The notes under the pieces were generated by a model that was given only the letters and a program-made list of their open reading frames with translations, was not told where the DNA came from and searched no databases. A stretch of 64,000 bases of DNA from NCBI RefSeq assembly GCF_015711605.1, contig NZ_JABTEZ010000006.1, forward strand, positions 124,001 through 188,000. Direction: 5' to 3'. Origin of the DNA: Planomonospora sp. ID67723 (lineage in GTDB: Bacteria; Actinomycetota; Actinomycetes; Streptosporangiales; Streptosporangiaceae). Below are positions 1 through 64,000 of the stretch, in pieces. The position numbers and the translations under genes are program-made. Position 1 is the stretch's first letter; the number at the start of each line of letters is the position of its first letter.

Positions 1-158
1 GCGACCACGATGTCGGTGCACTCGTCCTTCCACCGGGCCGCGCAGGCGGCAAGCACCTCGGCCAGGTCCGCCCGGCCGCACCGGCTCGCCAGCGAGTGGA
101 CCTCGTTGGCGTAGCGCAGCAACCGGGCCACCGGGCCGTTCTGGTCGGGGGTCGTCAT
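1..158 (-). CDS. unrecognised protein, N-terminal part only (runs off left edge)
   Basis: The reading frame opens with ATG at 158 and stays open to the window edge. A TGGAGG Shine-Dalgarno lies at 165-170, six bases before the start. The visible 52 residues begin MTTPDQNGPVARLLRYANEV and continue as a helical, Cys-containing stretch. I do not recognise a family. It lies downstream of the dynamin-like GTPase on the same strand, beyond a 320-bp gap with a strong hairpin, so it is probably a separate transcription unit. Confidence 0.45.
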   Translation of the reverse strand, partial: MTTPDQNGPVARLLRYANEVHSLASRCGRADLAEVLAACAARWKDECTDIVV

Positions 159-159
159 C

Positions 160-479
160 GGATTCCTCCAGCGTGGATATCCCAGGCTTCAGCTCTGGGT
201 AGGAAACGCGGCGCAGTTCTGCGGAGTTCGGTGGCGTGCTCGACGGCGGCGACAACCAAGCCGCCGTATGCACGATCTGCTTTGCCCTCTCCGCCGGACC
301 GGCGGAGAGGTGAAACGCCTGGGGAGCCGGGGCACGACCCCAAGGGCGCACGCCCGGCGGGCAACTGGCGGTGAGGCGGGAAACTCGACCCGTGAGGGCC
401 GGAATCCCCTGGATCCATCCATGGGGAGGAGGTCAAGTTGTCTCTCCTGTCGGGACCGGCGGGGCTCGTGATCACCAGG
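160..479. other. intergenic stretch without a supported gene
   Basis: This stretch holds the ribosome-binding site of the edge gene, a small imperfect hairpin at 181-199 (CCCAG/CTGGG arms) and the perfect hairpin at 286-310. Open frames here have no family resemblance and poor coding character. Confidence 0.5.
286..310 (-). terminator. strong hairpin downstream of the dynamin-like gene
   Basis: CCTCTCCGCCG at 286-296 pairs perfectly with CGGCGGAGAGG at 300-310 around a 3-base loop. There is no U tract. Its place about 170 bp after the GTPase stop suggests a terminator, which is inference. Confidence 0.5.
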
Positions 480-2315
480 TCAGGACGCGCCGTCCTGGTG
501 GTAGCGGGACCAGATGGCCTCGTAGGTGTCGCAGAGGGCCTCCGCCGCCCGCCGCTGCCGCAGCGAGATCGGCCGGTGGGTCAGGGCGCGGAACCGGGCG
601 CCCAGCGCGGCGGCGTAGCCGGCGACCTCGGCACGCGGAGCACCCGGCGGAGCGCCGAGCTGGGTCGCCAGCTCGGTCCCGGCGAGCAGGAGCTCCAGCG
701 CCCGTTTGTCGTCGGCGGGGACCATCGGGGCCGCGCGCAGCACCTCGATCGCGGCGGAGTCGACCCGGACCGGGGGGAGCGGGTCACCCGCCGCCGCGGC
801 GGGGCCGGTGTCCTCCTCCAGCGCCGCGATGACGATGTCCTCCAGGACGGTCAGCACGTCCCTGGCCCGGTGCCCGGCGGTGCGGCCCTCGTTCATCATG
901 GCGAGCGTGCGCCAGCGTGTCGTCGCCGCCGTGGCCGCGGCGGCGATCTCCTGCCGGGAGGCCCCCGCGGGCAGGCCGAACTGCCCGGCGGGGTCGTCGT
1001 GGCGGGCCAGTCGGAGCAACTCGGCGGTCATGTCCTCGCTCAGGACCAGGGTTCCCCTGCCGAGCGCCTCGGCCGCCGTGAAGATCCGCAGGCCGCCCAG
1101 GGCGGTCGCGATCGGCCGGTTCTCGTCGAGCTGGGCCGCCAGGGTGTCCAGGGTGGCGCGGTCTGAGCCGAGCGCGGGCGCGCGGGCGATCTGACGGAGC
1201 CGGGTCACGGCGTCGAGTGACTTGAGCTGTTCGGCGCGGCGGGCGAAGTGGGCCAGGCCCGCGGCGACCGAACCCGTCGCCGCACGCCCCGCCGAGGCGT
1301 ATCCCGAGCGCTCCAGCAGCAGGGCCGTGAGCGCGGCGGCGTCGCTCAGCTCGCCCCGGCGCAACGCGTCCACCGCGACGCGGATGCCGTAGCGGTGCAG
1401 CCGTTCCACCAGGCGGTGCCGTACCTCCGCCGGGACGGGCAGGTCGGGCGCCGTGCGGAAGTCCTCCATGTCGAGGAGGTAGTCCTCGAGATCGTCCTCG
1501 TCGAGCTGGGCCAGGCGGGACAGCGCGGCGACCTCCTCGCCGTCCAGCGGGCGGGCGCGGGCGGTCTCGGCCAGCAGGCCGATCACCGGCACCACGTCGA
1601 AGACGGAGGTGCGCAGGTCCCGGTAGCCGCCGGTGGCCAGCCGCCGGGCGGTCGGCCAGGGGTCGTCCTCGTCACCGCGCCGGTCGATCTGACCCAGCAC
1701 GGCGAGGGTGTTGACGCAGCTCATGCCGCAGGCGTCGGTGAGGCCGCGGAACTCGGCGAGGGTGGTGTCGTCGAATTTCTGAACGTAGCGCAGTACGTAG
1801 ATCATCGCCTGCGCGCGGTCGTCCTCGTCGCCGGAGCCGAAGAGCATGCTCCGGGCCGCCCGCTCGTTGACGGCCGTCACCGTGTTCATGCCGGGGGTGT
1901 CGATGATGGTGACCGTGCGCAGCGACGGCAGGTCCAGCGCGACGCGCAGCCGCCGGATCCGGGCCACGTCCACACCGAGGTCGGAGGGCAGCCGGTGACC
2001 GGGCAGCAGCCGGGAGTAGGCCACCCCGCCGTCGGCGAGCTCGACCGTGATGCGCCCGTCGTCCTCGCCGTATTCGTACTGGGTCACCACGAAGGTGCAC
2101 TCGCCCGCGTCCACCGGGGCGACCGGCAGTCCCAGCAGGGCGTTGACCAGGGTCGACTTCCCGCTGCTCACCGCGCCGGCCACCGCGACCCGCAGCGGCG
2201 CGTCGAGGTCGGCGCGCACCCGCGCCACCCGCTCGCGCAGCTCCGCTCCGGCGAGCCTGGCCGAGGTGCCGTCGCACAGGCGGCGCAGCAGCTCCGCGGG
2301 TCCGGCCGTGGTCAC
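480..2315 (-). CDS. dynamin-family GTPase
   Basis: This 611-residue protein is a large GTPase of the bacterial dynamin-like family, expected to bind and remodel membranes using GTP. The G1 P-loop is GAVSSGKST at residues 47-55, a switch-I threonine sits in CTFVVT around 73-78, and the G3 motif DTPG is at 139-142. The usual [NT]KxD G4 motif appears only as GQID at 208-211. The C-terminal half is helical, as in dynamin stalks. Its start overlaps the stop of the acidic upstream gene by four bases (ATGA), implying translational coupling. A membrane-anchored GrpE-like protein is encoded just across the divergent sigma-factor gene, recalling actinobacterial loci that link dynamin-like and Hsp70-related proteins. 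The family call is firm; the membrane role is inferred. Confidence 0.85.
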   Translation of the reverse strand: MTTAGPAELLRRLCDGTSARLAGAELRERVARVRADLDAPLRVAVAGAVSSGKSTLVNALLGLPVAPVDAGECTFVVTQYEYGEDDGRITVELADGGVAYSRLLPGHRLPSDLGVDVARIRRLRVALDLPSLRTVTIIDTPGMNTVTAVNERAARSMLFGSGDEDDRAQAMIYVLRYVQKFDDTTLAEFRGLTDACGMSCVNTLAVLGQIDRRGDEDDPWPTARRLATGGYRDLRTSVFDVVPVIGLLAETARARPLDGEEVAALSRLAQLDEDDLEDYLLDMEDFRTAPDLPVPAEVRHRLVERLHRYGIRVAVDALRRGELSDAAALTALLLERSGYASAGRAATGSVAAGLAHFARRAEQLKSLDAVTRLRQIARAPALGSDRATLDTLAAQLDENRPIATALGGLRIFTAAEALGRGTLVLSEDMTAELLRLARHDDPAGQFGLPAGASRQEIAAAATAATTRWRTLAMMNEGRTAGHRARDVLTVLEDIVIAALEEDTGPAAAAGDPLPPVRVDSAAIEVLRAAPMVPADDKRALELLLAGTELATQLGAPPGAPRAEVAGYAAALGARFRALTHRPISLRQRRAAEALCDTYEAIWSRYHQDGAS

Positions 2316-2686
2316 ACGTCACCTCCGAAGACCGGATCCCAGCCGTCGTGGGCGTCGTCCGGGGAATAGGGGTCGTCGCCGTGATCCGCGTAGTCCTCGT
2401 GGCCGGCGTCCCGGACCTCCCACGGGCTCCCCTCGCCGAAGGGCCCGTCCTCGCCGAACGGGCCGGGCTCCCCGGCGTCCGGGGCGGGTTCGCCGGAGAA
2501 GACGTCCTGGCCGGGCAGGAGGGAAAGGTCGGCTTCGTCCGAGGAGAACGTCTGCGCGAACATGTCCGCGCTCTCCTCCTCGGTCGGCCCGGGAACCGTC
2601 TCGAAGAGGAGTCGATGCAGCTCAGTCAGGTCGTCTGACTCATCGGAGCCCGCTCCGAACTCTGTATTGTTACGGTCCAATATCAT
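2312..2686 (-). CDS. small acidic protein coupled to dynamin-like GTPase
   Basis: This 124-residue, strongly acidic protein (Asp/Glu/Gly/Pro-rich, with repeats such as GPFGEDGPFGEG around residues 75-86) has no signal peptide, membrane segment or recognised domain. The ATG at 2686 is preceded by a GAGGTAGG-like Shine-Dalgarno, and the stop overlaps the GTPase start. The overlap and shared strand suggest it works with the dynamin-like protein, perhaps as a partner or regulator. That is inference from context alone. It is divergent from the ECF sigma factor, with a 77-bp shared promoter region. Confidence 0.6.
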   Translation of the reverse strand: MILDRNNTEFGAGSDESDDLTELHRLLFETVPGPTEEESADMFAQTFSSDEADLSLLPGQDVFSGEPAPDAGEPGPFGEDGPFGEGSPWEVRDAGHEDYADHGDDPYSPDDAHDGWDPVFGGDV

Positions 2687-2763
2687 GGCGGCCTACCTCA
2701 TACCGGGCAAACGTGCGGCGTGATGTCATTGGCTGATTTCCACCTCGGGAGGACGGGTGACCG

Positions 2764-3312
2764 ATGACGAGCGGGTCGTTGAGCAGTGCCGTTGACGACG
2801 AGAGCCTTCTCGTCGTCGCGGCGCGGGCGGGTGACGAGTCCGCCTTCGCCGAACTGTGGTCCACGGCGCAGCGCCAGGCCTTCGGCGTCTGCTACCACCT
2901 CACCGAGAACCGGGCCGACGCGCTCGACGCGCTGCAGGACACGCAGCTCGCCGCGTGGAAGGGCCTGGCCTCCTTCGAGGGCAAGGCGCCCTTCCGAGCC
3001 TGGGTCCTCGCCATCGCGCGCAACGCCGCGCGTGCGGTGGTACGGCGCCGTGCCCCCATGGGGATGATCTTCGACGAGGTGGGCGAGGAGTCGGCGGTCA
3101 CCGAGCCCTTCGAGGACACCGTCGCCGAGCTGGCCGATCTGCGCCGGGCACTGGCCACGGTGCCCGACTCCCATCGGGAGGCGCTGCTGCTGTGGGCCGG
3201 CGGGCTCACCTATGAGCAGGTGGGCGCCGCACTGGAGGTCCCGATCAACACGGTGAAGGTGTGGATCCACCGGGCCAGGCAGCGGCTCCAGGCCGAGCTC
3301 GGGGGCGGCTGA
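2764..3312 (+). CDS. ECF-type RNA polymerase sigma factor
   Basis: This 182-residue protein has the two-domain ECF layout. Region 2 (about residues 15-85) includes LTENRADALDALQDTQLAAW and FRAWVLAIARNAAR. Region 4 (about 125-178) includes LPDSHREALLLW-like text and an HTH, LTYEQVGAALEVPINTVKVW. A GGGAGGACGGGTGACCG stretch before the ATG supplies the Shine-Dalgarno. It is divergent from the acidic protein/dynamin pair and closely followed by the convergent lipoprotein gene. No anti-sigma factor is recognisable nearby. It may control the flanking envelope genes, which is inference. Confidence 0.88.
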   Translation: MTSGSLSSAVDDESLLVVAARAGDESAFAELWSTAQRQAFGVCYHLTENRADALDALQDTQLAAWKGLASFEGKAPFRAWVLAIARNAARAVVRRRAPMGMIFDEVGEESAVTEPFEDTVAELADLRRALATVPDSHREALLLWAGGLTYEQVGAALEVPINTVKVWIHRARQRLQAELGGG

Positions 3313-3317
3313 GCCGC

Positions 3318-4349
3318 TCACCGCCCGGCCCCGGGCGAGTCGGGTGCCGCGGCCGGTTCGTGGCGGTAGACGGCCACCTGCGGCACGCGGATCACGCGGT
3401 CACCGTCGGCGTACCCGTGCTTGACGGTCTCCGCGACGATGTCGTGCAACTCGGGCCGGTCGGTCGGCTCGGTGCCGAACGCCTCGTGCAGGCGCGGGTC
3501 GAAGCGCTGCCCGTCTGCGACGATCTCCCGGACCCCGGCCCGGTTCAGCCCGTCCAGGAGCGTGCCGGCCAGCCGGGGGTGGCGCTCGGCGATCTGGTCC
3601 CGGTAACCGATGCAGGCCTCCACCAGGACCTCCCTGCTCGGGCGGCCACCGGCGAACAGGCGCTCCACCTGCTGGGTGAGCGCCTGGCTGATCCCGCTCC
3701 CGGCGACCTCCTCCAGGACCTCCTGCAGCGGGTCGGACGCGGCGGGACCGGGCTCTGCGGCCGGTACGGCGGACGGCATGGGTGCTCCAGACGGTACGGG
3801 TGATCCCTGCGGTACGGGCGCTTCGGACGGTCTGACGGGCGAAGCGGGCTGTACGGCCGGGCTGGACGGTACGGCGGGCGGTGCGGCGGCGGGCCTCGGG
3901 GGCTCCGGCAGCCCCGGCCCGCCCTGCCAGGCGGTGGAGGGAACGTCCCTGTTCCGCCGCCACAGGAGGACCGCCGCGGCGATCAGCACGGCGGCTCCCA
4001 CCGCCAGGGCGAGCATCAGGGCCGGGAACGGCAGCCCGAACAGGCCCGGCGCCTCCTGGACGCCGGGCCTGTCGGCCGGCTTCTCCGGCGGCCGCCCGGC
4101 CTCGCCGGGGGGTTGCGCGGCCCCCGCCCCGCCGGGGGTCTGCGCCACACCGGTCTCGCCCCTGGGCAGCAGGGGCGCGACGCCGCCCCCGTCCGCCTCG
4201 GCGGTCGGGGCGGGCGCCGGCTGCGTGACCGCGGTGACGGCCTCCCCGCCCGGACCCGCCGCGCCTCCGCCGGGCCCCGCCGGGCCGCAGCCGGTCAGTG
4301 CGAGGCCGCCCAGGAGCAACAGGGGGAGGAGCGCACGTCGGTCTGTCAT
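3318..4349 (-). CDS. membrane-anchored lipoprotein with GrpE-like C-terminal domain
   Basis: I start the protein at the ATG at 4349 because GAGGAAGG precedes it and it then opens with a lipoprotein signal peptide, the lipobox LTGC ending at Cys21. The 343 residues then show a Pro/Gly-rich linker, one membrane segment (about 103-130) followed by RRNR, a second linker of PVPQGSPVPSGAP-type repeats (155-205), and a C-terminal domain. The segment from about 279 to 329 (DGQRFDPRLHEAFG, then GYADGDRVIRVPQVAVY) closely matches the GrpE C-terminal signature, suggesting a nucleotide-exchange factor for an Hsp70-like protein. A lipobox plus an internal membrane segment in one chain is unusual, because the topology must accommodate both. 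Confidence 0.7.
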   Translation of the reverse strand: MTDRRALLPLLLLGGLALTGCGPAGPGGGAAGPGGEAVTAVTQPAPAPTAEADGGGVAPLLPRGETGVAQTPGGAGAAQPPGEAGRPPEKPADRPGVQEAPGLFGLPFPALMLALAVGAAVLIAAAVLLWRRNRDVPSTAWQGGPGLPEPPRPAAAPPAVPSSPAVQPASPVRPSEAPVPQGSPVPSGAPMPSAVPAAEPGPAASDPLQEVLEEVAGSGISQALTQQVERLFAGGRPSREVLVEACIGYRDQIAERHPRLAGTLLDGLNRAGVREIVADGQRFDPRLHEAFGTEPTDRPELHDIVAETVKHGYADGDRVIRVPQVAVYRHEPAAAPDSPGAGR

Positions 4350-4435
4350 CGGTCGCCTTCCTCGTCGGCGGCCCGTGCGGCCCGGTTCCGGATTCCCCGG
4401 AGCCGGGCCGCACGGGCTCATGCCGGATGCTGTGA

Positions 4436-4690
4436 TCAGACCGTCGGGAACGGGCTCTGGTACTCGGTGTAGTCGGAGACGCCGTCGCCGTTGAGGTCGA
4501 CGCGGACCTCGTCGACGTAGCCGTCGCCGTCGTGGTCGAGGTAGACGACATCGGTGACGCCGTCGTGGTTGACGTCGTAGCGCTCCTCGTCGGCCACGAA
4601 GTCGCCGTCGGTGTCGATCAGCTGGGCGTCGGTGGCGCCGTCGCCGTCGTAGTCGACGTAGTCGGTGGTGGTGACGTCGAAGTCGCTCAT
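4436..4690 (-). CDS. small protein of five 13-residue Ca-binding-type repeats
   Basis: This 84-residue acidic protein is almost entirely repeats of the DxDGDGxxD type seen in EF-hand loops, dockerins and thrombospondin type-3 repeats. They are DYDGDGATD (13-21), DTDGDFVAD (26-34), DVNHDGVTD (39-47), DHDGDGYVD (52-60) and DLNGDGVSD (65-73), spaced exactly 13 residues apart. There is no signal peptide or membrane segment. It is upstream of, and on the same strand as, the GrpE-like lipoprotein gene, 86 bp away. Calcium binding is the expected property of such loops; the function is unknown. Confidence 0.75.
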   Translation of the reverse strand: MSDFDVTTTDYVDYDGDGATDAQLIDTDGDFVADEERYDVNHDGVTDVVYLDHDGDGYVDEVRVDLNGDGVSDYTEYQSPFPTV

Positions 4691-5035
4691 GACCTGGTGT
4701 TCCGTTCTGTTCAGGGTGGGTTCGTCAGATAAGAGTGGCGACCGCGGCGGATTGTTACAGCGGGTTTCAAGATTTTTCCGAACGCCTTCCCCGGCGGAGG
4801 GCGGGGCCTCCGGAGGCGACCGGGGGCCGGTTCGCCACGGGTCGCCGCCTGGCGTACTCCGGGCCGTGGCCGCAGGGCCTGTCGCGCAGCCGCGGCCAGG
4901 GCGCGGCCGCCGGACCAGCGGGTCCCGGTGGGGGTGTATTCCGCCATCGGCGCCCCCGTGCGCCGCGAACGGCTGTCCGCGCCGGCCGGGATGTCCCGCG
5001 GCGCCCCGTGCCGCGCGAGGGCACGGAGCCCCGCC
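4691..5035. other. intergenic stretch, promoter region of the Ca-repeat gene
   Basis: The part nearest 4691-4790 is comparatively A+T-rich (TGTAAC and TTATCTG on the minus strand) and probably carries the promoter of the repeat-protein gene. The remainder up to the GH15 stop codon is G+C-rich. Small open frames there look like noise. Confidence 0.4.
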
Positions 5036-6796
5036 TCAGCTCAGCGCGCGGGCGGTGTGGATCAGCGGGACGTGGCTGAAGGCCTGCGGGAAGTTGCCGA
5101 CCAGGCGGCCGTAGCGCGGGTCGTACTCCTCGGAGAGCAGGCCGACGTCGTTGCGCAGGGCCAGCAGGCGCTCGAAAAGCTCGACCGCATCCTCCCTGCG
5201 GCCGATCATCGCGAGGGCCTCGGCCAGCCAGAAGCTGCACGCCAGGAAGGAGCCCTCACCGCCGGGCAGGCCGTCCACGTCGTTGTCCCTGGCCACCGGG
5301 TAGCGCAACACGAACCCGTCCACCAGCAGCTCGCGCTCGACCGCCTCGATGGTCCCGATCACGCGCGGGTCCTCCGGCGGCAGGAAGCCGACGATGGGGA
5401 TGAGCAGCAGGGCGGCGTCGAGCTCCTGCGAGCCGTACGCCTGGGTGAAGGTGCCCCGCACCGGATCGAAGGCCTTGTCGCAGATCTCGGCGTGGATCCG
5501 GGCGCGTACCTCCTTCCAGCGCTCCACCGGGCCGTCCTGGCCGAGGACCTCCACGTATTTGATCGCCCGGTCCAGGGCGACCCAGCACATCACCTTGGAG
5601 TGGGTGAAGTGGCGGCGGGGCCCGCGGACCTCCCACAGACCCTCGTCGGGCTCGTCCCAGTGGTCCTCGACGTAGCCGATCAGCCGCCGCTGGATGGTCC
5701 AGGCCCGCCGGTCCGGCTCCATGCCCGAGGTGCGCGAGAGATACAGGGAGTTCATCACCTCGCCGTAGACGTCGAGCTGGAGCTGGTTGACCGCGCCGTT
5801 GCCGATCCGGACCGGCCGGGACCCCTCGTAGCCGGGCAGCCAGCCGATCTCCATCTCCGGCAGGCGGCGCTCTCCGGCGACGCCGTACATGATCTGCAGG
5901 TCCTCGGCCCGGCCGGCGATGGCGCGCAGCAGCCAGGCCCTCCAGTCACGGGCCTCCTGCAGGTAGCCGGCGCCGATCAGGGCCTCCAGGGTCATGGTGG
6001 CGTCACGCAGCCAGCAGAAGCGGTAGTCCCAGTTGCGGACCCCGCCCAGGTCCTCGGGCAGGGAGGTGGTGGGGGCCGCGACGATGCCGCCGGTGGGGGC
6101 GTAGGTGAGCGCCTTGAGCGTGATGAGGGAGCGGACCACGGCCTCGCGCCAGGGCCCCTTGTAGCAGCACTGCTCCACCCACTCGGCCCACAGCGCCTCG
6201 GTCTCGGTCAGCTGCTCGAACGGGTCGATCTCGACGGGCCGGGGCTCGTGGGAGGGGTGCCAGGTGAAGAGGAACGCCACCCGCTCGCCCGCCGAGACCT
6301 GGAAGGTCCCCTCGTGGGAGTATCCGTCGCTGTGCAGCGGCACGGGGGAGTGCAGCCAGACGGAGTCGGGGCCGCCGACGGCGTGCAGCAGGTCGCCGTC
6401 GCGGCGCACCCAGGGCACGATCCGGCCGTAGTCGAACCTGATGCGGATCTCCGTGGACATCTCCACCGTGCCGGAGACGCCTTCGACGATCCTGACCAGG
6501 TCGGGGTTGGTCTGCCGGGCGGGCATGAAGTCGATCACCCGGACGGTGCCGCCGGGGGTGTCCCACTCGCTCTCCAGCACCAGGGTCTCGCCCCGGTAGC
6601 GCCGCCGGGTCGCGGGGGCATGGCCGGAACCCGCGGGGCCGAGCCACCACTGCCCGTGGCCCTCGTCGCCGAGCAGCGCCCCGAAGCACGAGGGAGAGTC
6701 GAACCGGGGGAGGCAGAGCCAGTCGATTGAGCCGTTCAGCCCGACGAGGGCGGCCGACTGCATGTCGCCAATGAGGGCGTAGTCCTCGATCCGCAT
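5036..6796 (-). CDS. glycoside hydrolase family 15 protein (glucoamylase/trehalase type)
   Basis: The 586-residue protein matches the full GH15 layout. It has an N-terminal super-sandwich domain opening IEDYALIGDMQSAALVGLNG-SIDWLCLPRFDSPS, then an (alpha/alpha)6 catalytic barrel with GGVRNWDYRFCWLRDATMT (about 240-260) and WLPGYEGSRPVRIGNGA. In actinobacteria, proteins with this N-terminus include cytosolic trehalases as well as glucoamylases, so the substrate may be trehalose or an alpha-glucan. No signal peptide is present, supporting a cytosolic role. The ATG at 6796 begins at the conserved N-terminal motif. It is followed on the same strand by the 345-bp gap before the Ca-repeat gene. Confidence 0.88.
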   Translation of the reverse strand: MRIEDYALIGDMQSAALVGLNGSIDWLCLPRFDSPSCFGALLGDEGHGQWWLGPAGSGHAPATRRRYRGETLVLESEWDTPGGTVRVIDFMPARQTNPDLVRIVEGVSGTVEMSTEIRIRFDYGRIVPWVRRDGDLLHAVGGPDSVWLHSPVPLHSDGYSHEGTFQVSAGERVAFLFTWHPSHEPRPVEIDPFEQLTETEALWAEWVEQCCYKGPWREAVVRSLITLKALTYAPTGGIVAAPTTSLPEDLGGVRNWDYRFCWLRDATMTLEALIGAGYLQEARDWRAWLLRAIAGRAEDLQIMYGVAGERRLPEMEIGWLPGYEGSRPVRIGNGAVNQLQLDVYGEVMNSLYLSRTSGMEPDRRAWTIQRRLIGYVEDHWDEPDEGLWEVRGPRRHFTHSKVMCWVALDRAIKYVEVLGQDGPVERWKEVRARIHAEICDKAFDPVRGTFTQAYGSQELDAALLLIPIVGFLPPEDPRVIGTIEAVERELLVDGFVLRYPVARDNDVDGLPGGEGSFLACSFWLAEALAMIGRREDAVELFERLLALRNDVGLLSEEYDPRYGRLVGNFPQAFSHVPLIHTARALS

Positions 6797-6827
6797 GATC
6801 CGACGCTAATACCCGCGACGGTGATCG

Positions 6828-7448
6828 TCAGTCCTGCGCGGTCGATCGGGAGAAACTCAGCCGCGGCATGAAGAACTGGGCGAGGGGGCCGACGGCGAGG
6901 GCGAAGACCACCGTACCGACGCCCACGGTGCCGCCGAGCAGCCAGCCGGTCGCCAGCACGGTCACCTCGATGAGGGTGCGGGCCAGGCGGATCGAGAGGC
7001 CCAGGCGGACCAGCCCGGTCATGATGCCGTCGCGCGGGCCCGGGCCCAGGCCCGCCCCGATGTACAGGGCCGTCGCCGCGGCGGTGGCCACGACGCCGGC
7101 CAGCAGGCAGGCCCAGCGGACGGCGAGGGGCTCCGGGGTGGGGACCAGCCACAGGGCCGCGTCGGCGAACAGTCCGAGGAAGACGACGTTGCTGAGGGTG
7201 CCGATGCCCGGCCGCTGCCTGAGGGGGATCCACAGCACCATCACCAACGCTCCCACGATGATGATCCAGGTGCCGACCGAGAGGCCGAAGTGGGTCGAGA
7301 GGCCCTGGTGGAACACGTCCCAGGGGCTTCCGCCGAGGGCGGACTCGATCTGCAGGCCGATGCCGACGCCGTAGAGCGCCAGTCCCGAGTAGAGGCGGAC
7401 GAGGCGGTTGGGGAGGGAGCCGAGGGTGGGCAGGGAGAGTTCGCTCAT
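6828..7448 (-). CDS. YczE/YitT-type integral membrane protein
   Basis: This 206-residue protein has five or so hydrophobic segments and the conserved text of the YczE family (LALYGVGIGLQIESALGGSP-WDVFHQGLS, then GAGLGPGPRDGIMTGL). It starts at ATG 7448 and is divergent from a MocR-type regulator 62 bp away. This YczE/MocR arrangement is known in Bacillus and actinobacteria, where the PLP-binding regulator controls the membrane protein. The transported or sensed compound is not established. Confidence 0.85.
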   Translation of the reverse strand: MSELSLPTLGSLPNRLVRLYSGLALYGVGIGLQIESALGGSPWDVFHQGLSTHFGLSVGTWIIIVGALVMVLWIPLRQRPGIGTLSNVVFLGLFADAALWLVPTPEPLAVRWACLLAGVVATAAATALYIGAGLGPGPRDGIMTGLVRLGLSIRLARTLIEVTVLATGWLLGGTVGVGTVVFALAVGPLAQFFMPRLSFSRSTAQD

Positions 7449-7510
7449 AATGAGCTAATCGTCCGGGTTATCCATCATGACTGAAAGGTCCAATCAGCGA
7501 AAGTGGCTTT

Positions 7511-8956
7511 ATGCTGGCCCGCATGGACCGGTACCTGAGTGGACCCCAGCTCGCCCGCCTCCTCGCGATCGACCCCGGCGCGCGGCCCTACTACCGGGTG
7601 CTGGCCGGAGCCGTGCGCTCGCTGATCCTCGACGGCCGGCTTCCGGTCCGGGTGCGGATGCCTGCCGAGCGGCACCTCGCCGAGGCCCTGGGCGTCAGCC
7701 GTACCACCGTGACCGCCGCCTACGACCGTCTGCGCGAGCAGGGTTACCTGGAGAGCCGCCAGGGCGCCGGGAGCTGGACCGCGCTGCCCGACCCCGGCGC
7801 GCTCGGCATCGAGAACCCGTGGATCGCGGCCGGAGACGACGGCCTGCTGCCGCTGCACTGCGCCGCGCCGCACGCGACCTCGGCGCTGCCCGCGGCGATC
7901 GCCCACGCGAGCGAGCACTACCCGCGCTACGCGCTGGGCATGGGCTACGACCCGGTCGGCATCGCGCCGCTGCGCGAGGCGATCGCGGCCCGCTACACCG
8001 CGCGCGGGCTGGCCACCCGGCCCGAGCAGATCCTCGTCACCACCGGGGCCCAGCAGGCGATCCACCTGCTGATCACGATGTTCCTCTCGGCCGGCGACCC
8101 GATGGTGATCGAGTCGCCCACCTACCCGCACGTGATCGACCTGGCCAGGATGCGCGGTGCCCGGATCGTCCCGGTCGGCCTCGCCGAGGACGGCTGGCAC
8201 CTGGACCTGCTCGCCTCCGCGATGAGCCAGTCGGCCGCGCGCCTCGCCTACGTGATCCCCGACTTCCAGAACCCGACCGGGCACCTGATGGACGACGCCG
8301 TGCGGGCCGGGCTGGTCGGCGCGGCCCGCAAGCACGGCACCACCCTGGTCGTGGACGAGACCTGGAGCGAACTGGCGATCGACGAGGCGCCCCGGACCGC
8401 GCCGCTGGCCGCGTTCGACACCGACAACCGGGTGATCAGCGTCGGGTCGGCGTCCAAGCTGTGGTGGGGAGGGCTGCGCATCGGCTGGGTCCGCGCCGGC
8501 GCGGCCGTGGTCCGCCGCCTGGCGGTGCTGCGCGCGGCCGTGGACATCGCCAGCCCTCTCTTCGAGCAGCTGGTCGTGACCCGGTTGTTCGAGGACATGG
8601 AGGAGACCAGAGCCGAGCGGCGGCGCACCCTCAGAGTCTCCCGGGACGCGCTGGTGTCGGCGCTGGGGGAGCGGATGCCCGACTGGAGGTTCACGGTCCC
8701 GGCGGGCGGCGGCTCGCTCTGGGTCCGGCTGGAGGGTCCGTCGGCCGGCGCGCTGGCCGACGCCGCGGCCTGCCACGGGGTACGGCTCGCGCCCGGCACC
8801 TGGTTCGGCGTGGACGGCGCCTTGGAGCGCCGGCTCCGCCTGCCGTTCACCCAGCCGCCGCAGATCGTCGCCGAGGCGGTGGAGCGCATCGCCGAGGCCA
8901 GGATCAGAGGCTCGTACGGCGCCCGCCCGGCCGAGCCGCTCACCCCCGCGCTGTGA
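7511..8956 (+). CDS. MocR-type regulator: GntR winged helix fused to aminotransferase domain
   Basis: The protein has an N-terminal GntR winged helix (about residues 20-95: RMPAERHLAEALGVSRTTVT and YDRLREQGYLESRQGAGSW). A fold-type I aminotransferase domain follows, with IPDFQNPTGHLM, VVDETWSEL and the PLP-lysine region SVGSASKLWWGGLRIGW. At 481 residues it is standard for MocR regulators, which bind pyridoxal phosphate. It probably represses or activates the divergent yczE-type gene and itself from the shared 62-bp intergenic region. The start could be ATG 7511 or ATG 7523; neither has a strong Shine-Dalgarno. Confidence 0.9.
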   Translation: MLARMDRYLSGPQLARLLAIDPGARPYYRVLAGAVRSLILDGRLPVRVRMPAERHLAEALGVSRTTVTAAYDRLREQGYLESRQGAGSWTALPDPGALGIENPWIAAGDDGLLPLHCAAPHATSALPAAIAHASEHYPRYALGMGYDPVGIAPLREAIAARYTARGLATRPEQILVTTGAQQAIHLLITMFLSAGDPMVIESPTYPHVIDLARMRGARIVPVGLAEDGWHLDLLASAMSQSAARLAYVIPDFQNPTGHLMDDAVRAGLVGAARKHGTTLVVDETWSELAIDEAPRTAPLAAFDTDNRVISVGSASKLWWGGLRIGWVRAGAAVVRRLAVLRAAVDIASPLFEQLVVTRLFEDMEETRAERRRTLRVSRDALVSALGERMPDWRFTVPAGGGSLWVRLEGPSAGALADAAACHGVRLAPGTWFGVDGALERRLRLPFTQPPQIVAEAVERIAEARIRGSYGARPAEPLTPAL

Positions 8957-9042
8957 CATCCTCCCCGTGCTCCCGTGCTCCCGTGCTCCCCGCGCCGGCG
9001 GCCGGTTCCCGGCGCGGGTGCCCCGTTCCCGCGCCGGGCGGC

Positions 9043-9657
9043 TCAATCCCGCGCCGCGACGCCCCGGGCGAGGGGAGCCTGGAGCCGGAAGTACACGGCG
9101 GCGATCCGGAGCACGAAGGCGAGGACGGCCGCCGCCAGGGTGGCGGGCCAGCCGTGCAGTTCGAGGGCGTAGAGCACGGCCATCACCGCGGAGCCGAGCA
9201 TGGCGGGCACGGCGTAGAACTGGCGGTCGTACAACAGGGTGGGGATCTGGCCGGCCAGCATGTCGCGCAGCACGCCGCCGCCGACCGCCGTGGTCACCCC
9301 GAGCAGGACGGCGTGCAGCGGGCTGAGGCCGTAGTCCATCGCCTTCTCCGTGCCGACCGCGCAGAACAGGCCGAGACCGGCCGCGTCGAACACGTTCACG
9401 ACGGGCATCACCCGCTCCACCTGCGGATGCCAGAAGAACACGATCGCCGTGGCGATCAGGGGGGTGAGGACGTAGCCGACGCTGGAGAACGCGGCGGGCG
9501 GCACGTTGAGGATCAGGTCCCGCAGGATCCCGCCGCCCAGTGCGGTCATCGCGGCCAGCACGGCCATGCCGACCACGTCCAGCCGCCTGCGGACGCCGAC
9601 GAGGGCGCCGGAGAGCGCGAAGACGAAGATTCCCACGAGATCGAGCAGCTGGTTCAC
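9043..9657 (-). CDS. TRIC-type trimeric intracellular cation channel family protein (UPF0126)
   Basis: The 204-residue protein contains two copies of the UPF0126/TRIC repeat, each with the glycine-rich GGGxLRD motif: TALGGGILRDLIL around residue 45 and TAVGGGVLRDMLAG around 125. Seven hydrophobic segments span the sequence. Bacterial members are trimeric cation channels; the physiological ion here is unknown. The start is GTG at 9657. It stands alone, convergent with the MocR gene and divergent from the acyl-CoA synthetase gene. Confidence 0.88.
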   Translation of the reverse strand: MNQLLDLVGIFVFALSGALVGVRRRLDVVGMAVLAAMTALGGGILRDLILNVPPAAFSSVGYVLTPLIATAIVFFWHPQVERVMPVVNVFDAAGLGLFCAVGTEKAMDYGLSPLHAVLLGVTTAVGGGVLRDMLAGQIPTLLYDRQFYAVPAMLGSAVMAVLYALELHGWPATLAAAVLAFVLRIAAVYFRLQAPLARGVAARD

Positions 9658-9887
9658 AGAACAATCATCCCATGATTGGTCCTATGGTTGCCGAAGGTGC
9701 CTGCCCGCCCTCTTCGGAGGGAGTCGGCCCGGCGACTCCGCGCCGCATCCGGAAGGTGACTGTACGTGTCGCGGTGAAGCCTTCCCCGGAGGACTCGCCG
9801 CTTCTTGCCTCGCGGCTCTTGCCTGCGCTGACCGGGTGTGGTGCGATGCATCCCACCGTGCAAGTAAGCACTTTCTGGAGGCGCGTC

Positions 9888-11726
9888 ATGGGTGATGTCC
9901 TTGCGGAACGCACGTCGATCGAGGAGACGATCGCAGGCCGTACCGTATGCGCACAGCTGAAGGAGGCGGCCGAAAGTCATCCCGACGCGCCCGCTTACTC
10001 CGATCCCGCCGGCGACGGCTGGACCACCCTGACCTACGCCGAGGCGCGGCAGCGGGTCCTGGAGATCGCGGCCGGGTTCGCCGCCCTCGGTGTCGGGCCC
10101 GGTGACGCCGTCGCGCTGATGATGGTCAACCGGAGCGAGCACGTGCTGGCCGATCTCGGCGCCGTGCACGCCGGGGCCGTGCCGTGCTCGGTCTACGCCA
10201 CCTTCGCCCCCGACCAGGTCGCCTTCGTCGCCGGCGACGTCGGCGCGAAGGTCGCGGTGCTGGGCGGTCCGGCCGAGCTGACCCGCTGGGAGCCGGTCCT
10301 CGGAGAGCTGCCCGGCCTGGCGAAGGTCGTGATGCTGGAGGGCGCCCCGACCGGTGACGACCGGTTCATCGGCTGGGACGACTTCCTGGCACTGGGCCGC
10401 GAGCGCCTGGCCGAGGACCCGGAGGCCGTCGACGCCCGCTGGCAGGCGGTCGGGGCCGGCGACGTCCTGACGGTCCTGTACACCTCGGGCACCACCGGCA
10501 ATCCCAAGGGCGTGCCGCTCACCCACGCCAACGTGTGCTTCGAGGTGGGGGCCACCGACCGGATGACCTCGCTGCCCACCCTCGGCACCCAGATCTCCTA
10601 CCTCACCTACGCGCACATCGCCGAGCGGGTGCTCAGCCTGTACCTGCCGCTGTTCAAGCTCTCCCACGTGCACTTCTGCACCGACCTGGCGAGCCTGGGC
10701 GCGACGCTCGGGAAGGTCAAGCCGGTCATGTTCTTCGGCGTCCCCCGGGTGTGGGAGAAGATGATGGCACGCCTGCAGGCCCTGCTGGCGACCCAGCCCG
10801 AGGAGCAGCAGGAGGGCGTGCGCGCGGCCATGGCCGCCGGGCTGGCCTACGTCGAGGCGTGCCAGTACGGTCACACGGTCACGCCGGAGATCCAGCAGGC
10901 ATACGACCAGGCCGACGCCGCACTGCTGTCGATCATCCGGTCCATGATCGGCTTCGACAACGCCCGCTGGCTGGCCACCGCCGCGGCCCCGATGCCGCTC
11001 GAGGTCCAGCGGTTCTTCGCCGGTCTCGGCCTGAAGATCCTCGACGTGTACGGCATGACCGAGACGACGGGCGCGTTCACCGCCAACAGCCCCGAGCACT
11101 ACAAGCTGGGCACCGTCGGCCGCGCCGAGCCCGGAGTCGAGGTCCGCATCGCCGAGGACGGCGAGATCCTCACCCGCAGCCCGCTCAACACCGCCGGCTA
11201 CCTGAACCGGCCCGAGGCGACCGCAGAGCTGCTGGACGAGGACGGCTGGCTGCACACCGGTGACGTGGGCTCCATCGACGAGGACGGCTTCGTCAAGATC
11301 GTCGACCGGAAGAAGGAACTCATCATCACCGCGGGCGGCGAGAACATCTCCCCGGCCAACATCGAGAACTACCTCAAGGAGCACCCCCTCATCGGCCAGG
11401 CCCTCGCCTTCGGAGACGGCAGGCCGTACCCGGTGGCGATCCTCACCCTCGACGGCGAGGTGGCTCCCGGCTGGGCGCAGGCCAACGGCATCGAGTTCAC
11501 CACCCTGGCCGAGCTCGCCGAGCACCCCGACGTGCTCAAGGCCGTCGAGGCCGCGATAGAGACGGCCAACGAGAAGCTCGCCCGAGTCCAGCAGGTCAAG
11601 CGCTGGCGGCTGCTCCCGGTGGAGTGGACGGCCGAGACCGAGGAGCTCACCCCCAGCCTGAAGCTCAAGAGGCGCGTCATCCACGCCAAGTACGCCGAGG
11701 TCATCGCCGGGATGTACGAGGGCTGA
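9888..11726 (+). CDS. fadD: long-chain fatty acid-CoA ligase (FadD15-type)
   Basis: The 612-residue AMP-forming synthetase activates a carboxylic acid, most likely a long-chain fatty acid, to its CoA thioester. The P-loop-like motif TVLYTSGTTGNPKG lies around 190-203, the adenine-binding DVYGMTETTG around 380-390, and the C-terminal hinge DRKKELIITAGGENISP around 470-487. I chose ATG 9888 over upstream in-frame codons because CTGGAGG precedes it and the family usually begins near ERTSIEETIAGRTV. A canonical terminator follows directly, so it looks monocistronic. Confidence 0.92.
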   Translation: MGDVLAERTSIEETIAGRTVCAQLKEAAESHPDAPAYSDPAGDGWTTLTYAEARQRVLEIAAGFAALGVGPGDAVALMMVNRSEHVLADLGAVHAGAVPCSVYATFAPDQVAFVAGDVGAKVAVLGGPAELTRWEPVLGELPGLAKVVMLEGAPTGDDRFIGWDDFLALGRERLAEDPEAVDARWQAVGAGDVLTVLYTSGTTGNPKGVPLTHANVCFEVGATDRMTSLPTLGTQISYLTYAHIAERVLSLYLPLFKLSHVHFCTDLASLGATLGKVKPVMFFGVPRVWEKMMARLQALLATQPEEQQEGVRAAMAAGLAYVEACQYGHTVTPEIQQAYDQADAALLSIIRSMIGFDNARWLATAAAPMPLEVQRFFAGLGLKILDVYGMTETTGAFTANSPEHYKLGTVGRAEPGVEVRIAEDGEILTRSPLNTAGYLNRPEATAELLDEDGWLHTGDVGSIDEDGFVKIVDRKKELIITAGGENISPANIENYLKEHPLIGQALAFGDGRPYPVAILTLDGEVAPGWAQANGIEFTTLAELAEHPDVLKAVEAAIETANEKLARVQQVKRWRLLPVEWTAETEELTPSLKLKRRVIHAKYAEVIAGMYEG

Positions 11727-11740
11727 CCGGCCGCTCGCGC

Positions 11741-11779
11741 GGCGCCCGGCCTCCTCCTCGGGAAGGCCGGGCGCCTTTT
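11741..11779 (+). terminator. rho-independent terminator after the acyl-CoA ligase
   Basis: GGCGCCCGGCC (11741-11751) pairs perfectly with GGCCGGGCGCC (11765-11775) around a 13-base loop and is followed by TTTT. Confidence 0.9.
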
Positions 11780-11849
11780 CCGCTGTTTTGCCCAACCGGG
11801 CGTGTGTCGCTCCCATGGTCATTGCCGGCCGGTTCCTAGCGTCCTGATC

Positions 11850-12671
11850 ATGACCGTTAGAGCTCTTCTCGCGTTCCTGGCCGCGGCGGCCTGTGCGCTG
11901 CCCGCCGCGGGTGCGGCGACCGCGACCGTCCCGGTGGCCGCTGCCCGGCCCCCCGCGACCGGGCCGGTGATCCGCTCGATCACCCTGAGCCCCGCGGCGC
12001 CGGTGGTCCGCCCGGGCAGCGCCGTACGGCTGGTGATCGACGTGGTCGCCCGTGGGGTCTCCGGCCCGGACGGCGTGACGATCCAGGTCGAACCCGGCGC
12101 GGTGCCCGGCACGGACGCGCCGGCCGGCCGTGGATCCGGAGACTCCCGGACGGCCTCAGGGCGGGTGGCCGTCCCGCGGGTGGAGGGCGCGCCGGTGCGC
12201 CTCGGGCGGACCGGCGCGGAGTGGGAGACCTGGCGTTTCCTGCCGGAGCGGCGGCTGAACCGCCGCTACCCCGCCGGACGCTGGACGATCACCGCCACCG
12301 CCAGGGGTGCGGAGGGCGCCACGGCCGTCCGGTACGCCGAGTTCTGGCTGAAACGGGCGACCGTGCTCACGTCGGTCCAGGTTGTGAGGGGAGAAGGGGG
12401 CGTCCGGGTCGGCGGGGTGCTGCGGCGGGTCGATCCTCAGGGGTACACGGACTACGCCCCCTTCGCCGGTCAGCCGGTGGAGATCCTGTATCGGCGGGAC
12501 GGCGAGGAGGCATGGGGGCGGGTGGCCGGGGCCGTGACGGACCGTCTGGGCTATTTCGTCAGGAAAGTGGAGGGGCACCGGCGGGGGGACTGGCGGGTCC
12601 GCTTCCCGGGGACGGGGCGTTTCGCCGCCGACTCGAGCCGGGTTCTCCGGGTCGACAAAAGGGACAATTAA
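11850..12671 (+). CDS. secreted protein with Ig-like/beta-sandwich C-terminal domain
   Basis: Starting at ATG 11850, the 273-residue product opens with a Sec signal peptide (TVRALLAFLAAAACALPAAG, cleavage near GAATA). A Pro-rich beta-type region (IRSITLSPAAPVVRPGSAVR) is followed by a C-terminal domain, about 170-270, reading VRVGGVLRRVDPQGYTDYAP, then VEILYRR and WRVRFPGTGRF. The next gene encodes a second secreted protein with a similar C-terminal pattern, so the pair may be paralogous. No catalytic motif is visible. The function is unknown. Confidence 0.7.
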   Translation: MTVRALLAFLAAAACALPAAGAATATVPVAAARPPATGPVIRSITLSPAAPVVRPGSAVRLVIDVVARGVSGPDGVTIQVEPGAVPGTDAPAGRGSGDSRTASGRVAVPRVEGAPVRLGRTGAEWETWRFLPERRLNRRYPAGRWTITATARGAEGATAVRYAEFWLKRATVLTSVQVVRGEGGVRVGGVLRRVDPQGYTDYAPFAGQPVEILYRRDGEEAWGRVAGAVTDRLGYFVRKVEGHRRGDWRVRFPGTGRFAADSSRVLRVDKRDN

Positions 12672-12734
12672 CCATTAATAGTCACAAAACTTAACCAACG
12701 TTTCCAAAATGGAATAGTTTTACCTGTCCTTTGC

Positions 12735-12762
12735 GGCAACTTTTCTCTACCTTGAAGCGTCT
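12735..12762 (+). promoter_or_regulatory. candidate ECF-type promoter for the secreted-protein gene
   Basis: GGCAAC at 12735-12740 is followed after 17 bases by CGTCT at 12758-12762. This resembles the GGAAC-N16-18-CGTC pattern of SigE-like ECF sigma factors. It lies in an unusually A+T-rich intergenic stretch (12668-12750), about 60 bp before the start codon. Confidence 0.4.
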
Positions 12763-12822
12763 TTGACGGTAGGCGTGCTCCGTCCCGGGGCGCGCCTCTT
12801 CACGGGGAGAGGAAGTTTCCAT

Positions 12823-13326
12823 ATGATGCGACGCCTTGCCACGGCTCTGGCCGCGGCGACCCTGAGCGTCTCCGCGCTCGCGATCGCCGCTCCGGCGCAG
12901 GCCGCGGCCGCCACCGCGGGGCACCCGCAGTACGACACGACCACTCGTATCGTCGGTTTCCACGCGGACCCCAACCCGGTCCGCAGGCACCACAAGATCT
13001 CGCTGGCGGGCCAGCTCCAGATCGAAGAGGAGTGCACCCCGTCCGAGCGCGGTCGCGGCGCGGACGTGACCACCGTCCACGTCCCGTGCGACGAGCGCAC
13101 GAGGCGGACCTGGAACGGGAACGCGGGCGGACAGAAGATCGTCGTGCTGTTCCGCGTCGCCGGCAAGCACAAGTGGCACTACGTCGAGTCGATCGGGACG
13201 GGTCCCGACGGGCGCTTCTACACGGAGCTCCCGGCCCGTGTCTCCGGCACCTGGCGAGTCATCTTCGAGGGTGCCAGGGGCCTGAGCGGCGCCGAGGCCA
13301 GGGACTGGGTGAAGGTCTACCACTGA
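12823..13326 (+). CDS. secreted calcium-free Ig-like small protein of unknown function
   Basis: The 167-residue product begins MMRRLATALAAATLSVSALA and has a Sec signal ending near AQA-AA. GAGAGGAAG lies 10 bases before the ATG at 12823. The mature part contains TTRIVGFHADPNPVRRHHK, a Cys pair (EECTP and VPCDE) that could form a disulphide, and a C-terminal beta region GTWRVIFEGARGLSG. Its organisation resembles the C-terminal domain of the preceding secreted protein. A perfect terminator follows. Confidence 0.75.
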   Translation: MMRRLATALAAATLSVSALAIAAPAQAAAATAGHPQYDTTTRIVGFHADPNPVRRHHKISLAGQLQIEEECTPSERGRGADVTTVHVPCDERTRRTWNGNAGGQKIVVLFRVAGKHKWHYVESIGTGPDGRFYTELPARVSGTWRVIFEGARGLSGAEARDWVKVYH

Positions 13327-13370
13327 CCCGCCCTCACCTGATCTGACCGGGCGAAGCCCGGCACCGGAGA

Positions 13371-13410
13371 CCGCCCGGCATCCCCGCAGGGATGCCGGGC
13401 GGTTCTTCTT
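13371..13410 (+). terminator. rho-independent terminator
   Basis: A 14-bp perfect stem (13371-13384 with 13389-13402), loop CGCA, is followed by TTCTTCTT. It separates the secreted-protein gene from the convergent flavoprotein gene and may act in both directions. Confidence 0.9.
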
Positions 13411-13435
13411 CCCGCCACCGGACGACGGCGGACGG

Positions 13436-14449
13436 TCATGCCAGCGCCCGCACCGCCGCGCCGAACAGGGCCGGCATCCGCTGCGCGGCCGGGACGATCA
13501 GCCGGGCCGCCGCCGGATGCCGCCGGGCCGACAGGAGCGCGCCGGTGAGCAGCCGGTGACGCCGCGACAACCGGAGCCAGGCGGTCTCGTAGTCCTGCGG
13601 GGCGCCCGCCCGCAGACAGCGGACCAGGGCCCGCGCCGACAGCAGCGCGAGCGAGATCCCCTCGCCGGTGAGCGCGTCGGTGTAACCGGCGGCATCACCG
13701 ACCAGCAGCACCCTCCCGGCGACCCGGGCCCGGACCCGCTGGCGCAGCGGACCGGCACCGCGCACCCGGGTCGCGGCAGGCCCGTCGAGCCGGGCCAGGA
13801 GCGAGGGGAACGCCGTCAGGCGGTCCAGGTAACCGCCGCGCCGGGTGGTCAGCACCGCCACACCCACCAGGTTCTCGCTCACCGGGGTCACGTACGCCTC
13901 GGCGTCCGCCGCCCAGTGGACTTCGACGAAGTCGGTCCAGGGCGCGATCGGATAGTGCTGGCGCAGGCCGTATCTGCGCATTCCCCGGGCGGGCAGCTCC
14001 AGCCCGAACTGGGCGCGCAACGGAGAGTGCAGCCCGTCCGCGGCCACCAGCCAGCGGGCCCGGAATCCGGCCGCCTCGACGCCGCCCGAGTGCTGCCGTA
14101 CCGCGGAGACCCGCCCCTGGACGATCCGCACGCCCAGTTCGGCTGCACGCCGAGACAACGCGGCGTGCAGCGCGGTACGGCGCACGCCCAGCCCGTGGCC
14201 GCCGCGGAAGGCCGCCTGCACCTCGTGGCGCCCGTCGAGGTAGCGGATTCCCCGCAGCGGCCGGCCGCCGGGATCGATGCCCATCGAGCGCAGGGCGGCG
14301 GCCCCGGTGGGCATCAGGCCCTCGCCGCACGCCTTGTCCACCGGCCCGGGGCGGGGCTCGACCACGACCGCCTCCATGCCGGCCGCGGCCGCGTGGATGG
14401 CCGTCGCCAGGCCAGCCGGGCCGCCGCCGGCGACCAGTACGTCGATCAC
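13436..14449 (-). CDS. srsC: FAD-dependent hydroxylase of the phenolic-lipid locus (SrsC-like)
   Basis: The 337-residue flavoprotein begins with the Rossmann dinucleotide motif VLVAGGGPAGLATA (residues 4-17) and carries the second FAD motif VLLVGDAAGYTDALTGEG around 245-262, typical of group A monooxygenases and geranylgeranyl-reductase-like enzymes. It overlaps the upstream methyltransferase gene by four bases. In Streptomyces griseus srsC encodes a flavoprotein that hydroxylates the alkylresorcinol core made by SrsA after SrsB methylation. The identical gene order here supports the same step. The exact product is inferred, and the symbol rests on synteny. Confidence 0.72.
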   Translation of the reverse strand: MIDVLVAGGGPAGLATAIHAAAAGMEAVVVEPRPGPVDKACGEGLMPTGAAALRSMGIDPGGRPLRGIRYLDGRHEVQAAFRGGHGLGVRRTALHAALSRRAAELGVRIVQGRVSAVRQHSGGVEAAGFRARWLVAADGLHSPLRAQFGLELPARGMRRYGLRQHYPIAPWTDFVEVHWAADAEAYVTPVSENLVGVAVLTTRRGGYLDRLTAFPSLLARLDGPAATRVRGAGPLRQRVRARVAGRVLLVGDAAGYTDALTGEGISLALLSARALVRCLRAGAPQDYETAWLRLSRRHRLLTGALLSARRHPAAARLIVPAAQRMPALFGAAVRALA

Positions 14450-15057
14450 ACCGGAGCCCGGCCGCCGGCCTGGCCCGTGCCCCGAGGACGCGCCCGGCCT
14501 GCGCCCCCGTCCTGCGAGCCGGCGGAGTCCGGGTCCGACGCCGGTGCGAGCGCGGACAGCGCGGCGTCCTCACACCGGATCCGCACCGCCATCAGCGCGG
14601 CGTTGCAGACGGTGAAGACGAGGGCGGTGATCCATGCCCCGTGCACCAGCGGCAGTGCCGCTCCCTCCACGGCCACCGCCACGTAGTTGGGGTGGGGCAG
14701 CCAGGAGAACCGGTAGGGGCCGCCGGTCACCCGCGGCAGACCGGGGACCACGATCACCTCGGTGTTCCACTGCCGCCCCAGCGTGGCCACGCACCACCAG
14801 CGCAGCGCCTGGGAGGCGGCCACGAGGACGAGCATCGGCCAGCCCAGCGCCGGGACGAAGGGCCTTCCCGCCAGGTACACCTCGGCCAGGCAGCCCGCCA
14901 GCAGGCCCGTGTGCAGGGCGACCATCCACGGATAGTGCCCGCGCCCGGCGATCGTCCCGCCGCGGGCCAGGCTCCACCGGGCGTTGCGGCGGGAGACGAC
15001 CAGCTCCGCGAGGCGCTCGGCCGCGATCAGGACGATGAGTGCCGGATACCAGTGCAT
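14446..15057 (-). CDS. srsB: isoprenylcysteine carboxyl methyltransferase-family protein (SrsB-like)
   Basis: This 203-residue integral membrane methyltransferase has the ICMT-family signature VTGGPYRFSWLPHPNYVAVA (about 105-130) preceded by WNTEVIVVPG. Several membrane segments lie before and after. In phenolic-lipid operons the SrsB relative O-methylates the alkylresorcinol. It starts nine bases after the type III PKS gene ends and overlaps the flavoprotein gene, so the three are cotranscribed. A divergent Gly/Asp-rich C-terminal tail (DPDSAGSQDGGAGRARP) appears disordered. Confidence 0.75.
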   Translation of the reverse strand: MHWYPALIVLIAAERLAELVVSRRNARWSLARGGTIAGRGHYPWMVALHTGLLAGCLAEVYLAGRPFVPALGWPMLVLVAASQALRWWCVATLGRQWNTEVIVVPGLPRVTGGPYRFSWLPHPNYVAVAVEGAALPLVHGAWITALVFTVCNAALMAVRIRCEDAALSALAPASDPDSAGSQDGGAGRARPRGTGQAGGRAPV

Positions 15058-15066
15058 CGACGACCC

Positions 15067-16185
15067 TTACCAGCGCAGCAGGACGAGCTCGGAACAGAAG
15101 CCGGGGCCCATCGCGATGATCAGCCCGGGGGTGCCCGGCGGCGGCCGCAGGGCGATCGTGTCCCGCAGGACGTGCAGCACCGAGGAGGAGGAGAGGTTGC
15201 CGACCTCGGCCAGGGAGCGCCAGGTGACGTCCAGCGCGCCGGGCGGCAGTTCCAGCGTCTCGGCGACCGCTTCCAGGACCTTGGGGCCGCCGGGATGGCA
15301 GACCCAGGCCGTGACGTCGCCGGAGGTCAGTCCGTGGTCGGCGAGGAACCCGTGCACGTCGGCGGCGAGATGGGTGCGCACGACGTCCGGGACGCCCGCG
15401 TCGAGCACCACCCGGAAACCGGTGTCCCGGACCTCCCAGCCCATCACCTGCCCCGAGCCGGGGTACAGGTGACTGCGGGCGGCCACCACGGTCGGTCCCC
15501 ACGAACCCGCCGTCCCGGGCGGCTCCGGTACCCGCGCCGGCCCTGGCGGCCTGTGCGGCCCGGGGGTCCGCTCCGCGCCGCAGACCACCACGGCGGCCGC
15601 GCCGTCGCCGAACAGCGCCCCCGCCACCATGTTGGCGACGGAGGCGTCCTCGCGCTGCAGCGTCAGCGAGCACAACTCGACCGAGAGCAGCACGGCCACG
15701 TGGTCCGGCCAGCCCCGCAGGTAGTCGTGCACGCGGGCGATCCCCGCCGCTCCCGCCACGCACCCCAGCCCGAACACCGGCACCCGCTTGACGTCGGGGC
15801 GCAGGCCGATCCGGCCGGCCAGCCGGGCCTCCAGCGAGGGCGCGGCGATGCCGGTCACCGAGGTGCACAGGATCATGTCGACGTCCTCCGGTGCGAGCCC
15901 GGCCGCCTCCAGCGCGCCGCAGACCGCCTCCGCGCCCAGTTCCAGGGAAGTCTCGATGAAGGCGTCGTTGGCCGCCCCGAACCCGTCGAGCTTGTCGTAC
16001 CGGTCGAGCGGCAGGCTCAGATGGCGGTGCTCGACGCGCGCGCCCGCGTACAGCCGGTCGAGCAGGGCCCGGCCGGTCCCCTCCGGCAGGCACATCCGGG
16101 CGAAGGCGTCGGCGATCTCGTCTTGGGAATAGCGGTTCGGCGGCAGCGCCCCCCGGACGGCGGCGATACGGCTCAATCTGGGCAC
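15067..16185 (-). CDS. srsA: type III polyketide synthase (SrsA/alkylresorcinol synthase-like)
   Basis: The 372-residue chalcone-synthase-fold enzyme has the Cys-His-Asn triad: Cys142 in VFGLGCVAGAAG, His297 in WVCHPGGPK and Asn330 in EVGNLSSSSVL. It would condense a fatty acyl starter with malonyl-type extenders to give alkylresorcinols or alkylpyrones. Gene order PKS-ICMT-flavoprotein equals srsABC of Streptomyces griseus. The start is GTG at 16185. A Pro-rich insertion around 206-228 (ERTPGPHRPPGPARVPEPPG) is not typical of the family and probably forms a surface loop. It is divergent from a UbiA-type gene. Confidence 0.87.
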   Translation of the reverse strand: MPRLSRIAAVRGALPPNRYSQDEIADAFARMCLPEGTGRALLDRLYAGARVEHRHLSLPLDRYDKLDGFGAANDAFIETSLELGAEAVCGALEAAGLAPEDVDMILCTSVTGIAAPSLEARLAGRIGLRPDVKRVPVFGLGCVAGAAGIARVHDYLRGWPDHVAVLLSVELCSLTLQREDASVANMVAGALFGDGAAAVVVCGAERTPGPHRPPGPARVPEPPGTAGSWGPTVVAARSHLYPGSGQVMGWEVRDTGFRVVLDAGVPDVVRTHLAADVHGFLADHGLTSGDVTAWVCHPGGPKVLEAVAETLELPPGALDVTWRSLAEVGNLSSSSVLHVLRDTIALRPPPGTPGLIIAMGPGFCSELVLLRW

Positions 16186-16274
16186 CCCCGGATGGACGGA
16201 CAGCGGAACACCGGCACTGTGCCCATCCGGCCGGACGTCATGCCTTCGCCGTACGACGTTCTAGGATCGGCTCC

Positions 16275-17141
16275 GTGACGACGAGCCGGCGCGGTCGCGG
16301 CCATCGGTCCCCTCTGACGGCGGCCCTGGGACTGGCGCGGGCCTGCCATGCCGGGCCGACGGCGGCGGTCACCGTCCTGACCGCCGCGCTGGCCACGGCG
16401 AGCGGGCGGGACGCGGCCGGGTGCGCCGCGGTGGCCGCCGCCGTACTCGCCGGGCAGCTCTCCATCGGCTGGTGCAACGACGCGGTGGACGCCGGACGGG
16501 ACCGCGCGGCCGGACGGGCGGACAAGCCGATCGTCGGCGGCGCGGTGGGCGGCCGGACGGTGTGGGCCGCCGCGATCGTCGCCCTGGCGCTCTGCGTGCC
16601 GCTCTCCCTCGCCTCCGGCCCGGCGGCCGGGGCCGTGCATCTCGCCGGCGTCGGTGCCGCCTGGGCCTACGATCTCGGCCTGAAGGCCACCGTGTTGTCC
16701 TGGGTCCCCTACGCCGTGGGGTTCGGCTCGCTACCGGCGTTCGTCGCGCTCGGCCTGCCGGAGAGGCCGTGGCCGGCCTGGTGGGCGGTGCTGGCGGCGG
16801 CGCTGCTCGGCTGCGGGGCCCACCTGGCCAACGTGTTGCCCGACATCTCCGACGACCTCGCCACCGGGGTCCGCGGCTGGCCGCAGCGGCTCGGCCCCGC
16901 GCGGGTCCGCGCGCTGATCCCGCTCCCGCTGCTCGCGGCGACCGGTCTGCTCGTCCTGGCCCCGGACGGCTCGCCCGGCGCGGCGGGCTGGGCCGCCCTC
17001 GCGGCGGCCTGCGCGTTCGCGGCCGCGGGCCCGCTGCTGGGAGGGCGGTCACCCCGGGCCCCGTTCGCGGCGGCCATCGCCGTGGCCGCCGTCGACGTCC
17101 TCCTCCTGCTCGCACAGGGCACCGGGATCACCGCGCCCTGA
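16275..17141 (+). CDS. UbiA-family prenyltransferase
   Basis: This 288-residue, eight-to-nine-segment membrane protein has both Asp-rich motifs of the UbiA superfamily: NDAVDAGRDRAAGRADKP (about 75-92) and NVLPDISDDLATG (about 185-197). Such enzymes transfer prenyl groups to aromatic or sugar acceptors. It is divergent from the type III PKS operon, 89 bp away, and could prenylate its phenolic product. Alternatively it could serve an unrelated pathway. The start is GTG at 16275. Confidence 0.82.
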   Translation: MTTSRRGRGHRSPLTAALGLARACHAGPTAAVTVLTAALATASGRDAAGCAAVAAAVLAGQLSIGWCNDAVDAGRDRAAGRADKPIVGGAVGGRTVWAAAIVALALCVPLSLASGPAAGAVHLAGVGAAWAYDLGLKATVLSWVPYAVGFGSLPAFVALGLPERPWPAWWAVLAAALLGCGAHLANVLPDISDDLATGVRGWPQRLGPARVRALIPLPLLAATGLLVLAPDGSPGAAGWAALAAACAFAAAGPLLGGRSPRAPFAAAIAVAAVDVLLLLAQGTGITAP

Positions 17142-17330
17142 TCCTGCCGGGCTCCGGTGCACCACCGGCCGCGTCGACCCACTGCCTCAGCAGGCGAAGG
17201 CGCTCTGCGTTGTCCTCGGTGAGAATTCCCGCCGCGGCCCGAACCGCGACCGGGACGCCGTACACCAGGAGACGCCGTACACCAGGAACGGTACGGACAC
17301 CGCGTCGGCGAGCAGCAGGTCCGGCGGCGG
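17128..17330 (-). pseudogene. frameshifted coding relic interrupted by a 17-bp tandem duplication
   Basis: Minus-strand reading gives PPDLLLADAVSVPFLVYGV from about 17330 down to the duplication, and then, in a different frame after it, VPVAVRAAAGILTEDNAERL continuing LRLLRQWVDAAGGAPEP to a stop at 17128. Removing one copy of the 17-bp duplication (17254-17270/17271-17287) joins both into one plausible protein. The family is not recognised. The start lies somewhere above 17330 and is unclear. The end overlaps the UbiA gene by 14 bases, convergently. Confidence 0.5.
17254..17287. repeat. perfect 17-bp tandem duplication
   Basis: GACGCCGTACACCAGGA occurs twice in direct succession (17254-17270 and 17271-17287). 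Because 17 is not a multiple of three, it shifts the frame of the relic on the minus strand. Confidence 0.95.
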
Positions 17331-17492
17331 GCGTGCAGACGTGCTCCGGCGGGGCCGTACAGGAAGATTTAAGGACGTTTTGGCTGTTCACGGCCATTGT
17401 GAGTGGTTAATTCAGTTGCGTGGGCAGTGTGTCTCTGGCGTTATTGACCTCGTCCGCGACCGACTGACGTGCCGGAGGGAGGCGACGTGAGG

Positions 17493-18680
17493 ATGACGTA
17501 CAACGAGGTGACAGGTGGCCGGGCGCCAATCCGCATGTGGGCCGAGCCGGCCGAAGTCGAGCCCGACGTGATGCGGCAGTTGCGCAACGTCTCCGACCTG
17601 CCGTGGGTGCACGGCGTCGCGGTGATGCCGGACGTGCACCACGGCAAGGGTGCCACGGTCGGCTCGGTCATCGCCATGCGCGACGCGGTCTCGCCCGCGG
17701 CGGTGGGCGTGGACATCGGCTGCGGCATGACCGCGGTGAAGACCTCCTACACGGCCGACAGCCTGCCCGACAACCTGGGATACCTGCGCTCGAAGCTGGA
17801 GCGGGCGGTCCCGGTCGGATTCGGGCACCACAAGCGGCCGGTCGACCCGACCACGCTGCAGGAGCTCAAGGGCGCGGGCTGGGCGGAGTTCTGGAAGGGC
17901 TTCGACGAGCTGGCCCCGTCCGTGCGGGGCCGGCGGGAGAAGGCCGAAGTGCAGATGGGCACCCTCGGGGGAGGCAACCACTTCCTGGAGGTCTGCGCCG
18001 ACGATGAGGGCGTGGTCTGGGTCGTGCTGCACTCCGGTTCGCGCAACATCGGCAAGGAACTGGCCGACCATCACATCGAGGTGGCACGAGGGCTGCCGCA
18101 CAACCAGGATCTGCCGGACCGGGATCTCGCGGTGTTCGTCGGGGGCACATCGCAGATGGAGGCGTACCGGCGGGACCTGTTCTGGGCGCAGGACTACGCG
18201 CGCCGCAACAGGGCGGTCATGATGGCCCTGGTCTGCGACGTGCTCCGCCGCCACCTGCCGGGCATCACCTTCGAGCAGCCGATCTCCTGCCACCACAACT
18301 ACGTGGCCGAGGAGCGGTACGACGACGTGGATGTGCTCGTCACCCGCAAGGGCGCGATCCGCGCGGGATCCGGCGAGTTCGGCATCATCCCCGGCTCGAT
18401 GGCGACCGGCACCTACATCGTGAAGGGCCGGGGGAACGCCGCGGCGTTCAACTCGGCCTCACATGGTGCCGGTCGCCGGATGAGCCGGAACAAAGCCAAG
18501 AAGACGTTCACCCTGGCGGACTTCAAGGCCCAGACCGAGGGCGTCGAGTGCCGCAAGGACACCGGGGTGATCGACGAGATCCCCGGGGCGTACAAGGACA
18601 TCGAGTCGGTCATGGCCGCCCAGACCGACCTGGTCGAGGTCGTCGCCCACCTGCGCCAGCTCATCTGCATCAAGGGCTGA
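17493..18680 (+). CDS. rtcB: RtcB-family RNA ligase
   Basis: The 395-residue protein matches RtcB, the 3'-phosphate RNA ligase that uses GTP and Mn2+ through a covalent guanylyl-histidine. Metal-site and catalytic regions are clear: VAVMPDVHHGKGATVG, VGVDIGCGM, MGTLGGGNHFLE, LHSGSRNIGK, SCHHNYVAEE, GSMATGTYIVKG and the nucleophile His in FNSASHGAGRRMSR. No RtcA or archease gene is adjacent. GGAGGGAGG lies at 17474-17482, serving either GTG 17487 or ATG 17493. Likely role: RNA repair or tRNA splicing-type ligation. Confidence 0.93.
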   Translation: MTYNEVTGGRAPIRMWAEPAEVEPDVMRQLRNVSDLPWVHGVAVMPDVHHGKGATVGSVIAMRDAVSPAAVGVDIGCGMTAVKTSYTADSLPDNLGYLRSKLERAVPVGFGHHKRPVDPTTLQELKGAGWAEFWKGFDELAPSVRGRREKAEVQMGTLGGGNHFLEVCADDEGVVWVVLHSGSRNIGKELADHHIEVARGLPHNQDLPDRDLAVFVGGTSQMEAYRRDLFWAQDYARRNRAVMMALVCDVLRRHLPGITFEQPISCHHNYVAEERYDDVDVLVTRKGAIRAGSGEFGIIPGSMATGTYIVKGRGNAAAFNSASHGAGRRMSRNKAKKTFTLADFKAQTEGVECRKDTGVIDEIPGAYKDIESVMAAQTDLVEVVAHLRQLICIKG

Positions 18681-18927
18681 CAAGGTCTGAGAACCTGCGC
18701 CGCAGCGGTGGAACCCCCGCTGACCTGCGGTGCGGGCTCTCGGCGTCTTTCATCGCTTCGTATGTGATCGCGACGAGATCGGCGGGCTGGCCGACGAGTA
18801 CCACCGAGCCGCATGGACATTCCGGAGAAATCCCAGATCAAGCCCTATGTGATGAGTTGTGAAGCAGTGCCTGGTCGCTGTGTCCTCGGCGCATGGGCGC
18901 TTGCGGGTACGGCATCGGGGAGGACGG

Positions 18928-19500
18928 TCAGTCGAAGTCGACGCACCTGGCGTACCAGTCGCCGGTCAGATGTGTGATCTGAGATGCTCCGAGCTCCTGC
19001 ACGCGCCCGGCAGGGACGTGAACGAATCCGCACTGCTCCAGCATCCCGCCGGAGCCCGCCGTACCGAGCTCTGTGACCCCATTCCAGCGTCGGACCTGGT
19101 CGATCGTGAATGCTCCGGCTTGTTCCTCGTGGAAGATCCAGCGTTGCCGTTCCGGCAGAGAGGCCGCGTACCTCGTCAGAGCGGGTTCGGACATCGCGAA
19201 GGCGACGTGCAGCGGAATTCCTGAACCGGCAATGGCGAAGACCAGTCCGCCGGCAAGCGGCAGAAGGCAGAGCCGCCGGTCACGTCCGTGGGGACGAACC
19301 GCGAGGAGCGCCACCCACGCGCAGAAGGACAGCAGCCATGCGGGGACGGCCGCGATGATCAGCGGGGTGTTGCCGCCGGGGGTCGCCGCAGCGAGCACCG
19401 TCAGCACCGACGCGGCGAGCACCGGCCCGATGAGCACCAACCGCCACCAGCTACGCCGCGGCGACGTGCGGGGGGAATCGACGACCAGGGAAGCAGCCAT
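18928..19500 (-). CDS. membrane protein of unknown function
   Basis: From ATG 19500 the product is 190 residues, opening MAASLVVDSPRTSPRRSWW. Three hydrophobic segments follow (about 20-43, 48-70, 80-105), then a C-terminal domain containing WIFHEEQAGAFTIDQVRRWN and ending DWYARCVDFD. The family is not recognised. Upstream, three tandem 24-bp units each carry an AAGG and an in-frame ATG, so translation could also begin 24, 48 or more bases upstream, adding KACVRFSM blocks. No operon partner is apparent. Confidence 0.55.
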   Translation of the reverse strand: MAASLVVDSPRTSPRRSWWRLVLIGPVLAASVLTVLAAATPGGNTPLIIAAVPAWLLSFCAWVALLAVRPHGRDRRLCLLPLAGGLVFAIAGSGIPLHVAFAMSEPALTRYAASLPERQRWIFHEEQAGAFTIDQVRRWNGVTELGTAGSGGMLEQCGFVHVPAGRVQELGASQITHLTGDWYARCVDFD

Positions 19501-19569
19501 GCTGAACCTTACGCAGGCCTTCATGCTGAACCTTACGCAGGCCTTCATGCTGAACCTTACGCAGGCCTT
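19498..19569 (-). repeat. three perfect 24-bp tandem repeats over a start codon
   Basis: Units 19498-19521, 19522-19545 and 19546-19569 are identical. Read on the minus strand, each contains GTAAGGTTCAGCATG: a Shine-Dalgarno-like AAGG, a seven-base spacer and an ATG, all in frame with the membrane protein. Confidence 0.95.
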
Positions 19570-19890
19570 GATGATGAGGTGGTCCTCCCTCGGCTCGCCT
19601 GGTCCGGTTCCAGGCAGGCCGGTGGCTTCGCGATGTGGTCCACCTTTTCGGGCCGTGACGGCGGGGGAACGCCTCGGTCTGGATCGGTGACACTGATTCC
19701 GCACAGTGATGTTGCGTCTCGGGCGTGTATCGAGAGTGCGCAAAGGCGGGCGACCGGCTCGGCGCCGCCGACCATGCCGAGGACCTCTTCACGCCGCTGT
19801 GAGGGGACCTCTTTACCGCGCCGTGACGGGGGTGGAGTTCACTCGCGGCTGTGCCCTTGTCTACGTTGGAGATGAGACGGGGGAAATGTC
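19570..19890. other. intergenic stretch with a 24-bp imperfect tandem repeat
   Basis: No convincing gene is present. At about 19780-19827 two adjacent 24-bp units share GACCTCTT and GTGA; each would encode a DLFT-type peptide end plus a stop. The stretch carries promoters for the flanking genes in both directions. Confidence 0.4.
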
Positions 19891-20262
19891 ATGCATGTCA
19901 TGGTGAACGCCGAGACAGGGCGCGATGACCAGCTCAGGGATCTGTACGCGTGGCTGCAAGAGGAGACGGACCTGCGCGGACGCGTGGTGATGGAGGAGCG
20001 GCCCCCCGATCCCGGGACGCCGGGACCGGTCACCGGGGCGCTGCAGGTCCTGCTGGAATCGGGAGGCGCGCTCGCCTCGACGTCCGCGGTGGTGGTCGCC
20101 TGGCTGCGCACCCGGACCGGAGAGGTGAGTGTCAGGATCGTCGACGGTGACAAGGAGATCGAGGTCACCGCAGGCGGGCTGAGGGACCTCGACCACGCCC
20201 GGGTCGACGAGATCACCGAGCGGGTCGTCCGGACGTTCCAGAGGGTCGACAGCCGGGGGTGA
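19891..20262 (+). CDS. effector-associated constant component EACC1 protein
   Basis: The 123-residue product matches the EACC1 family: a short beta start, then LRDLYAWLQEETDLRGRVVM, a PPDPGTPG turn, GALQVLLESGGALASTSAVV and VVAWLRTRTGEVSVRIV with a final helical segment. In actinobacteria EACC1 proteins are constant partners of variable effectors (caspase-like, trypsin-like, STAND NTPases) in predicted conflict systems. Here no effector gene follows: the next 332 bp lack a recognisable gene and then a convergent hydrolase begins. It may be an orphan component or the remnant of a lost cassette. A GGGGGAA Shine-Dalgarno precedes the ATG. Confidence 0.75.
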   Translation: MHVMVNAETGRDDQLRDLYAWLQEETDLRGRVVMEERPPDPGTPGPVTGALQVLLESGGALASTSAVVVAWLRTRTGEVSVRIVDGDKEIEVTAGGLRDLDHARVDEITERVVRTFQRVDSRG

Positions 20263-20594
20263 CCCGTGGCCGGGGCTGGGGTCGGGCCGTTCGGGCGGAC
20301 GGCGACTGAGTGGTCCGCTGGGCCGGCGTTCTTGAGCCGGTTCCGGTCAGGACGGGCGCGACGGGAGAAGACAGGGCGGGCTGCGCGGCCTTCTCCGCGG
20401 TGGTGTCGCTGCCGGTTCTCACGCTCGCGGACCGGGTCGTCGTGACATCCGTCATCCGTGGCATTCCAGCGCGAGCAGTACGAACGAGGGGGGCATCGCG
20501 GAGTCCGGAGGGGTGAAGAGGGTCTCCGACAGCTTCCACACATGCCGGAGAAGTGGATCGGGCGTGCGCTGCCGGGGGCTGTTTCAGAAGTGGA
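20263..20594. other. gap after EACC1 where an effector gene would be expected
   Basis: Short plus-strand open frames exist (for example a stretch encoding SAVVSLPVLTLADRVVVTSV), but none shows a recognisable effector domain. It may be degenerate sequence. Confidence 0.35.
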
Positions 20595-21290
20595 TCAACG
20601 ACTGGCGGCGAGTTCGATGAGGTGCTGGGCGGTGCCGGCGGGGTCGACGATCTGGTGAAGGTGCGCACCGGGCAGGTGTGCCACACGCCAGCCGCGTTCA
20701 CGTGCCTCGGCGGCAAGGTCGTCGTACGGGGGGCCGAACAGCAGGTAGGAGCAGGGATGGTCGTCCCAGCCGTCGGGGACCGGGATGCGTTGCTCGTAGT
20801 AGGACAGCGGCAGCATGGGCTGTTCCCCGACGACCGTCCGCCGCATCTCCGGATCGGAGAACATGGGCGCGACGTCCGCTTCGTCCCACCAGTCGGTCCA
20901 GCGGGGCAACACGCCGTTCACGGCCATCGGGCGGAGGAACTCCAGCATCGCAGGTGAGGCGACAGGGGTAGGCCCGGTCCGTGCCGGCAGTGCGGCGTCG
21001 ACGAAGATCGAGCCGGTCACCGGATGGTCGAGGGCTGAGCGGATCGCCGGGAGGAACAAACCCGCATTACTGTGCGCCACCAGTATGACGGGGCTGGTGA
21101 CCGGAAGCCGTTCGAGGTCGTTGCGGATGGCGCTGACGACCCGGGGCCAGAACGGCGGATCACCGGCACCTACGTGCAGCAGCGACGGCACACGCACGTG
21201 ATGTCCAGCCGCGGTCAGCTGTTCGGCGGCAGGATGCCAGGTCGAAGGGCCGACGGACGGGCTGTGCACGAGGATGAAGATCGGCTGCAT
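20595..21290 (-). CDS. alpha/beta-hydrolase
   Basis: From ATG 21290 the 231-residue product opens QPIFILVHSPSVGPSTWHP, an alpha/beta-hydrolase beta-strand and oxyanion region. The nucleophile elbow is VAHSNAG, an A-x-S-x-A variant of GxSxG. An acid-loop region FGPPYDDLA and a terminal GAHLHQIVDP with the catalytic His complete the triad. The length is normal for small esterase-like members. The substrate is unknown. An upstream in-frame extension to 21626 is rejected because it reads through a truncated HAD gene. Confidence 0.75.
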   Translation of the reverse strand: MQPIFILVHSPSVGPSTWHPAAEQLTAAGHHVRVPSLLHVGAGDPPFWPRVVSAIRNDLERLPVTSPVILVAHSNAGLFLPAIRSALDHPVTGSIFVDAALPARTGPTPVASPAMLEFLRPMAVNGVLPRWTDWWDEADVAPMFSDPEMRRTVVGEQPMLPLSYYEQRIPVPDGWDDHPCSYLLFGPPYDDLAAEARERGWRVAHLPGAHLHQIVDPAGTAQHLIELAASR

Positions 21291-21349
21291 GCGAGCATTC
21301 TGCCGCCACGGCACCGGAGCCGCCACAGCCTCAGCGGACGGTGAACGCT

Positions 21350-21568
21350 TCACCGCGAACGCTCGGTATTCGCCTCTTCTTCCCAGGTCGTCGCCCAGAC
21401 GAGTTCGCACGGCAGCGCCGCCAGCCGACGCCCCACCTCGGAGGTGAGCCGCGCCAAGCGCGAATCCGGTGCGGTACCCCGCGGTGGGTGTTGCGGGTCC
21501 TCGCCGAACGGGAGAAGCGGTCCGTCGACGTCGAGGAAGAGCAGCGGGCGTTCGGCATGGACGGTCAT
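21350..21568 (-). pseudogene. truncated HAD-domain gene (Swiss Army Knife RNA-repair HAD type)
   Basis: The 72 residues start TVHAERPLLFLDVDGPLLPF and run through LPCELVWATTWEEEAN, which matches the N-terminal half of small actinobacterial HAD proteins named after the Swiss Army Knife RNA-repair architecture. The nucleophile Asp motif DVDGPL is present. The reading then ends at TERSR followed by a stop, so the second half with the remaining HAD motifs is missing. Full members are roughly 150-170 residues. The start overlaps the stop of the upstream fragment (ATGA). Confidence 0.65.
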
Positions 21569-21753
21569 GCCGCGCCGATCCCGTCACGTTCGACGGGTGC
21601 GCCGCGTTCGAAGCGGGCTCCGGCACGCACGACAGCGACCATGCGGGGCGCGTTGACCAAGCGCCGGCGTTGCCGGGCGGATTCGATGGGCTCGAACGTC
21701 ATCGTCAGGGCTGCCACGCGGGAACCGGAACCGCGGGTGACCTCGGTACGCAC
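21565..21753 (-). CDS. unrecognised short protein or 3' fragment upstream of the HAD relic
   Basis: The frame VRTEVTRGSGSRVAALTMTF continuing to RAGARFERGAPVERDGIGAA looks coding and ends four bases into the HAD start, as in coupled genes. It remains open upstream (LRLEPFGGG precedes the GTG at 21753), so the real start may be further up or lost. I do not recognise the family. It may be the 3' remnant of a larger gene. Confidence 0.35.
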   Translation of the reverse strand: MRTEVTRGSGSRVAALTMTFEPIESARQRRRLVNAPRMVAVVRAGARFERGAPVERDGIGAA

Positions 21754-22395
21754 GCCGCCGCCGAACGGTTCGAGGCGCAGCCCTCGCGCATCGGCGGCAC
21801 CTCCTGACGGCTCGCGTTCAGGCCCTGCCGGTGTGCGCGCTGTCGCGGCCGTCGGCCCGTCGTGTGCTCTCGCGGACTCGCCACGTGACGAGGTGTGGCG
21901 GCGGCCCTGTGAGGACCTGCGGTGAGAGTCCGCGTTTCACTCGCCATGCCCTCGCAGCCTCCGGGGAGCGCCCGGACGGACGATGCCCGAGTCTTGCCAC
22001 AATACCCTTTTGTCCTGATTTATAGGGTTATCTAGATCCAGAAGATTCGCCCAATTCGGGAGACATCAGTGTGGACTTACGGAAGGATGCATTCCGGCAG
22101 AGTCTGGATTGTCGGGCCTTTCCGAAAGTTACTGAAAGCACTATGATCTTTTGCGGCAACTTTCTCGCGGAATGCCGAGTGAGGCACTCCTTCGCTCGGT
22201 GCTCCCCCTGTCTCACCCATCAGCCGGACCTCTCCGGAGGGGCCGGAGCCGAACACCCCCCGTCCACGCCCCACTCGGCACCTCGGCCACCGCACACCGC
22301 GGACGTGATCTTCTCTCGGGTCCCGGCGGGGCGGCCGGCGTCTCAGGTCCGAAAGGGTGCCAGAGCGCTGGCGACGGAAGAAAGGCGCTGAAGTC
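21754..22395. other. long intergenic region upstream of the glycan operon
   Basis: About 640 bp without a supported gene. The middle (about 22000-22170) is markedly A+T-richer. It contains TATGAT at 22142-22147, GGCAAC at 22155-22160, and an inverted pair GCATTCCG (22089-22096) and CGGAATGC (22168-22175) enclosing both. This is the probable promoter of the operon beginning at 22396, with a long leader. Confidence 0.45.
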
Positions 22396-23139
22396 ATGGC
22401 AGTAAAGAGGGGGACTCCTTCCCTCGGCCTCCTCCGCGGCGGCGCTTCGGACACCGGATCTCCGCGGCATCCTCAGGGCGCCGTCCTGAGGTCGGAGCGG
22501 ACATGGGCGCGGCACCTGTGGTGGGTCGCCCTGGTCGCCGGCAGTGCCGGAGCCGCGTTCACGTGGCTGGCCACACCGCACGGCCGGGAGATAGAAGCGG
22601 TATGGGAACTCGGAGTCAAGCTGGCCGCGTTCGCCTGCCTGTGTGCGGCGATCGCGTTCTTTCCCTGGTCGGCGCCGCGCCTCCACTGGCTGTTGTACGT
22701 CCCCTTCGTGTTCTTCACCGGATACGTCATCCCTCGGATCAGCTACTTCTACTACGGGGATGTGGCGCGCGCCCAGGGCGACAGCTTTTACACGCATGTC
22801 TACCTGCTCCTCTATCCCGGGATCGTGCTCACCGTCGCGGCCGCCTACCGGCTGGGGGGCGGAAGTCCGGGTGCCTGCCTGAAGATCGCGGTGAACGGCA
22901 TCGTCATCGTGTTCTCCGGTTTCCTCGACCTGATGTGGTTCCTCGTCAACCCGGTAGAGCTGCCCCGGGTCATCGACGCGCCGCACATTTCGATCTTCAC
23001 GGGCGGGCCGATCTCCTATGGGGCGACCGTTCTGTTCACCCTGGCCCACGTCCCCGCCATCGTTCTTGTGGGAGCGCTCCCAGTAGACCGCTGGATCGAT
23101 CGCCTGCTCGGCCTCGCACCGGCAGGCGGTTCCACATGA
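22396..23139 (+). CDS. six-segment membrane protein, first gene of glycan operon
   Basis: The 247-residue protein starts at ATG 22396 (AAAGG upstream). It has about six membrane segments: 35-57, 68-90, 98-122, 133-152, 160-183 and 205-230. Conserved-looking polar text includes YVIPRISYFYYGDVARAQGD in a loop. The family is not recognised. Its 3' end, encoding GALPVDRWIDRLLGLAPAGG, forms the first unit of a 95-bp tandem repeat that includes a LacI-type palindrome. It may take part in synthesis or export of the lipid-linked product of the operon. Confidence 0.65.
   Translation: MAVKRGTPSLGLLRGGASDTGSPRHPQGAVLRSERTWARHLWWVALVAGSAGAAFTWLATPHGREIEAVWELGVKLAAFACLCAAIAFFPWSAPRLHWLLYVPFVFFTGYVIPRISYFYYGDVARAQGDSFYTHVYLLLYPGIVLTVAAAYRLGGGSPGACLKIAVNGIVIVFSGFLDLMWFLVNPVELPRVIDAPHISIFTGGPISYGATVLFTLAHVPAIVLVGALPVDRWIDRLLGLAPAGGST
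23069..23082. promoter_or_regulatory. LacI/CebR-type operator-like palindrome 1
   Basis: TGGGAGCGCTCCCA is a perfect 14-bp palindrome identical to the CebR box described in Streptomyces. This copy lies inside the membrane-protein coding sequence. Confidence 0.6.
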
Positions 23140-23163
23140 CCGGCGGCTCCGTCATGACCATTT

Positions 23164-23177
23164 TGGGAGCGCTCCCA
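23164..23177. promoter_or_regulatory. LacI/CebR-type operator-like palindrome 2
   Basis: An identical TGGGAGCGCTCCCA, 95 bp after the first, lies between the membrane-protein gene and the GT2 gene. Confidence 0.6.
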
Positions 23178-23258
23178 GTGGGCTGTCGGGCCGACTCCCT
23201 GCCCGGCGTCGCACCGGCAGGCGGTTCCACATGACCGGCGGCTCCGCCGTGACGCTTG

Positions 23259-23272
23259 TGGGAGCGCTCCCA
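23259..23272. promoter_or_regulatory. LacI/CebR-type operator-like palindrome 3
   Basis: An identical TGGGAGCGCTCCCA, 95 bp after the second and 75 bp before the preferred GT2 start. It is well placed to control the downstream genes. Confidence 0.6.
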
Positions 23273-23346
23273 ATCAATCGCCGGATCGATTCCCTGCTCG
23301 GCGCCGCATCGGACGGCGGCCCGGAATGACCACGAAGGGCGAGCAC

Positions 23347-24153
23347 ATGTCGCAAGTCCCGATCGCATCCCGGACAGTCCGGCTCTCGGTCGCGGCACCC
23401 GCCTTCAACGAGGCCGACAACATCGCGGCGGCGGTGGAGGAGTGGCGCAGCTACCTGGAAGGCCACCCGGCGATCGGTGCGTGGGAGATCGTCGTCTGCG
23501 ACGACGGCAGCACCGACGCCACCCGCGCGATCCTGGAAGACCTGAGGAAGGGATGCCCCGAGCTCGTCGTGGTGGGCTTCGAGCACAACCGCGGCGCGGG
23601 CGCGGCGATCGCCGCCGCGATCGCCGCCACCCGCCTCGACTGGGTCGTGCTACTCGACTCCGACGGTCAGTTCCCGATCGCCAATCTGGGTAGATTTCTC
23701 GACCGCATCCGCGACGGCGAAGGAGCGGCCTTCTCCGGGGCCAGGATCCGGAAGGCGGACGGCCTGCCGTACCGGTGGGGGTCGGCGCTCAGCGGCGCCA
23801 TCGGAAATCTGCTCCATCGCACCCGGTACCGCGACTTCAACTCGATCTTCAAGGTGGTGTACGGCCCGCTCTTCCGCGCGCTGCCGCTGGAATCCGGCGG
23901 GATGAACTGCTCGACCGAGATCACCGCCCGGGTCGTCGAGGCCGGCCACGACTGGATCGAGATCCCGATAGAACACCGGCAGCGCGGCGGCGGCAGCCGG
24001 GGGTGGCGGTTCTGGCGGGGGGCGCGCGACCGGGCCCTGTTCGTGGGCTACCTGGGATACCGGCGCTGGCTGCTCCGCCTGGGCGTGCTGCGGCCGCCGG
24101 CCGTGCCCGCCGTCTCCGGCGAACACGCCGACCCTGCGCTGGAGGTCCGATGA
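23347..24153 (+). CDS. family 2 glycosyltransferase (polyprenyl-phosphate sugar transferase-like)
   Basis: The GT-A domain shows VAAPAFNEADNI, the nucleotide-binding VVCDDGSTD, HNRGAGAAIAAAI and the metal-binding LLDSDGQFP. This pattern resembles dolichyl/polyprenyl-phosphate mannosyl- or glucosyltransferases. The C-terminus lacks a clear pair of membrane segments, so it is probably a peripheral enzyme. I prefer ATG 23347 (GAAGGGCGAG upstream; 268 residues) over ATG 23326, which overlaps the stop of the last repeat unit. Its stop overlaps the next gene's start (ATGA). Confidence 0.85.
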   Translation: MSQVPIASRTVRLSVAAPAFNEADNIAAAVEEWRSYLEGHPAIGAWEIVVCDDGSTDATRAILEDLRKGCPELVVVGFEHNRGAGAAIAAAIAATRLDWVVLLDSDGQFPIANLGRFLDRIRDGEGAAFSGARIRKADGLPYRWGSALSGAIGNLLHRTRYRDFNSIFKVVYGPLFRALPLESGGMNCSTEITARVVEAGHDWIEIPIEHRQRGGGSRGWRFWRGARDRALFVGYLGYRRWLLRLGVLRPPAVPAVSGEHADPALEVR

Positions 24154-25385
24154 CCACGCCGTACCTCGACCGGGCGTCGGTGGTCCTGTTCAGCGGAGGG
24201 CGAGGCGGCGCCAGCATCGCCCGCGGCCTGCTGCGCGTGCCGGACCTCGGTCTGTCCGTGGTGATCAACGGATACGACAACGGGCAGTCCACCGGGGCGC
24301 TGCGCCGCTACCTGCCGGGCATGCTCGGCCCCTCGGACTTCCGCAAGAACCTCCTGCTGCACCTCCACGGGGACGATCCGCGTCAGGCGGCGCTGAGGGG
24401 CGTGCTCGACCACCGGCTGCCCGCCCGGGCCACCCGGCAGGATCTCCACGACCTCGTGGACGGGCTGGCCCGGAGCAGGGTGTACGGCATGCTGCCGCCG
24501 CACACGAGGGCAGCGGTGGTGCGCGACCTCCGCGTCATGACGGGAATGCTCGACGGCCGGCCCGGACTCGATCTCGGGGACTGCGCGCTCGGCAACCTCG
24601 TGTTCGCGGGTGCGTACCTGAGGCTGGGCCGGGACTTCAACGCCGCGATCCGTTCCTGCACCGAGACGTTCGAGTCGCCGGCGCGGCTCGTCAACGTGAC
24701 GGGCGGCGAGAACGCCTTCCTGGTGGCGCTCAAGAAGGACGGCCGGCTCCTGGCGGACGAGGCCGACATCGTCGCCCCGCAGGACCCGGTCGCCATCTCC
24801 GACCTGTTCCTCCTCGACAGGCCGATCACCCCGCGGCGGCGGGCGGTACTCGAAACGCTCCCCGACGAGCACCGGCGACGCGCCCTGGCCCGCGGCGGCG
24901 CCGAGGTCTCCCTCAATCCGGAGGCCAGGGACGCCATCGTGCGTGCCGACCTGATCGTGTACGGGCCCGGCACACCGCACTCGTCGCTGCTGCCGAGCTA
25001 TCTCACCCCCGGGATCGCCGACGCGATCGCCGCCGGCCGCGCCACCGCCAAGGTGTTCGTCGTCAACGTCAGGGACGACCACGACGTCCAGGGCCTCGAC
25101 GCCCGCGCACTCGTCGACCGAACCCTGCGCTACCTCGGCGATCCCCGCAACGAGCGGCGCATGGTCACCCATGTCCTCTGTCACCGCGCGGGACCCGTCA
25201 GGACAGAGGGCGCCGAGGGCGCCGAGGGCTCCGGAGAGCTGGGGGACTGCGGGGACGGAGCGGGGGCACGATGGATCACGGCCGATCTGGAGGACCCGCG
25301 GCGGCCCGGTGTGCACTCCGGGACCCGCACGGTGGCCGCGCTGGCCCGCATCGTCGGCGAGACCTCCCTGCTGGGTGCCGGATGA
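24150..25385 (+). CDS. CofD/YvcK-superfamily protein
   Basis: The 411-residue protein has the CofD/YvcK fold signatures in order: LFSGGRGGASIARGLL near the N-terminus, then VINGYDNGQSTGALRRYLPG where YvcK has a DDGGSSG motif, then GPSDFRKNLL, LGNLVFAG, and YGPGTPHSSLLPSYLTPGI. CofD transfers phospholactate in F420 synthesis; YvcK proteins are reported to bind UDP-sugars. Placement among glycosyltransferases favours a sugar-nucleotide-related role, but the changed DNGQSTG motif leaves the reaction open. The start and stop both overlap neighbours (ATGA). An acidic EGAEGAEGSGE repeat lies near the C-terminus. Confidence 0.8.
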   Translation: MTTPYLDRASVVLFSGGRGGASIARGLLRVPDLGLSVVINGYDNGQSTGALRRYLPGMLGPSDFRKNLLLHLHGDDPRQAALRGVLDHRLPARATRQDLHDLVDGLARSRVYGMLPPHTRAAVVRDLRVMTGMLDGRPGLDLGDCALGNLVFAGAYLRLGRDFNAAIRSCTETFESPARLVNVTGGENAFLVALKKDGRLLADEADIVAPQDPVAISDLFLLDRPITPRRRAVLETLPDEHRRRALARGGAEVSLNPEARDAIVRADLIVYGPGTPHSSLLPSYLTPGIADAIAAGRATAKVFVVNVRDDHDVQGLDARALVDRTLRYLGDPRNERRMVTHVLCHRAGPVRTEGAEGAEGSGELGDCGDGAGARWITADLEDPRRPGVHSGTRTVAALARIVGETSLLGAG

Positions 25386-26128
25386 ACGCGGTCGCGCGTC
25401 GCACGGCCGCGGCGCTCGCCGGGCGGCGCGTCTGGTTGTGCGACCTGGACGGCACACTCGTCGACTCGGCCCCCGCCCACGAGGCCGCCTTCCGCGCCGC
25501 GCTTGCCGAGATCTCCCCCGAGTTGCCCGGCTCCTTCGACTACAGCGCCCACATGGGGGCGAGCACCCGGCAGGTGGTGGAGGGACTGGGCGTGGATCCG
25601 CTCCTCGTCACGGGGGTGATCAGGCGCAAGCAGCGGTTGTACCGGGCGTACGTCCGGGACGGGGCGGTGGCGGTCCTGCCCGGGGCGTACCGGCTGCTGA
25701 CGCTCCTGGCCGACCGTGGGCACGCGGCCTACCTCGTCACCAGCGGGAGCCGCGACTCGGTCACCCGCGTCCTGGAGGCATGCGCGCTGACCGGATACTT
25801 CCGCGGCGTGCTGACCGCCGACGACGTGGCGTGCAGCAAGCCCGATCCGGGCTTCTACCGGCAGGCGTGCGACCTGTGGGCGGTCGATCCCGCCGGTGCC
25901 GTCGTGCTGGAGGACTCCGCCCACGGGGTGGCCTCCGCCGTCGGCGCGGGTCTTCTCACGCTCCAGGTGCACGGCACCGCCCCGGCCGCCGGGGCGGTGC
26001 CGGTACGGGACCTGGAAGAGATCATCTCCCTTCTCGGCGTGAGCGATATGAGCGATACAGACGGCATAAGTGGCATGGAGGCTTCGGATATGGAGTCTCC
26101 GGACATGGAGGAGAACACCCTTGGGTGA
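25382..26128 (+). CDS. HAD-superfamily phosphatase/phosphoglucomutase-like protein
   Basis: This 248-residue HAD subfamily IA protein has the nucleophile motif WLCDLDGTLVDSAP (about 19-32), motif II VTSGSRDS, motif III lysine in CSKPDPGFY, and motif IV VVLEDSAHGV. It probably removes or moves a phosphate on a sugar intermediate. It overlaps the CofD-like gene by four bases and the nucleotidyltransferase gene by eight. The C-terminal tail is a low-complexity MEASD/MESPD/MEEN repeat produced by a 15-bp tandem repeat, whose last copy supplies the GGAGGAG ribosome-binding site of the next gene. Confidence 0.85.
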   Translation: MNAVARRTAAALAGRRVWLCDLDGTLVDSAPAHEAAFRAALAEISPELPGSFDYSAHMGASTRQVVEGLGVDPLLVTGVIRRKQRLYRAYVRDGAVAVLPGAYRLLTLLADRGHAAYLVTSGSRDSVTRVLEACALTGYFRGVLTADDVACSKPDPGFYRQACDLWAVDPAGAVVLEDSAHGVASAVGAGLLTLQVHGTAPAAGAVPVRDLEEIISLLGVSDMSDTDGISGMEASDMESPDMEENTLG

Positions 26129-26903
26129 CGAACGTGTCTGCGCGGTGGTCCCCGCGGCGGGGCAGGGGTCCAGGCTCGGCCTCGGCATCCCGAAGATCAT
26201 GCTGGAGATAGCCGACGGCGTCACCGTGTGGGACCTGCTGCGCCGCCGCCTCACGCCGTGGGCGGAGCACGTCCACGTGGTGCTCTCCCCGGCGGGGAAG
26301 GCGCCCTTCCAGAGGCTGGCGGCCGAGGCGATCGAACGGGGAGAGGTCTCCGTCAGCGTCCAGGAGGAGCCCACGGGCATGGGCGACGCCGTCTTCGGGG
26401 CCGCTGTGCCGTACTGGGCGGGCCACGACGCGATGCTGGTCGTCTGGGGCGACCAGGCGAACCTGTCCTCGCGGACGGTCGGCGAGGTGGTGCGGGCACA
26501 TCGCGAGAGCACCGCCGCGGGAGGGCCGGGCCTCACCCTTCCGCTGGTCGCGCTGCCCGACCCCTACGTCGAGTACGAATACGACGCGGACTCGTCGGCC
26601 CTGCTGCGGGTGCGCATGTCCAGGGAGGGGGACGAGTGCCGCCCCGGCGGGCTCAGCGACGTCGGCGTCTTCTGCCTCAGCGTGGACGGGCTGGCCCAGT
26701 CCTGGCCGCGCTACCTGGCTGCGGCCAGGACCGGGACGGTCACCGGCGAGGTCAACTTCCTGCCGTTCCTCCCGTACCTGTCGCGGGAACTCGGCTGGCG
26801 GACCACGGTGGTGCCGGTCACCGACCCCGACGAGGCCCGCGGCATCAACACCCCCGCCGACCTGGAGTTCACCCGTAGGGCGTACCTGCGATGCACGAGC
26901 TGA
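26121..26903 (+). CDS. sugar-nucleotidyltransferase-like protein
   Basis: I assign a TTG start at 26121 because GGAGGAG lies eight bases upstream and the Rossmann-type N-terminus VCAVVPAAGQGSRLGLGIPK follows at once. The 260-residue protein has the nucleotidyltransferase pattern: the glycine-rich loop above, QEEPTGMGDAVFGA, VVWGDQANLS for the metal-binding Asp, and GINTPADLEF at the end. It would make an NDP-sugar from NTP and a sugar phosphate for the glycosyltransferases here. The sugar is unknown. Its end overlaps the next gene by 13 bases. Confidence 0.82.
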   Translation: MGDERVCAVVPAAGQGSRLGLGIPKIMLEIADGVTVWDLLRRRLTPWAEHVHVVLSPAGKAPFQRLAAEAIERGEVSVSVQEEPTGMGDAVFGAAVPYWAGHDAMLVVWGDQANLSSRTVGEVVRAHRESTAAGGPGLTLPLVALPDPYVEYEYDADSSALLRVRMSREGDECRPGGLSDVGVFCLSVDGLAQSWPRYLAAARTGTVTGEVNFLPFLPYLSRELGWRTTVVPVTDPDEARGINTPADLEFTRRAYLRCTS

Positions 26904-28204
26904 CCTCCGGCCCCGGGACCCTCCGCCGGGTCCATGTCGTCTGCTCGGAGATCCCGCCCGACGTCGTGGGCGGGCTCGGCCGCTACGCCGAACGCATGAT
27001 GGACGCCCTGCGCCGCAGCGGGGTCCCCGTCACGGTGTACGGCACCGCCCGCAGGGGCCGGTCGCCCCGGATCGAGCGCCGCGGCGACGTCACGCTGCAC
27101 CGGCTGACCACGGCGAGCAGCGACCACGCCAGGAACTCGCGCACCCCGCGCGTGCTCCGGCAGGCAGCCAGGATCGCCGGGCTGCTCGCCTTCAACGTGC
27201 GCGTCGCGAGCCGCATCCTTCGCGCCGAGGCGGGCCGGCCCGGGGCCGAGCGGTCCGGGACGGTCGTCGCCGTGCACGACTGGATGGGCTCCCCGGCCGG
27301 TATCCTGTGCCGTCTGCTCGGCCGCCTGCCGGTGGTCTTCCACGTCCACACCCGGGAACTCAACGCCGACCCGTCCGCAGGCCCCTCCCTGCAGGCGGCC
27401 TGTCTCGACGCGGTGGAGGCGGCGCAGGCCCGCCTGGCGGACCTGATCATCGTGCCGAGCGCGAGCGTCCGCGACGATCTCGCGGCCCGCGGCTGGCCGG
27501 GGGAGCGGCTGCGGGTCCTGCCGCACGGCTTCGAGGAGCCGGAGCTGCTGCGGCTGGCCGCGCTGCCCGGCGACGAGCGCGCCCGCATCGCCTCGCGGGT
27601 ACGGCGCCGCTACCTGCCGGGCGGTGAGGGCCGGTTGGTGGTGTTCGCCGGGCGCCTGTCCCCGCACAAGGGCGTGCACACCCTCCTCCGGGCGGTGCCG
27701 CTGCTGGCGGAGAAGTACGGCGACCTGCGGATTGTGATCATCGGCACGCAGCTGCCGCAGACCGACGACAACGCGGCCGTCGCGCAGCTGATCGACGAGA
27801 CCGGCGCCGGCGAGCACGTGGTCGCCGACTACCGCTTCCTCGACTCGGCCGAGCTGTTCGCGCACTTCCTCGCCGCCGACGTGTGCGCCTTCCCGTCCGT
27901 GTACGAGCCGTTCGGGCTGGTCGCGGTGGAGGCCATGGCCCTGGCCCGGCCGGTGGTCGTCGGCCCGGGCTACTCTCCCGAGGTTGTGGGGGACGGGGCG
28001 CTGCGCTACGCGCGCGACCGCCCCGGTGAACTGGCCGACGCCCTGTCGCACTGCCTCGGTGATCCGGCGGAGGCCGCGCGGCTCGCCGCCCGCGGCGCCG
28101 CGTACGTGCGGGAGCGCTACAGCTGGTCCCGCACGGCCGAGCGGACCCTGGCCGCCTACGCCGAGGCGGCGCGGCGGCCTCTCCGCACCGGGGCGGCACG
28201 GTGA
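26891..28204 (+). CDS. family 4 glycosyltransferase
   Basis: The 437-residue GT-B enzyme has the N-terminal acceptor-side motif PPDVVGGLGRYAERM, FHVHTRELN, and the C-terminal donor-side VVFAGRLSPHKGVHTLL with the E-x7-E motif PSVYEPFGLVAVEAMA. It is a retaining GT4. It resembles the GT4 encoded at 29532 in layout (GLGRY, FHVHT, EPFGLVA), suggesting an ancient duplication. It overlaps neighbours on both sides, so it is part of the same operon. It probably adds a sugar to a lipid-linked intermediate. Confidence 0.9.
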   Translation: MHELTSGPGTLRRVHVVCSEIPPDVVGGLGRYAERMMDALRRSGVPVTVYGTARRGRSPRIERRGDVTLHRLTTASSDHARNSRTPRVLRQAARIAGLLAFNVRVASRILRAEAGRPGAERSGTVVAVHDWMGSPAGILCRLLGRLPVVFHVHTRELNADPSAGPSLQAACLDAVEAAQARLADLIIVPSASVRDDLAARGWPGERLRVLPHGFEEPELLRLAALPGDERARIASRVRRRYLPGGEGRLVVFAGRLSPHKGVHTLLRAVPLLAEKYGDLRIVIIGTQLPQTDDNAAVAQLIDETGAGEHVVADYRFLDSAELFAHFLAADVCAFPSVYEPFGLVAVEAMALARPVVVGPGYSPEVVGDGALRYARDRPGELADALSHCLGDPAEAARLAARGAAYVRERYSWSRTAERTLAAYAEAARRPLRTGAAR

Positions 28205-28265
28205 TCTCCCGGCGCCGGGGCGGCATCGCTGCCTTTCTGCGCCGGGGCGGCGCGGTGACCTCCCG
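28185..28265 (+). repeat. duplicated start region of the flippase gene
   Basis: Two 27-bp copies (28185-28211 and 28239-28265; 24 of 27 bases match) each contain CCGGGGCGGC followed by an in-frame GTG (28201 and 28255). Between them lies a shorter third partial copy at about 28211-28228. Confidence 0.85.
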
Positions 28266-29535
28266 CACGCCCCTCCGGCTCGGCGGGCGGCGCTGGGCCG
28301 TCGCGGCCCCGATGGCCGTCAACGCGATCGCCAGCGGCGTCTCGGCCTCGACCACGCTGCTGGTCGCCTGGGGAGTCAGCGCCGCCGAGTTCGGGCGCTT
28401 CACCCTGGTCCTGTCGATCGCGCTGATCGTCACCGTCGGCATGGTGATGAGCCTGCATTTCGTCATGTACCAGGAACTCCCGCGAGCCCGGACGGAGGAA
28501 CACCGCGCCCTGATCACCACGGCACTGCTGTCCACCCTCGTGCTGGGCACAGGCCTGGCCCTGGCGGGTCTCCTGGCCGCCCCCGCCCTGACCACCGTGC
28601 TGGGTGTGGACCTGCGCACCCTCTGCCTCGCACTGGCCCTCGCCCTGGCGATGGCGGTGAACTACCTCACAGAGAGCTTCCTGCGAGGCCTGCGGAAGTA
28701 CGGCCTCACCTCCGGACTCAAGATCGTCGTTGCCTTCGTCTACCTGGGAGTCTCGGCCTACTGCCTGTTCGTGCTCGACGTCAGGAGCGTTGACTGGTAC
28801 CTGCTGGCGCTGATCGGCACGAACCTGCTCTTCGCCCTCGTCTCCGCGATCGGCTTCCGGATCGACCCGCGCTCCTGGTCGCGCCCGCTCGCCCGCTCGC
28901 TGTACCGGCACGGCGCCTACCTCACCGCCCTCGGCGGCCTCAGCGCCGTGCTCTTCGGCGTGGACGTGATCTTCCTCAACCACTGGGCGGACCCGTCCGA
29001 GGTCGGGGTGTACTCGATCTACAACAACTTTCCCAAGCGGCTCCTGGGAGTGGTGGTCGCCGACGGCATCGGCCTGGTCCTGCTGCCCACGCTGGCCGTC
29101 ATGGACACCTCCGCGGCGCTGCGGCGCATCGGGCGGCTGTCCCCGGCCGTCTTCGCGGCGACGGCCCTGCTGTCGTTCGCAGCGAGCGCGGTGTTCTTCC
29201 TCCTCCTGCGGGACGAGTATCCGTACTCGTTCGGCCTCATGGCCCTGTCGGCCCTGGGCATCGGCGCCCACACGGTCTTCAACCTCTACTCGGCGGCCCT
29301 GTCGATGGACGGGGTGCGGGGCGCCAAGGCGCTCATCATCGCCCAGGCCGCCGCGGCGCCGCCCGTGCTCGCCTGCCAGGCCGCGCTCATCGCCTGGCAG
29401 GGCCTGGTCGGCGGGCTGGTGGCGTTCATCCTGTGCAATCTCGCTCTCATCGCGGTCGTGGTCATCGTCTCCGCCCGGGTGTACCGGCCGCGGGCGCAGA
29501 CGCCGAGCGTCCGCCATTCGGAGGTCCGGCGATGA
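28201..29535 (+). CDS. polysaccharide flippase-like (Wzx/MATE-type) membrane protein
   Basis: This 444-residue protein has about 12 membrane segments and the N-terminal pattern of oligosaccharide flippases (VNAIASGVSASTTLLVAWGV, SAAEFGRFTLVLS). A mid-protein loop VYSIYNNFPKRLLG is typical of the superfamily. It would flip the lipid-linked glycan built by the neighbouring transferases across the membrane. The GTG at 28201 overlaps the previous stop. A second GTG at 28255, in a duplicated sequence context, gives a start at TSRTPLRLGG that may be the true one. The stop overlaps the next GT4 start. Confidence 0.82.
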   Translation: MISRRRGGIAAFLRRGGAVTSRTPLRLGGRRWAVAAPMAVNAIASGVSASTTLLVAWGVSAAEFGRFTLVLSIALIVTVGMVMSLHFVMYQELPRARTEEHRALITTALLSTLVLGTGLALAGLLAAPALTTVLGVDLRTLCLALALALAMAVNYLTESFLRGLRKYGLTSGLKIVVAFVYLGVSAYCLFVLDVRSVDWYLLALIGTNLLFALVSAIGFRIDPRSWSRPLARSLYRHGAYLTALGGLSAVLFGVDVIFLNHWADPSEVGVYSIYNNFPKRLLGVVVADGIGLVLLPTLAVMDTSAALRRIGRLSPAVFAATALLSFAASAVFFLLLRDEYPYSFGLMALSALGIGAHTVFNLYSAALSMDGVRGAKALIIAQAAAAPPVLACQAALIAWQGLVGGLVAFILCNLALIAVVVIVSARVYRPRAQTPSVRHSEVRR

Positions 29536-30788
29536 AGATCGCTCACATCATCAACCAGTTCCCGCCGAACATCACCGCGGGGCTCGGCCGCTACATCGCG
29601 GAGATCGCCCCCCGCATGGCCGAGGGGCACCGCCTGATCGTCTTCACGCTCAACGACGGCCGCCTGCCGGCCTTCGAGCGCGTCGGAGGCGTGGTCGTTC
29701 ACCGGCCGAGAGACCGGATATTCGGCGCGATCAGCCGTCGCCGCCGGCTCAACCGCACCCGCAGGCTCGACTTCGCCCTGCTCGCGCTGAACGTCGTGGT
29801 CAGCAACTGGCGGTATTTCCTGCGTCTGCTCTCCGCCGGGCGGAACGGGCGGCCCGACCTGGTGGTGGTGCACGACTCCACCAACTTCCTCGCCGGCCTC
29901 CTCTGCCACCACCTGCTGCGGCTCCCCGTCGTCTTCCACGTTCACACCACCGAGTACGGCGTCAACCGCAGCCACGGCACCGCAGGGGCGAGGGGACTGT
30001 TCGCCGTGGTCGAGCGGTGGCTGGCGCGCGTCGCCCGCCGGATCGTGGTCCCCACCCCGGAGGTGCGCGACCAGCTCGCCGCCGCCGGCTGGGACCGCTC
30101 GTCGATCGAAGTGGTCTGCCTGGGCGGCACGTTCGAGCGGCTGCTCACCGGGGACGGGCCGGGAGCGGAGGCGCTGCGGGCGCGAGCCGACGGCCTGCGC
30201 GCCCGGCTCGGCATCGGGTCCGGTGACGCGGCTCTGCTGTTCGTCGGCAGGATCGAACGGCAGAAGGGGATCTACCAGCTGCTTGAGGCCATGCCGCGGA
30301 TCGTCGCCGCGGTGCCGGGGCTGCGCCTGGTGATCGTCGGCGAGGGCGATGAGGAGGGTGTGCAGCGGATCGTCACCGAGGCGGGGCTGGCCGGGCACGT
30401 CCGCACATCCGGCGGGTGGGTCGGTGGCGAGGACCTGCTGGAGTACTACGAGATGGCCGACGCCTGCGTCTTCCCCTCGCTTTTCGAACCGTTCGGCCTG
30501 GTGGCGACCGAGGCCATGGCCATGGGGAAGCCGACGATCCTCGGTCACGGCTTCTCCCGGATCTTTCTCGGCGACCCGGCCCGTCCCGCGGCACGCTTCG
30601 TACGCGGGGACGATCCGGACGACATCGCCAGGGTCGTGATCGAGCTCATGGCGGACCCGGGGGCGCGGGAGTCGCTCGCGGTCGAGGGCGAGCGGTTCGT
30701 CCGGAAACGGCTGAGCTGGAACCGGACCACCGAGGAGACGCTCGCCGTCTACCGGAGCGTCCTGGACGGGGCCTTCACGGCCGGCTAG
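29532..30788 (+). CDS. family 4 glycosyltransferase (second copy)
   Basis: The 418-residue GT-B enzyme opens MKIAHIINQFPPNITAGLGR. It has FHVHTTEYG and the donor-binding LLFVGRIERQKGIYQLLEAM with the E-x7-E motif PSLFEPFGLVATEAMAM. It is the last gene of the overlapping operon (ATGA with the flippase). Similarity in layout to the GT4 at 26891 implies both act on the same glycan in successive steps. A short CCCGG-CTTTC-CCGGG hairpin at 30820-30834 may mark the operon end. Confidence 0.9.
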   Translation: MKIAHIINQFPPNITAGLGRYIAEIAPRMAEGHRLIVFTLNDGRLPAFERVGGVVVHRPRDRIFGAISRRRRLNRTRRLDFALLALNVVVSNWRYFLRLLSAGRNGRPDLVVVHDSTNFLAGLLCHHLLRLPVVFHVHTTEYGVNRSHGTAGARGLFAVVERWLARVARRIVVPTPEVRDQLAAAGWDRSSIEVVCLGGTFERLLTGDGPGAEALRARADGLRARLGIGSGDAALLFVGRIERQKGIYQLLEAMPRIVAAVPGLRLVIVGEGDEEGVQRIVTEAGLAGHVRTSGGWVGGEDLLEYYEMADACVFPSLFEPFGLVATEAMAMGKPTILGHGFSRIFLGDPARPAARFVRGDDPDDIARVVIELMADPGARESLAVEGERFVRKRLSWNRTTEETLAVYRSVLDGAFTAG

Positions 30789-30952
30789 TCATGTGTCCGG
30801 AACGTGCTCTTGCGGAGCTCCCGGCTTTCCCGGGCTGGAGCGGCACGGCGGCCGTTGCCCATCGGCTGGGCGTATGTGATGATCCGGGCACGGCCGGGCC
30901 TGCGGGGGCATGGGAACCGGGCGAAGCGCACGGGGTTCCGTAGGATCGCGGC

Positions 30953-31294
30953 ATGGCCCTCGACTTGTTCGCAGGAATCCCGGTCGGCGAGTACGCGGCG
31001 GCCCTGAAATGGTACGAACGGCTGCTGGGCTCCCCGCCGACGTTCTTCCCCAACGACACCGAGGCGGTGTGGGAGCTCGCGGAGCACCGGTTCGTGTTCG
31101 TCGAGCACCGGCCCGGGCACGCCGGTCACGCCATGCACACGCTCTTCGTCGACGACCTCGACACGCGCGTCGCGCAGATCACCGAGCGAGGGCTCGACCC
31201 CGCGGAGCGGGAGACCTACTCCAACGGCGTGCGGAAGGTCATCTACCGCGACCCCGAGGGGAACGAGATCGGGTTCGGCGGCGGTCCTGCGTGA
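30953..31294 (+). CDS. VOC-family (glyoxalase-fold) protein
   Basis: The 113-residue protein follows the vicinal oxygen chelate pattern: DLFAGIPVGEYAAALKWYER, FFPNDTEAVWEL, MHTLFVDDLD and IYRDPEGNEIGFGG at the end. It has one betaalphabetabetabeta pair set and probably dimerises. Family members include glyoxalases, dioxygenases and antibiotic-binding proteins; nothing here selects among them. It stands alone with a 164-bp leader after the glycan operon. Confidence 0.83.
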   Translation: MALDLFAGIPVGEYAAALKWYERLLGSPPTFFPNDTEAVWELAEHRFVFVEHRPGHAGHAMHTLFVDDLDTRVAQITERGLDPAERETYSNGVRKVIYRDPEGNEIGFGGGPA

Positions 31295-31749
31295 CCGGCC
31301 CGGGCCTGCGGTCCCCGGCGCGTTCGACGGCGCCGGTGCGACCGGTGCCGCCTCCCGTCAGGACGCCGGGGGCACCCTGAACGGGCCCCGCCCTGTGGCA
31401 TGAGTCATCACGTCCTCCCGGGCCGATCTCCGGAGCGGTCCTGGCGGACGCCGCAAGGGGCGGGATCCGCTGCCCGGGAAGCCGCGCTCGCCGATCGGCT
31501 TTTGAGCCGGTGGCGGCACATCCTCGACGGAGCCCGGCGCCCTCCCGGCGGCCCGTTCCCCACCCGGTCGCTGTCCCACGGGCTTCGGATCACCCCAGGT
31601 CGGCGGCCGCTCCACTGTCCCGGGTGTCCCGCATCGGCGCGATCGCTTGCGGGTTGATCAGCGGGCAGGGCAGCCTTTCACATCAGGTAAGAGGAAATTC
31701 CACATCTCGTGTCGAAACGACCAGGGATCCCCAAGGAAGAGAGATAGAG
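31295..31749. other. intergenic stretch of 455 bp
   Basis: I see no supported gene. The last 70 bp (31680-31749) are A+T-richer and hold AAGGAAGAG, the ribosome-binding site of the secreted-protein gene. A promoter for that gene probably lies just upstream. Confidence 0.4.
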
Positions 31750-32169
31750 ATGAAGAAGAGGCTGATGACGGTTCTCGCCATCGCGAGCGTGAGCCTTCCC
31801 GCCGCGATCCTCAGCCCGGCACAGGCCCAGGCCGGCGCGCTGGACGGTGACGTCACCAACCGGCTCTCCTCCGGGTACACCGTCAAGATCGCTACATTCT
31901 CCGGCTCCAATCTGAACGAGCGGTGCTCCGTCGACGGCGGGGCGACCTACAACTGCCGGACCTACTGGCTGCCTTCCGGCAAGTCCGACGACCAGATCAA
32001 CGGGAGGAACTGGGACACCGACGCCGTCATGGTGGAGCAGCGCTACAAGGTCGAGCGGTGGGGCGGCACGAGCAGCCAGTGGGTCTCCGCGTTCAAGTGG
32101 ACGAAGTTCTCCAGCGTCGAGAACGCCACCTGCTTCTACGACGGTGCTCCCATCTGCTCCATCGAGTAG
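31750..32169 (+). CDS. small secreted protein with four cysteines
   Basis: The 139-residue product starts at ATG 31750 behind AAGGAAGAG. It has a Sec signal peptide (KKRLMTVLAIASVSLPAAIL) with cleavage near AQA-GA. The mature part of about 110 residues has four Cys (NERCSVDG, YNCRTYW, NATCFYD, APICSIE) that could form two disulphides, and a Trp/Ser-rich middle. No family is recognised. It is followed by an 11-bp stem hairpin, so it is probably monocistronic. Confidence 0.68.
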   Translation: MKKRLMTVLAIASVSLPAAILSPAQAQAGALDGDVTNRLSSGYTVKIATFSGSNLNERCSVDGGATYNCRTYWLPSGKSDDQINGRNWDTDAVMVEQRYKVERWGGTSSQWVSAFKWTKFSSVENATCFYDGAPICSIE

Positions 32170-32177
32170 CCGTCGGG

Positions 32178-32214
32178 GCCCCGGCCGGTTCTCCTCCCGA
32201 GAGCCGGCCGGGGC
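32178..32214 (+). terminator. hairpin terminator after the secreted-protein gene
   Basis: GCCCCGGCCGG (32178-32188) pairs perfectly with CCGGCCGGGGC (32204-32214) around a 15-base loop, eight bases after the stop. There is no U tract. Confidence 0.65.
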
Positions 32215-32240
32215 GGCGAGGAGCGGGCCAGGGAAACGGC

Positions 32241-32291
32241 CTGTCACACAATTGCTACTGTCCGTGACAGAATGTTCGTGTTCCGTCACGG
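32241..32291. promoter_or_regulatory. three phased GTCAC/GTGAC half-sites, TetR-type operator candidate
   Basis: CTGTCAC (32241-32247), CCGTGACAG (32262-32270) and CCGTCACGG (32283-32291) place GTCAC, GTGAC and GTCAC exactly 21 bp apart, forming two overlapping inverted repeats just before the permease gene. Confidence 0.5.
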
Positions 32292-32307
32292 AAAAGAGCC
32301 CGCCGCC

Positions 32308-33516
32308 ATGCCGACCTCCGCCACCGCGCCCGAGCCCGCGCGCCGTCAAACCGACACCGGCCGCATCACCTCGGCTCGGCAGTTCACGCGCTTCGCCCTG
32401 GCCGTGTCCGTCCTGGGCATCATGCTGCAGCTCGCACTCAACGCCTACTACCTCAGCGTCGGGCATGCTCCCTCCCCGCACGACCTGCCGGTCGGTGTGG
32501 TCGGCGCTCCCGCCCAGCGGCAGGCGCTGACCGCACAGCTGGAAAAGGACGGCGCGTTCGCCGTCACCGTCTACGACTCACCGCAACGGCTCACCGGCGC
32601 CATCCGCGGCAAGGACGTCTACGGCGGCGTGGACCTCACCGCCGAGCGCCCCACCCTGTACCTCGCCTCGGCCGCCGGGCCGTCGGCGGCGAATCTGCTG
32701 CGCACCACCTTCATCACCGCCATCGCCGAGCAGACCGGCAAGCAGGTCCGAACCCTCGTCGACCAGGGCCGGCCGGTCCCCGCCGCCACCGTCGCGGCGC
32801 TGACCGCCCCACCGGCCGTCACCGACGTCGTCCCCCTGCCCGCCGCCGACCGCAACGGCGCCGCCCTCGGCTTCCTGGTCCAGGCGCTGGTCCTGGGCGG
32901 CACCATCGCCTCCACCGGCCTGGGCCGGCTCATCCCCCTCACGCCCCGCTCCCACCAGCGCGGGCTGGGACATGTGGCCACGCTCGTCGTCTACGCTCTG
33001 GGCTCGGCCGCGGTGGTGCTGTGGACGATGAGCTGGTTCGACGTCGGCACCGGCGCCGATGCCGGGCGGCTGCTGGCCGAGTTCACCCTGATCTCCCTGG
33101 CGATCACCGCCTCCACCGCCGGGGCGGTCGCGCTCATCGGCCCGGCCGGCGCGCTCCTGGGCCTCGGCTACTTCACCGTCGGCACCGTCATCTCCGGCGC
33201 CGGCGTCCTGCCCGAGTTCCTGCCCGACCCCGCCCGCGCCATCGGCCAGGCGCTACCGCCCGGCGCCGGAGTCAGCGCAGTGCGCGACAGCATGTACTTT
33301 CCCACCGCCGACATCAGCGGCCCGCTGCTGACACTGGGCCTGTACGCCGGACTCGGCTGCCTGATCGTGCTGGTCACCAACACTCTGCCCAACCGCTCCC
33401 GCCGCCACTCGGAGGTCGACCTGCACCTGGTGGAGCGCCTCGAAGGGCACCCCGTCCCAGCCGTAACCGTGGCCGCAGCCGTCGGCGGACCCGGTGACGG
33501 GCGCACCGCGCAGTGA
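32308..33516 (+). CDS. ABC-2/YhgE-type permease-like membrane protein
   Basis: Starting at ATG 32308 (GGAAAAGAG upstream), the 402-residue protein has one N-terminal membrane segment (about 30-50) and an exported domain of about 140 residues containing DLPVGVVGAPAQRQALTAQL. Five more membrane segments fill the C-terminal half, including a loop LPPGAGVSAVRDSMYFP. This one-plus-five layout is typical of ABC-2-like, YhgE/Pip and DUF3533 exporters. No ATPase gene is adjacent. The phased half-sites upstream suggest control by a TetR-type repressor encoded elsewhere. Confidence 0.7.
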   Translation: MPTSATAPEPARRQTDTGRITSARQFTRFALAVSVLGIMLQLALNAYYLSVGHAPSPHDLPVGVVGAPAQRQALTAQLEKDGAFAVTVYDSPQRLTGAIRGKDVYGGVDLTAERPTLYLASAAGPSAANLLRTTFITAIAEQTGKQVRTLVDQGRPVPAATVAALTAPPAVTDVVPLPAADRNGAALGFLVQALVLGGTIASTGLGRLIPLTPRSHQRGLGHVATLVVYALGSAAVVLWTMSWFDVGTGADAGRLLAEFTLISLAITASTAGAVALIGPAGALLGLGYFTVGTVISGAGVLPEFLPDPARAIGQALPPGAGVSAVRDSMYFPTADISGPLLTLGLYAGLGCLIVLVTNTLPNRSRRHSEVDLHLVERLEGHPVPAVTVAAAVGGPGDGRTAQ

Positions 33517-33627
33517 TCCACCGCCCTTCCGCCCAGGCGGCTCCCGGGCGACGGCGGGCCGTCAGCCGGCGCCGGCCAGATCGTCGACTGTACGGCTGAG
33601 GGCGGTGCGGGGCCGAAGCGCGATTCG

Positions 33628-34056
33628 TCAAGAGGCCGTGGGCGGCTCGCCGAGTCCGGCCACCCGGACCAGGGCGGCGAAGCCTTCGTCGGTGCCGGGC
33701 CAGTGCCGCCGTACGGCGTGCAGTCCGGCGCGGCGGGCCACCGAGCGCAGCACCGCGATGACGATGACGGCGTCGTCTGCGTAACCGAGGACGGGGATGA
33801 AGTCGGGTATCACATCGATCGGGAAGGCGAGATAGGCCAGCAGCAGCGCCAGCCGCACACGCACGCCGCGCGGCAGCTCGGGATCGGCGGCCAGGCGGCG
33901 CACCAGGCGCAGCACGTCGGGCAGCAGCCGCAGCGCCTCACGCAGCAGGCCGCCGCGCGGCGCCGCGACGGCCAGCGCCGCGATCAGCACCAGCCAGGTG
34001 GCCGACAGCGTGATCACCACGGCGATCAGCAGGTCCCACCCCCATGATCCGGTCAC
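33628..34056 (-). CDS. YkvA-family protein (DUF1232)
   Basis: The 142-residue protein contains the DUF1232 core YLAFPIDVIPDFIPVLGYADD (about 93-113) preceded by a long amphipathic helix, plus an N-terminal membrane segment LLIAVVITLSATWLVLIAAL. Members are small membrane-associated proteins of unknown function. It starts at GTG 34056. It is divergent from moaA and convergent with the permease gene. Confidence 0.85.
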   Translation of the reverse strand: MTGSWGWDLLIAVVITLSATWLVLIAALAVAAPRGGLLREALRLLPDVLRLVRRLAADPELPRGVRVRLALLLAYLAFPIDVIPDFIPVLGYADDAVIVIAVLRSVARRAGLHAVRRHWPGTDEGFAALVRVAGLGEPPTAS

Positions 34057-34254
34057 ATCGGCCTATTGTCCCAGGGGCAGGTCACATCTCCGCCGGTGAC
34101 GGCGGGCCGGGCGCGGCGCGGCTCGGGTGATCCTCCAAGGAATCATCCGTCCGGCGGGACTGTTGTCAGCGGATGGAACATGTGTTTGGGCGAGAGGGGC
34201 GGGCGGCCGTAGGCTGGCTTCCTGTCAGGCCAGGATGGATGGAGGGGACGCCCC

Positions 34255-35244
34255 GTGTTGCAGGACTCGTTCGGGCGGGTGGCGACCGATCTTCGGGTGT
34301 CTCTGACGGATCGGTGCAACCTGCGCTGTTCGTACTGCATGCCTCCGGAAGGGCTCAACTGGCTCCCCAAGCCGGAGCTGCTGACCGCCGATGAGGTCGT
34401 CCGGCTGGTGACGATCGGCGTGGAGCGCCTGGGCATCACCGAGGTCCGCTACACCGGCGGTGAGCCGCTGCTCCGTCGTGAGCTGGTCGACATCGTGGCC
34501 CGCACCGTCGCGCTCACGCCCGTCCCCCAGGTCTCCCTGACCACCAACGGCATCGGGCTGGCCCGGCTGGCCGCCCCGCTCGCCGAGGCCGGCCTGCACC
34601 GGGTCAACGTCTCGCTCGACACCCTCGACCGGGAGACGTTCAAGAAGCTCGCCCACCGCGACCGGCTGGCCGACGTGCTGGACGGCCTGGCCGCGGCCGA
34701 CGCCGCCGGGCTCCGGCCGGTCAAGGTCAACGCGGTGCTGATGCGCGGGATCAACGACCACGAGGCCGCCGGGCTGCTGCGCTACTGCCTGGAGCGGGGA
34801 TACGAGCTGCGCTTCATCGAGCAGATGCCGCTGGACGCCCAGCACGGCTGGCGCCGGGAGAACATGATCACGGCGGACGAGATCCTCGTGATGCTGAAGG
34901 ACGCCTTCGACCTGGCCGAGGACGACACCGCCGAGCGTGGCAGCGCTCCCGCGGAGCTGTTCCTCGTCGGCGGCGGTCCGGCCCGGGTCGGAGTGATCGG
35001 CTCGGTCACCCGGCCGTTCTGCGGCGCCTGCGACCGGGTGCGGCTCACCGCCGACGGCCAGATCCGCAACTGCCTGTTCGCCACCGACGAGTCCGATCTG
35101 CGGGGGGCGATGCGCGCGGGGGCCTCCGACGACGAGCTCGCCGAGCGCTGGACGGCGGCGGTCCGGACCAAGAAGGCCGGACACGGCATCGACGATCCCT
35201 CGTTCCTGCAGCCGTCTCGTCCGATGTCGGCCATCGGCGGCTAG
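34255..35244 (+). CDS. moaA: GTP 3',8-cyclase MoaA
   Basis: The 329-residue radical-SAM enzyme catalyses the first step of molybdenum cofactor synthesis, GTP to 3',8-cyclo-GTP. The N-terminal [4Fe-4S] motif CNLRCSYC has Cys21, Cys25 and Cys28. The C-terminal cluster uses Cys256, Cys259 and Cys273 (FCGACDRVRL...RNC). The chain ends with the required Gly-Gly. The start is GTG 34255 behind GGAGGGG. Its stop codon TAG at 35242-35244 is built from the TA target duplication of an IS630 element plus the element's first base. Nearby mobA and the nitrate reductase gene are users of the same cofactor. Confidence 0.96.
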   Translation: MLQDSFGRVATDLRVSLTDRCNLRCSYCMPPEGLNWLPKPELLTADEVVRLVTIGVERLGITEVRYTGGEPLLRRELVDIVARTVALTPVPQVSLTTNGIGLARLAAPLAEAGLHRVNVSLDTLDRETFKKLAHRDRLADVLDGLAAADAAGLRPVKVNAVLMRGINDHEAAGLLRYCLERGYELRFIEQMPLDAQHGWRRENMITADEILVMLKDAFDLAEDDTAERGSAPAELFLVGGGPARVGVIGSVTRPFCGACDRVRLTADGQIRNCLFATDESDLRGAMRAGASDDELAERWTAAVRTKKAGHGIDDPSFLQPSRPMSAIGG

Positions 35245-36426
35245 TGAGCCGGTCTTGAGCTGTGGTGTCACCACATGAGGTGAATTGTGTTTCAGGCCGC
35301 AGCGCGAGGTGACGAGACCTCCGCGCCGCGTTCTGCTGGAGGGATGAGTGATCCACGACTGGAGCCGCTGGTGCTGACCGAGCTCGAACGCTCGACGTTG
35401 CAGGGGTGGGTGAAACGCCGTACGACCGCGCAGGGCTTGGCACTGCGGGCACGGATCGTGCTGGCCTGCGCCGAGGGCGGCAGCAACATGGCGGTGGCCG
35501 GACGCTTACGGATCCACCGTAAAACCGTGGCCCGCTGGCGCAGCCGGTTCCTGTCCGCCCGGCTGAACGGACTGCATGACGAGCCCCGGCCCGGCGTGCC
35601 GCGCACCATCACCGACGCCCAGGTCGAGGAGGTGGTAGTGCGCACGCTGGAAGAAGTCCCTGCCGGAGCCACCCACTGGTCCAAACGCGAGCTGGCCCGG
35701 AAGGTGGGCATCTCCCCGACCAGTGTGCTGCGGATCTGGCGGGCGTTCGGCCTGCAACCGTGGCGGACCGAGGACTTCAAGATCTCCCCGGACCCGCTGC
35801 TGATCGACAAGATCCGGGACGTGGTCGGACTGTATCTGGCCCCGCCGGCCGGCGCGGTGGTGTTCTCGATGGATGAAAAACCCCAGATCCAGGCCCTGGA
35901 ACGGACTGCGCCCGTCCTACCGATGCTGCCCGGGACCCCGGAGCGGCGCAGCTTCGACTACATCCGGCACGGCACTGTGGACCTGTTCGCCGCGCTGAAC
36001 ACCGCAACCGGCCAGGTGATCAGCAAACTGTCGGCCCGGCACCGCGCGATCGACTTCCGCGACTTCCTGGCCGAGATGGACCTGCAGGTCGAACCCGACC
36101 TGCAGGTCCATGTGATCTGCGACAACCTCGCGGCGCACAAGGCGCCGCTGGTGCACCGCTGGCTGCTGGCCCATCCACGCTTCACGCTGCATTTCACCCC
36201 AACCTATGCCTCGTGGATCAACCAGGTCGAACGTTGGTTCGCCGAGTTGCAGCGACGCTGCCTGGAGCGTGGGGTGTTCTGCTCCCTGGGGGCGCTGACG
36301 ACCGCTCTGGAGGAATGGATCGCGTTCTGGAACGACAATGCCAAGCCGTTCCGGTGGACCAAGACTGCCGACCAGATCATCGACCGTATCTGCCGCTACT
36401 GCGACAGGATCTCAAGACCGGCTCAC
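35244..36426 (+). mobile_element. IS630-family insertion sequence, apparently intact
   Basis: The 1183-bp element is bounded by perfect 16-bp inverted repeats, GTGAGCCGGTCTTGAG at 35244-35259 and its complement at 36411-36426, and flanked by the TA duplication typical of IS630/Tc1 (35242-35243 and 36427-36428). It carries one intact transposase gene. Insertion used the TA of the moaA stop codon, and the first base of the element (G) restores TAG. Flanking bases rejoin as GGCGGC-TA-GCAGCG on precise excision. Confidence 0.93.
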
Positions 36427-36429
36427 TAG
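35344..36429 (+). CDS. IS630-family transposase
   Basis: The 361-residue transposase has an N-terminal helix-turn-helix region (NMAVAGRLRIHRKTVARW and VGISPTSVLRIWRAFG). The DDE catalytic domain has Asp177 in FSMDEKPQIQ, Asp260 in VICDNLAAHK and Glu296 in INQVERWFAEL, a D35E spacing characteristic of this superfamily. I start at ATG 35344 with GGAGGG upstream; an in-frame start at 35287 is possible. Its own stop codon TAG (36427-36429) lies outside the element, made of the duplicated TA plus the next flanking base. Confidence 0.95.
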   Translation: MSDPRLEPLVLTELERSTLQGWVKRRTTAQGLALRARIVLACAEGGSNMAVAGRLRIHRKTVARWRSRFLSARLNGLHDEPRPGVPRTITDAQVEEVVVRTLEEVPAGATHWSKRELARKVGISPTSVLRIWRAFGLQPWRTEDFKISPDPLLIDKIRDVVGLYLAPPAGAVVFSMDEKPQIQALERTAPVLPMLPGTPERRSFDYIRHGTVDLFAALNTATGQVISKLSARHRAIDFRDFLAEMDLQVEPDLQVHVICDNLAAHKAPLVHRWLLAHPRFTLHFTPTYASWINQVERWFAELQRRCLERGVFCSLGALTTALEEWIAFWNDNAKPFRWTKTADQIIDRICRYCDRISRPAH

Positions 36430-36540
36430 CAGCGCCTCGCCAGACGGTCGTCGGCGGACCCTCCACGTCCGGGTCCTGCCAGACGGAGATCACGCGAGCC
36501 CGGTGCGAGGTGTGATCGGCTGGGCGGCTAGCCTCGGACC

Positions 36541-37098
36541 ATGAGCGGCTACGACGCGCTGATCCTCGCGGGCGGGCGGGCCTCACGGCTCGGCGGGCGG
36601 GACAAACCCGGCATGGTGGTCGGCGGCATGCCGATGATCGAGCGGGTCGCGGGGGCGGCGTCCGGGGCCGACCGGCTGGTCGTGGTGGGCCCCGCGCGTC
36701 CCGGCCTGAACCACGCGATCCTCCTTCAGGAGGACCCGCCGGGGGGCGGGCCGGTTCCGGCGCTGCGGGCAGGACTGGCGGAGGTGACGGCTCCGTGGGT
36801 GGTGCTGCTCGCCGCGGACCTGCCGCTCCTGGCCGCAGGGCACGTCTCGGCCCTGCTCGAGGCGGCGGGCGAGTTCGGCGGCGCGGGAGCGGTGCTCGTC
36901 GACGACACCGGGCGGATGCAGTGGCTGGCCGGGGCCTGGCGCACGGCGGTGCTCGCCGAGGCGCTCGACGGCTACCGGGGGCGGTCGCTGCACGGTCTCC
37001 TCGGCCCGCTGGACCCGGTCCCGGTCCATCTCGCCGGGGAGCCGTGGTTCGACTGCGACACGTTGGACGATCTGGAGCATGTGAGGAGCAGAAGGTGA
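36541..37098 (+). CDS. mobA: molybdenum cofactor guanylyltransferase MobA
   Basis: The 185-residue nucleotidyltransferase has the MobA pattern: LILAGGRASRLGGRDKPGMVV at the N-terminus, EDPPGGGPVPALRAGL, and the metal-binding VLLAADLPLL around 80-89. It would add GMP to molybdopterin. It lies just downstream of moaA (separated only by the IS element) and overlaps the DUF6457 gene by four bases (GTGA), forming a small molybdenum-cofactor operon that fits the assimilatory nitrate reductase encoded at 52.5 kb. Confidence 0.88.
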   Translation: MSGYDALILAGGRASRLGGRDKPGMVVGGMPMIERVAGAASGADRLVVVGPARPGLNHAILLQEDPPGGGPVPALRAGLAEVTAPWVVLLAADLPLLAAGHVSALLEAAGEFGGAGAVLVDDTGRMQWLAGAWRTAVLAEALDGYRGRSLHGLLGPLDPVPVHLAGEPWFDCDTLDDLEHVRSRR

Positions 37099-37352
37099 AC
37101 GTGCTGGCGGAGTGGACCGCGCTGGTCTGCAGAGAGCTCGGCGTCGACCCGGCGAAGGTGGACCGGGACGTGCTGCTCGACCTGACCAAGGAGGTCGCCC
37201 ACGGTGTGGCCCGCCCCGCCGCGCCGCTGACGGCCTATTTGCTGGGCCTGGCGCAGGGAGCGGGTACTGCACCGCCCGACGCGGTGGAGCGGCTGGTCAG
37301 GATGGCGGGCGACTGGGAGCGGGCGACCACCGAGACCCTGGGCGACCAGTAG
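37095..37352 (+). CDS. DUF6457 protein coupled to mobA
   Basis: This 85-residue helical protein starts at GTG 37095, overlapping the mobA stop. It reads VLAEWTALVCRELGVDPAKV and then LLDLTKEVAHGVARPAAPLT, a pattern seen in small actinobacterial proteins that accompany mobA. No catalytic motif is visible. The tight coupling suggests a role in molybdopterin guanine dinucleotide formation or delivery, which is inference. Confidence 0.8.
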   Translation: MNVLAEWTALVCRELGVDPAKVDRDVLLDLTKEVAHGVARPAAPLTAYLLGLAQGAGTAPPDAVERLVRMAGDWERATTETLGDQ

Positions 37353-37405
37353 AGCCCGGCGGCGACGAGGGCTGGGCCGCGCGAAAACCTGGAGAAAAGG
37401 GCGAC

Positions 37406-37504
37406 GCCGGGTGGTTACGGGGGCAAACCACCCGGCGCCGCTTCATCGGCGTTCCGACGGGGGCCCGGAACGCCGGCACGTGCCCCGACGGGGGACCAGG
37501 GCAC
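37406..37504. other. three consecutive hairpins sharing an ACGGGGG loop motif
   Basis: Perfect stems 37406-37416/37426-37436 (11 bp), 37448-37455/37467-37474 (8 bp) and 37480-37485/37499-37504 (6 bp) have loops that all contain ACGGGGG on the plus strand. They lie between the convergent DUF6457 and DUF3099 genes. They could be tandem terminators or a structured RNA. Confidence 0.6.
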
Positions 37505-37551
37505 TTGTCTAAAGCGTACACCTACAACCCCTGAGATGCGTCAAGACTTAG

Positions 37552-37863
37552 TCACGACCCGATCTCGCGTCGGTGCCGTGGGATCTCGTTCTGGCCGGTC
37601 TCGGTCAAGCCGGAGTCGGCGGAGGGTCTGCGCTGGGGGGCGTTGGCCCCGATCACGGCAACGTACGGCAAAAAGACGGCGCCGGCGAAGAGCAGGATCC
37701 GCACGGGCATGGGAGCGGGCACGGTGAAGGCGAGGACCAGGCAGAGCAGCCGGATCCCCATCTTGATCAGGTAGTTCCGCTCCCGTCTGCCGATGTCCTC
37801 GCTCAGCGAGGGCCGGGCATCGGTCACCTGGTGAACCACCTGATGCCTGTGCCACCCCTTCAC
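37552..37863 (-). CDS. DUF3099 membrane protein
   Basis: From GTG 37863 the product is 103 residues. A basic N-terminus (QVTDARPSLSEDIGRRERNY) is followed by two membrane segments (MGIRLLCLVLAFTVPAPMPV and ILLFAGAVFLPYVAVIGANA), the DUF3099 signature, and a polar tail rich in Arg. The function of the family is unknown. A later GTG at the VTDARP codon is an alternative start. It is divergent from dodecin. Confidence 0.82.
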   Translation of the reverse strand: MKGWHRHQVVHQVTDARPSLSEDIGRRERNYLIKMGIRLLCLVLAFTVPAPMPVRILLFAGAVFLPYVAVIGANAPQRRPSADSGLTETGQNEIPRHRREIGS

Positions 37864-37937
37864 ACTTTCCAACGTAGACCTCTGATCGATCGGGCGCGAA
37901 CGGTCATGTGCTCGTGGCTTCCGGGTAAGGAGGGAAC

Positions 37938-38150
37938 ATGACAGATCGAACGTATCGGGTGACTGAGATAGTCGGCACGTCGGGGGAGAGCCTCGAGACG
38001 GCCATCCGCAACGGCATCCGCCGTGCTTCGCAGACCCTGCGCCACCTCGACTGGTTCGAGGTGACCGAGGTCCGCGGCCACATCGTCGACGGCGAGATCG
38101 GTCACTTCCAGGTCGGCATGAAGGTCGGCTTCCGCCTCGAGGACGGCTGA
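37938..38150 (+). CDS. dodecin family flavin-binding protein
   Basis: The 70-residue protein is a complete dodecin: TYRVTEIVGTSGESLETAIR, LRHLDWFEVTEVRGHIVDGE with the flavin-stacking Trp, and VGMKVGFRLEDG at the end. Dodecins form dodecamers that store or buffer flavins. AAGGAGGGAAC before the ATG is a strong Shine-Dalgarno. A short hairpin follows, so it is monocistronic. Confidence 0.94.
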   Translation: MTDRTYRVTEIVGTSGESLETAIRNGIRRASQTLRHLDWFEVTEVRGHIVDGEIGHFQVGMKVGFRLEDG

Positions 38151-38155
38151 GCCCT

Positions 38156-38179
38156 CCCGCCGACACCTTGTACGGCGGG
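38156..38179 (+). terminator. short hairpin after dodecin gene
   Basis: CCCGCCG (38156-38162) pairs with CGGCGGG (38173-38179) around a 10-base loop. There is no U tract. Confidence 0.45.
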
Positions 38180-38204
38180 CTCCCGGTGAAGCAGACTGAT
38201 CCTC

Positions 38205-39266
38205 ATGGGGAACCCGCGCCAGAGCCTGGGCGCCGTGCTGGCCGCGCTGGCCGTGCTGACGGCCGGAGGCTGCTCGGCACCTGCGGCCCGCGACGCCGTA
38301 CCGGCCGGCTCCACGCAGACCGGCTCCACGCAGACCGGGACCGAGCGGCGGGGAGGGCCTCTCACGCAGAGCGCCGCCGACATCCGCCGGACGGTCGAGA
38401 GCCTGCGGCGGGTGGACGACCTCCCGCTGTACGAGATGACCTTCCACGGGTCCTACGACGTGGAGGCGCCGCTCACCGAGGAGGAGCTCGCCGCGCCCGC
38501 CGACGGCTGGGCGTGCTCGCTGTTCTCCCTGCCCGCCGCCGGGCCGGGAGACCGGCCGCTGTTCGGCCGGAACTTCGACTGGAACCCCAGCCCGGCGATG
38601 GTCGTGCATGCCGACCCGCCCGGCGGCCACGCCTCCCTCTCCCTGGTCGACCTGTCCTACGCGCTCGGCAGCGCGACTCCGCCCGACCTGGACGACCCGC
38701 GCGCCCGCCGCCGGATGGCCCACGCCGTCCTCATCCCGTTCGACGGGGTCAACGACAAAGGACTGGCCGTCGGCATGGCCGCGGTCCCCGACGGCGAGCT
38801 CCCGCCCCGGACGGCCGGCCGCCCGGCCCTCGGCAGCGTACGGATCATCCGGATGATCCTCGACAGGGCCGCCACCGTGGAGGAGGCCCTGGCCATCGTG
38901 CGCCGCTACGACGTCGACTTCACCGGGGGCCCGCAGCTCCACTACCTCATCGCCGACGCCACCGGGCGATCGGCGGTCGTCGAGTACGCCGAGGGCAGGC
39001 TCAGCGTCATCGACGACCGGGTGCTGACCAACTTCACCATGACCGGGACCGGCGAGCGGGAGCGCGCGGCCGACGCCCGCTACCGCGAGCTCGACGAGGG
39101 CCTTCCCGCCGCGCGGAGCTGGCGGGACGGGATGGCCCTGCTCCAGCGGGTCGCCCAGGGGCACACCCGCTGGTCGGTCGTCTACGACCTGGCGGACGCC
39201 ACGGCCCGCGTGGTGACCGCCAAGCGCTGGGGGCGGGTGCACACCATCCCGCTCGTCCAGCGCTGA
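38205..39266 (+). CDS. lipoprotein-type C45/acid-ceramidase-like N-terminal nucleophile hydrolase
   Basis: The 353-residue protein opens with a lipoprotein signal peptide (AVLAALAVLTAGGC, lipobox Cys near residue 24) and an STQTGSTQTG repeat linker. The catalytic domain has GWACSLFSLPAAG with a likely nucleophile Cys, then FGRNFDWNP, and VLIPFDGVNDKGLAVGMAAV, matching linear-amide C-N hydrolases of the choloylglycine/C45 group. It probably hydrolyses an amide outside the cell. If Cys in WACSLF is the nucleophile, self-cleavage before it would be needed. The substrate is unknown. Confidence 0.75.
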   Translation: MGNPRQSLGAVLAALAVLTAGGCSAPAARDAVPAGSTQTGSTQTGTERRGGPLTQSAADIRRTVESLRRVDDLPLYEMTFHGSYDVEAPLTEEELAAPADGWACSLFSLPAAGPGDRPLFGRNFDWNPSPAMVVHADPPGGHASLSLVDLSYALGSATPPDLDDPRARRRMAHAVLIPFDGVNDKGLAVGMAAVPDGELPPRTAGRPALGSVRIIRMILDRAATVEEALAIVRRYDVDFTGGPQLHYLIADATGRSAVVEYAEGRLSVIDDRVLTNFTMTGTGERERAADARYRELDEGLPAARSWRDGMALLQRVAQGHTRWSVVYDLADATARVVTAKRWGRVHTIPLVQR

Positions 39267-39288
39267 CGCCCGCCCGGGGGCCGCCCTC

Positions 39289-40725
39289 TCAGCTGGCCTG
39301 GCTGACCGTCGACATGTTGAAGTCCGGCACCCGGACCGCCGGCATCACCGTGCGGGTGAAGTAGTCGTTCCACTCGCGCGGCAGGGTCTGCTCGCCCGAG
39401 CCGACCTCGGTGATGCGGCCGAGCAGGTCGACCGGGCTCTCGTTGAAGCGGAAGTTGTTGACCTCCCCGACGACCTCGCCGTTCTCCACCAGGTAGACGC
39501 CGTCACGGGTCAGGCCGGTGAGCAGCAGGGTCTGCGGGTCGACCTCGCGGATGTACCACAGGCAGGTGAGCAGCAGCCCCCGCTCGGTCGAGGCGATCAT
39601 CTCCTCCAGGGACCTCCCGCCGGACGGGCCCTCCATGATCAGGTTGTCGATCGCGGGGGTCGCGGGCATCGCCGTCAGCTCGGCCGAGTGGCGGGTCTGG
39701 ACCAGGCGCGCCAGGGTGCCGTCGGCGATCCAGTCGGTCGGGGTGAGCGGCAGCCCGTTGTCGAAGACCGAGCTCTGCCGGCTGGAGGCGTGCGCGACCA
39801 CGAACGGCGAGGCCTCGATGCCCGCGGCGGCCGGGTCGCTGTACAGCCGGACGGGGATGCCGGAGAGACTCTCCCCGACGCGGGTGCCGCCCCCCGGCTT
39901 GGAGAAGACGGTGCGGCCCTCCAGGGCGTCGCGGGCCCCGGCCGTCCAGTACATGTAGATCATCAGGTCCGCCACAGCGCTCGGCGGCAGCAGCGTCTCA
40001 TACCGGCCCGCGGGCAGGTCGATGCGGTTCTTGGCCCACTCCAGCCGCCGGGCCAGCGAGGCGTCCAGCGCCGTCACGTCGACGTCCGTGAAGTCGCGGG
40101 TGGCCACCCCGGTCCAGGCCGAGCGCTTCATGTCGGGCGACTTGGCGTTCAGCTCCAGGCGGCCGGTGGGCTGGGTGTGCCGGAGCCGGGCCCCGGCGGA
40201 GGTGCCCACGAAGGTCGTGGTGACGATGTGCTCGGCGAAGCCGTACAGCCTGCGCCCGCCCGCCTCTGCTGCGGCGAAGGCCTCGCCCAGCGCGGGGGCG
40301 AAGGAGCCGAAGACGGCGATCGTGGTGGGCTCGGCGGGGACGTCCCAGTCGGCGGAGACCGTGCCGGAGGGCAGCGGCCGGGCGTCCTCCGACGGCTGCG
40401 CGTCCTCGGCGGCGTGGTCGGCCGCGGCCACGATGTCGGCGAGCTGGTCGGGACGGACCGCCGCCCGCGAGACCACGCCCACGCCCCTGCCGACGATCGA
40501 GATCACGGTCAGCTGGGAGGAGCGGGCGACGCCGTTGGTGGTGAGGGTGTTGCCCGCGAAGCGCAGGTTGGCGCTGGAACCCTCGTCCACGATGACGACG
40601 GTGTCGTCGGCTGTGGACAGCTCCAGCGCCTTCTCGATCATCTCCTGGGGACTCATTCCGCTCCTCGCCTGGTGGCTCGTCGAGGCATTCGCCAGAGTGC
40701 TCTGCTTGCCGGCCTGCTCGCTCAC
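39289..40725 (-). CDS. pmbA: TldE/PmbA-family protein
   Basis: The 478-residue protein is the non-metal partner of the TldD/TldE protease pair: ANLRFAGNTLTTNGVARSSQ, GLLLTCLWYIREVDPQTLLL, GEVVGEVNNFRFNESPVDLL. TldD/TldE processes modified peptides and antitoxins. The GTG at 40725 overlaps the tldD stop and is preceded by GGAGGGCGGG. A second possible start, ATG 40656 at SPQEMIEKAL, would remove a non-conserved 23-residue Ser/Thr/Gln-rich extension. Confidence 0.92.
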   Translation of the reverse strand: MSEQAGKQSTLANASTSHQARSGMSPQEMIEKALELSTADDTVVIVDEGSSANLRFAGNTLTTNGVARSSQLTVISIVGRGVGVVSRAAVRPDQLADIVAAADHAAEDAQPSEDARPLPSGTVSADWDVPAEPTTIAVFGSFAPALGEAFAAAEAGGRRLYGFAEHIVTTTFVGTSAGARLRHTQPTGRLELNAKSPDMKRSAWTGVATRDFTDVDVTALDASLARRLEWAKNRIDLPAGRYETLLPPSAVADLMIYMYWTAGARDALEGRTVFSKPGGGTRVGESLSGIPVRLYSDPAAAGIEASPFVVAHASSRQSSVFDNGLPLTPTDWIADGTLARLVQTRHSAELTAMPATPAIDNLIMEGPSGGRSLEEMIASTERGLLLTCLWYIREVDPQTLLLTGLTRDGVYLVENGEVVGEVNNFRFNESPVDLLGRITEVGSGEQTLPREWNDYFTRTVMPAVRVPDFNMSTVSQAS

Positions 40726-42221
40726 TTCCCGCCCTCCTGCACGGTGTTGAGGACGCGGACGCCGCGGAAGAGCGCCGACGGGCAGCCGTGGCTGACCGGG
40801 GCGACCTGGCCGGGCTGGCCCTTGCCGCAGTTGAACGCGCCGCCCAGCACGTAGGTCTGCGGGCCGCCGACGGCCTCCATCGAGCGCCAGAAGTCGGTCG
40901 TGGTCGCCTGGTAGGCGACGTCACGCAGCTGCCCGGCCAGGCTGCCGTTCTCGATGCGGTAGAACCGCTGCCCGGTGAACTGGAAGTTGTAGCGCTGCAT
41001 GTCGATGGACCAGCTCTTGTCGCCCACGATGTAGACGCCGCGCTCCACGCCGGAGATGAGCTCCTCCGTCGAGGGGCCGCCCGGCGCGGGCTGGAGCGAG
41101 ACGTTGGCCATGCGCTGGATCGGCATGTGGCCGGGGGAGTCGGCGAAGGCGCAGCCGTTGGAGGCGCCCAGCCCCTGCATCAGGGCCATCCGCCGGTCGA
41201 GCTGGTAGCCGACCAGGATGCCGCCGGAGACGATGTCGAACTGCCGGGTGGCCACGCCCTCGTCGTCGTAGCCGATGGTGGACAGGCCGTGCTCGACCGT
41301 GCGGTCGCCGGTCACGTTCATCGCCGGCGAGCCGTACACCAGGCTGCCGAGCTGGTCGAAGGTGGCGAAGCTGGTGCCGGCGTAGGCCGCCTCGTAGCCG
41401 AGGGCGCGGTCGAGCTCGGTGGCGTGCCCGATCGACTCGTGGATCGTCAGCCAGAGGTTGGAGGGGTCGATGACCAGGTCGTAGACGCCCGCCTCGACGG
41501 AGGGCGCCTTGAGCTTCTCGGCCAGCAGCTCGGGGAGGGTGGCGAGCTCGGCGGGGAAGTCCCAGCCGGTCCCCGTGAGGTATTCGTAACCCCGGCCGAC
41601 CGGAGGGGCGATCGTGCGCATCGAATCGAACAGGCCGCCCTCGACCCGCATGACCTCCAGCTCCGGGTGCAGGCGCACCCGCTGCTGGGTGGTGGAGGTG
41701 CCGGCGGTGTCGGCGTAGAACTTCTGCTCCTTGACCTGCATGAGCGAGGCCTGGACGTGGTCCACCCGCGGGTCTTTCAGCAGGCCGGCCGACCAGTCGG
41801 CGAGCAGTGCGACCTTGTCGGGCAGCGGCACGTCGAACGGGTCGACCTCGTAGGCCGACACCCAGGTGACGCCGGAGTGGACGGGCTCGGGAGCCAGCTC
41901 GATGGGCTCGCGGTTGACGGCGGCGGAGATGACGGCGACCTCCACCGCCTGCTCGGCCACCTTCACCGCGGCCTCGGGGGTGAGCTCGATGCCTGCGGCG
42001 AAACCCCAGGTGCCGTTCTTGACGACCCGTACGGCGTAGCCGAGGTCGTCGGCGTCGATGGAGCCCTCGAGCTTGGCGTCCGACAGGCGCAGGGTCTCCG
42101 CACGGACGCGCTCGAGCCGGAAGTCGGCATGCTCGGCACCGAGGTCACGGGCGCGTTGCAGGGCCGCGTCCGCCATCCGCCTCATGGGCAGGGCGAGGAA
42201 GTCGGGATCGATCTGGCGCAT
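40722..42221 (-). CDS. tldD: TldD-family metalloprotease
   Basis: The 499-residue protein carries the TldD metal-binding motif HESIGHATELD (HExxxH) around 268-278 and flanking family text YDLVIDPSNLWLTIHES and GGAFNCGKGQPGQVAPVSHG. It is upstream of and overlaps the pmbA gene, giving the expected heterodimeric protease operon. It is divergent from fabG; the 77-bp intergenic region includes a CTTGTCC/GGACAAG palindrome. No ribosomal-peptide precursor is apparent nearby, so a housekeeping role is likely. Confidence 0.94.
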   Translation of the reverse strand: MRQIDPDFLALPMRRMADAALQRARDLGAEHADFRLERVRAETLRLSDAKLEGSIDADDLGYAVRVVKNGTWGFAAGIELTPEAAVKVAEQAVEVAVISAAVNREPIELAPEPVHSGVTWVSAYEVDPFDVPLPDKVALLADWSAGLLKDPRVDHVQASLMQVKEQKFYADTAGTSTTQQRVRLHPELEVMRVEGGLFDSMRTIAPPVGRGYEYLTGTGWDFPAELATLPELLAEKLKAPSVEAGVYDLVIDPSNLWLTIHESIGHATELDRALGYEAAYAGTSFATFDQLGSLVYGSPAMNVTGDRTVEHGLSTIGYDDEGVATRQFDIVSGGILVGYQLDRRMALMQGLGASNGCAFADSPGHMPIQRMANVSLQPAPGGPSTEELISGVERGVYIVGDKSWSIDMQRYNFQFTGQRFYRIENGSLAGQLRDVAYQATTTDFWRSMEAVGGPQTYVLGGAFNCGKGQPGQVAPVSHGCPSALFRGVRVLNTVQEGGK

Positions 42222-42235
42222 GTCAACGATCCTAG

Positions 42236-43003
<768 letters not shown>

Positions 43004-43009
43004 CAGCGT

Positions 43010-43061
43010 CTCCCCGCCCCCGCCGGGGAGCGGCCTCCCGCCTTCGGAGCGAAGACGGGAG
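43010..43061 (+). other. two hairpins between fabG and inhA
   Basis: CTCCCCG (43010-43016) pairs with CGGGGAG (43024-43030). CTCCCGcCTTCG (43035-43046) pairs with CGAAGaCGGGAG (43050-43061) around GAG with one mismatch. Neither has a U tract. They could stabilise or attenuate the inhA message. Confidence 0.5.
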
Positions 43062-43120
43062 ACGGGCGGCCCCCCGCCCGCCGGAACACAACGACCCCAC
43101 ACTCACGAGGGACGGCATTC

Positions 43121-43885
43121 ATGGGAATCCTTGAAGGCAAACGACTCCTGGTCACCGGCGTCCTGACCGACGCCTCGATCGCCTTCTCGGTGGCCAAGCT
43201 GGCCCAGGAGGAGGGCGCCACGATCGTGCTGACCGGGTTCGGCCGGCTCAGCCTGGTCCAGCGCATCGCCAGGCGGCTCCCGGAGCCGCCGCCGGTGATC
43301 GAGCTGGACGTGCAGAACACCGACCACCTGGACTCCCTCGCCGACCGGGTCGGCGAGCACCTGGACGGACTCGACGGTGTGGTCCACTCGATCGGCTTCG
43401 CCCCGCAGAGCTGCCTCGGCGGCAACTTCCTGAACACCCCGTGGGAGGACGTGGCCACCGCGGTCCACGTCTCGACCTACTCGTTCAAGTCGCTGGCGGT
43501 CGCCTGCCTGCCCCTCATGAAGGAGGGCGGCGCGGTCGTCGGCCTGGACTTCGACGCGACCAAGGCATGGCCCGTCTACGACTGGATGGGCGTCGCCAAG
43601 GCGGGTCTGGAGTCCTGCGCCCGCTATCTCGCCCGCGACCTGGGCAAGCACGGCATCCGGGTGAACCTGGTCGCGGCCGGCCCGCTGCGCACCATGGCGG
43701 CCAAGAGCATCCCCGGTTTCAAGGAGTTCGAGGAGAGCTGGCCGGAGAAGGCGCCGCTCGGCTGGGACCTGACCGACACCGTCCCGGCGGCCAAGGCCTG
43801 CCTCGCGCTCATGTCGGACTGGTTCCCGGCGACGACCGGCGAGATCGTGCACGTCGACGGCGGCGTGCACGCGATCGGCGCGTAG
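43121..43885 (+). CDS. inhA: enoyl-ACP reductase, InhA type
   Basis: The 254-residue enzyme has the InhA-like NADH motif GVLTDASIAFSVAKLAQEEG, the catalytic YDWMGVAKAG and MSDWFPATTGEIVHVDGG. It reduces the 2-trans enoyl-ACP double bond, completing each fatty-acid elongation cycle. ACGAGGGACGG precedes the ATG. Gene order with fabG supports InhA rather than an unlinked FabI. A large palindromic terminator follows. Confidence 0.95.
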   Translation: MGILEGKRLLVTGVLTDASIAFSVAKLAQEEGATIVLTGFGRLSLVQRIARRLPEPPPVIELDVQNTDHLDSLADRVGEHLDGLDGVVHSIGFAPQSCLGGNFLNTPWEDVATAVHVSTYSFKSLAVACLPLMKEGGAVVGLDFDATKAWPVYDWMGVAKAGLESCARYLARDLGKHGIRVNLVAAGPLRTMAAKSIPGFKEFEESWPEKAPLGWDLTDTVPAAKACLALMSDWFPATTGEIVHVDGGVHAIGA

Positions 43886-43887
43886 GG

Positions 43888-43936
43888 CGCCCGCCGTACG
43901 GCGGACCGGCCGCTCCGGACCGCCGTACGGCGGGCG
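43888..43936 (+). terminator. large palindromic hairpin after inhA
   Basis: A 17-bp perfect inverted repeat (43888-43904 with 43920-43936) surrounds a 15-base loop. Each arm also contains the self-complementary CCGCCGTACGGCGG, allowing a cruciform-like alternative. It lies three bases after the inhA stop. Confidence 0.7.
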
Positions 43937-44032
43937 GCAGCAGGGACGCCGCAGGGATGTCCAGGTGACGTCTCGGTGACGTCGCGGCGCGGTGGAACGG
44001 TCCACGTCGGCGTGGGAGCGGGATCCTGCTCG

Positions 44033-44884
44033 TCAGGCGACGCGGTGGCGGCCTGCGCTGAGGGGCTCGAAGGGGATCGACGACTTCCCGGCGGCCCGCC
44101 TGCCGTACATCATGCGGACGGCCAGGACCGCCGCCACCAGCAGGGCGGTGGTGAGGGCGGTCCCCAGCGGGTCGGACCGCCGCGTGGGGGTGACGGTCTG
44201 CCTGCCCGGCATCCGGTTCTGGAACTCCTGGATGAGCGGTCCGGGCAGCAGCGAGTCCAGCCGGGGCGCCTCGATGTCGATGACGGGCGGCTCGGGGAGC
44301 ACGGGATCGCTCACCTCCGTGGTGTGCGTCCGGGTCTCGGGCCGGGCGGGGGAGCCCTGGGACGGCGGGACCGTCTTCCGTTCCCGCTCCGGTCCCCTGT
44401 CCTTCTTCGTCCTGCCGTCGCGGGTGGAACCGGACTCGGCGGCGTCCGGCGGAGCCGCCGAGTCCGGCGGGGGAGCCGATTCGGAGGCGTCGCACCCGGA
44501 GGAGGCGACCAACGGGAGGCAGGTGCCGCCGAGGACCTTGGGCAGCAGCCCCTTCTTCTCGGCGGGCTTCTCCGCCACGTCCGGAGCCGCGGGGGTCGTG
44601 GCCTTCGGCTCCTCGCGCGGCGCGCTCTCGCCGCCGCCCAGGACCGCCCCGGTGGTGCCGTCGACGCCCTTGGTCACCGGTGCCAGGGAGTCGTCGGTCA
44701 GCCCGTCCACGACGTCGGTGGCCGCGTCCACGACCTGGCAGAGCCCGCCGGTGAGCCCGCCCAGCAATCCGCCGCCGTTGCCGCAGTCGGGCTGCCGGGC
44801 GGCGTCCATGGGCACTCCCGCGATCATGGGGATCCCACCGCCCAGAGCCAGCGCCAGCGCACCGGCTGAGATCGCAGATCGCAC
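44033..44884 (-). CDS. secreted protein with C-terminal membrane anchor
   Basis: I take GTG 44884 as start because GGAGGGGG lies just upstream and a Sec signal peptide follows (RSAISAGALALALGGGIPMI). The 283-residue product has a Cys pair region (QPDCGNGGGLLGG, GGLCQVVDAA), a second pair (GGTCLPLVASSGCDAS), a long charged, Pro/Ser-rich linker, and a C-terminal membrane segment (LGTALTTALLVAAVLAVRMM) ending in basic residues. This is the layout of a cell-surface anchored protein. No family is recognised. It is convergent with inhA. Confidence 0.65.
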   Translation of the reverse strand: MRSAISAGALALALGGGIPMIAGVPMDAARQPDCGNGGGLLGGLTGGLCQVVDAATDVVDGLTDDSLAPVTKGVDGTTGAVLGGGESAPREEPKATTPAAPDVAEKPAEKKGLLPKVLGGTCLPLVASSGCDASESAPPPDSAAPPDAAESGSTRDGRTKKDRGPERERKTVPPSQGSPARPETRTHTTEVSDPVLPEPPVIDIEAPRLDSLLPGPLIQEFQNRMPGRQTVTPTRRSDPLGTALTTALLVAAVLAVRMMYGRRAAGKSSIPFEPLSAGRHRVA

Positions 44885-45088
44885 CTTTCCCCCTCCGCAC
44901 ATCAACGACGGAACCGCGCCGCTACCCGGCTGACCCCTCCTGTCACCTGAATGACAGTTTTGTGTGGAGGCCGGGTTTTTCCACGGAAAGTTGCGATTCG
45001 GTATCGACTAGTGACACGCGAGAAAGACTCTCGTTCGGACGATCCCTTTCCGGCCCGGCCCCGGCTTCTCTCCGGCCTCATCCCCGCC

Positions 45089-46033
45089 TCAGTCCGCCGA
45101 CACGTCGTCCAGCGCCTCCCTGATCGCCACCGGCAGCGTCAGATCCTCGGTCTCGAGGATCCCGGCCAGTTGGGTGTGGGTGCGCGCGCCCACGATGGCC
45201 GCGGCCACACCCGGCTGGTCCCGGACCCACGACAGGGCCACCGCCAGCGGCGACACCCCGAGCCCCTCGGCCGCGGTCGTCACCGACTCCACCACCCGGC
45301 GGCACCGCTCGTCGAGATAGGGCGTGACGAAGTCGGCGAAGTGCGGGGTCGCCGCCCGGGAGTCGGCGGGGATGCCCGTGCGGTACTTGCCGGTCAGCAC
45401 CCCGCGGCCCAGCGGCGACCAGGCCAGCACCCCGGCGCCGACGTGCTCGGCCGCGGGCAGCAGATCGCGCTCGGGCTCCCTGTCCAGCAGGGAGTACTCG
45501 ACCTGGGCGGCGACGATGGGCGCCCTGCCGGGAACGGAGCGCTGGCCGACGGCCGCCGCGGCGAGCTGCCAGCCGGTGTAGTCGCAGACCCCGGCGTAGG
45601 CGGCCCGCCCGGAGGAGACGATCGCGTCCACCGCGGCCATGGTCTCCTCCAGCGGGACCTCCGGGTCGAAGGCGTGCACCTGCCACAGGTCCACCTCGTT
45701 GACCCCCAGGCGGTTCAGGGAGGCGTCGACGGCGGAGATCAGATGCCTCCTGGAGGCGTCGCGCGGGCGCCGCCCGGCGGGGGTGAGCACGGCTTTGGTG
45801 GACAGCACCAGCTCCGAGCGCGGAACCGTGTCGCGGATCAGCCGCCCGAGCAGCCGCTCGGCCTCACCGGCGGTGTAGACGTCGGCGGTGTCGATGAGCG
45901 TGCCGCCCGCCTCGGCGAAGGCGCGGAGCTGCGCCGCGGCCTCCTCGGCACCGGTGTCCCGTCCCCAGGTCATCGTCCCGAGCCCGAGGCGGGACACCGA
46001 CAGGCCGCTCCGGCCGACATAGCGATGCTCCAT
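45089..46033 (-). CDS. aldo/keto reductase
   Basis: This 314-residue TIM-barrel NADPH oxidoreductase has LGLGTMTWGRDT, LIDTADVYTAGEAE (catalytic Asp and Tyr), STKAVLTPAG (Lys), DLWQVHAFDPE (His) and the NADPH-binding VGARTHTQL. It resembles the Gfo-like general stress/YajO-type AKRs. The substrate is not predictable. It is divergent from the histidine phosphatase gene. Confidence 0.93.
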   Translation of the reverse strand: MEHRYVGRSGLSVSRLGLGTMTWGRDTGAEEAAAQLRAFAEAGGTLIDTADVYTAGEAERLLGRLIRDTVPRSELVLSTKAVLTPAGRRPRDASRRHLISAVDASLNRLGVNEVDLWQVHAFDPEVPLEETMAAVDAIVSSGRAAYAGVCDYTGWQLAAAAVGQRSVPGRAPIVAAQVEYSLLDREPERDLLPAAEHVGAGVLAWSPLGRGVLTGKYRTGIPADSRAATPHFADFVTPYLDERCRRVVESVTTAAEGLGVSPLAVALSWVRDQPGVAAAIVGARTHTQLAGILETEDLTLPVAIREALDDVSAD

Positions 46034-46098
46034 GATCAGGCCAGATTACCGCCAGGGTGGTTAAAAATGAGGGAGCGACTGCTGCAAGACTTGGCGCC

Positions 46099-46797
46099 GT
46101 GACGACGCTGCTGCTGGCAAGACATGGTCTGACCCCGCTAACCGGCCCGGTGCTCGCCGGCTGGACGCCCGGCGTCCACCTCAACGAGGCGGGCAGGGCC
46201 CAGGCGGAGGCGCTGGCCGTACGGCTGGCGCCCCTGGAGCTGGACGCGATCGTCTCCAGTCCGCTGGAGCGCTGCCAGGAGACCGCCCGCGCGGTCGCCG
46301 GCGGGCGTTCCGTGGAGCTGCTGACCGACGACCGGTTCGGGGAGTGCCGCTACGGCGACTGGACCGGCCGCCCGCTCGCCGAGCTCGCCAAGGACCCGCT
46401 CTGGCCGGTCGTGCAGGCCCACCCGAGCGCGGTGACGTTCCCCGGGGGAGAATCCCTATCCTCGGTGCAGTACCGCGCGGTGAGCGCCGTACGGGAGTGG
46501 AACGACCGGCTGGGACCCCGCGCCGTCTACCTCGTCTGCACCCACGGAGACGTGATCAAGGCGATCGTCGCCGACGCCATGGGCCTCCACCTTGACCATT
46601 TCCAGCGGATAGCGGCCGACCCCGCCTCGCTCACCGCCATTCGCTACACCCCCGTGCGCCCCTTCGTCCTCAGGCTCAACGACACGGGCGGAGATACGAC
46701 AGGACTGAGGCCCGCCGAGGGTTCGGATCACGCGGACGGGGGAGAAAACATCACCGGGAGCGATGCCGCAGTCGGCGGTGGATCCGGGACCACGTAA
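46099..46797 (+). CDS. histidine phosphatase family protein (MSMEG_4193-like)
   Basis: From GTG 46099 the protein opens TTLLLARHGLTPLTG, with the phosphohistidine RHG motif, and continues with SSPLERCQETA and CTHGDVIKA (second catalytic His). An alternative GTG at 46057 adds a non-conserved 14-residue extension. It is the first gene of the phosphatase-DUF3090-SCO1664 triad conserved next to mshC in actinobacteria. The substrate is unknown. The C-terminal tail is Gly/Asp-rich. Confidence 0.88.
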   Translation: MTTLLLARHGLTPLTGPVLAGWTPGVHLNEAGRAQAEALAVRLAPLELDAIVSSPLERCQETARAVAGGRSVELLTDDRFGECRYGDWTGRPLAELAKDPLWPVVQAHPSAVTFPGGESLSSVQYRAVSAVREWNDRLGPRAVYLVCTHGDVIKAIVADAMGLHLDHFQRIAADPASLTAIRYTPVRPFVLRLNDTGGDTTGLRPAEGSDHADGGENITGSDAAVGGGSGTT

Positions 46798-46806
46798 GGT
46801 CGAGAC

Positions 46807-47370
46807 ATGCCGGTGTTCGACTACGACCCACCCGAGAGGTTCGTCGCCGGTGCCGTGGGGCAGCCCGGCGCGCGGACCTTCTTCCTGCAGGCGCGGGGAC
46901 AGGGCCGCCTGACGACCGTCGGGCTGGAGAAGTTCCAGGTGGCCGCCCTCGCGGACCGTCTCGACGACCTGCTCGACGAGGTCGTGCGGCGGGGTGGCGC
47001 CCCGGCTCCCGCGGCCCCGGCCGGCCCCGCCGACACCGCCCCCCTCGACGTGCCGATCAGTGAGGACTTCCGGGTCGGCACCATGACCCTCGTCTGGGAC
47101 GCCGAGACGTCCCAGGTGGTGATCGAGGCGCAGGAGGCCGTCCCGGAGGACGAGGAGTTCGAGCCGCCCCTCGCCGAGCCGGCGCTGCTCCGGGTCCGCA
47201 TCGGCCCCGCCGAGGCCAGGGCCTTCAGCCGGCGCGCCCTGGCCCTCGTCGCCGCCGGGCGCCCGCCCTGCCCGCTGTGCGGGCAGCCGCTCGACGCCGA
47301 CGGGCATATCTGTGTGCGGCTCAACGGTTACCGGGGTAAGAGCGCTTCATCGGGTGGAGGAGGCGGATGA
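46807..47370 (+). CDS. DUF3090 family protein
   Basis: The 187-residue product opens PVFDYDPPERFVAGAVGQPG and ARTFFLQARGQGRLTTVGLE, the DUF3090 signature. A C-terminal CPLCGQPLDADGHIC has paired CPxC/C residues that look like a zinc ribbon. It starts 9 bp after the phosphatase gene and overlaps the following gene by four bases (ATGA). The function is unknown; the gene set is conserved next to mycothiol synthesis genes. Confidence 0.9.
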   Translation: MPVFDYDPPERFVAGAVGQPGARTFFLQARGQGRLTTVGLEKFQVAALADRLDDLLDEVVRRGGAPAPAAPAGPADTAPLDVPISEDFRVGTMTLVWDAETSQVVIEAQEAVPEDEEFEPPLAEPALLRVRIGPAEARAFSRRALALVAAGRPPCPLCGQPLDADGHICVRLNGYRGKSASSGGGGG

Positions 47371-48128
47371 GCGCGGAGAGCGAACCCACGCTGAGCGCGG
47401 TGCCGGCGGCGGGCCTGGACGACGAGACGGCGCTGCGGCTGCTGCGCGACGGACACATCGAGGTCGCCGGCCGCCTGGTCGAGGCGACGAACATGACCCT
47501 CTACTGCTCGGTCCGGCTGGGCGGGCTCGCGGCGGCCTGCGTCTACAAGCCGGTGCGGGGCGAGCGGCCGCTCTGGGACTTCCCGGACGGCACCCTCGCC
47601 GCCCGCGAGGTCGCCGCCTTCGAGGTCTCGGCCGCGACCGGCTGGCGGATCGTCCCGCCGACGGTCTACCGCGACGGACCCTTCGGCCCGGGGATGTGCC
47701 AGCTGTGGATCGACACCGATCCCGAGGCCGACCTGATGGCCCTGATCCGCGGCCGCCAGCCCGCCCTGCGGCGGATGACCGTGTTCGACGCCGTCGTCAA
47801 CAACGCCGACCGCAAGGGCGGCCACCTGCTGCCGCTCGCCGACGGCCACGTCTACGGAGTGGACCACGGCGTCTGCTTCTCCACCGACGACAAGCTCCGC
47901 ACCGTGCTGTGGCAGTGGCGCGGCAAACCCCTGCCCCGCGAGGCCGTCAACGTCCTGGCCCGCCTGGAGCGCGATCTGGAGCACGGTCGCCTGGGCCGCC
48001 GGCTGCGGGAGCTCGTCACCCTCGCCGAGGTCGAGGCCACCTGGGCCCGGGTGCGCAGGCTTCTGGACACCGGCGTGCACCCGCGTCCCTCGCAGGACTG
48101 GCCCGCCATCCCCTGGCCCCCCATCTGA
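47367..48128 (+). CDS. SCO1664-family protein (PI3/PI4-kinase-like fold)
   Basis: The 253-residue product belongs to the actinobacterial SCO1664 group: EATNMTLYCSVRLGG, YKPVRGERPLWDFPDG (the Lys in a nucleotide-binding position), TVFDAVVNNADRKGGHLL and VYGVDHGVCFS. These match a distant PI3/PI4-kinase-like active-site layout with a catalytic-loop NNADRK and metal-binding VDHG. Kinase activity is inferred from the fold. It is coupled to the DUF3090 gene. Confidence 0.87.
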   Translation: MSAESEPTLSAVPAAGLDDETALRLLRDGHIEVAGRLVEATNMTLYCSVRLGGLAAACVYKPVRGERPLWDFPDGTLAAREVAAFEVSAATGWRIVPPTVYRDGPFGPGMCQLWIDTDPEADLMALIRGRQPALRRMTVFDAVVNNADRKGGHLLPLADGHVYGVDHGVCFSTDDKLRTVLWQWRGKPLPREAVNVLARLERDLEHGRLGRRLRELVTLAEVEATWARVRRLLDTGVHPRPSQDWPAIPWPPI

Positions 48129-48196
48129 CCTCGCCTTCCGCGCCGCCTCGCCACCCGTCCGAGGCGGCCTGCGGCGGGAGGCGTAACCTGCCGGGC

Positions 48197-48916
48197 ATGT
48201 GCACGGTCGCCGTCAGCATCGATCCGGACGCCGAGATCCCCCTGATCCTGGTCGGGGTCCGCGACGAGTTCACCGGCCGCCCCTGGCTGCCCCCTGCCGA
48301 GCACTGGCCCGGACTGGTCGGCGGGCGTGATCTCCAGGCGGGCGGGACCTGGCTGGCGGTCGATCCGGCGGCCAGGCGGGCCGGGGCGCTGCTCAACGGC
48401 CACGGCGTGCTCGCCCCCGAGACCGGCCGCCGCTCCCGGGGCGAGCTCCCGCTGCTGGTGGCGGCCGAAGGACGGCTGCCCGATCTGGACCCGGCCCGGT
48501 ACGACCCCTTCCACCTCGTGCTGGCCGACCCGGGCGGGGCATGCATGTGGCACTGGGACGGCGCCGAGCTCCGGGAGGAGCGGCTCCCGGCCGGGACCCA
48601 CATGATCGTCAACAGCGGCTGGGAGAAGGGCGACGAGAACGGGCGCGTCGCGTTCTTCCGCCCTCTGTTCGCCGAGGCCGCCCGCCCCTCGGCGCTGGAC
48701 GGCCCCTGGGAGGAGTGGGCGTTCCTCGCCACCGGGGCGGGCCTGGCGGCCGAGGACCCGCGGGCGATGATCGTCCGTCGCGAGCTCCCCGACGGCAGGG
48801 TCTACGGCTCCCTCTCGGTGACCCTGCTCGCCGTCACCCCGGCCGGGATCCGTTACGACTTCACCGGCGCCCCCCACGACCCGCAGTCCTTCCGCCGGAT
48901 CACCCTGCCGGAATGA
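48197..48916 (+). CDS. NRDE/TANGO2-family protein
   Basis: The 239-residue product begins MCTVAVSIDPDAEIPLILVG, with Cys2 as the expected N-terminal nucleophile after Met removal. RDEFTGRPWLPPAEHWPG and GGTWLAVDPAARRAGALLNG mark the NRDE domain (here RDEF). Later text MIVNSGWEKGDEN and GSLSVTLLAVTPAGIRYDFT fits the family. Human TANGO2 is a member; the bacterial role is unclear. It lies between the SCO1664 gene and mshC. Confidence 0.85.
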   Translation: MCTVAVSIDPDAEIPLILVGVRDEFTGRPWLPPAEHWPGLVGGRDLQAGGTWLAVDPAARRAGALLNGHGVLAPETGRRSRGELPLLVAAEGRLPDLDPARYDPFHLVLADPGGACMWHWDGAELREERLPAGTHMIVNSGWEKGDENGRVAFFRPLFAEAARPSALDGPWEEWAFLATGAGLAAEDPRAMIVRRELPDGRVYGSLSVTLLAVTPAGIRYDFTGAPHDPQSFRRITLPE

Positions 48917-49000
48917 TCGGGCCCGTCCCGGAGGTTGTGGTGAATGCCCTCAACCGCCCGGGATGATCCGGGTGGTCTGTCTGCTGGATAGGCTCGCTAC

Positions 49001-50224
49001 ATGAGATCGTGGTCTGCGCCGAAGGTCCCTCGGCTTCCCGGTGTTGGTGCTCCGCTGCGGCTGTTCGACACCGCTGTGAGAGAGGTCGTCCCCACCCGGC
49101 CCGGCCCCACCGCGCGGATGTACGTCTGCGGCATCACCCCCTACGACGCCACCCACCTGGGACACGCCAACACCTATCTCGCCTTCGACCTGGTCGGCCG
49201 TGTCTGGAAGGACGCCGGGCACGAGGTGCACTTCACCCAGAACGCCACCGACGTCGACGACCCGCTGCTGGAGCGGGCCGAGCAGACCGGCCAGGACTGG
49301 CGGGAGCTCGCCGAGCGCGAGATCGAGTTGTTCCGGACCGACATGGAGGCGCTGCGGATCCTCCCGCCGCGCGAGTACGTCGGCGTCACCGAGGTGATCG
49401 GCCAGGTCGCGGCGCTGATCGAGCGCCTGCGCGACAAGGGCGCCACCTACGAGCTCGACGGCGACGTCTACTTCGACTCCGCGGCCGCCCCCAAGTTCGG
49501 CGCGGTCTCCGGCTACTCCGAGGAGCGGATGCTCGCCCTGTTCGGAGAGCGCGGAGGCGACCCCGGCCGGGAGGGCAAGAAGCACCCGCTCGACTGGCTG
49601 CTCTGGCGCGCCGAGCGTCCGGGTGAGCCGTCCTGGGCCTCGCCGCTCGGGCAGGGGAGGCCGGGCTGGCACATCGAGTGCACCGCGATCGCGCTGGCCA
49701 ACCTCGGCAGCGGGTTCGACGTCGCGGGCGGCGGCTCCGACCTGATCTTCCCGCACCACGAGTGCGGCGCCCACGAGGGCCACGTCGCCACCGGCGAGTG
49801 GCCCTTCGCCAAGGCGTACGTCCACGCCGGCATGGTCGCCCTCGACGGCGAGAAGATGTCCAAGTCCAAGGGCAACCTGGTCTTCGTCTCCCGGCTGCGC
49901 CGGGAGACCGACCCGATGGCCGTCCGGCTGGCCCTGCTCGCGCACCACTACCGCGCCGACTGGGAGTGGACCGCCGATCAGCTGGCCTCCGCCGAGGTAC
50001 GGCTGGCGCGCTGGCGCTCGGCGACCGGTCTGGAGACCGGCCCCGGGGCGGAGGGCCTGCTGCGGGAGGTCCGCGCCCGGATGGCCGAAGACCTGGACAC
50101 CCCCGGCGCCCTGGCCGTCGTCGACGGCTGGGCCGAGCGGGCGCTGTCGGAGGGCGGCACCGACCCGCAGGCGCCCGCCCTCGTCAGGGACGTCGCCGAC
50201 GCCCTGCTCGGTGTCGGACTGTGA
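49001..50224 (+). CDS. mshC: cysteine:1D-myo-inosityl 2-amino-2-deoxy-D-glucopyranoside ligase MshC
   Basis: The 407-residue class I cysteinyl-tRNA-synthetase-like ligase joins Cys to GlcN-inositol in mycothiol synthesis. [20 protein letters not shown] holds the zinc Cys and the HLGH signature. [11 protein letters not shown] and [12 protein letters not shown] hold further zinc ligands, and [15 protein letters not shown] the KMSKS loop. Mycothiol is restricted to actinobacteria, supporting the taxonomic call. The ATG at 49001 has a weak Shine-Dalgarno. A 15-bp tandem repeat begins at its stop codon. Confidence 0.95.
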
Positions 50225-50267
50225 CCCACCGCATGACGACCCACCGCATGACGACCCACCGCCTGGT
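50223..50267 (+). repeat. 15-bp tandem repeat after mshC
   Basis: GACCCACCGCATGAC occurs at 50223-50237 and 50238-50252, and a third copy with its last five bases changed follows to 50267. It begins within the mshC stop codon. Confidence 0.9.
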
Positions 50268-50272
50268 GTGAC

Positions 50273-50333
50273 GCCGGCCGGGACGTGACCGGCCGGCACT
50301 GCCCCGGGCCGCCCGGAGGGGACGGCCCGGGGC
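50273..50333. terminator. double hairpin between convergent mshC and def
   Basis: GCCGGCCGG/CCGGCCGGC (50273-50281/50289-50297) is followed by an 11-bp perfect stem 50301-50311/50323-50333. The place between convergent genes suits a two-way terminator. There is no U tract. Confidence 0.65.
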
Positions 50334-50336
50334 CGC

Positions 50337-50816
50337 TCAGGAGGAGGCCGCCTGCAGGAAGCGGGCGCGCTCCTCCGCGGGCAGGCGGTCGGCGAGCAGC
50401 ACACCGTCGAGGTGGTCGGCCTCGTGCTGCAGAACCCGGGCGAGCACGCCGAGGGCGCGCACGGTCACCGGCTTGCCGAACATGTCGCGGCCGCGCGCGG
50501 TGACCATGTAGGAACGCTCCAGCGGCCACCACAGGCCCGGGGCGGACAGACAGGCCTCGTCGGCCACGATCCTCCGCTCCGACAGCTCCAGGCGGGGATT
50601 GACCAGGTGGCCGGAGCTGCCGTCGAACTCGTAGACGAGGACCCTGAGCGGGACGCCGATCTGCGGGGCCGACAGGCCCGCGCGGCCCGCGCCGGCGCGC
50701 ATGGTGGCCATGAGGGACTTGACCAGCCCGCGCAGCTCGCGGTCGAAGGCGGTCACGGGCTCGGCTACGGTCCGTAGCGAGGGGTCGCCGAACAGGCGGA
50801 TCGGCTGGACGGTCAC
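50337..50816 (-). CDS. def: peptide deformylase
   Basis: The 159-residue enzyme removes the formyl group from nascent N-terminal Met. The three motifs are GRAGLSAPQIGV (motif 1), EACLSAPG (motif 2, metal Cys; usual EGCLS has Gly instead of Ala) and QHEADHLDG (motif 3, HExxH). I choose GTG 50816 because GGGGAG lies five bases upstream and the conserved N-terminus TVQPIRLFGDPSLR follows directly. An in-frame TTG at 50876 would add a poorly conserved 20-residue extension. The GTG overlaps the stop of a 15-codon leader by four bases. Confidence 0.9.
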   Translation of the reverse strand: MTVQPIRLFGDPSLRTVAEPVTAFDRELRGLVKSLMATMRAGAGRAGLSAPQIGVPLRVLVYEFDGSSGHLVNPRLELSERRIVADEACLSAPGLWWPLERSYMVTARGRDMFGKPVTVRALGVLARVLQHEADHLDGVLLADRLPAEERARFLQAASS

Positions 50817-50860
50817 GCGCACTCCCCGGGACGACGAAACGGCGTGCGTATGATTCCCAT
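50813..50860 (-). CDS. 15-residue leader peptide coupled to peptide deformylase
   Basis: ATG at 50860 is preceded by AAGGAG (50868-50873) with a 7-base spacer, the best Shine-Dalgarno in this interval. The frame reads MGIIRTPFRRPGECA and stops with TGA that overlaps the def GTG as GTGA. This arrangement suggests translational coupling: ribosomes finishing the leader would restart at def. There is no homology evidence and expression is not shown. The alternative is that AAGGAG serves the in-frame TTG of def. Confidence 0.5.
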   Translation of the reverse strand: MGIIRTPFRRPGECA

Positions 50861-50947
50861 TGTCGGTCTCCTTCAACCCGGCCTGGGGTTCCGGTCATGT
50901 TTCCGGAATGTTGCGGGCGTGCGACGTATGCATTGCTTATTACAACG

Positions 50948-50963
50948 GTTAGGCACACGTAAC
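50948..50963 (+). promoter_or_regulatory. GlnR-like box upstream of narK
   Basis: GTTAG-GCACAC-GTAAC fits the gTnAc-n6-GaAAc half-site pair of the nitrogen regulator GlnR. It ends 87 bp before narK. Confidence 0.45.
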
Positions 50964-51050
50964 CCCGCACCATCACATTGAGTGAACGTGCGTAATCCCT
51001 TCCTCCTAGATTTCGGGACCGATCCCCCGAAAACCGCAGCAGGAGGAACC

Positions 51051-52373
51051 ATGGCGAAGCGCTGGATCAGCGAGTGGCGGCCCGACGACCCAGGCTTCTG
51101 GGAGAACGACGGCAAGAAGGTCGCGCGGCGGAACCTGATCTTCTCGATCTTCGCGGAGCACCTCGGGTTCACGCTCTGGACGGTCTGGAGCATCGTGACC
51201 GTCAAGCTCGGTGACTACAAGTTCAGCACCGACCAGCTCTTCTGGATCGTGTCCCTGCCCAACCTGATCGGTTCGGCGTTGCGCATCCCCTACACCTTCG
51301 GCCCCGCCAAATTCGGCGGCCGGAACTTCACGGTCTTCAGCGCGCTGATGCTGCTCATCCCGGCCGTGCTGCTGGCCGTGGCGGTCGGCAACCCCGCCAC
51401 GCCGTACTGGGTGTTCCTGCTGATCGCGGCCACGGCGGGCCTGGGCGGCGGGAACTTCGCCTCCAGCATGGCCAACATCACCTACTTCTACCCGCAGTCC
51501 AAGCAGGGCTCCGCGCTCGGTCTCAACGCCGCGGGCGGCAACATCGGCGTCAGCTCCGTCCAGCTCGTCATGCCGCTGGTCATCGGCGCGTTCGGCCTGG
51601 CCGCCGCCGGGCTGTTCTGGATCCCGTTCATCCTGGCCGCCGCCCTGGGCGCCTACTTCTTCATGGACAACCTGACCTCGGCCAAGGCCAACCCCCGGGA
51701 GCAGCTGAAGATCGCCGGCCGGGCCCAGACGTGGATCATGGCCGTCCTCTACATCGGCACCTTCGGCTCCTTCATCGGCTACTCCACCGCCTTCCCGCTG
51801 CTCATCAAGAGCCAGTTCCCCGAGCAGGCCTCACTGATCACCCTCGCCTTCCTCGGCCCGCTCGTCGGCTCACTGATCCGTCCGGCCGGGGGCTGGCTCG
51901 CCGACCGGATCGGCGGAGCACGGGTGACGCTCGTCAACTTCGGCGCGATGGCGGGCGCGGTGGCGCTGGTGTGGCAGGGCCTGGCCCAGGGCTCCTTCAC
52001 GCTGTTCTTCTGCGCCTACATGCTGCTGATCGCCACGACCGGCGTCGGCAACGGCTCCACCTACCGGATGATCCCGGCGATCTTCCGGGCCAAGGCCACC
52101 GCCGGCATCGCCCCCGGCACGCTCGCCTACGAGGAGGCCCTGGCGGTCGGCAAGCGCAACGCCTCCGCCGCGGTCGGGATCATCTCCGCGGTCGGCGCCT
52201 TCGGCGGGTTCTTCATCAACCGCGGGTTCGGCAGCTCCATCGCCGCCACCGGGGGCGCGGGCGCCGCGCTGGCCGCCTTCGCCGCCTTCTACGGCCTGTG
52301 CGCGGTGCTGACCTGGGCCTGCTACCTGCGGACCGTCGGCTCGGTGCCGAGCCTGGCCGCCGCGCGCGTCTGA
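51051..52373 (+). CDS. narK: nitrate/nitrite transporter NarK-type (MFS)
   Basis: The 440-residue protein has 12 membrane segments with the nitrate signature GGGNFASSMANITYFYPQSKQG in TM5 and GNGSTYRMIPAIFRAKA in the second half. The first cytoplasmic part reads WRPDDPGFWENDGKK. It imports nitrate and/or exports nitrite. AGGAGG immediately precedes the ATG at 51051. It is followed by the nitrate and nitrite reductase genes with their own promoter region. Confidence 0.94.
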   Translation: MAKRWISEWRPDDPGFWENDGKKVARRNLIFSIFAEHLGFTLWTVWSIVTVKLGDYKFSTDQLFWIVSLPNLIGSALRIPYTFGPAKFGGRNFTVFSALMLLIPAVLLAVAVGNPATPYWVFLLIAATAGLGGGNFASSMANITYFYPQSKQGSALGLNAAGGNIGVSSVQLVMPLVIGAFGLAAAGLFWIPFILAAALGAYFFMDNLTSAKANPREQLKIAGRAQTWIMAVLYIGTFGSFIGYSTAFPLLIKSQFPEQASLITLAFLGPLVGSLIRPAGGWLADRIGGARVTLVNFGAMAGAVALVWQGLAQGSFTLFFCAYMLLIATTGVGNGSTYRMIPAIFRAKATAGIAPGTLAYEEALAVGKRNASAAVGIISAVGAFGGFFINRGFGSSIAATGGAGAALAAFAAFYGLCAVLTWACYLRTVGSVPSLAAARV

Positions 52374-52457
52374 GCCCGCCGCACATGTCCGGGCGCCCCC
52401 GGACCGGCTCCGGGCTCACCGCCGGCGGATCGCGAATGTGAACGCGGTTGGCGGCTT

Positions 52458-52473
52458 GTAGCACAGCGGTAAC
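52458..52473 (+). promoter_or_regulatory. GlnR-like box upstream of nasA
   Basis: GTAGC-ACAGCG-GTAAC has the same half-site spacing as the box before narK, 16 bp before the nasA start. It is consistent with joint nitrogen control. Confidence 0.4.
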
Positions 52474-52488
52474 AGAAGGGACCCCGCG

Positions 52489-54633
52489 GTGAAACCGCTC
52501 GAAAGCACTATCGGACGCATGCCGCTCTCACTTCCCGTCCTGACGCCTGTGAAGGCGCCGACGGCGACCCACTGCCCGTACTGCGCGCTGCAGTGCGGGA
52601 TGAACGTCGCCGTGGAGGCGCCGGAGCAGGGCCCGGACGGGACGGTGACCATCACCCCTCGGCAGGACATCCCGGCCAACGCCGGAGGACTCTGCCAGAA
52701 GGGCTGGACCGCCGGAGAGCTGCTCACCGGTGGGCAGCGGCTGACCACCCCGCTCCTGCACGGTGAGCCGGTCGGCTGGGACGAGGCGCTGGACTTCGTC
52801 GCCGGCCGGATCCGCGCGGTGCAGGCCGAACACGGCCCCGACGGCGTGGCCGTGTTCGGCGGAGGCGGGCTCACCAACGAGAAGGCCTACCTGCTCGGCA
52901 AGTTCGCCCGGACGGTGCTGCGGACCAGCCAGATCGACTACAACGGCCGGTTCTGCATGTCCTCGGCGGCCGCCGCGAGCAACCGCGCCTTCGGCATGGA
53001 CCGCGGCCTGCCCTTCCCGATCACCGACCTGGCCGGGGCGGACGCTGTCCTGCTCGCGGGCGGCAACATGGCCGAGACCATGCCCCCGTTCGTCCGCCAC
53101 CTGAGCGCGATGCGCGAGAGCGGCGGGCAGTTGATCGTCATCGACCCCCGGGTCACCGCCACCGCCCGCCAGGCCGACCTCCACCTGCAGCCGGCTCCCG
53201 GCACGGATCTGGCGCTCGCACTCGGCCTGCTGCACCTGGTGATCACCGAAGGCCACGTCGACGAGGACTACGTGGCCGCCCGGACGAACGGCTTCGACGC
53301 GGTCCGCACCTCGGTCGCGGCCTGGTGGCCCGAGCGGGTGGAGCGGCTCACCGGGGTACCGGTCTCCCTGATGCGCCGGGCGGTGGCGGTCCTCGGCCGG
53401 GCCCGCCGGGCGGCGGTCCTCACCGGACGCGGCGCCGAGCAGCACGCCAAGGGCACCGACACGGTGACCGCCTTCATCAACCTGGCGCTCGCCCTCGGGC
53501 TGCCCGGCCGCCCCGGATCCGGATACGGATGCGTGACCGGTCAAGGCAACGGCCAGGGCGGACGCGAGCACGGCCAGAAGGCCGACCAGCTCCCCGGATA
53601 CCGGAAGATCGACGACCCCGCCGCCCGCGAGCACGTGGCGCGGGTCTGGGGAGTCGACCCGGACGACCTCCCGGGTCCCGGGCGCTCGGCCTACGAGCTG
53701 CTCGACGCCCTCGGTACCGAGGCGGGCCCGCGCGCGCTCCTGCTGTTCGGCTCCAACCCGGTGGTCTCCGCGCCCCGGGCCGGGCACGTGACCGAACGGC
53801 TGAACTCCCTCGACCTGCTGGTGGTCTCCGACCTCGTGCTGTCGGAGACCGCGGCCCTGGCCGACGTCGTGTTCCCCACGACCCAGTGGGCCGAGGAGGG
53901 CGGCACGATGACCAACCTGGAGGGCAGGGTCCTGCTCCGCCGCCGTGCCCTCGCCGCGCCGCCTGAGGTGCGCAGCGACCTGGAGATCATCCAGGCTCTG
54001 GCCGTACGGCTGGGCGCCCCCGCCTCGCTCGACCCGGTGCGGGCCTTCCCGACGGAGCCGCGCGAGGTCTTCGACGAGCTCCGCCGGGCGAGCGCCGGAG
54101 GGATCGCCGACTACGCCGGAATCACCTACGAGCGGATCGCCGCCGAGACCGGGGTCTTCTGGCCCTGCCCGGACACCGGCCACCCCGGCACGCCCCGGCC
54201 CTTCCTGGACCGCTTCGCCACCCCCGACGGCCGTGCCAGGTTCGTCCCCGTCGAGCACCGCCCGCCGGGCGAGGACATCGACGAGGAGTACCCGCTGTAC
54301 CTGACGACCGGCCGGGTGCTCGCCCACTACCAGAGCGGGGCCCAGACCCGCAGGATCGCCGCGCTCAACGCGGTGGTCGCCGAGACGTTCGTGGAGGTCC
54401 ACCCGGACCTGGCCGAACGCCTGGAGGTGTCGGCGGGCCAGATGCTGCGCGTGGTCAGCCGCCGCGGCGAGACCGAGGGCGTGGTCAAGATCAACCCGGC
54501 GATCCGGGCGGACACCGTCTTCATGCCTTTCCACTGGGCCGGAGCGAACCTGCTGACCAACCCAGAGCTCGACCCGGTGTCGCGGATGCCGGAGTTCAAA
54601 GTGTGCGCCGTGAGAGTGGAGCGTGTCGGATGA
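52489..54633 (+). CDS. nasA: assimilatory nitrate reductase catalytic subunit (molybdopterin enzyme)
   Basis: The 714-residue molybdopterin oxidoreductase begins with a [4Fe-4S] domain (HCPYCALQCGMNV, GGLCQKGW). It continues with molybdopterin-binding text: NGRFCMSSAAAASNRAFG containing the probable Mo-ligand Cys, IVIDPRVTATARQADLHL, GYGCVTGQGNGQGGREHGQK, and the C-terminal LTTGRVLAHYQSGAQTRR. No Tat signal is present, consistent with a cytoplasmic assimilatory enzyme reducing nitrate to nitrite. GTG 52489 (AGAAGGG upstream) is taken as start; ATG 52519 is an alternative. It overlaps the next gene by four bases. Confidence 0.92.
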   Translation: MKPLESTIGRMPLSLPVLTPVKAPTATHCPYCALQCGMNVAVEAPEQGPDGTVTITPRQDIPANAGGLCQKGWTAGELLTGGQRLTTPLLHGEPVGWDEALDFVAGRIRAVQAEHGPDGVAVFGGGGLTNEKAYLLGKFARTVLRTSQIDYNGRFCMSSAAAASNRAFGMDRGLPFPITDLAGADAVLLAGGNMAETMPPFVRHLSAMRESGGQLIVIDPRVTATARQADLHLQPAPGTDLALALGLLHLVITEGHVDEDYVAARTNGFDAVRTSVAAWWPERVERLTGVPVSLMRRAVAVLGRARRAAVLTGRGAEQHAKGTDTVTAFINLALALGLPGRPGSGYGCVTGQGNGQGGREHGQKADQLPGYRKIDDPAAREHVARVWGVDPDDLPGPGRSAYELLDALGTEAGPRALLLFGSNPVVSAPRAGHVTERLNSLDLLVVSDLVLSETAALADVVFPTTQWAEEGGTMTNLEGRVLLRRRALAAPPEVRSDLEIIQALAVRLGAPASLDPVRAFPTEPREVFDELRRASAGGIADYAGITYERIAAETGVFWPCPDTGHPGTPRPFLDRFATPDGRARFVPVEHRPPGEDIDEEYPLYLTTGRVLAHYQSGAQTRRIAALNAVVAETFVEVHPDLAERLEVSAGQMLRVVSRRGETEGVVKINPAIRADTVFMPFHWAGANLLTNPELDPVSRMPEFKVCAVRVERVG

Positions 54634-56042
54634 CCCGGCTGGTGGTGGTGGGCAACGGGATGGCGGGCGCCCGTCTGGTGAGCGAGGTCCGCGCCCGGGA
54701 CAAGGACGTGCAGGTGACCGTCTTCGGCGCCGAGACCTGGCAGCCGTACAACCGGGTGCTGCTGTCGAACGTGGTGGCCGGGACCATGGTCCCGGACCAG
54801 GTGCGGCTGCTCGATCCGGCCTGGTACGCCGACCACGGCGTGACGGCCGGACTGGGCGTCGAGGTGACGGAGATCGACCGGGAGGCCGGGGTCGTGAGGA
54901 CCGCCGACGGCCACGCGGAGCCGTACGACGTGCTGGTGCTGGCCACCGGGAGCGAGGCCATCGTGCCGCCGGTGGCCGGTGCGGAGCGGGCCATCGCCTT
55001 CCGGACGCTGGACGACTGCCAGGCGATCCTGAACGCGGCCTCCGCGGCGCGGCGCGCGGTCGTGGTCGGCGGCGGGCTGCTCGGCATCGAGGCGGCCCGA
55101 GGGCTGGCCGGGCGCGGGCTCCCGGTGACCCTGCTCCACCTGGCCGGGCACCTGATGGAGCGGCAGCTGGACGCCGAGGCGGGGCTGGTGCTGGGGGAGA
55201 CCCTGGCCGGGCTGGGCGTGGAGATCCGGACCGGTGTCGTGGTCGAGGAGATCCTGGACGAGGGCGTGCGGCTGGCGGGCGGCGAGACCGTCGAGGCCGA
55301 TCTGGTGGTGCTCGCGTGCGGGGTCCGGCCGGTGACCGGCCTGGCCAGGGCGGCGGGGCTGGAGGTGGCGCGCGGGGTCGTCGTCGACGACGAGCTGCGC
55401 ACCAGCGACCCGTCGATCTTCGCGATCGGCGAGTGCGCCGAGCACTCGGGCACCGTCTACGGGCTGGTCGCCCCGGCCTGGGAGCAGGCCTCCGTCGTCG
55501 CCGACCTGGTGAGCGGCGCCGACAAGGGCGCGCGCTACCGGGGGTCGAGGCTGGTGACCCGGTTGAAGGCCAAGAGTGTGGAACTGGCCGCGATGGGCGA
55601 GACCCACGTGGACGAGGCGTCGGACACCTCGGCCGAGGTGGTCCGGTTCAGCCACCGGGCCCGGGGGACCTACCGCAAGCTCGTCATCCGCGACGGCCGC
55701 CTGGTCGGCGCGATCCTGCTCGGGGAGACCGCGGCGGTGGGCACGCTCACCCAGTTGTTCGACCGGGGCGGGCCGCTTCCCGGTGACCGGGCGGGCCTGC
55801 TGTTCCCGGGCCTGGCCGGGGCGTCGGTCGCCGACAGTCCGGTCCGCATGCCGGACGCGGCCAAGGTCTGCCAGTGCAACAACGTGACCAAGGGACAGAT
55901 CCGGGCCTGCTGGGAGTCCGGCGCCCGTGACGTGGAGGCCGTGGCCGCCGCCACCCGTGCCACGACCGGATGCGGCGGCTGCCGCGACGCGGTCGAAGGC
56001 ATCATCGGCTGGCTGTGCGAACAGGAAGGGGTCTCGGCATGA
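54630..56042 (+). CDS. FAD-dependent reductase with BFD-type [2Fe-2S] domain (NasB-like)
   Basis: The 470-residue protein has two dinucleotide motifs (VVVGNGMAGARLVSEV and VVVGGGLLGIEAARGL) and a rubredoxin-reductase-like core. The C-terminal BFD-like iron-sulfur domain reads VCQCNNVTKGQIRAC...TTGCGGC (about 418-450). This matches electron-transfer subunits of assimilatory nitrate reductases, passing NAD(P)H electrons to NasA. It resembles the N-terminal half of NirB, encoded next. Coupled starts (ATGA) on both sides show a single operon nasA-this gene-nirB. Confidence 0.87.
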   Translation: MTRLVVVGNGMAGARLVSEVRARDKDVQVTVFGAETWQPYNRVLLSNVVAGTMVPDQVRLLDPAWYADHGVTAGLGVEVTEIDREAGVVRTADGHAEPYDVLVLATGSEAIVPPVAGAERAIAFRTLDDCQAILNAASAARRAVVVGGGLLGIEAARGLAGRGLPVTLLHLAGHLMERQLDAEAGLVLGETLAGLGVEIRTGVVVEEILDEGVRLAGGETVEADLVVLACGVRPVTGLARAAGLEVARGVVVDDELRTSDPSIFAIGECAEHSGTVYGLVAPAWEQASVVADLVSGADKGARYRGSRLVTRLKAKSVELAAMGETHVDEASDTSAEVVRFSHRARGTYRKLVIRDGRLVGAILLGETAAVGTLTQLFDRGGPLPGDRAGLLFPGLAGASVADSPVRMPDAAKVCQCNNVTKGQIRACWESGARDVEAVAAATRATTGCGGCRDAVEGIIGWLCEQEGVSA

Positions 56043-58612
56043 CGGAGCTGAGCGGGACCGACGAGACGAGCGCGACCATGGATCGCGGTGAGGAGAGCGC
56101 AAGCATGACGCCGGAGCGGCGAGCCGACGCAGTGAGCGGAGCGAATGAGGAGGCGAGCGCGACCGGGGCACGGCTGGTTGTGGTGGGACACGGGCCGACG
56201 GCGTACCGGCTGATCGAGACGCTGGTGGACCGGGGGTTCGACGGGGCGATCACGGTGCTGGGGGAGGAGCCCCGGGCCGCGTACGACCGGGTGGCGCTGA
56301 CCTCCTACCTGGCGGGCAAGAGCGCCGAGGACCTCACCTATCCGGTTCCCGACGGCGTCACGCTCCGGCTCGGCGCCCGGGTCACCGGGATCGACCGGGA
56401 GGGAAAGGTCGTCACGACGGCCGACGGGCACGCCGAGCCGTACGACATCCTCGTCCTGGCCACCGGGTCCAGCCCGTTCGTGCCGCCGGTGCCGGGCAAG
56501 GACCTCCAGGGCTGCTTCGTCTACCGCACCCTCGACGACCTGGACGCCATCAGGGACGCCTCGCGGGGCGCCACGGCCGGCGTGGTGATCGGCGGCGGGC
56601 TGCTCGGACTGGAGGCGGCCGACGCGCTGCGCGGGCTGGGACTGTCGACGCACGTGGTGGAGATGGGCGGCTGGCTCATGCCCCGCCAGGTCGACGAGGG
56701 CGGTGGGTCCGTGCTGCGCGGCCACATCGAGGCGCTGGGCCTGGGCGTGCACACCGGCGCCGGGGTGAAGGAGATCGTGGCCGGGCCGGAGGGCCGCGTC
56801 ACCGGTCTGGTCAAGCCGGACGGGGAGACGATCGAGGCACAGGTCGTGGTCTTCTCCGCGGGCGTGCGCCCCCGTGACGAGCTGGCCAGGTCCAGCGGGC
56901 TGGCGGTCGGCGAGCGCGGCGGCATCGTGGTGGACGACGGCATGCGCACCAGCGACCCGGCGATCTACGCCGTCGGCGAGTGCGCGCTGCACGACGGCGT
57001 GGTCTACGGCCTCGTGGGGCCGTGCTTCACCATGGCCGAGGTCGCCGCCGACCGCATCCTGGGGGGCGAGGGGGCCTTCGCCCGCGCGGACCTGTCGACC
57101 AAGCTCAAGCTGCTGGGCGTGGAGGTGGCCCAGTTCGGCGCGATGGACGGCGCGCTCGACGTGACGTTCATGGACCCGGTCACCGGCGTGTACCAGAAGC
57201 TGTTCGTCAGCGACGACGCCCGCACCCTGCTCGGCGGCATCTGCGTCGGCGACGCCACGCCGTACAACACCCTGAAGCCCTTCGTCGGCCGCGAGCTGCC
57301 GGGTTCGCCCAGCGAGCTGCTGTTCACCGGCGGCCCGGCGAACATGGACCTGCCCGACGACGCTCAGGTCTGCTCCTGCAACAACGTCACCCACGGCCAG
57401 GTCTGCTCGGCCATCGCCGAGAAGGGCCTCACCGACGTCGCGGGGATCAAGGAGTGCACCCGCGCGGGCACCACCTGCGGCAGCTGCATCCCGATGCTCA
57501 AGCAGATCCTCGTCAAGTCGGGCGTCGAGGTCTCCAAGGCCCTGTGCGAGCACTTCACCTACAGCAGGGCCGAGCTGTTCGACATCGTGCGCGTGCGCGG
57601 CATCACGACGTTCTCGCAACTCATCGCCGAGCACGGCAGCGGGCGCGGCTGCGACGTGTGCAAGCCCACCGTCGCCTCGATCCTGGCCTCGCTGCACGGC
57701 GGGCACATCCTCGACGGCGAGCAGGCCGCCCTGCAGGACACCAACGACCACTTCCTGGCCAACATCCAGCGCAACGGCACCTACTCGGTGGTCCCGCGCA
57801 TCCCGGGCGGGGAGATCACCCCCGACAAGCTCATCGTGATCGGTGAGGTCGCCCGTGACTTCGGCCTCTACACGAAGATCACCGGCGGACAGCGGATCGA
57901 CCTGTTCGGGGCCCGGGTGGAGCAGCTCCCGCTCATCTGGAAGCGCCTGGTCGACGCCGGCTTCGAGTCCGGCCACGCGTACGGCAAGGCCCTGCGCACG
58001 GTGAAGTCCTGCGTCGGCTCGACCTGGTGCCGGTACGGCGTGCAGGACTCGGTGGGCCTGGCCATCGCGCTGGAGCTGCGCTACCGGGGACTGCGCTCGC
58101 CGCACAAGCTGAAGTCGGCCGTCTCCGGCTGCGCCCGCGAGTGCGCCGAGGCCCGGGGCAAGGACTTCGGGATCATCGCCACCGAGCAGGGCTGGAACCT
58201 CTACGTCGGCGGCAACGGCGGCTTCACCCCCCGGCACGCCGACCTGTTCGCCTCCGACCTGTCCACCGACGAGCTGATCCGGGTGATCGACCGGTTCCTG
58301 ATGTTCTACATCCGCACCGCCGACCGGCTCCAGCGCACCTCGGTCTGGCTGGAGAACCAGGGCCTGGACTACGTCAAGGAGGTCGTCCTGGAGGACTCCC
58401 TGGGCATCTGCGCCGAGCTGGACGCGCAGATGGAGAGGCACGTCGCCGGGTACGCCGACGAGTGGCGCGCGGTCCTGGAGGACCAGGACCGGCTGCGGCG
58501 CTTCGTCTCCTTCGTCAACGCGCCCGGCACGCCGGACCCGTCGATCGCCTTCGTGCCCGAGCGCGACCAGGTCAAGCCGGTCCTGATCCCGCTGGAGCCG
58601 GTCCGGTCCTGA
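56039..58612 (+). CDS. nirB: NADH-dependent assimilatory nitrite reductase, large subunit NirB
   Basis: The 857-residue enzyme reduces nitrite to ammonium. It has an FAD/NAD reductase module, a BFD [2Fe-2S] domain (VCSCNNVTHGQVCS, TTCGSCIPM) and the sirohaem/[4Fe-4S] module with VKSCVGSTWCRYG and SAVSGCARECAEARGKDFG. The first 43 residues form an odd Glu/Thr/Ala/Ser-rich extension (TDETSATMDRGEESAS) built from repeated gagcgcgacc-type DNA before the usual start ARLVVVGHG. The ATG at 56039 overlaps the upstream stop. NirD follows 41 bp later. Confidence 0.95.
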   Translation: MTELSGTDETSATMDRGEESASMTPERRADAVSGANEEASATGARLVVVGHGPTAYRLIETLVDRGFDGAITVLGEEPRAAYDRVALTSYLAGKSAEDLTYPVPDGVTLRLGARVTGIDREGKVVTTADGHAEPYDILVLATGSSPFVPPVPGKDLQGCFVYRTLDDLDAIRDASRGATAGVVIGGGLLGLEAADALRGLGLSTHVVEMGGWLMPRQVDEGGGSVLRGHIEALGLGVHTGAGVKEIVAGPEGRVTGLVKPDGETIEAQVVVFSAGVRPRDELARSSGLAVGERGGIVVDDGMRTSDPAIYAVGECALHDGVVYGLVGPCFTMAEVAADRILGGEGAFARADLSTKLKLLGVEVAQFGAMDGALDVTFMDPVTGVYQKLFVSDDARTLLGGICVGDATPYNTLKPFVGRELPGSPSELLFTGGPANMDLPDDAQVCSCNNVTHGQVCSAIAEKGLTDVAGIKECTRAGTTCGSCIPMLKQILVKSGVEVSKALCEHFTYSRAELFDIVRVRGITTFSQLIAEHGSGRGCDVCKPTVASILASLHGGHILDGEQAALQDTNDHFLANIQRNGTYSVVPRIPGGEITPDKLIVIGEVARDFGLYTKITGGQRIDLFGARVEQLPLIWKRLVDAGFESGHAYGKALRTVKSCVGSTWCRYGVQDSVGLAIALELRYRGLRSPHKLKSAVSGCARECAEARGKDFGIIATEQGWNLYVGGNGGFTPRHADLFASDLSTDELIRVIDRFLMFYIRTADRLQRTSVWLENQGLDYVKEVVLEDSLGICAELDAQMERHVAGYADEWRAVLEDQDRLRRFVSFVNAPGTPDPSIAFVPERDQVKPVLIPLEPVRS

Positions 58613-58653
58613 CGCGCCCGACCCACACCGACCGGAGTAAGGAAGGATTCCCG

Positions 58654-59031
58654 ATGACCGTTCTGAGCGAAGACCTGCACGGAGACCTGCGCGAGAGCTC
58701 GCGGAGCACCGGCTGGACCCCGGTCTGCGCCTACACCGACCTGATGCCCGAGCGCGGAGCCTGCGTCCTGGTGGGAGGGCGCCAGATCGCGGTGTTCCGC
58801 ACCTTCGACGGGAGCCTGTACGCGCTCGGCAACTACGATCCGTTCAGCGGCGCCTACGTCCTGTCCCGGGGCATCGTGGGCACCCGGGGCGAGGAGCCGA
58901 CCGTCTCCTCGCCCATGCACAAGCAGGTTTTCTCCCTGCTCACCGGCGTGTGCCTGGACGACGCGGAGGTGGTCGTGCCGACCTATCCGGTCCGTGTCGC
59001 CGGCGGCACGGTGGAGGTGAGCGCGCCGTGA
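58654..59031 (+). CDS. nirD: nitrite reductase small subunit NirD
   Basis: This 125-residue Rieske-fold protein lacks the Cys/His cluster ligands, as is normal for NirD: WTPVCAYTDLMPERGACVLV, VFRTFDGSLYALGNYDPFSG, GEEPTVSSPMHKQVFSLLTG. It partners NirB. GGAAGGATTCCC before ATG 58654 is the Shine-Dalgarno. It overlaps nnaR (GTGA). Confidence 0.94.
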   Translation: MTVLSEDLHGDLRESSRSTGWTPVCAYTDLMPERGACVLVGGRQIAVFRTFDGSLYALGNYDPFSGAYVLSRGIVGTRGEEPTVSSPMHKQVFSLLTGVCLDDAEVVVPTYPVRVAGGTVEVSAP

Positions 59032-60206
59032 GCGTCCCCGTCCCGGAGGGGAGCGGGACCTCGCCCGAGACGGCATCCGACGCGCTGGCAGGATTCACCA
59101 TCGGGGTCACCGCGACCCGGCGGCGGGAGGAGTTCTGCGCGCTGCTGGAACGGCGGGGCGCGCGGGTGGTCTCGGCGCCGGCGATCCGGCTGGTGCCGCT
59201 GGCCGAGGACGCCGACCTGCTGGCCGCGACCCGGGCCAGCCTGGAGGGTCCGATCGACGACGTGGTGATCACTACCGGGGTCGGGTTCCGCGGCTGGATG
59301 GCCGCGGCCGAGGGCTGGGGCCTGTCGGGCGACCTCGCGGCGCACCTGGCCTCGGCCCGGCTGCTGACCCGGGGGCCCAAGGCGCGCGGCGCGGTCAGGG
59401 CGGCCGGGCTGAACGACCACTGGACCCCGGCGACCGAGTCGTGCGAGGAGGTCAAGCAGCACCTGCTCGCCCAGGACCTGCGCGGCCGCCGGATCGCGGT
59501 GCAGCTGCACGGGGAGCCGCTGACCGGCTTCGTGGCCGCGCTGCGCGAGGCCGGAGCCGAGGTCATCGAGGTCCCGGTCTACCGGTGGCTGCCCTACCGC
59601 GACCCCTCGCCGCTACGCCGCCTGATCAGCCAGGCGATCTCCGGCGGGGTGGACGCGGTGGCCTTCACCAGCGCCCCGGCGGTGCTGGCCATGCTCGGCG
59701 CGGCCCGCGCCGACGGGCTGGAGGAGGCGCTGCTCGCGGCCTTCGCCGGCCGGGTGGTCGCCGCCTGCGTGGGCCCGGTCACCGCGGAGCCGCTGGAGAC
59801 CCGCGGCGTGCCGACCGTGCAGCCCGAACGCTCCCGCCTGGGCTCGCTGGCCCGCGCGCTCGCCCGGCACCTGCCCGAGCACGGTGTCACCCGGCTGGTC
59901 GCCGGCGGTCACACGCTGGAGATCCGCGGCCACGCCGTCGTCGTGGACGGCGAGCTCCGGCCGTTGCCGCCCGCCCCGATGGCGGTGCTCAAGCGCCTGG
60001 CCGACAAACCCGGTCACGTGGTGGCCCGCTCCGAGCTGCGGACCGTCCTGCCCGGCGGGCCGTCGCGCGACTCGGCCGAGCACGCGGTCGAGATGGCCGT
60101 CACCCGGCTGCGCCGCGCCCTCGGCCCGGCCGGGATCGTCGAGACGGTCGTCAAGCGGGGGTATCGGCTGGCCTGTGATCGGGAGGCTCAAGCCGCAGCT
60201 CTCTGA
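59028..60206 (+). CDS. nnaR: NnaR-like regulator: uroporphyrinogen-III synthase domain plus winged helix
   Basis: The 392-residue protein joins a HemD-like domain (about 18-265: FTIGVTATRRREEFCALLER, ITTGVGFRGW, AVAFTSAPAVLAML, VVAACVGPVTAEPL) to a C-terminal OmpR-type winged helix (about 300-385: MAVLKRLADKPGHVVARSEL, EMAVTRLRRALG, VKRGYRLA). This is the architecture of NnaR of Streptomyces coelicolor, which controls nitrate/nitrite assimilation genes with GlnR. Its operon position directly after nirD supports the assignment. A role in sirohaem synthesis for NirB is an alternative. Confidence 0.9.
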   Translation: MSVPVPEGSGTSPETASDALAGFTIGVTATRRREEFCALLERRGARVVSAPAIRLVPLAEDADLLAATRASLEGPIDDVVITTGVGFRGWMAAAEGWGLSGDLAAHLASARLLTRGPKARGAVRAAGLNDHWTPATESCEEVKQHLLAQDLRGRRIAVQLHGEPLTGFVAALREAGAEVIEVPVYRWLPYRDPSPLRRLISQAISGGVDAVAFTSAPAVLAMLGAARADGLEEALLAAFAGRVVAACVGPVTAEPLETRGVPTVQPERSRLGSLARALARHLPEHGVTRLVAGGHTLEIRGHAVVVDGELRPLPPAPMAVLKRLADKPGHVVARSELRTVLPGGPSRDSAEHAVEMAVTRLRRALGPAGIVETVVKRGYRLACDREAQAAAL

Positions 60207-60786
60207 CGATCTCCTCGGCGCTGTCGTCCCGGGAGGGGACGAAGTCGGTGCCGACGAACAACTCGTAGTAGGCGTGCCGGAAACAGCCGGCGAGCAACAG
60301 GCGGGCGCTGGCCAGCGGGTCGACGCCGGGAGCGATCCGCCCTGCGCGCTGTTCGGCCGCCAGGTACTCGGTCAGCGGGACGACCTCCGACATGGGGCCG
60401 AGCTCGGTGTCCTTCATCGCCTCGCGGAAGCGGACGGTGACCGAGGGGGAGGTGAAGGCGGGCAGCGCCGCCGACTGGACCTCCGCGTAGTAGTCGATGC
60501 CCGCCCGCGCGATGGGCAGGAGGTTCTCGCCGACCCGGCCCTTGCCGACCAGGTGCATGAGGTCGTCGAGGATCTTCAGCCAGACCGGGAGCCGGTCCTG
60601 GAGCAGGGCGAGGAACATGTCGACCGCCTGCCCGGGGGTGACGGCCCCCCGCAGGCCCGGATAGGGCCCGGAACCCTGGAGCATGCCGGCCTCACCGTCC
60701 TCGCGCTTCATGAATACGGCCATCTCAAGAACGCGGCGTCGCGTCTCCTGTGCTTTCTGGTGCGGGTCGAGCTGGGGAGTCGCCAT
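60151..60786 (-). CDS. TetR-like protein apparently lacking the DNA-binding helix-turn-helix
   Basis: From ATG 60786 the 211-residue product begins ATPQLDPHQKAQETRRRVLE, like the first helix of a TetR regulator. It then passes straight to MAVFMKREDGEAGMLQGSGP and a helical ligand-binding domain (VDMFLALLQDRLPVWLKILD, LLLAGCFRHAYYELFVGTDF). The expected HTH residues (GVSKGALY-type) are absent and no frame upstream supplies them. It overlaps the 3' end of nnaR convergently by 56 bases. It may be a relic or a ligand-binding protein without DNA binding. Confidence 0.6.
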   Translation of the reverse strand: MATPQLDPHQKAQETRRRVLEMAVFMKREDGEAGMLQGSGPYPGLRGAVTPGQAVDMFLALLQDRLPVWLKILDDLMHLVGKGRVGENLLPIARAGIDYYAEVQSAALPAFTSPSVTVRFREAMKDTELGPMSEVVPLTEYLAAEQRAGRIAPGVDPLASARLLLAGCFRHAYYELFVGTDFVPSRDDSAEEIVRELRLEPPDHRPADTPA

Positions 60787-61092
60787 GGTTGCCCTAACGT
60801 GCGCAGTCACATGGACAAGGGTCGGCGTGGTGATGGCGCCATTCATCGATGTTTATCGAGACGTGTTTCTCCTGGTTACGAAAGCGTTGTGGACGGGCGT
60901 TCCGAGCTCCGGGTGAACCGGGCGGAGCGGCTGGAGACTGATTATTACCCGAAACCAGGGAGAAATGGTGTAAACGATGGTAACTATGTGCTGTGTGTTT
61001 CGGCCGCCTCCGTCACGGCCGCCCGCCGCCCCGCCGGGTGCCCGGCGGCACCCGGCCACGGAGGGCCCGGGCCGCTCGGCCGCCTGTGCCCC
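60787..61092. other. A+T-richer intergenic stretch upstream of the TetR-like gene
   Basis: No gene is supported. The centre (60840-61000) has GGTTAC-GAAAGC, TTACCCGAAACC and GGTAACTATG, vaguely GlnR-like half-sites. It is the likely promoter region of the minus-strand gene. Confidence 0.35.
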
Positions 61093-61947
61093 TCAGCCGT
61101 CGGTGTCGCGGTCGCGGCGGCGCAGGTAGCGCTCGAACTCCGCGGCGATGGCGTCCCCGCTCGCCTCGGGCAGCTCGGTGGCGTCCTTGCGCTCCTCCAG
61201 CTCCCTGACGTAGTCGGCGACCTCGGTGTCCTGAGCGGCCAGCTCGTCGACGCCGTGCTCCCAGGCCCTGGCCTCCTCGGCCAGATCGCCCAGCGGCATC
61301 GGGATGTCGAGCAGGTCCTCCATCCGGCTCAGCAGGGCCAGGGTCGCCTTGGGGTTGGGCGGCTGGGCCACGTAGTGCGGGACCGAGGCCCACAGCGAGA
61401 CCGCGGGCAGGCCTGCGGCGCCGAGGGCCTGCTGCAGCACGCCGACGATGCCGGTGGGGCCCTCGTAGCGGGTCAGCTCCAGGTTGATCGCCCGCGCCAG
61501 CCCCTCGTCGGTCGCCGCGCCGACGACCGGCACCGGGCGGGTGTGCGGCGAGTCGTTGAGCAGCGCGCCGAGCAGCACCGCCAGCTCCACGCCCAGCTCG
61601 CGGCAGACCGCGACGATCTCCGCGCAGAAGGAGCGCCAGCGCATGTTGGGCTCGATGCCGCGCAGCAGGACCACGTCGCGGCTGCTGCCCGGCGGCCTGG
61701 CCACCAGGAGCCTGGTGGTGGGCCAGGTGATCGAGCGGGTCAGTCCCTCGCCCATCTCGACGATCGGGCGGCTGACCTGGAAGTCGTAGTAGTCCTCCGG
61801 GTCGAGGGAGACGAGCTCGGTGGCCTTCCACTCGCTCTCGAGGTGCGCGACCACTCCGCTCGAGGCCTCGCCCGCGTCGTTCCACCCCTCGAACGCGGCG
61901 ATCAGCACCGGGTCGACGAGCTCGGGTAGACCTTCGAGTTCGATCAC
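61093..61947 (-). CDS. PAC2-family protein (proteasome-assembly-chaperone-like)
   Basis: The 284-residue protein has the PAC2 pattern: DPVLIAAFEGWNDAGEASSG, YYDFQVSRPIVEMGEG, LLRGIEPNMRWRSFCAEIVA and GLPAVSLWASVPHYVAQPPN. Actinobacterial members accompany proteasome-bearing genomes, and the role is unproved. The start is GTG 61947 with GAGGAGGCGGCGC upstream. The C-terminus is a charged helix ending RRRDRDTDG. Confidence 0.9.
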   Translation of the reverse strand: MIELEGLPELVDPVLIAAFEGWNDAGEASSGVVAHLESEWKATELVSLDPEDYYDFQVSRPIVEMGEGLTRSITWPTTRLLVARPPGSSRDVVLLRGIEPNMRWRSFCAEIVAVCRELGVELAVLLGALLNDSPHTRPVPVVGAATDEGLARAINLELTRYEGPTGIVGVLQQALGAAGLPAVSLWASVPHYVAQPPNPKATLALLSRMEDLLDIPMPLGDLAEEARAWEHGVDELAAQDTEVADYVRELEERKDATELPEASGDAIAAEFERYLRRRDRDTDG

Positions 61948-62014
61948 GCGCCGCCTCCTCTTTGCCGCCTCGTCCTACCTCGGCATAAGCCTATGCGGTG
62001 AGGGGGCCTCCGCG

Positions 62015-62473
62015 TCACCTCCCGGTGGTGGTGTGGACGATCAATACGTCACAGCCGGCGCGGTGGGAGACCGCCGAGGGCACCGAGCCGAGCAGCCGCC
62101 CGGCGAGGCTGTTGAGCCCCCGGTTGCCGACGACCAGCAGGTCCGCCCGGTGCCTGCCGGCCAGGGTGACCAGCGCGTCGACCGCCTCGCCCTCCTCTGC
62201 GGCCAGTTCGATCTTCCGTGCCCCGGCGGCGACCGCGTGCTCGCGGGCGGCGCGCAGCGCGTCGTCGGCCGGGGTGGAGCCGCTCACCTTGTAGGACAGC
62301 TCGCCGAGCACGTCGGCGGCGGCGCTGCGGTCGCGCTCGCGCATCGGAAGGTAGGCGCAGGCCAGGACCAGGGTGGCGTCGGTCGCGGCGGCGAGGGAGG
62401 CGGCGGCCGTGACCGCCCGGAAGGAGGAGGCGGAGCCGTCGGTGCCGACGAGGATGGTCTGGTAGGTCGCCAT
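62015..62473 (-). CDS. universal stress protein (UspA family)
   Basis: This single-domain 152-residue Usp starts at ATG 62473 with TYQTILVGTDGSASSFRAVT. It ends with the ATP-binding signature LLVVGNRGLNSLAGRLLGSV followed by SHRAGCDVLIVH, fitting the G2xG9xS/T pattern of ATP-binding members. A longer in-frame start at 62512 is unlikely. It is divergent from metH. Confidence 0.92.
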   Translation of the reverse strand: MATYQTILVGTDGSASSFRAVTAAASLAAATDATLVLACAYLPMRERDRSAAADVLGELSYKVSGSTPADDALRAAREHAVAAGARKIELAAEEGEAVDALVTLAGRHRADLLVVGNRGLNSLAGRLLGSVPSAVSHRAGCDVLIVHTTTGR

Positions 62474-62521
62474 CGGGTACCTCGCAGGGGATCGGGCCCG
62501 GAGCGCGCTCACGGGGAGGGT

Positions 62522-62542
62522 AATTGGACTTGGAGTTCAATT
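62522..62542. promoter_or_regulatory. near-perfect palindrome between usp and metH
   Basis: AATTGGACT-TGG-AGTTCAATT has 9-bp arms with one mismatch and a 3-base centre, in the 117-bp divergent promoter region. It is a candidate MarR/TetR-type operator. Confidence 0.45.
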
Positions 62543-62590
62543 GCCACCATGAACGATAGCGCCCGGCCGGTTCCCAGTAAGCTTTGCCCC

Positions 62591-64000
62591 ATGACAAACG
62601 CGCCGTCCTTCCGTGAAGTCCTGGCCGAGCGAGTGATGGTCGCCGACGGGGCCATGGGGACGATGTTGCAGGCCCACGACGTCACGCTCGACGACTTCGA
62701 GGGCCACGAGGGCTGCAACGAGGTGCTCAACGTCACCCGTCCCGACATCGTCCGGGCCGTGCACGACGCCTACTTCGAGGTGGGGGTCGACTGCGTGGAG
62801 ACCAACACCTTCGGCGCCAACCTCGCCGCGCTGGGCGAGTACGACATCTCCGAGCGGGTCTTCGCCTACTCGGAGGCGGGCGCCCGGGTCGCGCGCGAGG
62901 CCGCCGACCACTGGTCCACCCCCGGCCGGCCCCGCTTCGTGCTGGGCTCCATCGGCCCCGGCACCAAGCTGCCCACCCTCGGGCACAAGCCGTACGGCGA
63001 GCTGCGCGACGCCTACTACGACAACGCGGCCGGCCTGATCTCCGGCGGCGCCGACGCCCTGATCATCGAGACCTCGCAGGACCTGCTCCAGGTCAAGGCC
63101 GCGGTCGTCGGCGCGCACCGGGCCATCGCCGACGCGGGCCGGGACGTGCCGATCATCGCCCAGGTCACCATCGAGACCAACGGCGCGATGCTGCTCGGCT
63201 CGGAGATCGGCGCGGCGCTGACCGCGATCGAGCCGCTCGGCGTCGACGTGATCGGGCTCAACTGCGCCACCGGTCCGGCCGAGATGAGCGAGCACCTGCG
63301 CTACCTGGCCCGGCACGCGCGGGTCCGGCTCTCCTGCATGCCCAACGCCGGGCTGCCGGTGCTGACCTCCGACGGCGCCTACTACCCGCTCGGTCCCGAC
63401 GAGCTGGCCGACGCGCACGAGAACTTCACCCGGGCCTTCGGCCTGTCGATCGTCGGCGGCTGCTGCGGCACCACCCCCGAGCACCTGCGCAAGGTCGTCG
63501 AGCGGGTCCGCGGCCAGGAGGTCGCCGCCCGCCGCCCGCGGCCCGACGCCGGCGCCTCCTCTCTCTACCAGCACGTGCCCTTCCGGCAGGACACCTCCTA
63601 CCTGGCCATCGGCGAGCGGACCAACGCCAACGGCTCCAAGGCCTTCCGCGAGGCCATGCTCGCCGGGAACTGGGAGGAGTGCGTCGAGATCGCCCGGGCC
63701 CAGGCCCGCGACGGCGCGCACCTGCTCGACCTGTGCGTCGACTACGTCGGCCGTGACGGCGCCGGCGACATGCGGGAGCTGGCGTTCCGCTTCGCCACCG
63801 CCTCCACGCTGCCGATCATGCTCGACTCCACCGAGCCCGCCGTGCTGGAGGCGGGGCTGGAGATGCTCGGCGGGCGCGCGGTCGTCAACTCGGTCAACTA
63901 CGAGGACGGAGCCGGCCCGGACTCCCGCTTCACCAAGATCATGGAGCTGGTCCGGGAGCACGGCGCCGCGGTGGTCGCGCTGACCATCGACGAGGAGGGC
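62591..64000 (+). CDS. metH: methionine synthase MetH, 5' part (runs off right edge)
   Basis: The visible 470 residues cover the homocysteine-binding TIM barrel: MVADGAMGTMLQAHDVTLDD, NTFGANLAALG, GLNCATGPAEMSEHL and SIVGGCCGTTPEHLRKV, holding the zinc Cys residues. The start of the folate barrel follows (AIGERTNANGSKAFREAMLA, HLLDLCVDYVGRDG). The enzyme makes Met from homocysteine with methyl-THF and cobalamin. The reading frame remains open to the window edge; cobalamin and reactivation domains lie outside. The ATG at 62591 fits the family N-terminus. No cobalamin riboswitch was recognised upstream. Confidence 0.95.
   Translation, partial: MTNAPSFREVLAERVMVADGAMGTMLQAHDVTLDDFEGHEGCNEVLNVTRPDIVRAVHDAYFEVGVDCVETNTFGANLAALGEYDISERVFAYSEAGARVAREAADHWSTPGRPRFVLGSIGPGTKLPTLGHKPYGELRDAYYDNAAGLISGGADALIIETSQDLLQVKAAVVGAHRAIADAGRDVPIIAQVTIETNGAMLLGSEIGAALTAIEPLGVDVIGLNCATGPAEMSEHLRYLARHARVRLSCMPNAGLPVLTSDGAYYPLGPDELADAHENFTRAFGLSIVGGCCGTTPEHLRKVVERVRGQEVAARRPRPDAGASSLYQHVPFRQDTSYLAIGERTNANGSKAFREAMLAGNWEECVEIARAQARDGAHLLDLCVDYVGRDGAGDMRELAFRFATASTLPIMLDSTEPAVLEAGLEMLGGRAVVNSVNYEDGAGPDSRFTKIMELVREHGAAVVALTIDEEG

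Follow-up and report, generated by a model that had tools for sequence, protein, structure and literature searches.

The CofD/YvcK superfamily has been studied mainly in two settings, F420 synthesis and the control of cell-wall precursors. It has been reported that YvcK from Bacillus subtilis binds UDP-sugars and affects cell-wall synthesis (excerpt of PMC5482804), and that GlmR from Listeria forms UDP-GlcNAc from UTP and GlcNAc-1P (excerpt of PMC10128056). FbiA/CofD uses a GDP-linked substrate, and the GAK group (TIGR04357) comprises further CofD-like proteins. The closest gene clusters are the Wzx-type lipid-linked ones, and the closest regulatory system is the CebR/CelR cellulose regulon, whose targets named in the examined parts of open-licence PMC papers are hydrolases, binding proteins, transporters, regulators and carbohydrate-metabolism, signalling and thaxtomin genes, with no glycan-assembly operon among them. 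A locus within a 64,000-nucleotide stretch of Planomonospora sp. ID67723 (the window) is compared here with these systems. It is proposed, with confidence somewhat short of even, that this operon would be a cellobiose-induced pathway for a lipid-linked glycan, in which the CofD-like protein would serve as a metal-dependent transferase acting on the NDP-sugar of its neighbours; the gene order, overlaps, fusions, co-occurrence and CebR boxes can be read directly from the sequences, as can the separate clade and its conserved metal site. Through this locus the superfamily gains a separate clade whose pathway setting is clear.

Layout of the operon and its enzymes

As shown in Table 1, eight genes lie on the + strand at 22396-30788, and successive genes overlap from GT2 onward, so that the coupled layout described in the sequence-only reading agrees with the gene calls and coordinates. 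The overlaps are of the ATGA type at the GT2/CofD, CofD/HAD and flippase/GT4b junctions and GTGA at GT4a/flippase, and they span 8 bases at HAD/NTP and 13 bases at NTP/GT4a; similar short overlaps occur at most of the operon junctions across 40 related loci, where starts were chosen by a script. A sigma-70 promoter scan found none. Every operon gene except that of the membrane protein (MP) has a Pfam match above the curated cut-off, with the flippase scoring 33.4 bits against PF01943 (cut-off 28.2), while MP has no Pfam, PDB or fold match at E 0.001 or better and gives a weak predicted model (mean pLDDT 64.9).

Table 1. Genes, repeat and operator-like boxes of the operon, in window positions
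Feature	Position	Strand	Description
Membrane protein (MP)	22396-23139	+	247 aa; without known family
Imperfect tandem repeat	23034-23331	.	three copies, 95 nt spacing; covers MP 3' end and MP-GT2 spacer
CebR box 1	23069-23082	.	exact TGGGAGCGCTCCCA; within MP 3' end
CebR box 2	23164-23177	.	exact
CebR box 3	23259-23272	.	exact; 53 nt upstream of ATG at 23326
GT2	23326 or 23347 to 24153	+	PF00535
CofD-like protein	24150-25385	+	411 aa; PF01933
HAD hydrolase	25382-26128	+	PF13419; beta-phosphoglucomutase / phosphatase group
NTP transferase	26121-26903	+	TTG start; PF12804; GlmU-like across uridylyltransferase domain
GT4a	26891-28204	+	PF00534
Flippase	28201-29535	+	GTG start; PF01943
GT4b	29532-30788	+	PF00534

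The NTP transferase matches GlmU (4.8e-23), and the nearest solved structures to GT2 are ArnC/dolichyl-phosphate mannose synthase (DPM) and chondroitin synthase. From a sugar phosphate, the HAD hydrolase and the GlmU-like enzyme would make an NDP-sugar; GT2, as an ArnC/DPM-like enzyme, would load polyprenyl phosphate; one or two GT4s would extend the lipid-linked sugar; and the flippase would carry the glycan across the membrane. The operon thus resembles Wzx-type clusters in having a polyprenyl-type GT2, GT4s, a Wzx-like flippase and sugar-activation genes, but it differs from them in containing a CofD-like protein and in having no polymerase, ligase or initiating transferase within the cluster. 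Wzy (PF04932) and the initiating phosphoglycosyltransferase (PF02397) have no match on this contig, and the four genome matches of each all lie on contig C1, in keeping with the earlier remark that no polymerase accompanies the genes. Open-licence PMC papers yielded no characterised cluster of such content and nothing relevant on Planomonospora glycolipids; the description as an apparently undescribed glycan-type operon is supported.

Family placement and residues of the CofD-like protein

It was found that the CofD-like protein forms its own clade of the CofD/YvcK superfamily, belonging to neither FbiA/CofD nor YvcK, in a tree where the four CofD/FbiA rows are set apart at 100/100 and where several long branches make the fine placement unsure. 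Its score against TIGR01819 (FbiA/CofD) is 20.3 bits with a cut-off of 257.45, which together with the tree excludes an F420-type CofD, a grouping named beforehand as one that would refute the reading. An ordinary YvcK is excluded by the TIGR01826 (YvcK/GlmR) score of 74.5 bits (cut-off 196), the tree and the residues. The best NCBIfam match is TIGR04357, and the GAK group adjoins the clade in the tree (96/73), but membership is excluded by the score of 89.8 bits against a cut-off of 340, and the two GAK genes examined have no glycosyltransferase annotated nearby. The source genome has a separate YvcK and FbiA of its own elsewhere. In terms of structure, the nearest solved fold is 2ppv of the YvcK type (Z 34.0, 2.6 A over 303 residues), and the FbiA fold 6uw7 is shared at Z 22.8 and 3.7 A over 279; the CofD-like gene, unlike FbiA/CofD, has glycan genes as neighbours and not the F420 genes (CofC/FbiD).

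An unusual relative of CofD/YvcK had been claimed from the motif DNGQSTG in place of DDGGSSG, and the clade upholds the unusual position of the protein; the motif itself is less odd than claimed because Escherichia coli YbhK has DNGGSTG and the family varies between D and N at the second position (D 29, N 23 of 52 rows), so that DNGQSTG alone was rejected as a mark of oddness. The protein keeps the first catalytic aspartate, the PGD aspartate and two asparagines of YvcK. The FbiA metal ligands D45 and D57 correspond in the alignment to D43 and D63, which are aspartate in 52 of 52 rows; for D63 this conservation may be overstated, since one of the patterns used for searching covers it. Two orphan CofD-like copies have both lost conserved residues, and one of them, L108, has lost both metal aspartates; the conserved columns had been defined from an alignment that included the three control copies of this comparison.

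These residues bear on what the protein may do. One doubtful but not negligible alternative is a role like that of GlmR, in which the protein would be a second nucleotidyltransferase making or topping up the NDP-sugar instead of a phosphosugar transferase. Its sequence and fold are nearest to YvcK/GlmR, the equivalent of GlmR D40 is kept as D43 and that of D41 is N44 (aspartate or asparagine across the family), and the Listeria reaction described above is of this kind; against it, a GlmU-like enzyme is already encoded in the operon, the tree places the protein apart from the YvcK group, and the equivalent of N198 is S283 (serine in 48 rows and threonine in 4 of the 52), a position at which the YvcK-group rows themselves vary. 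In an improbable alternative, which follows a proposal made for B. subtilis YvcK/GlmR, the protein would catalyse nothing and would instead sense nucleotide sugars and control the enzymes encoded next to it. The UDP-sugar binding of that protein and the fusions to GT2-like and HAD domains described below would suit a regulatory domain, but the position of the UDP-sugar arginine (B. subtilis R301, located by means of a Priestia YvcK and its RHD motif) is V388 here, and in the family valine (24 of 52 rows), alanine (7) and threonine (7) predominate there, with a gap in 5. Both metal aspartates are invariant, which fits catalysis better than sensing. The earlier suggestion that the protein senses a UDP-sugar is therefore unproven, as is the transfer of a phospho-acid, for the NTP transferase beside it is similar to GlmU, an enzyme that handles sugar-1-phosphates; since this partner is GlmU-like and not CofC-like, the analogy with CofC/CofD is partial. 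By analogy with FbiA/CofD and its GDP-linked substrate, the transferase role can tentatively be specified further: the protein might move a sugar phosphate from the NDP-sugar onto a hydroxyl with release of NMP, a possibility to be held well below even odds.

CebR boxes and the probable link to cellulose

The gap between MP and GT2 is occupied by a 95-nt tandem repeat in three copies that carries operator-like boxes, identified through the CebR box consensus given in PMC5332605. Exact CebR boxes number 12 in the whole 8.3 Mb genome, three of them in the operon; others lie at cellulase genes (GH48, GH6), at the 5' end of a LacI-family regulator gene and at a solute-binding protein. The operon therefore shares with the CebR/CelR regulon the exact 14-nt operator of this genome's cellulase genes and a box close to a gene start, and differs from it in the kind of genes controlled. 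Among 37 related clusters, 25 have a box with at most one mismatch, nine have an exact one and 12 have none in the stretches tested, counts in which clusters of the same genus are not independent; the density is 33 sites per 23.5 kb tested at related clusters versus 13 in 694 kb.

It is rather improbable that the boxes are unrelated to the operon, arising by coincidence in coding sequence and copied by the tandem repeat. Box 1 does lie within the MP coding sequence, boxes 2 and 3 arrived with the repeat, a third of the related clusters (12/37) are boxless, and several actinobacterial LacI regulators use similar palindromes (excerpt of PMC3377646). However, 60 of the 95 columns are identical across the three repeat copies and the box is their longest identical run (14/14; the corresponding value of 8e-4 assumes independent columns), boxes stand 13-120 nt upstream of the first gene in other genera, and so few exact boxes exist in the genome, others being at the GH48 and GH6 genes. 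A repressor of the CebR/CelR LacI type probably keeps the operon off until cellobiose is present; cellobiose would lift this repression and the operon would come on together with cellulose digestion in many Streptosporangiaceae. Such control would tie a glycan pathway to cellulose sensing and would make cellobiose a simple laboratory switch.

Synteny, fusions and spread of the core

The order of seven operon genes is kept in 35 of 40 related loci, so that the gene set does recur in the synteny check; of the other five, contig ends truncate four, and the fifth is an orphan. GT4a is optional, being assigned in 16 of the 40 (one of these cut). When the whole CofD-like protein was searched against 250 genomes, a search free of pattern bias, its gene was found in 37 and the NTP transferase in 36, the sole difference being the orphan G138. 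A second, overlapping locus set with many contigs in common was found with MLGPSDFR and VYGPGTPH, two short patterns taken from the protein; those stretches, D63 included, may therefore look too conserved, and the spread is a lower bound. In a Propionibacterium (L120), the order of the eight domains is unchanged, and they are distributed over three fused genes (MP-GT2, CofD-HAD and NTP-GT4, the GT4 domain occupying the GT4a place) and two single genes.

In other phyla, including cyanobacteria-related, proteobacterial and SAR11 genomes, a core of GT2, CofD-like protein and NTP transferase recurs, often with HAD and an epimerase, and the CofD-like domain is fused there to a GT2-like domain. Within 5 kb of the gene in 38 distant loci, NTP transferase is present in 35, GT2 in 33, SDR in 29 and HAD in 22, and 37 of the 38 have no flippase profile match. 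Families at these loci were checked with Pfam in single members only (L117 SDR, L131 TPR-GT41, L144 radical SAM). The core is rare outside its own family: it occurs in one of 296 phylum genomes (the source's own), in 10 of 394 class genomes (every one from the source's family) and in one of 190 genomes around an alphaproteobacterium. The sequence-only reading had not noticed the CebR boxes, the fused form in the Propionibacterium or the occurrence of the core across phyla.

This distribution raises an unlikely but relevant alternative, that the glycan is something other than a lipid-linked surface structure and that the core activates a sugar for protein glycosylation, the actinobacterial flippase and GT4s having been added later. 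The missing flippase profile outside actinobacteria fits it, as do nine alphaproteobacterial loci where the core adjoins a gene of the TPR-GT41 type (the L131 member being TPR plus GT41) without a flippase profile match, so that lipid linkage is not universal; CebR control might also suit the glycosylation of secreted cellulases. On the other side, the flippase lies inside the coupled set in the own family and in L120, and GT2 is nearest to polyprenyl-phosphate transferases, which favours the lipid-linked pathway for the operon itself. Beyond that pathway, a more speculative view, held with slightly less confidence than the sugar-phosphate reaction alone, is that the CofD fold performs a reaction new to it, in which a sugar phosphate would pass in a metal-dependent manner from an NDP-sugar to a hydroxyl of a glycan or lipid, in a module of many phyla, which in Streptosporangiaceae would be switched on by CebR and cellobiose so that feeding on cellulose might remodel the surface or glycosylate secreted proteins. 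Several hosts and proteins are available for the same question, through the fused Propionibacterium genes and through the cyanobacteria-related, proteobacterial and SAR11 genomes that have the core.

As for mobile elements, phage cargo was rejected with no match among 50,697 phage records, and plasmid cargo with only three matches, at 21-26% identity. In one locus (L107), HAD, NTP and GT4b lie in broken pieces.

Conservation of the operon in the Streptosporangiaceae

The eight-gene set and its overlapping junctions, claimed by the sequence-only reading, are confirmed in the ORF and family analysis. The operon lies on contig C6 of an 8.3 Mb genome, which encodes two further PF01933 proteins, one grouping with YvcK and one with FbiA; the CofD-like protein of the operon is thus a third, extra member. 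In another genome of the genus (G058), the CofD-like protein is 90–91% identical to it. As found by whole-protein search, the protein is present in 37 of 250 Streptosporangiaceae genomes, and a search of those 250 for the GlmU-like NTP transferase gave 36 genomes, namely the CofD-positive ones minus G138, in which the CofD-like gene is an orphan without the cluster. Of the 42 CofD-like places in this search, 40 were fetched; those omitted were the window and a contig of 3.7 kb. Of the eight-gene synteny that the earlier reading proposed to look for, seven genes recur in 35 of these 40 related loci, in which the order membrane protein, GT2, CofD-like, HAD, NTP transferase, flippase and GT4b is kept; the cluster is cut by a contig end in four (L038, L041, L044, and L071), and in L066 the CofD-like gene stands alone. 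GT4a, the first GT4 gene, is assigned in 16 of the 40. Among a second set of 40 named family loci, largely on the same contigs, the cluster is incomplete in six. Contig ends truncate it in five of these, and the sixth is the orphan L108, which sits on a complete Actinomadura chromosome. Against three relatives, dN/dS is 0.18–0.54 across the eight genes, so all eight are under purifying selection. No description of the gene set or clade was found in searches of open-licence PMC papers.

Five of the 37 positive genomes (G087, G111, G156, G168, and G215) have two CofD-like places each, so paralogous or transferred clusters exist; where both copies are listed for Planobispora, the second is at most 73% identical to that of the window. 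The clusters of Planomonospora parontospora (L123, 72%) and Planomonospora sp. ID82291 (L081, 66%) resemble the window less closely than the Planobispora clusters do (80–85%), a possible sign of transfer or hidden paralogy.

The CofD-like protein and its metal site

The CofD-like protein scores 89.8 bits against GAK (TIGR04357; cut-off 340), 74.5 bits against YvcK (cut-off 196), and 20.3 bits against CofD (cut-off 257.45). In a 40-sequence tree with several long branches, the 24 family rows are grouped at 99/100, with an Acaryochloris plasmid protein (L184) falling among them on a long branch, and the nearest group is GAK with a Sinorhizobium protein (96/73). Whether the protein falls inside F420-type CofD/FbiA had been posed as a test of its novelty; it does not, CofD/FbiA being split off at 100/100 in the same long-branched tree. 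The predicted structure (mean pLDDT 90.7) matches YvcK 2ppv best (Z 34.0, 2.6 Å over 303 residues), followed by FbiA 6uw7 (Z 22.8, 3.7 Å over 279 residues).

It has been reported (PMC7253369) that the metal ligands of FbiA are D45 and D57. Counted along the aligned 6uvx sequence, these fall on D43 and D63 of the CofD-like protein, and all 52 family rows have D at both positions. D63 lies within a stretch used as search pattern for the named loci, and D43 lies outside the patterns. The orphans are 92% (L066) and 88% (L108) identical to a clustered relative. At the 46 columns where at least 95% of the family agree, L066 departs at 4 (N149D, V208A, D267G, and S278F) and L108 at 6 (D43G, T48A, D63A, K66R, N149D, and V208A); no difference is seen in three clustered copies, which had been included in the alignment that defines these columns. 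These substitutions, including those at D43 and D63 of L108, suggest decay or a changed role of orphan genes once their partners are gone, and point to a role for the metal site in clustered copies.

Phosphosugar transfer with release of NMP is tentatively preferred for the CofD-like step. A GlmR-like nucleotidyl transferase is ranked second; at the position of GlmR residue N198 (PMC10128056), the family has S or T. A role as sensor is ranked third; the arginine needed by Bacillus subtilis YvcK for UDP-sugars (PMC5482804), placed by the RHD motif, is not kept in family rows.

Partner enzymes, fusions and distant relatives

The match of the NTP transferase profile to GlmU extends over the full uridylyltransferase domain (best E 4.8e-23), and the closest proteins to GT2 are ArnC, chondroitin synthase, sll0501, and dolichyl-phosphate mannose synthase. 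Those closest to HAD are named beta-phosphoglucomutase, together with an inorganic pyrophosphatase from the same group, so HAD may be a mutase, phosphatase, or pyrophosphatase. Pfam, PDB, and fold searches gave no relative for the membrane protein. The substrate shared by the operon enzymes is most likely an NDP-sugar derived from a sugar phosphate. Gene set, overlaps, fusions, co-occurrence, metal site, and CebR boxes are established as sequence features, and a route can be proposed in which HAD and the NTP transferase would make the NDP-sugar, GT2 would load a polyprenyl carrier, the GT4s would extend the chain, and the flippase would export it; the CofD-like protein would carry out a metal-dependent transfer from the NDP-sugar. 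The product may be a glycolipid of the cell surface, an exported glycan, or a glycan attached to protein.

In Propionibacterium sp. oral taxon 192 (L120), the eight domains occur in window order as a membrane protein-GT2 fusion, a CofD-like-HAD fusion, an NTP transferase-GT4 fusion, the flippase, and GT4b, the membrane protein being identified with the family profile (247 bits). Matches also occur in loci named Verrucomicrobia, Melainabacteria, Cyanobacteria, Myxococcales, Deltaproteobacteria, Armatimonadetes, Alphaproteobacteria, Gammaproteobacteria, Pelagibacteraceae, Cytophagaceae, and Balneolaceae. A GT2-like domain lies C-terminal of the CofD-like domain in 32 aligned proteins, whose SAR11 members retain a GT2-type N-terminal stretch. 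Across 38 distant loci, the NTP transferase lies within 5 kb of the CofD-like domain in 35 and GT2 in 33, an SDR gene being present at 29 and HAD as a gene of its own at 22, a count that leaves out the fused HAD of L120; the three loci lacking the NTP transferase end 16 to 1286 bases past the CofD domain. The core is sparse outside the family: in the class, 10 of the 394 genomes have it, every one from its own family, and it occurs in 1 of 296 of the phylum (its own genome) and in 1 of 190 around an alphaproteobacterium.

A TPR-type gene lies directly upstream of GT2 in nine alphaproteobacterial loci (L131, L132, L134, L135, L137, L138, L139, L141, and L143); the single member checked by Pfam (L131) is TPR plus GT41. 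A B12-type radical SAM gene (Pfam for L144) lies near the core in five SAR11, SAR116, myxobacterial, and deltaproteobacterial loci (L119, L126, L144, L145, and L147).

CebR boxes and further features

A 95-nt unit, repeated imperfectly three times with identity at 60 of 95 columns, makes up the 3' end of the membrane protein gene and the spacer ahead of GT2; each copy contains TGGGAGCGCTCCCA, the longest run identical across the three (14/14), which is the consensus operator (PMC5332605) of CebR, a LacI-type cellulose regulator. The genome holds 12 exact copies of this palindromic box (24 rows over both strands), three of them at the operon. The remaining nine are spread over eight places. One is 5' of a CBM2-GH48 gene that adjoins a GH6 gene, two are at the 5' ends of CBM2-GH6 genes, one each is at a LacI-family gene and at a PAS/GAF histidine kinase ORF, two precede a sugar-type solute-binding protein gene, one precedes a family-5 binding protein, and the last is at a place without an assigned gene (L200).

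The searched stretches comprised 400 bases before the membrane protein gene, its first bases, and its junction with GT2. Among 37 related clusters with both genes, a box within one mismatch is present there in 25 (exact in 9) and absent in 12; these loci contain 33 sites within the 23.5 kb searched and 13 in their remaining 694 kb. The box-bearing clusters include ones assigned to Planomonospora, Planobispora, Microbispora, Nonomuraea, Actinomadura, Sphaerisporangium, and Sphaerimonospora, and L108 retains two boxes upstream of its orphan gene. No glycan-assembly operon is seen among CebR/CelR targets in the available portions of PMC5332605, PMC3377646, and PMC4898821.

Positions of the operon and of further features in the window and in two other loci
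Sequence	Position	Strand	Feature
Window	18928-19743	-	ORF with peptide ACVRFSMK three times near its start (by eye, ORF list)
Window	22396-30788	+	Eight-gene operon
Window	28159-28268		27/54-nt tandem repeat spanning the GT4a/flippase junction
Window	35287-36429		ORF resembling an IS630-type transposase (by eye, ORF list)
L066	6066-8504		Microbispora polysaccharide lyase family 8 gene (Pfam) that adjoins the orphan and has a separate CebR box
L184	8001-9098		Isolated, divergent relative carried by a conjugative plasmid of Acaryochloris marina (annotation: CofD family)

The family 8 lyase might degrade the operon glycan or a related one. Similar genes lie downstream of the cluster in L087, L088, and L104, the Pfam check covering L066 only.
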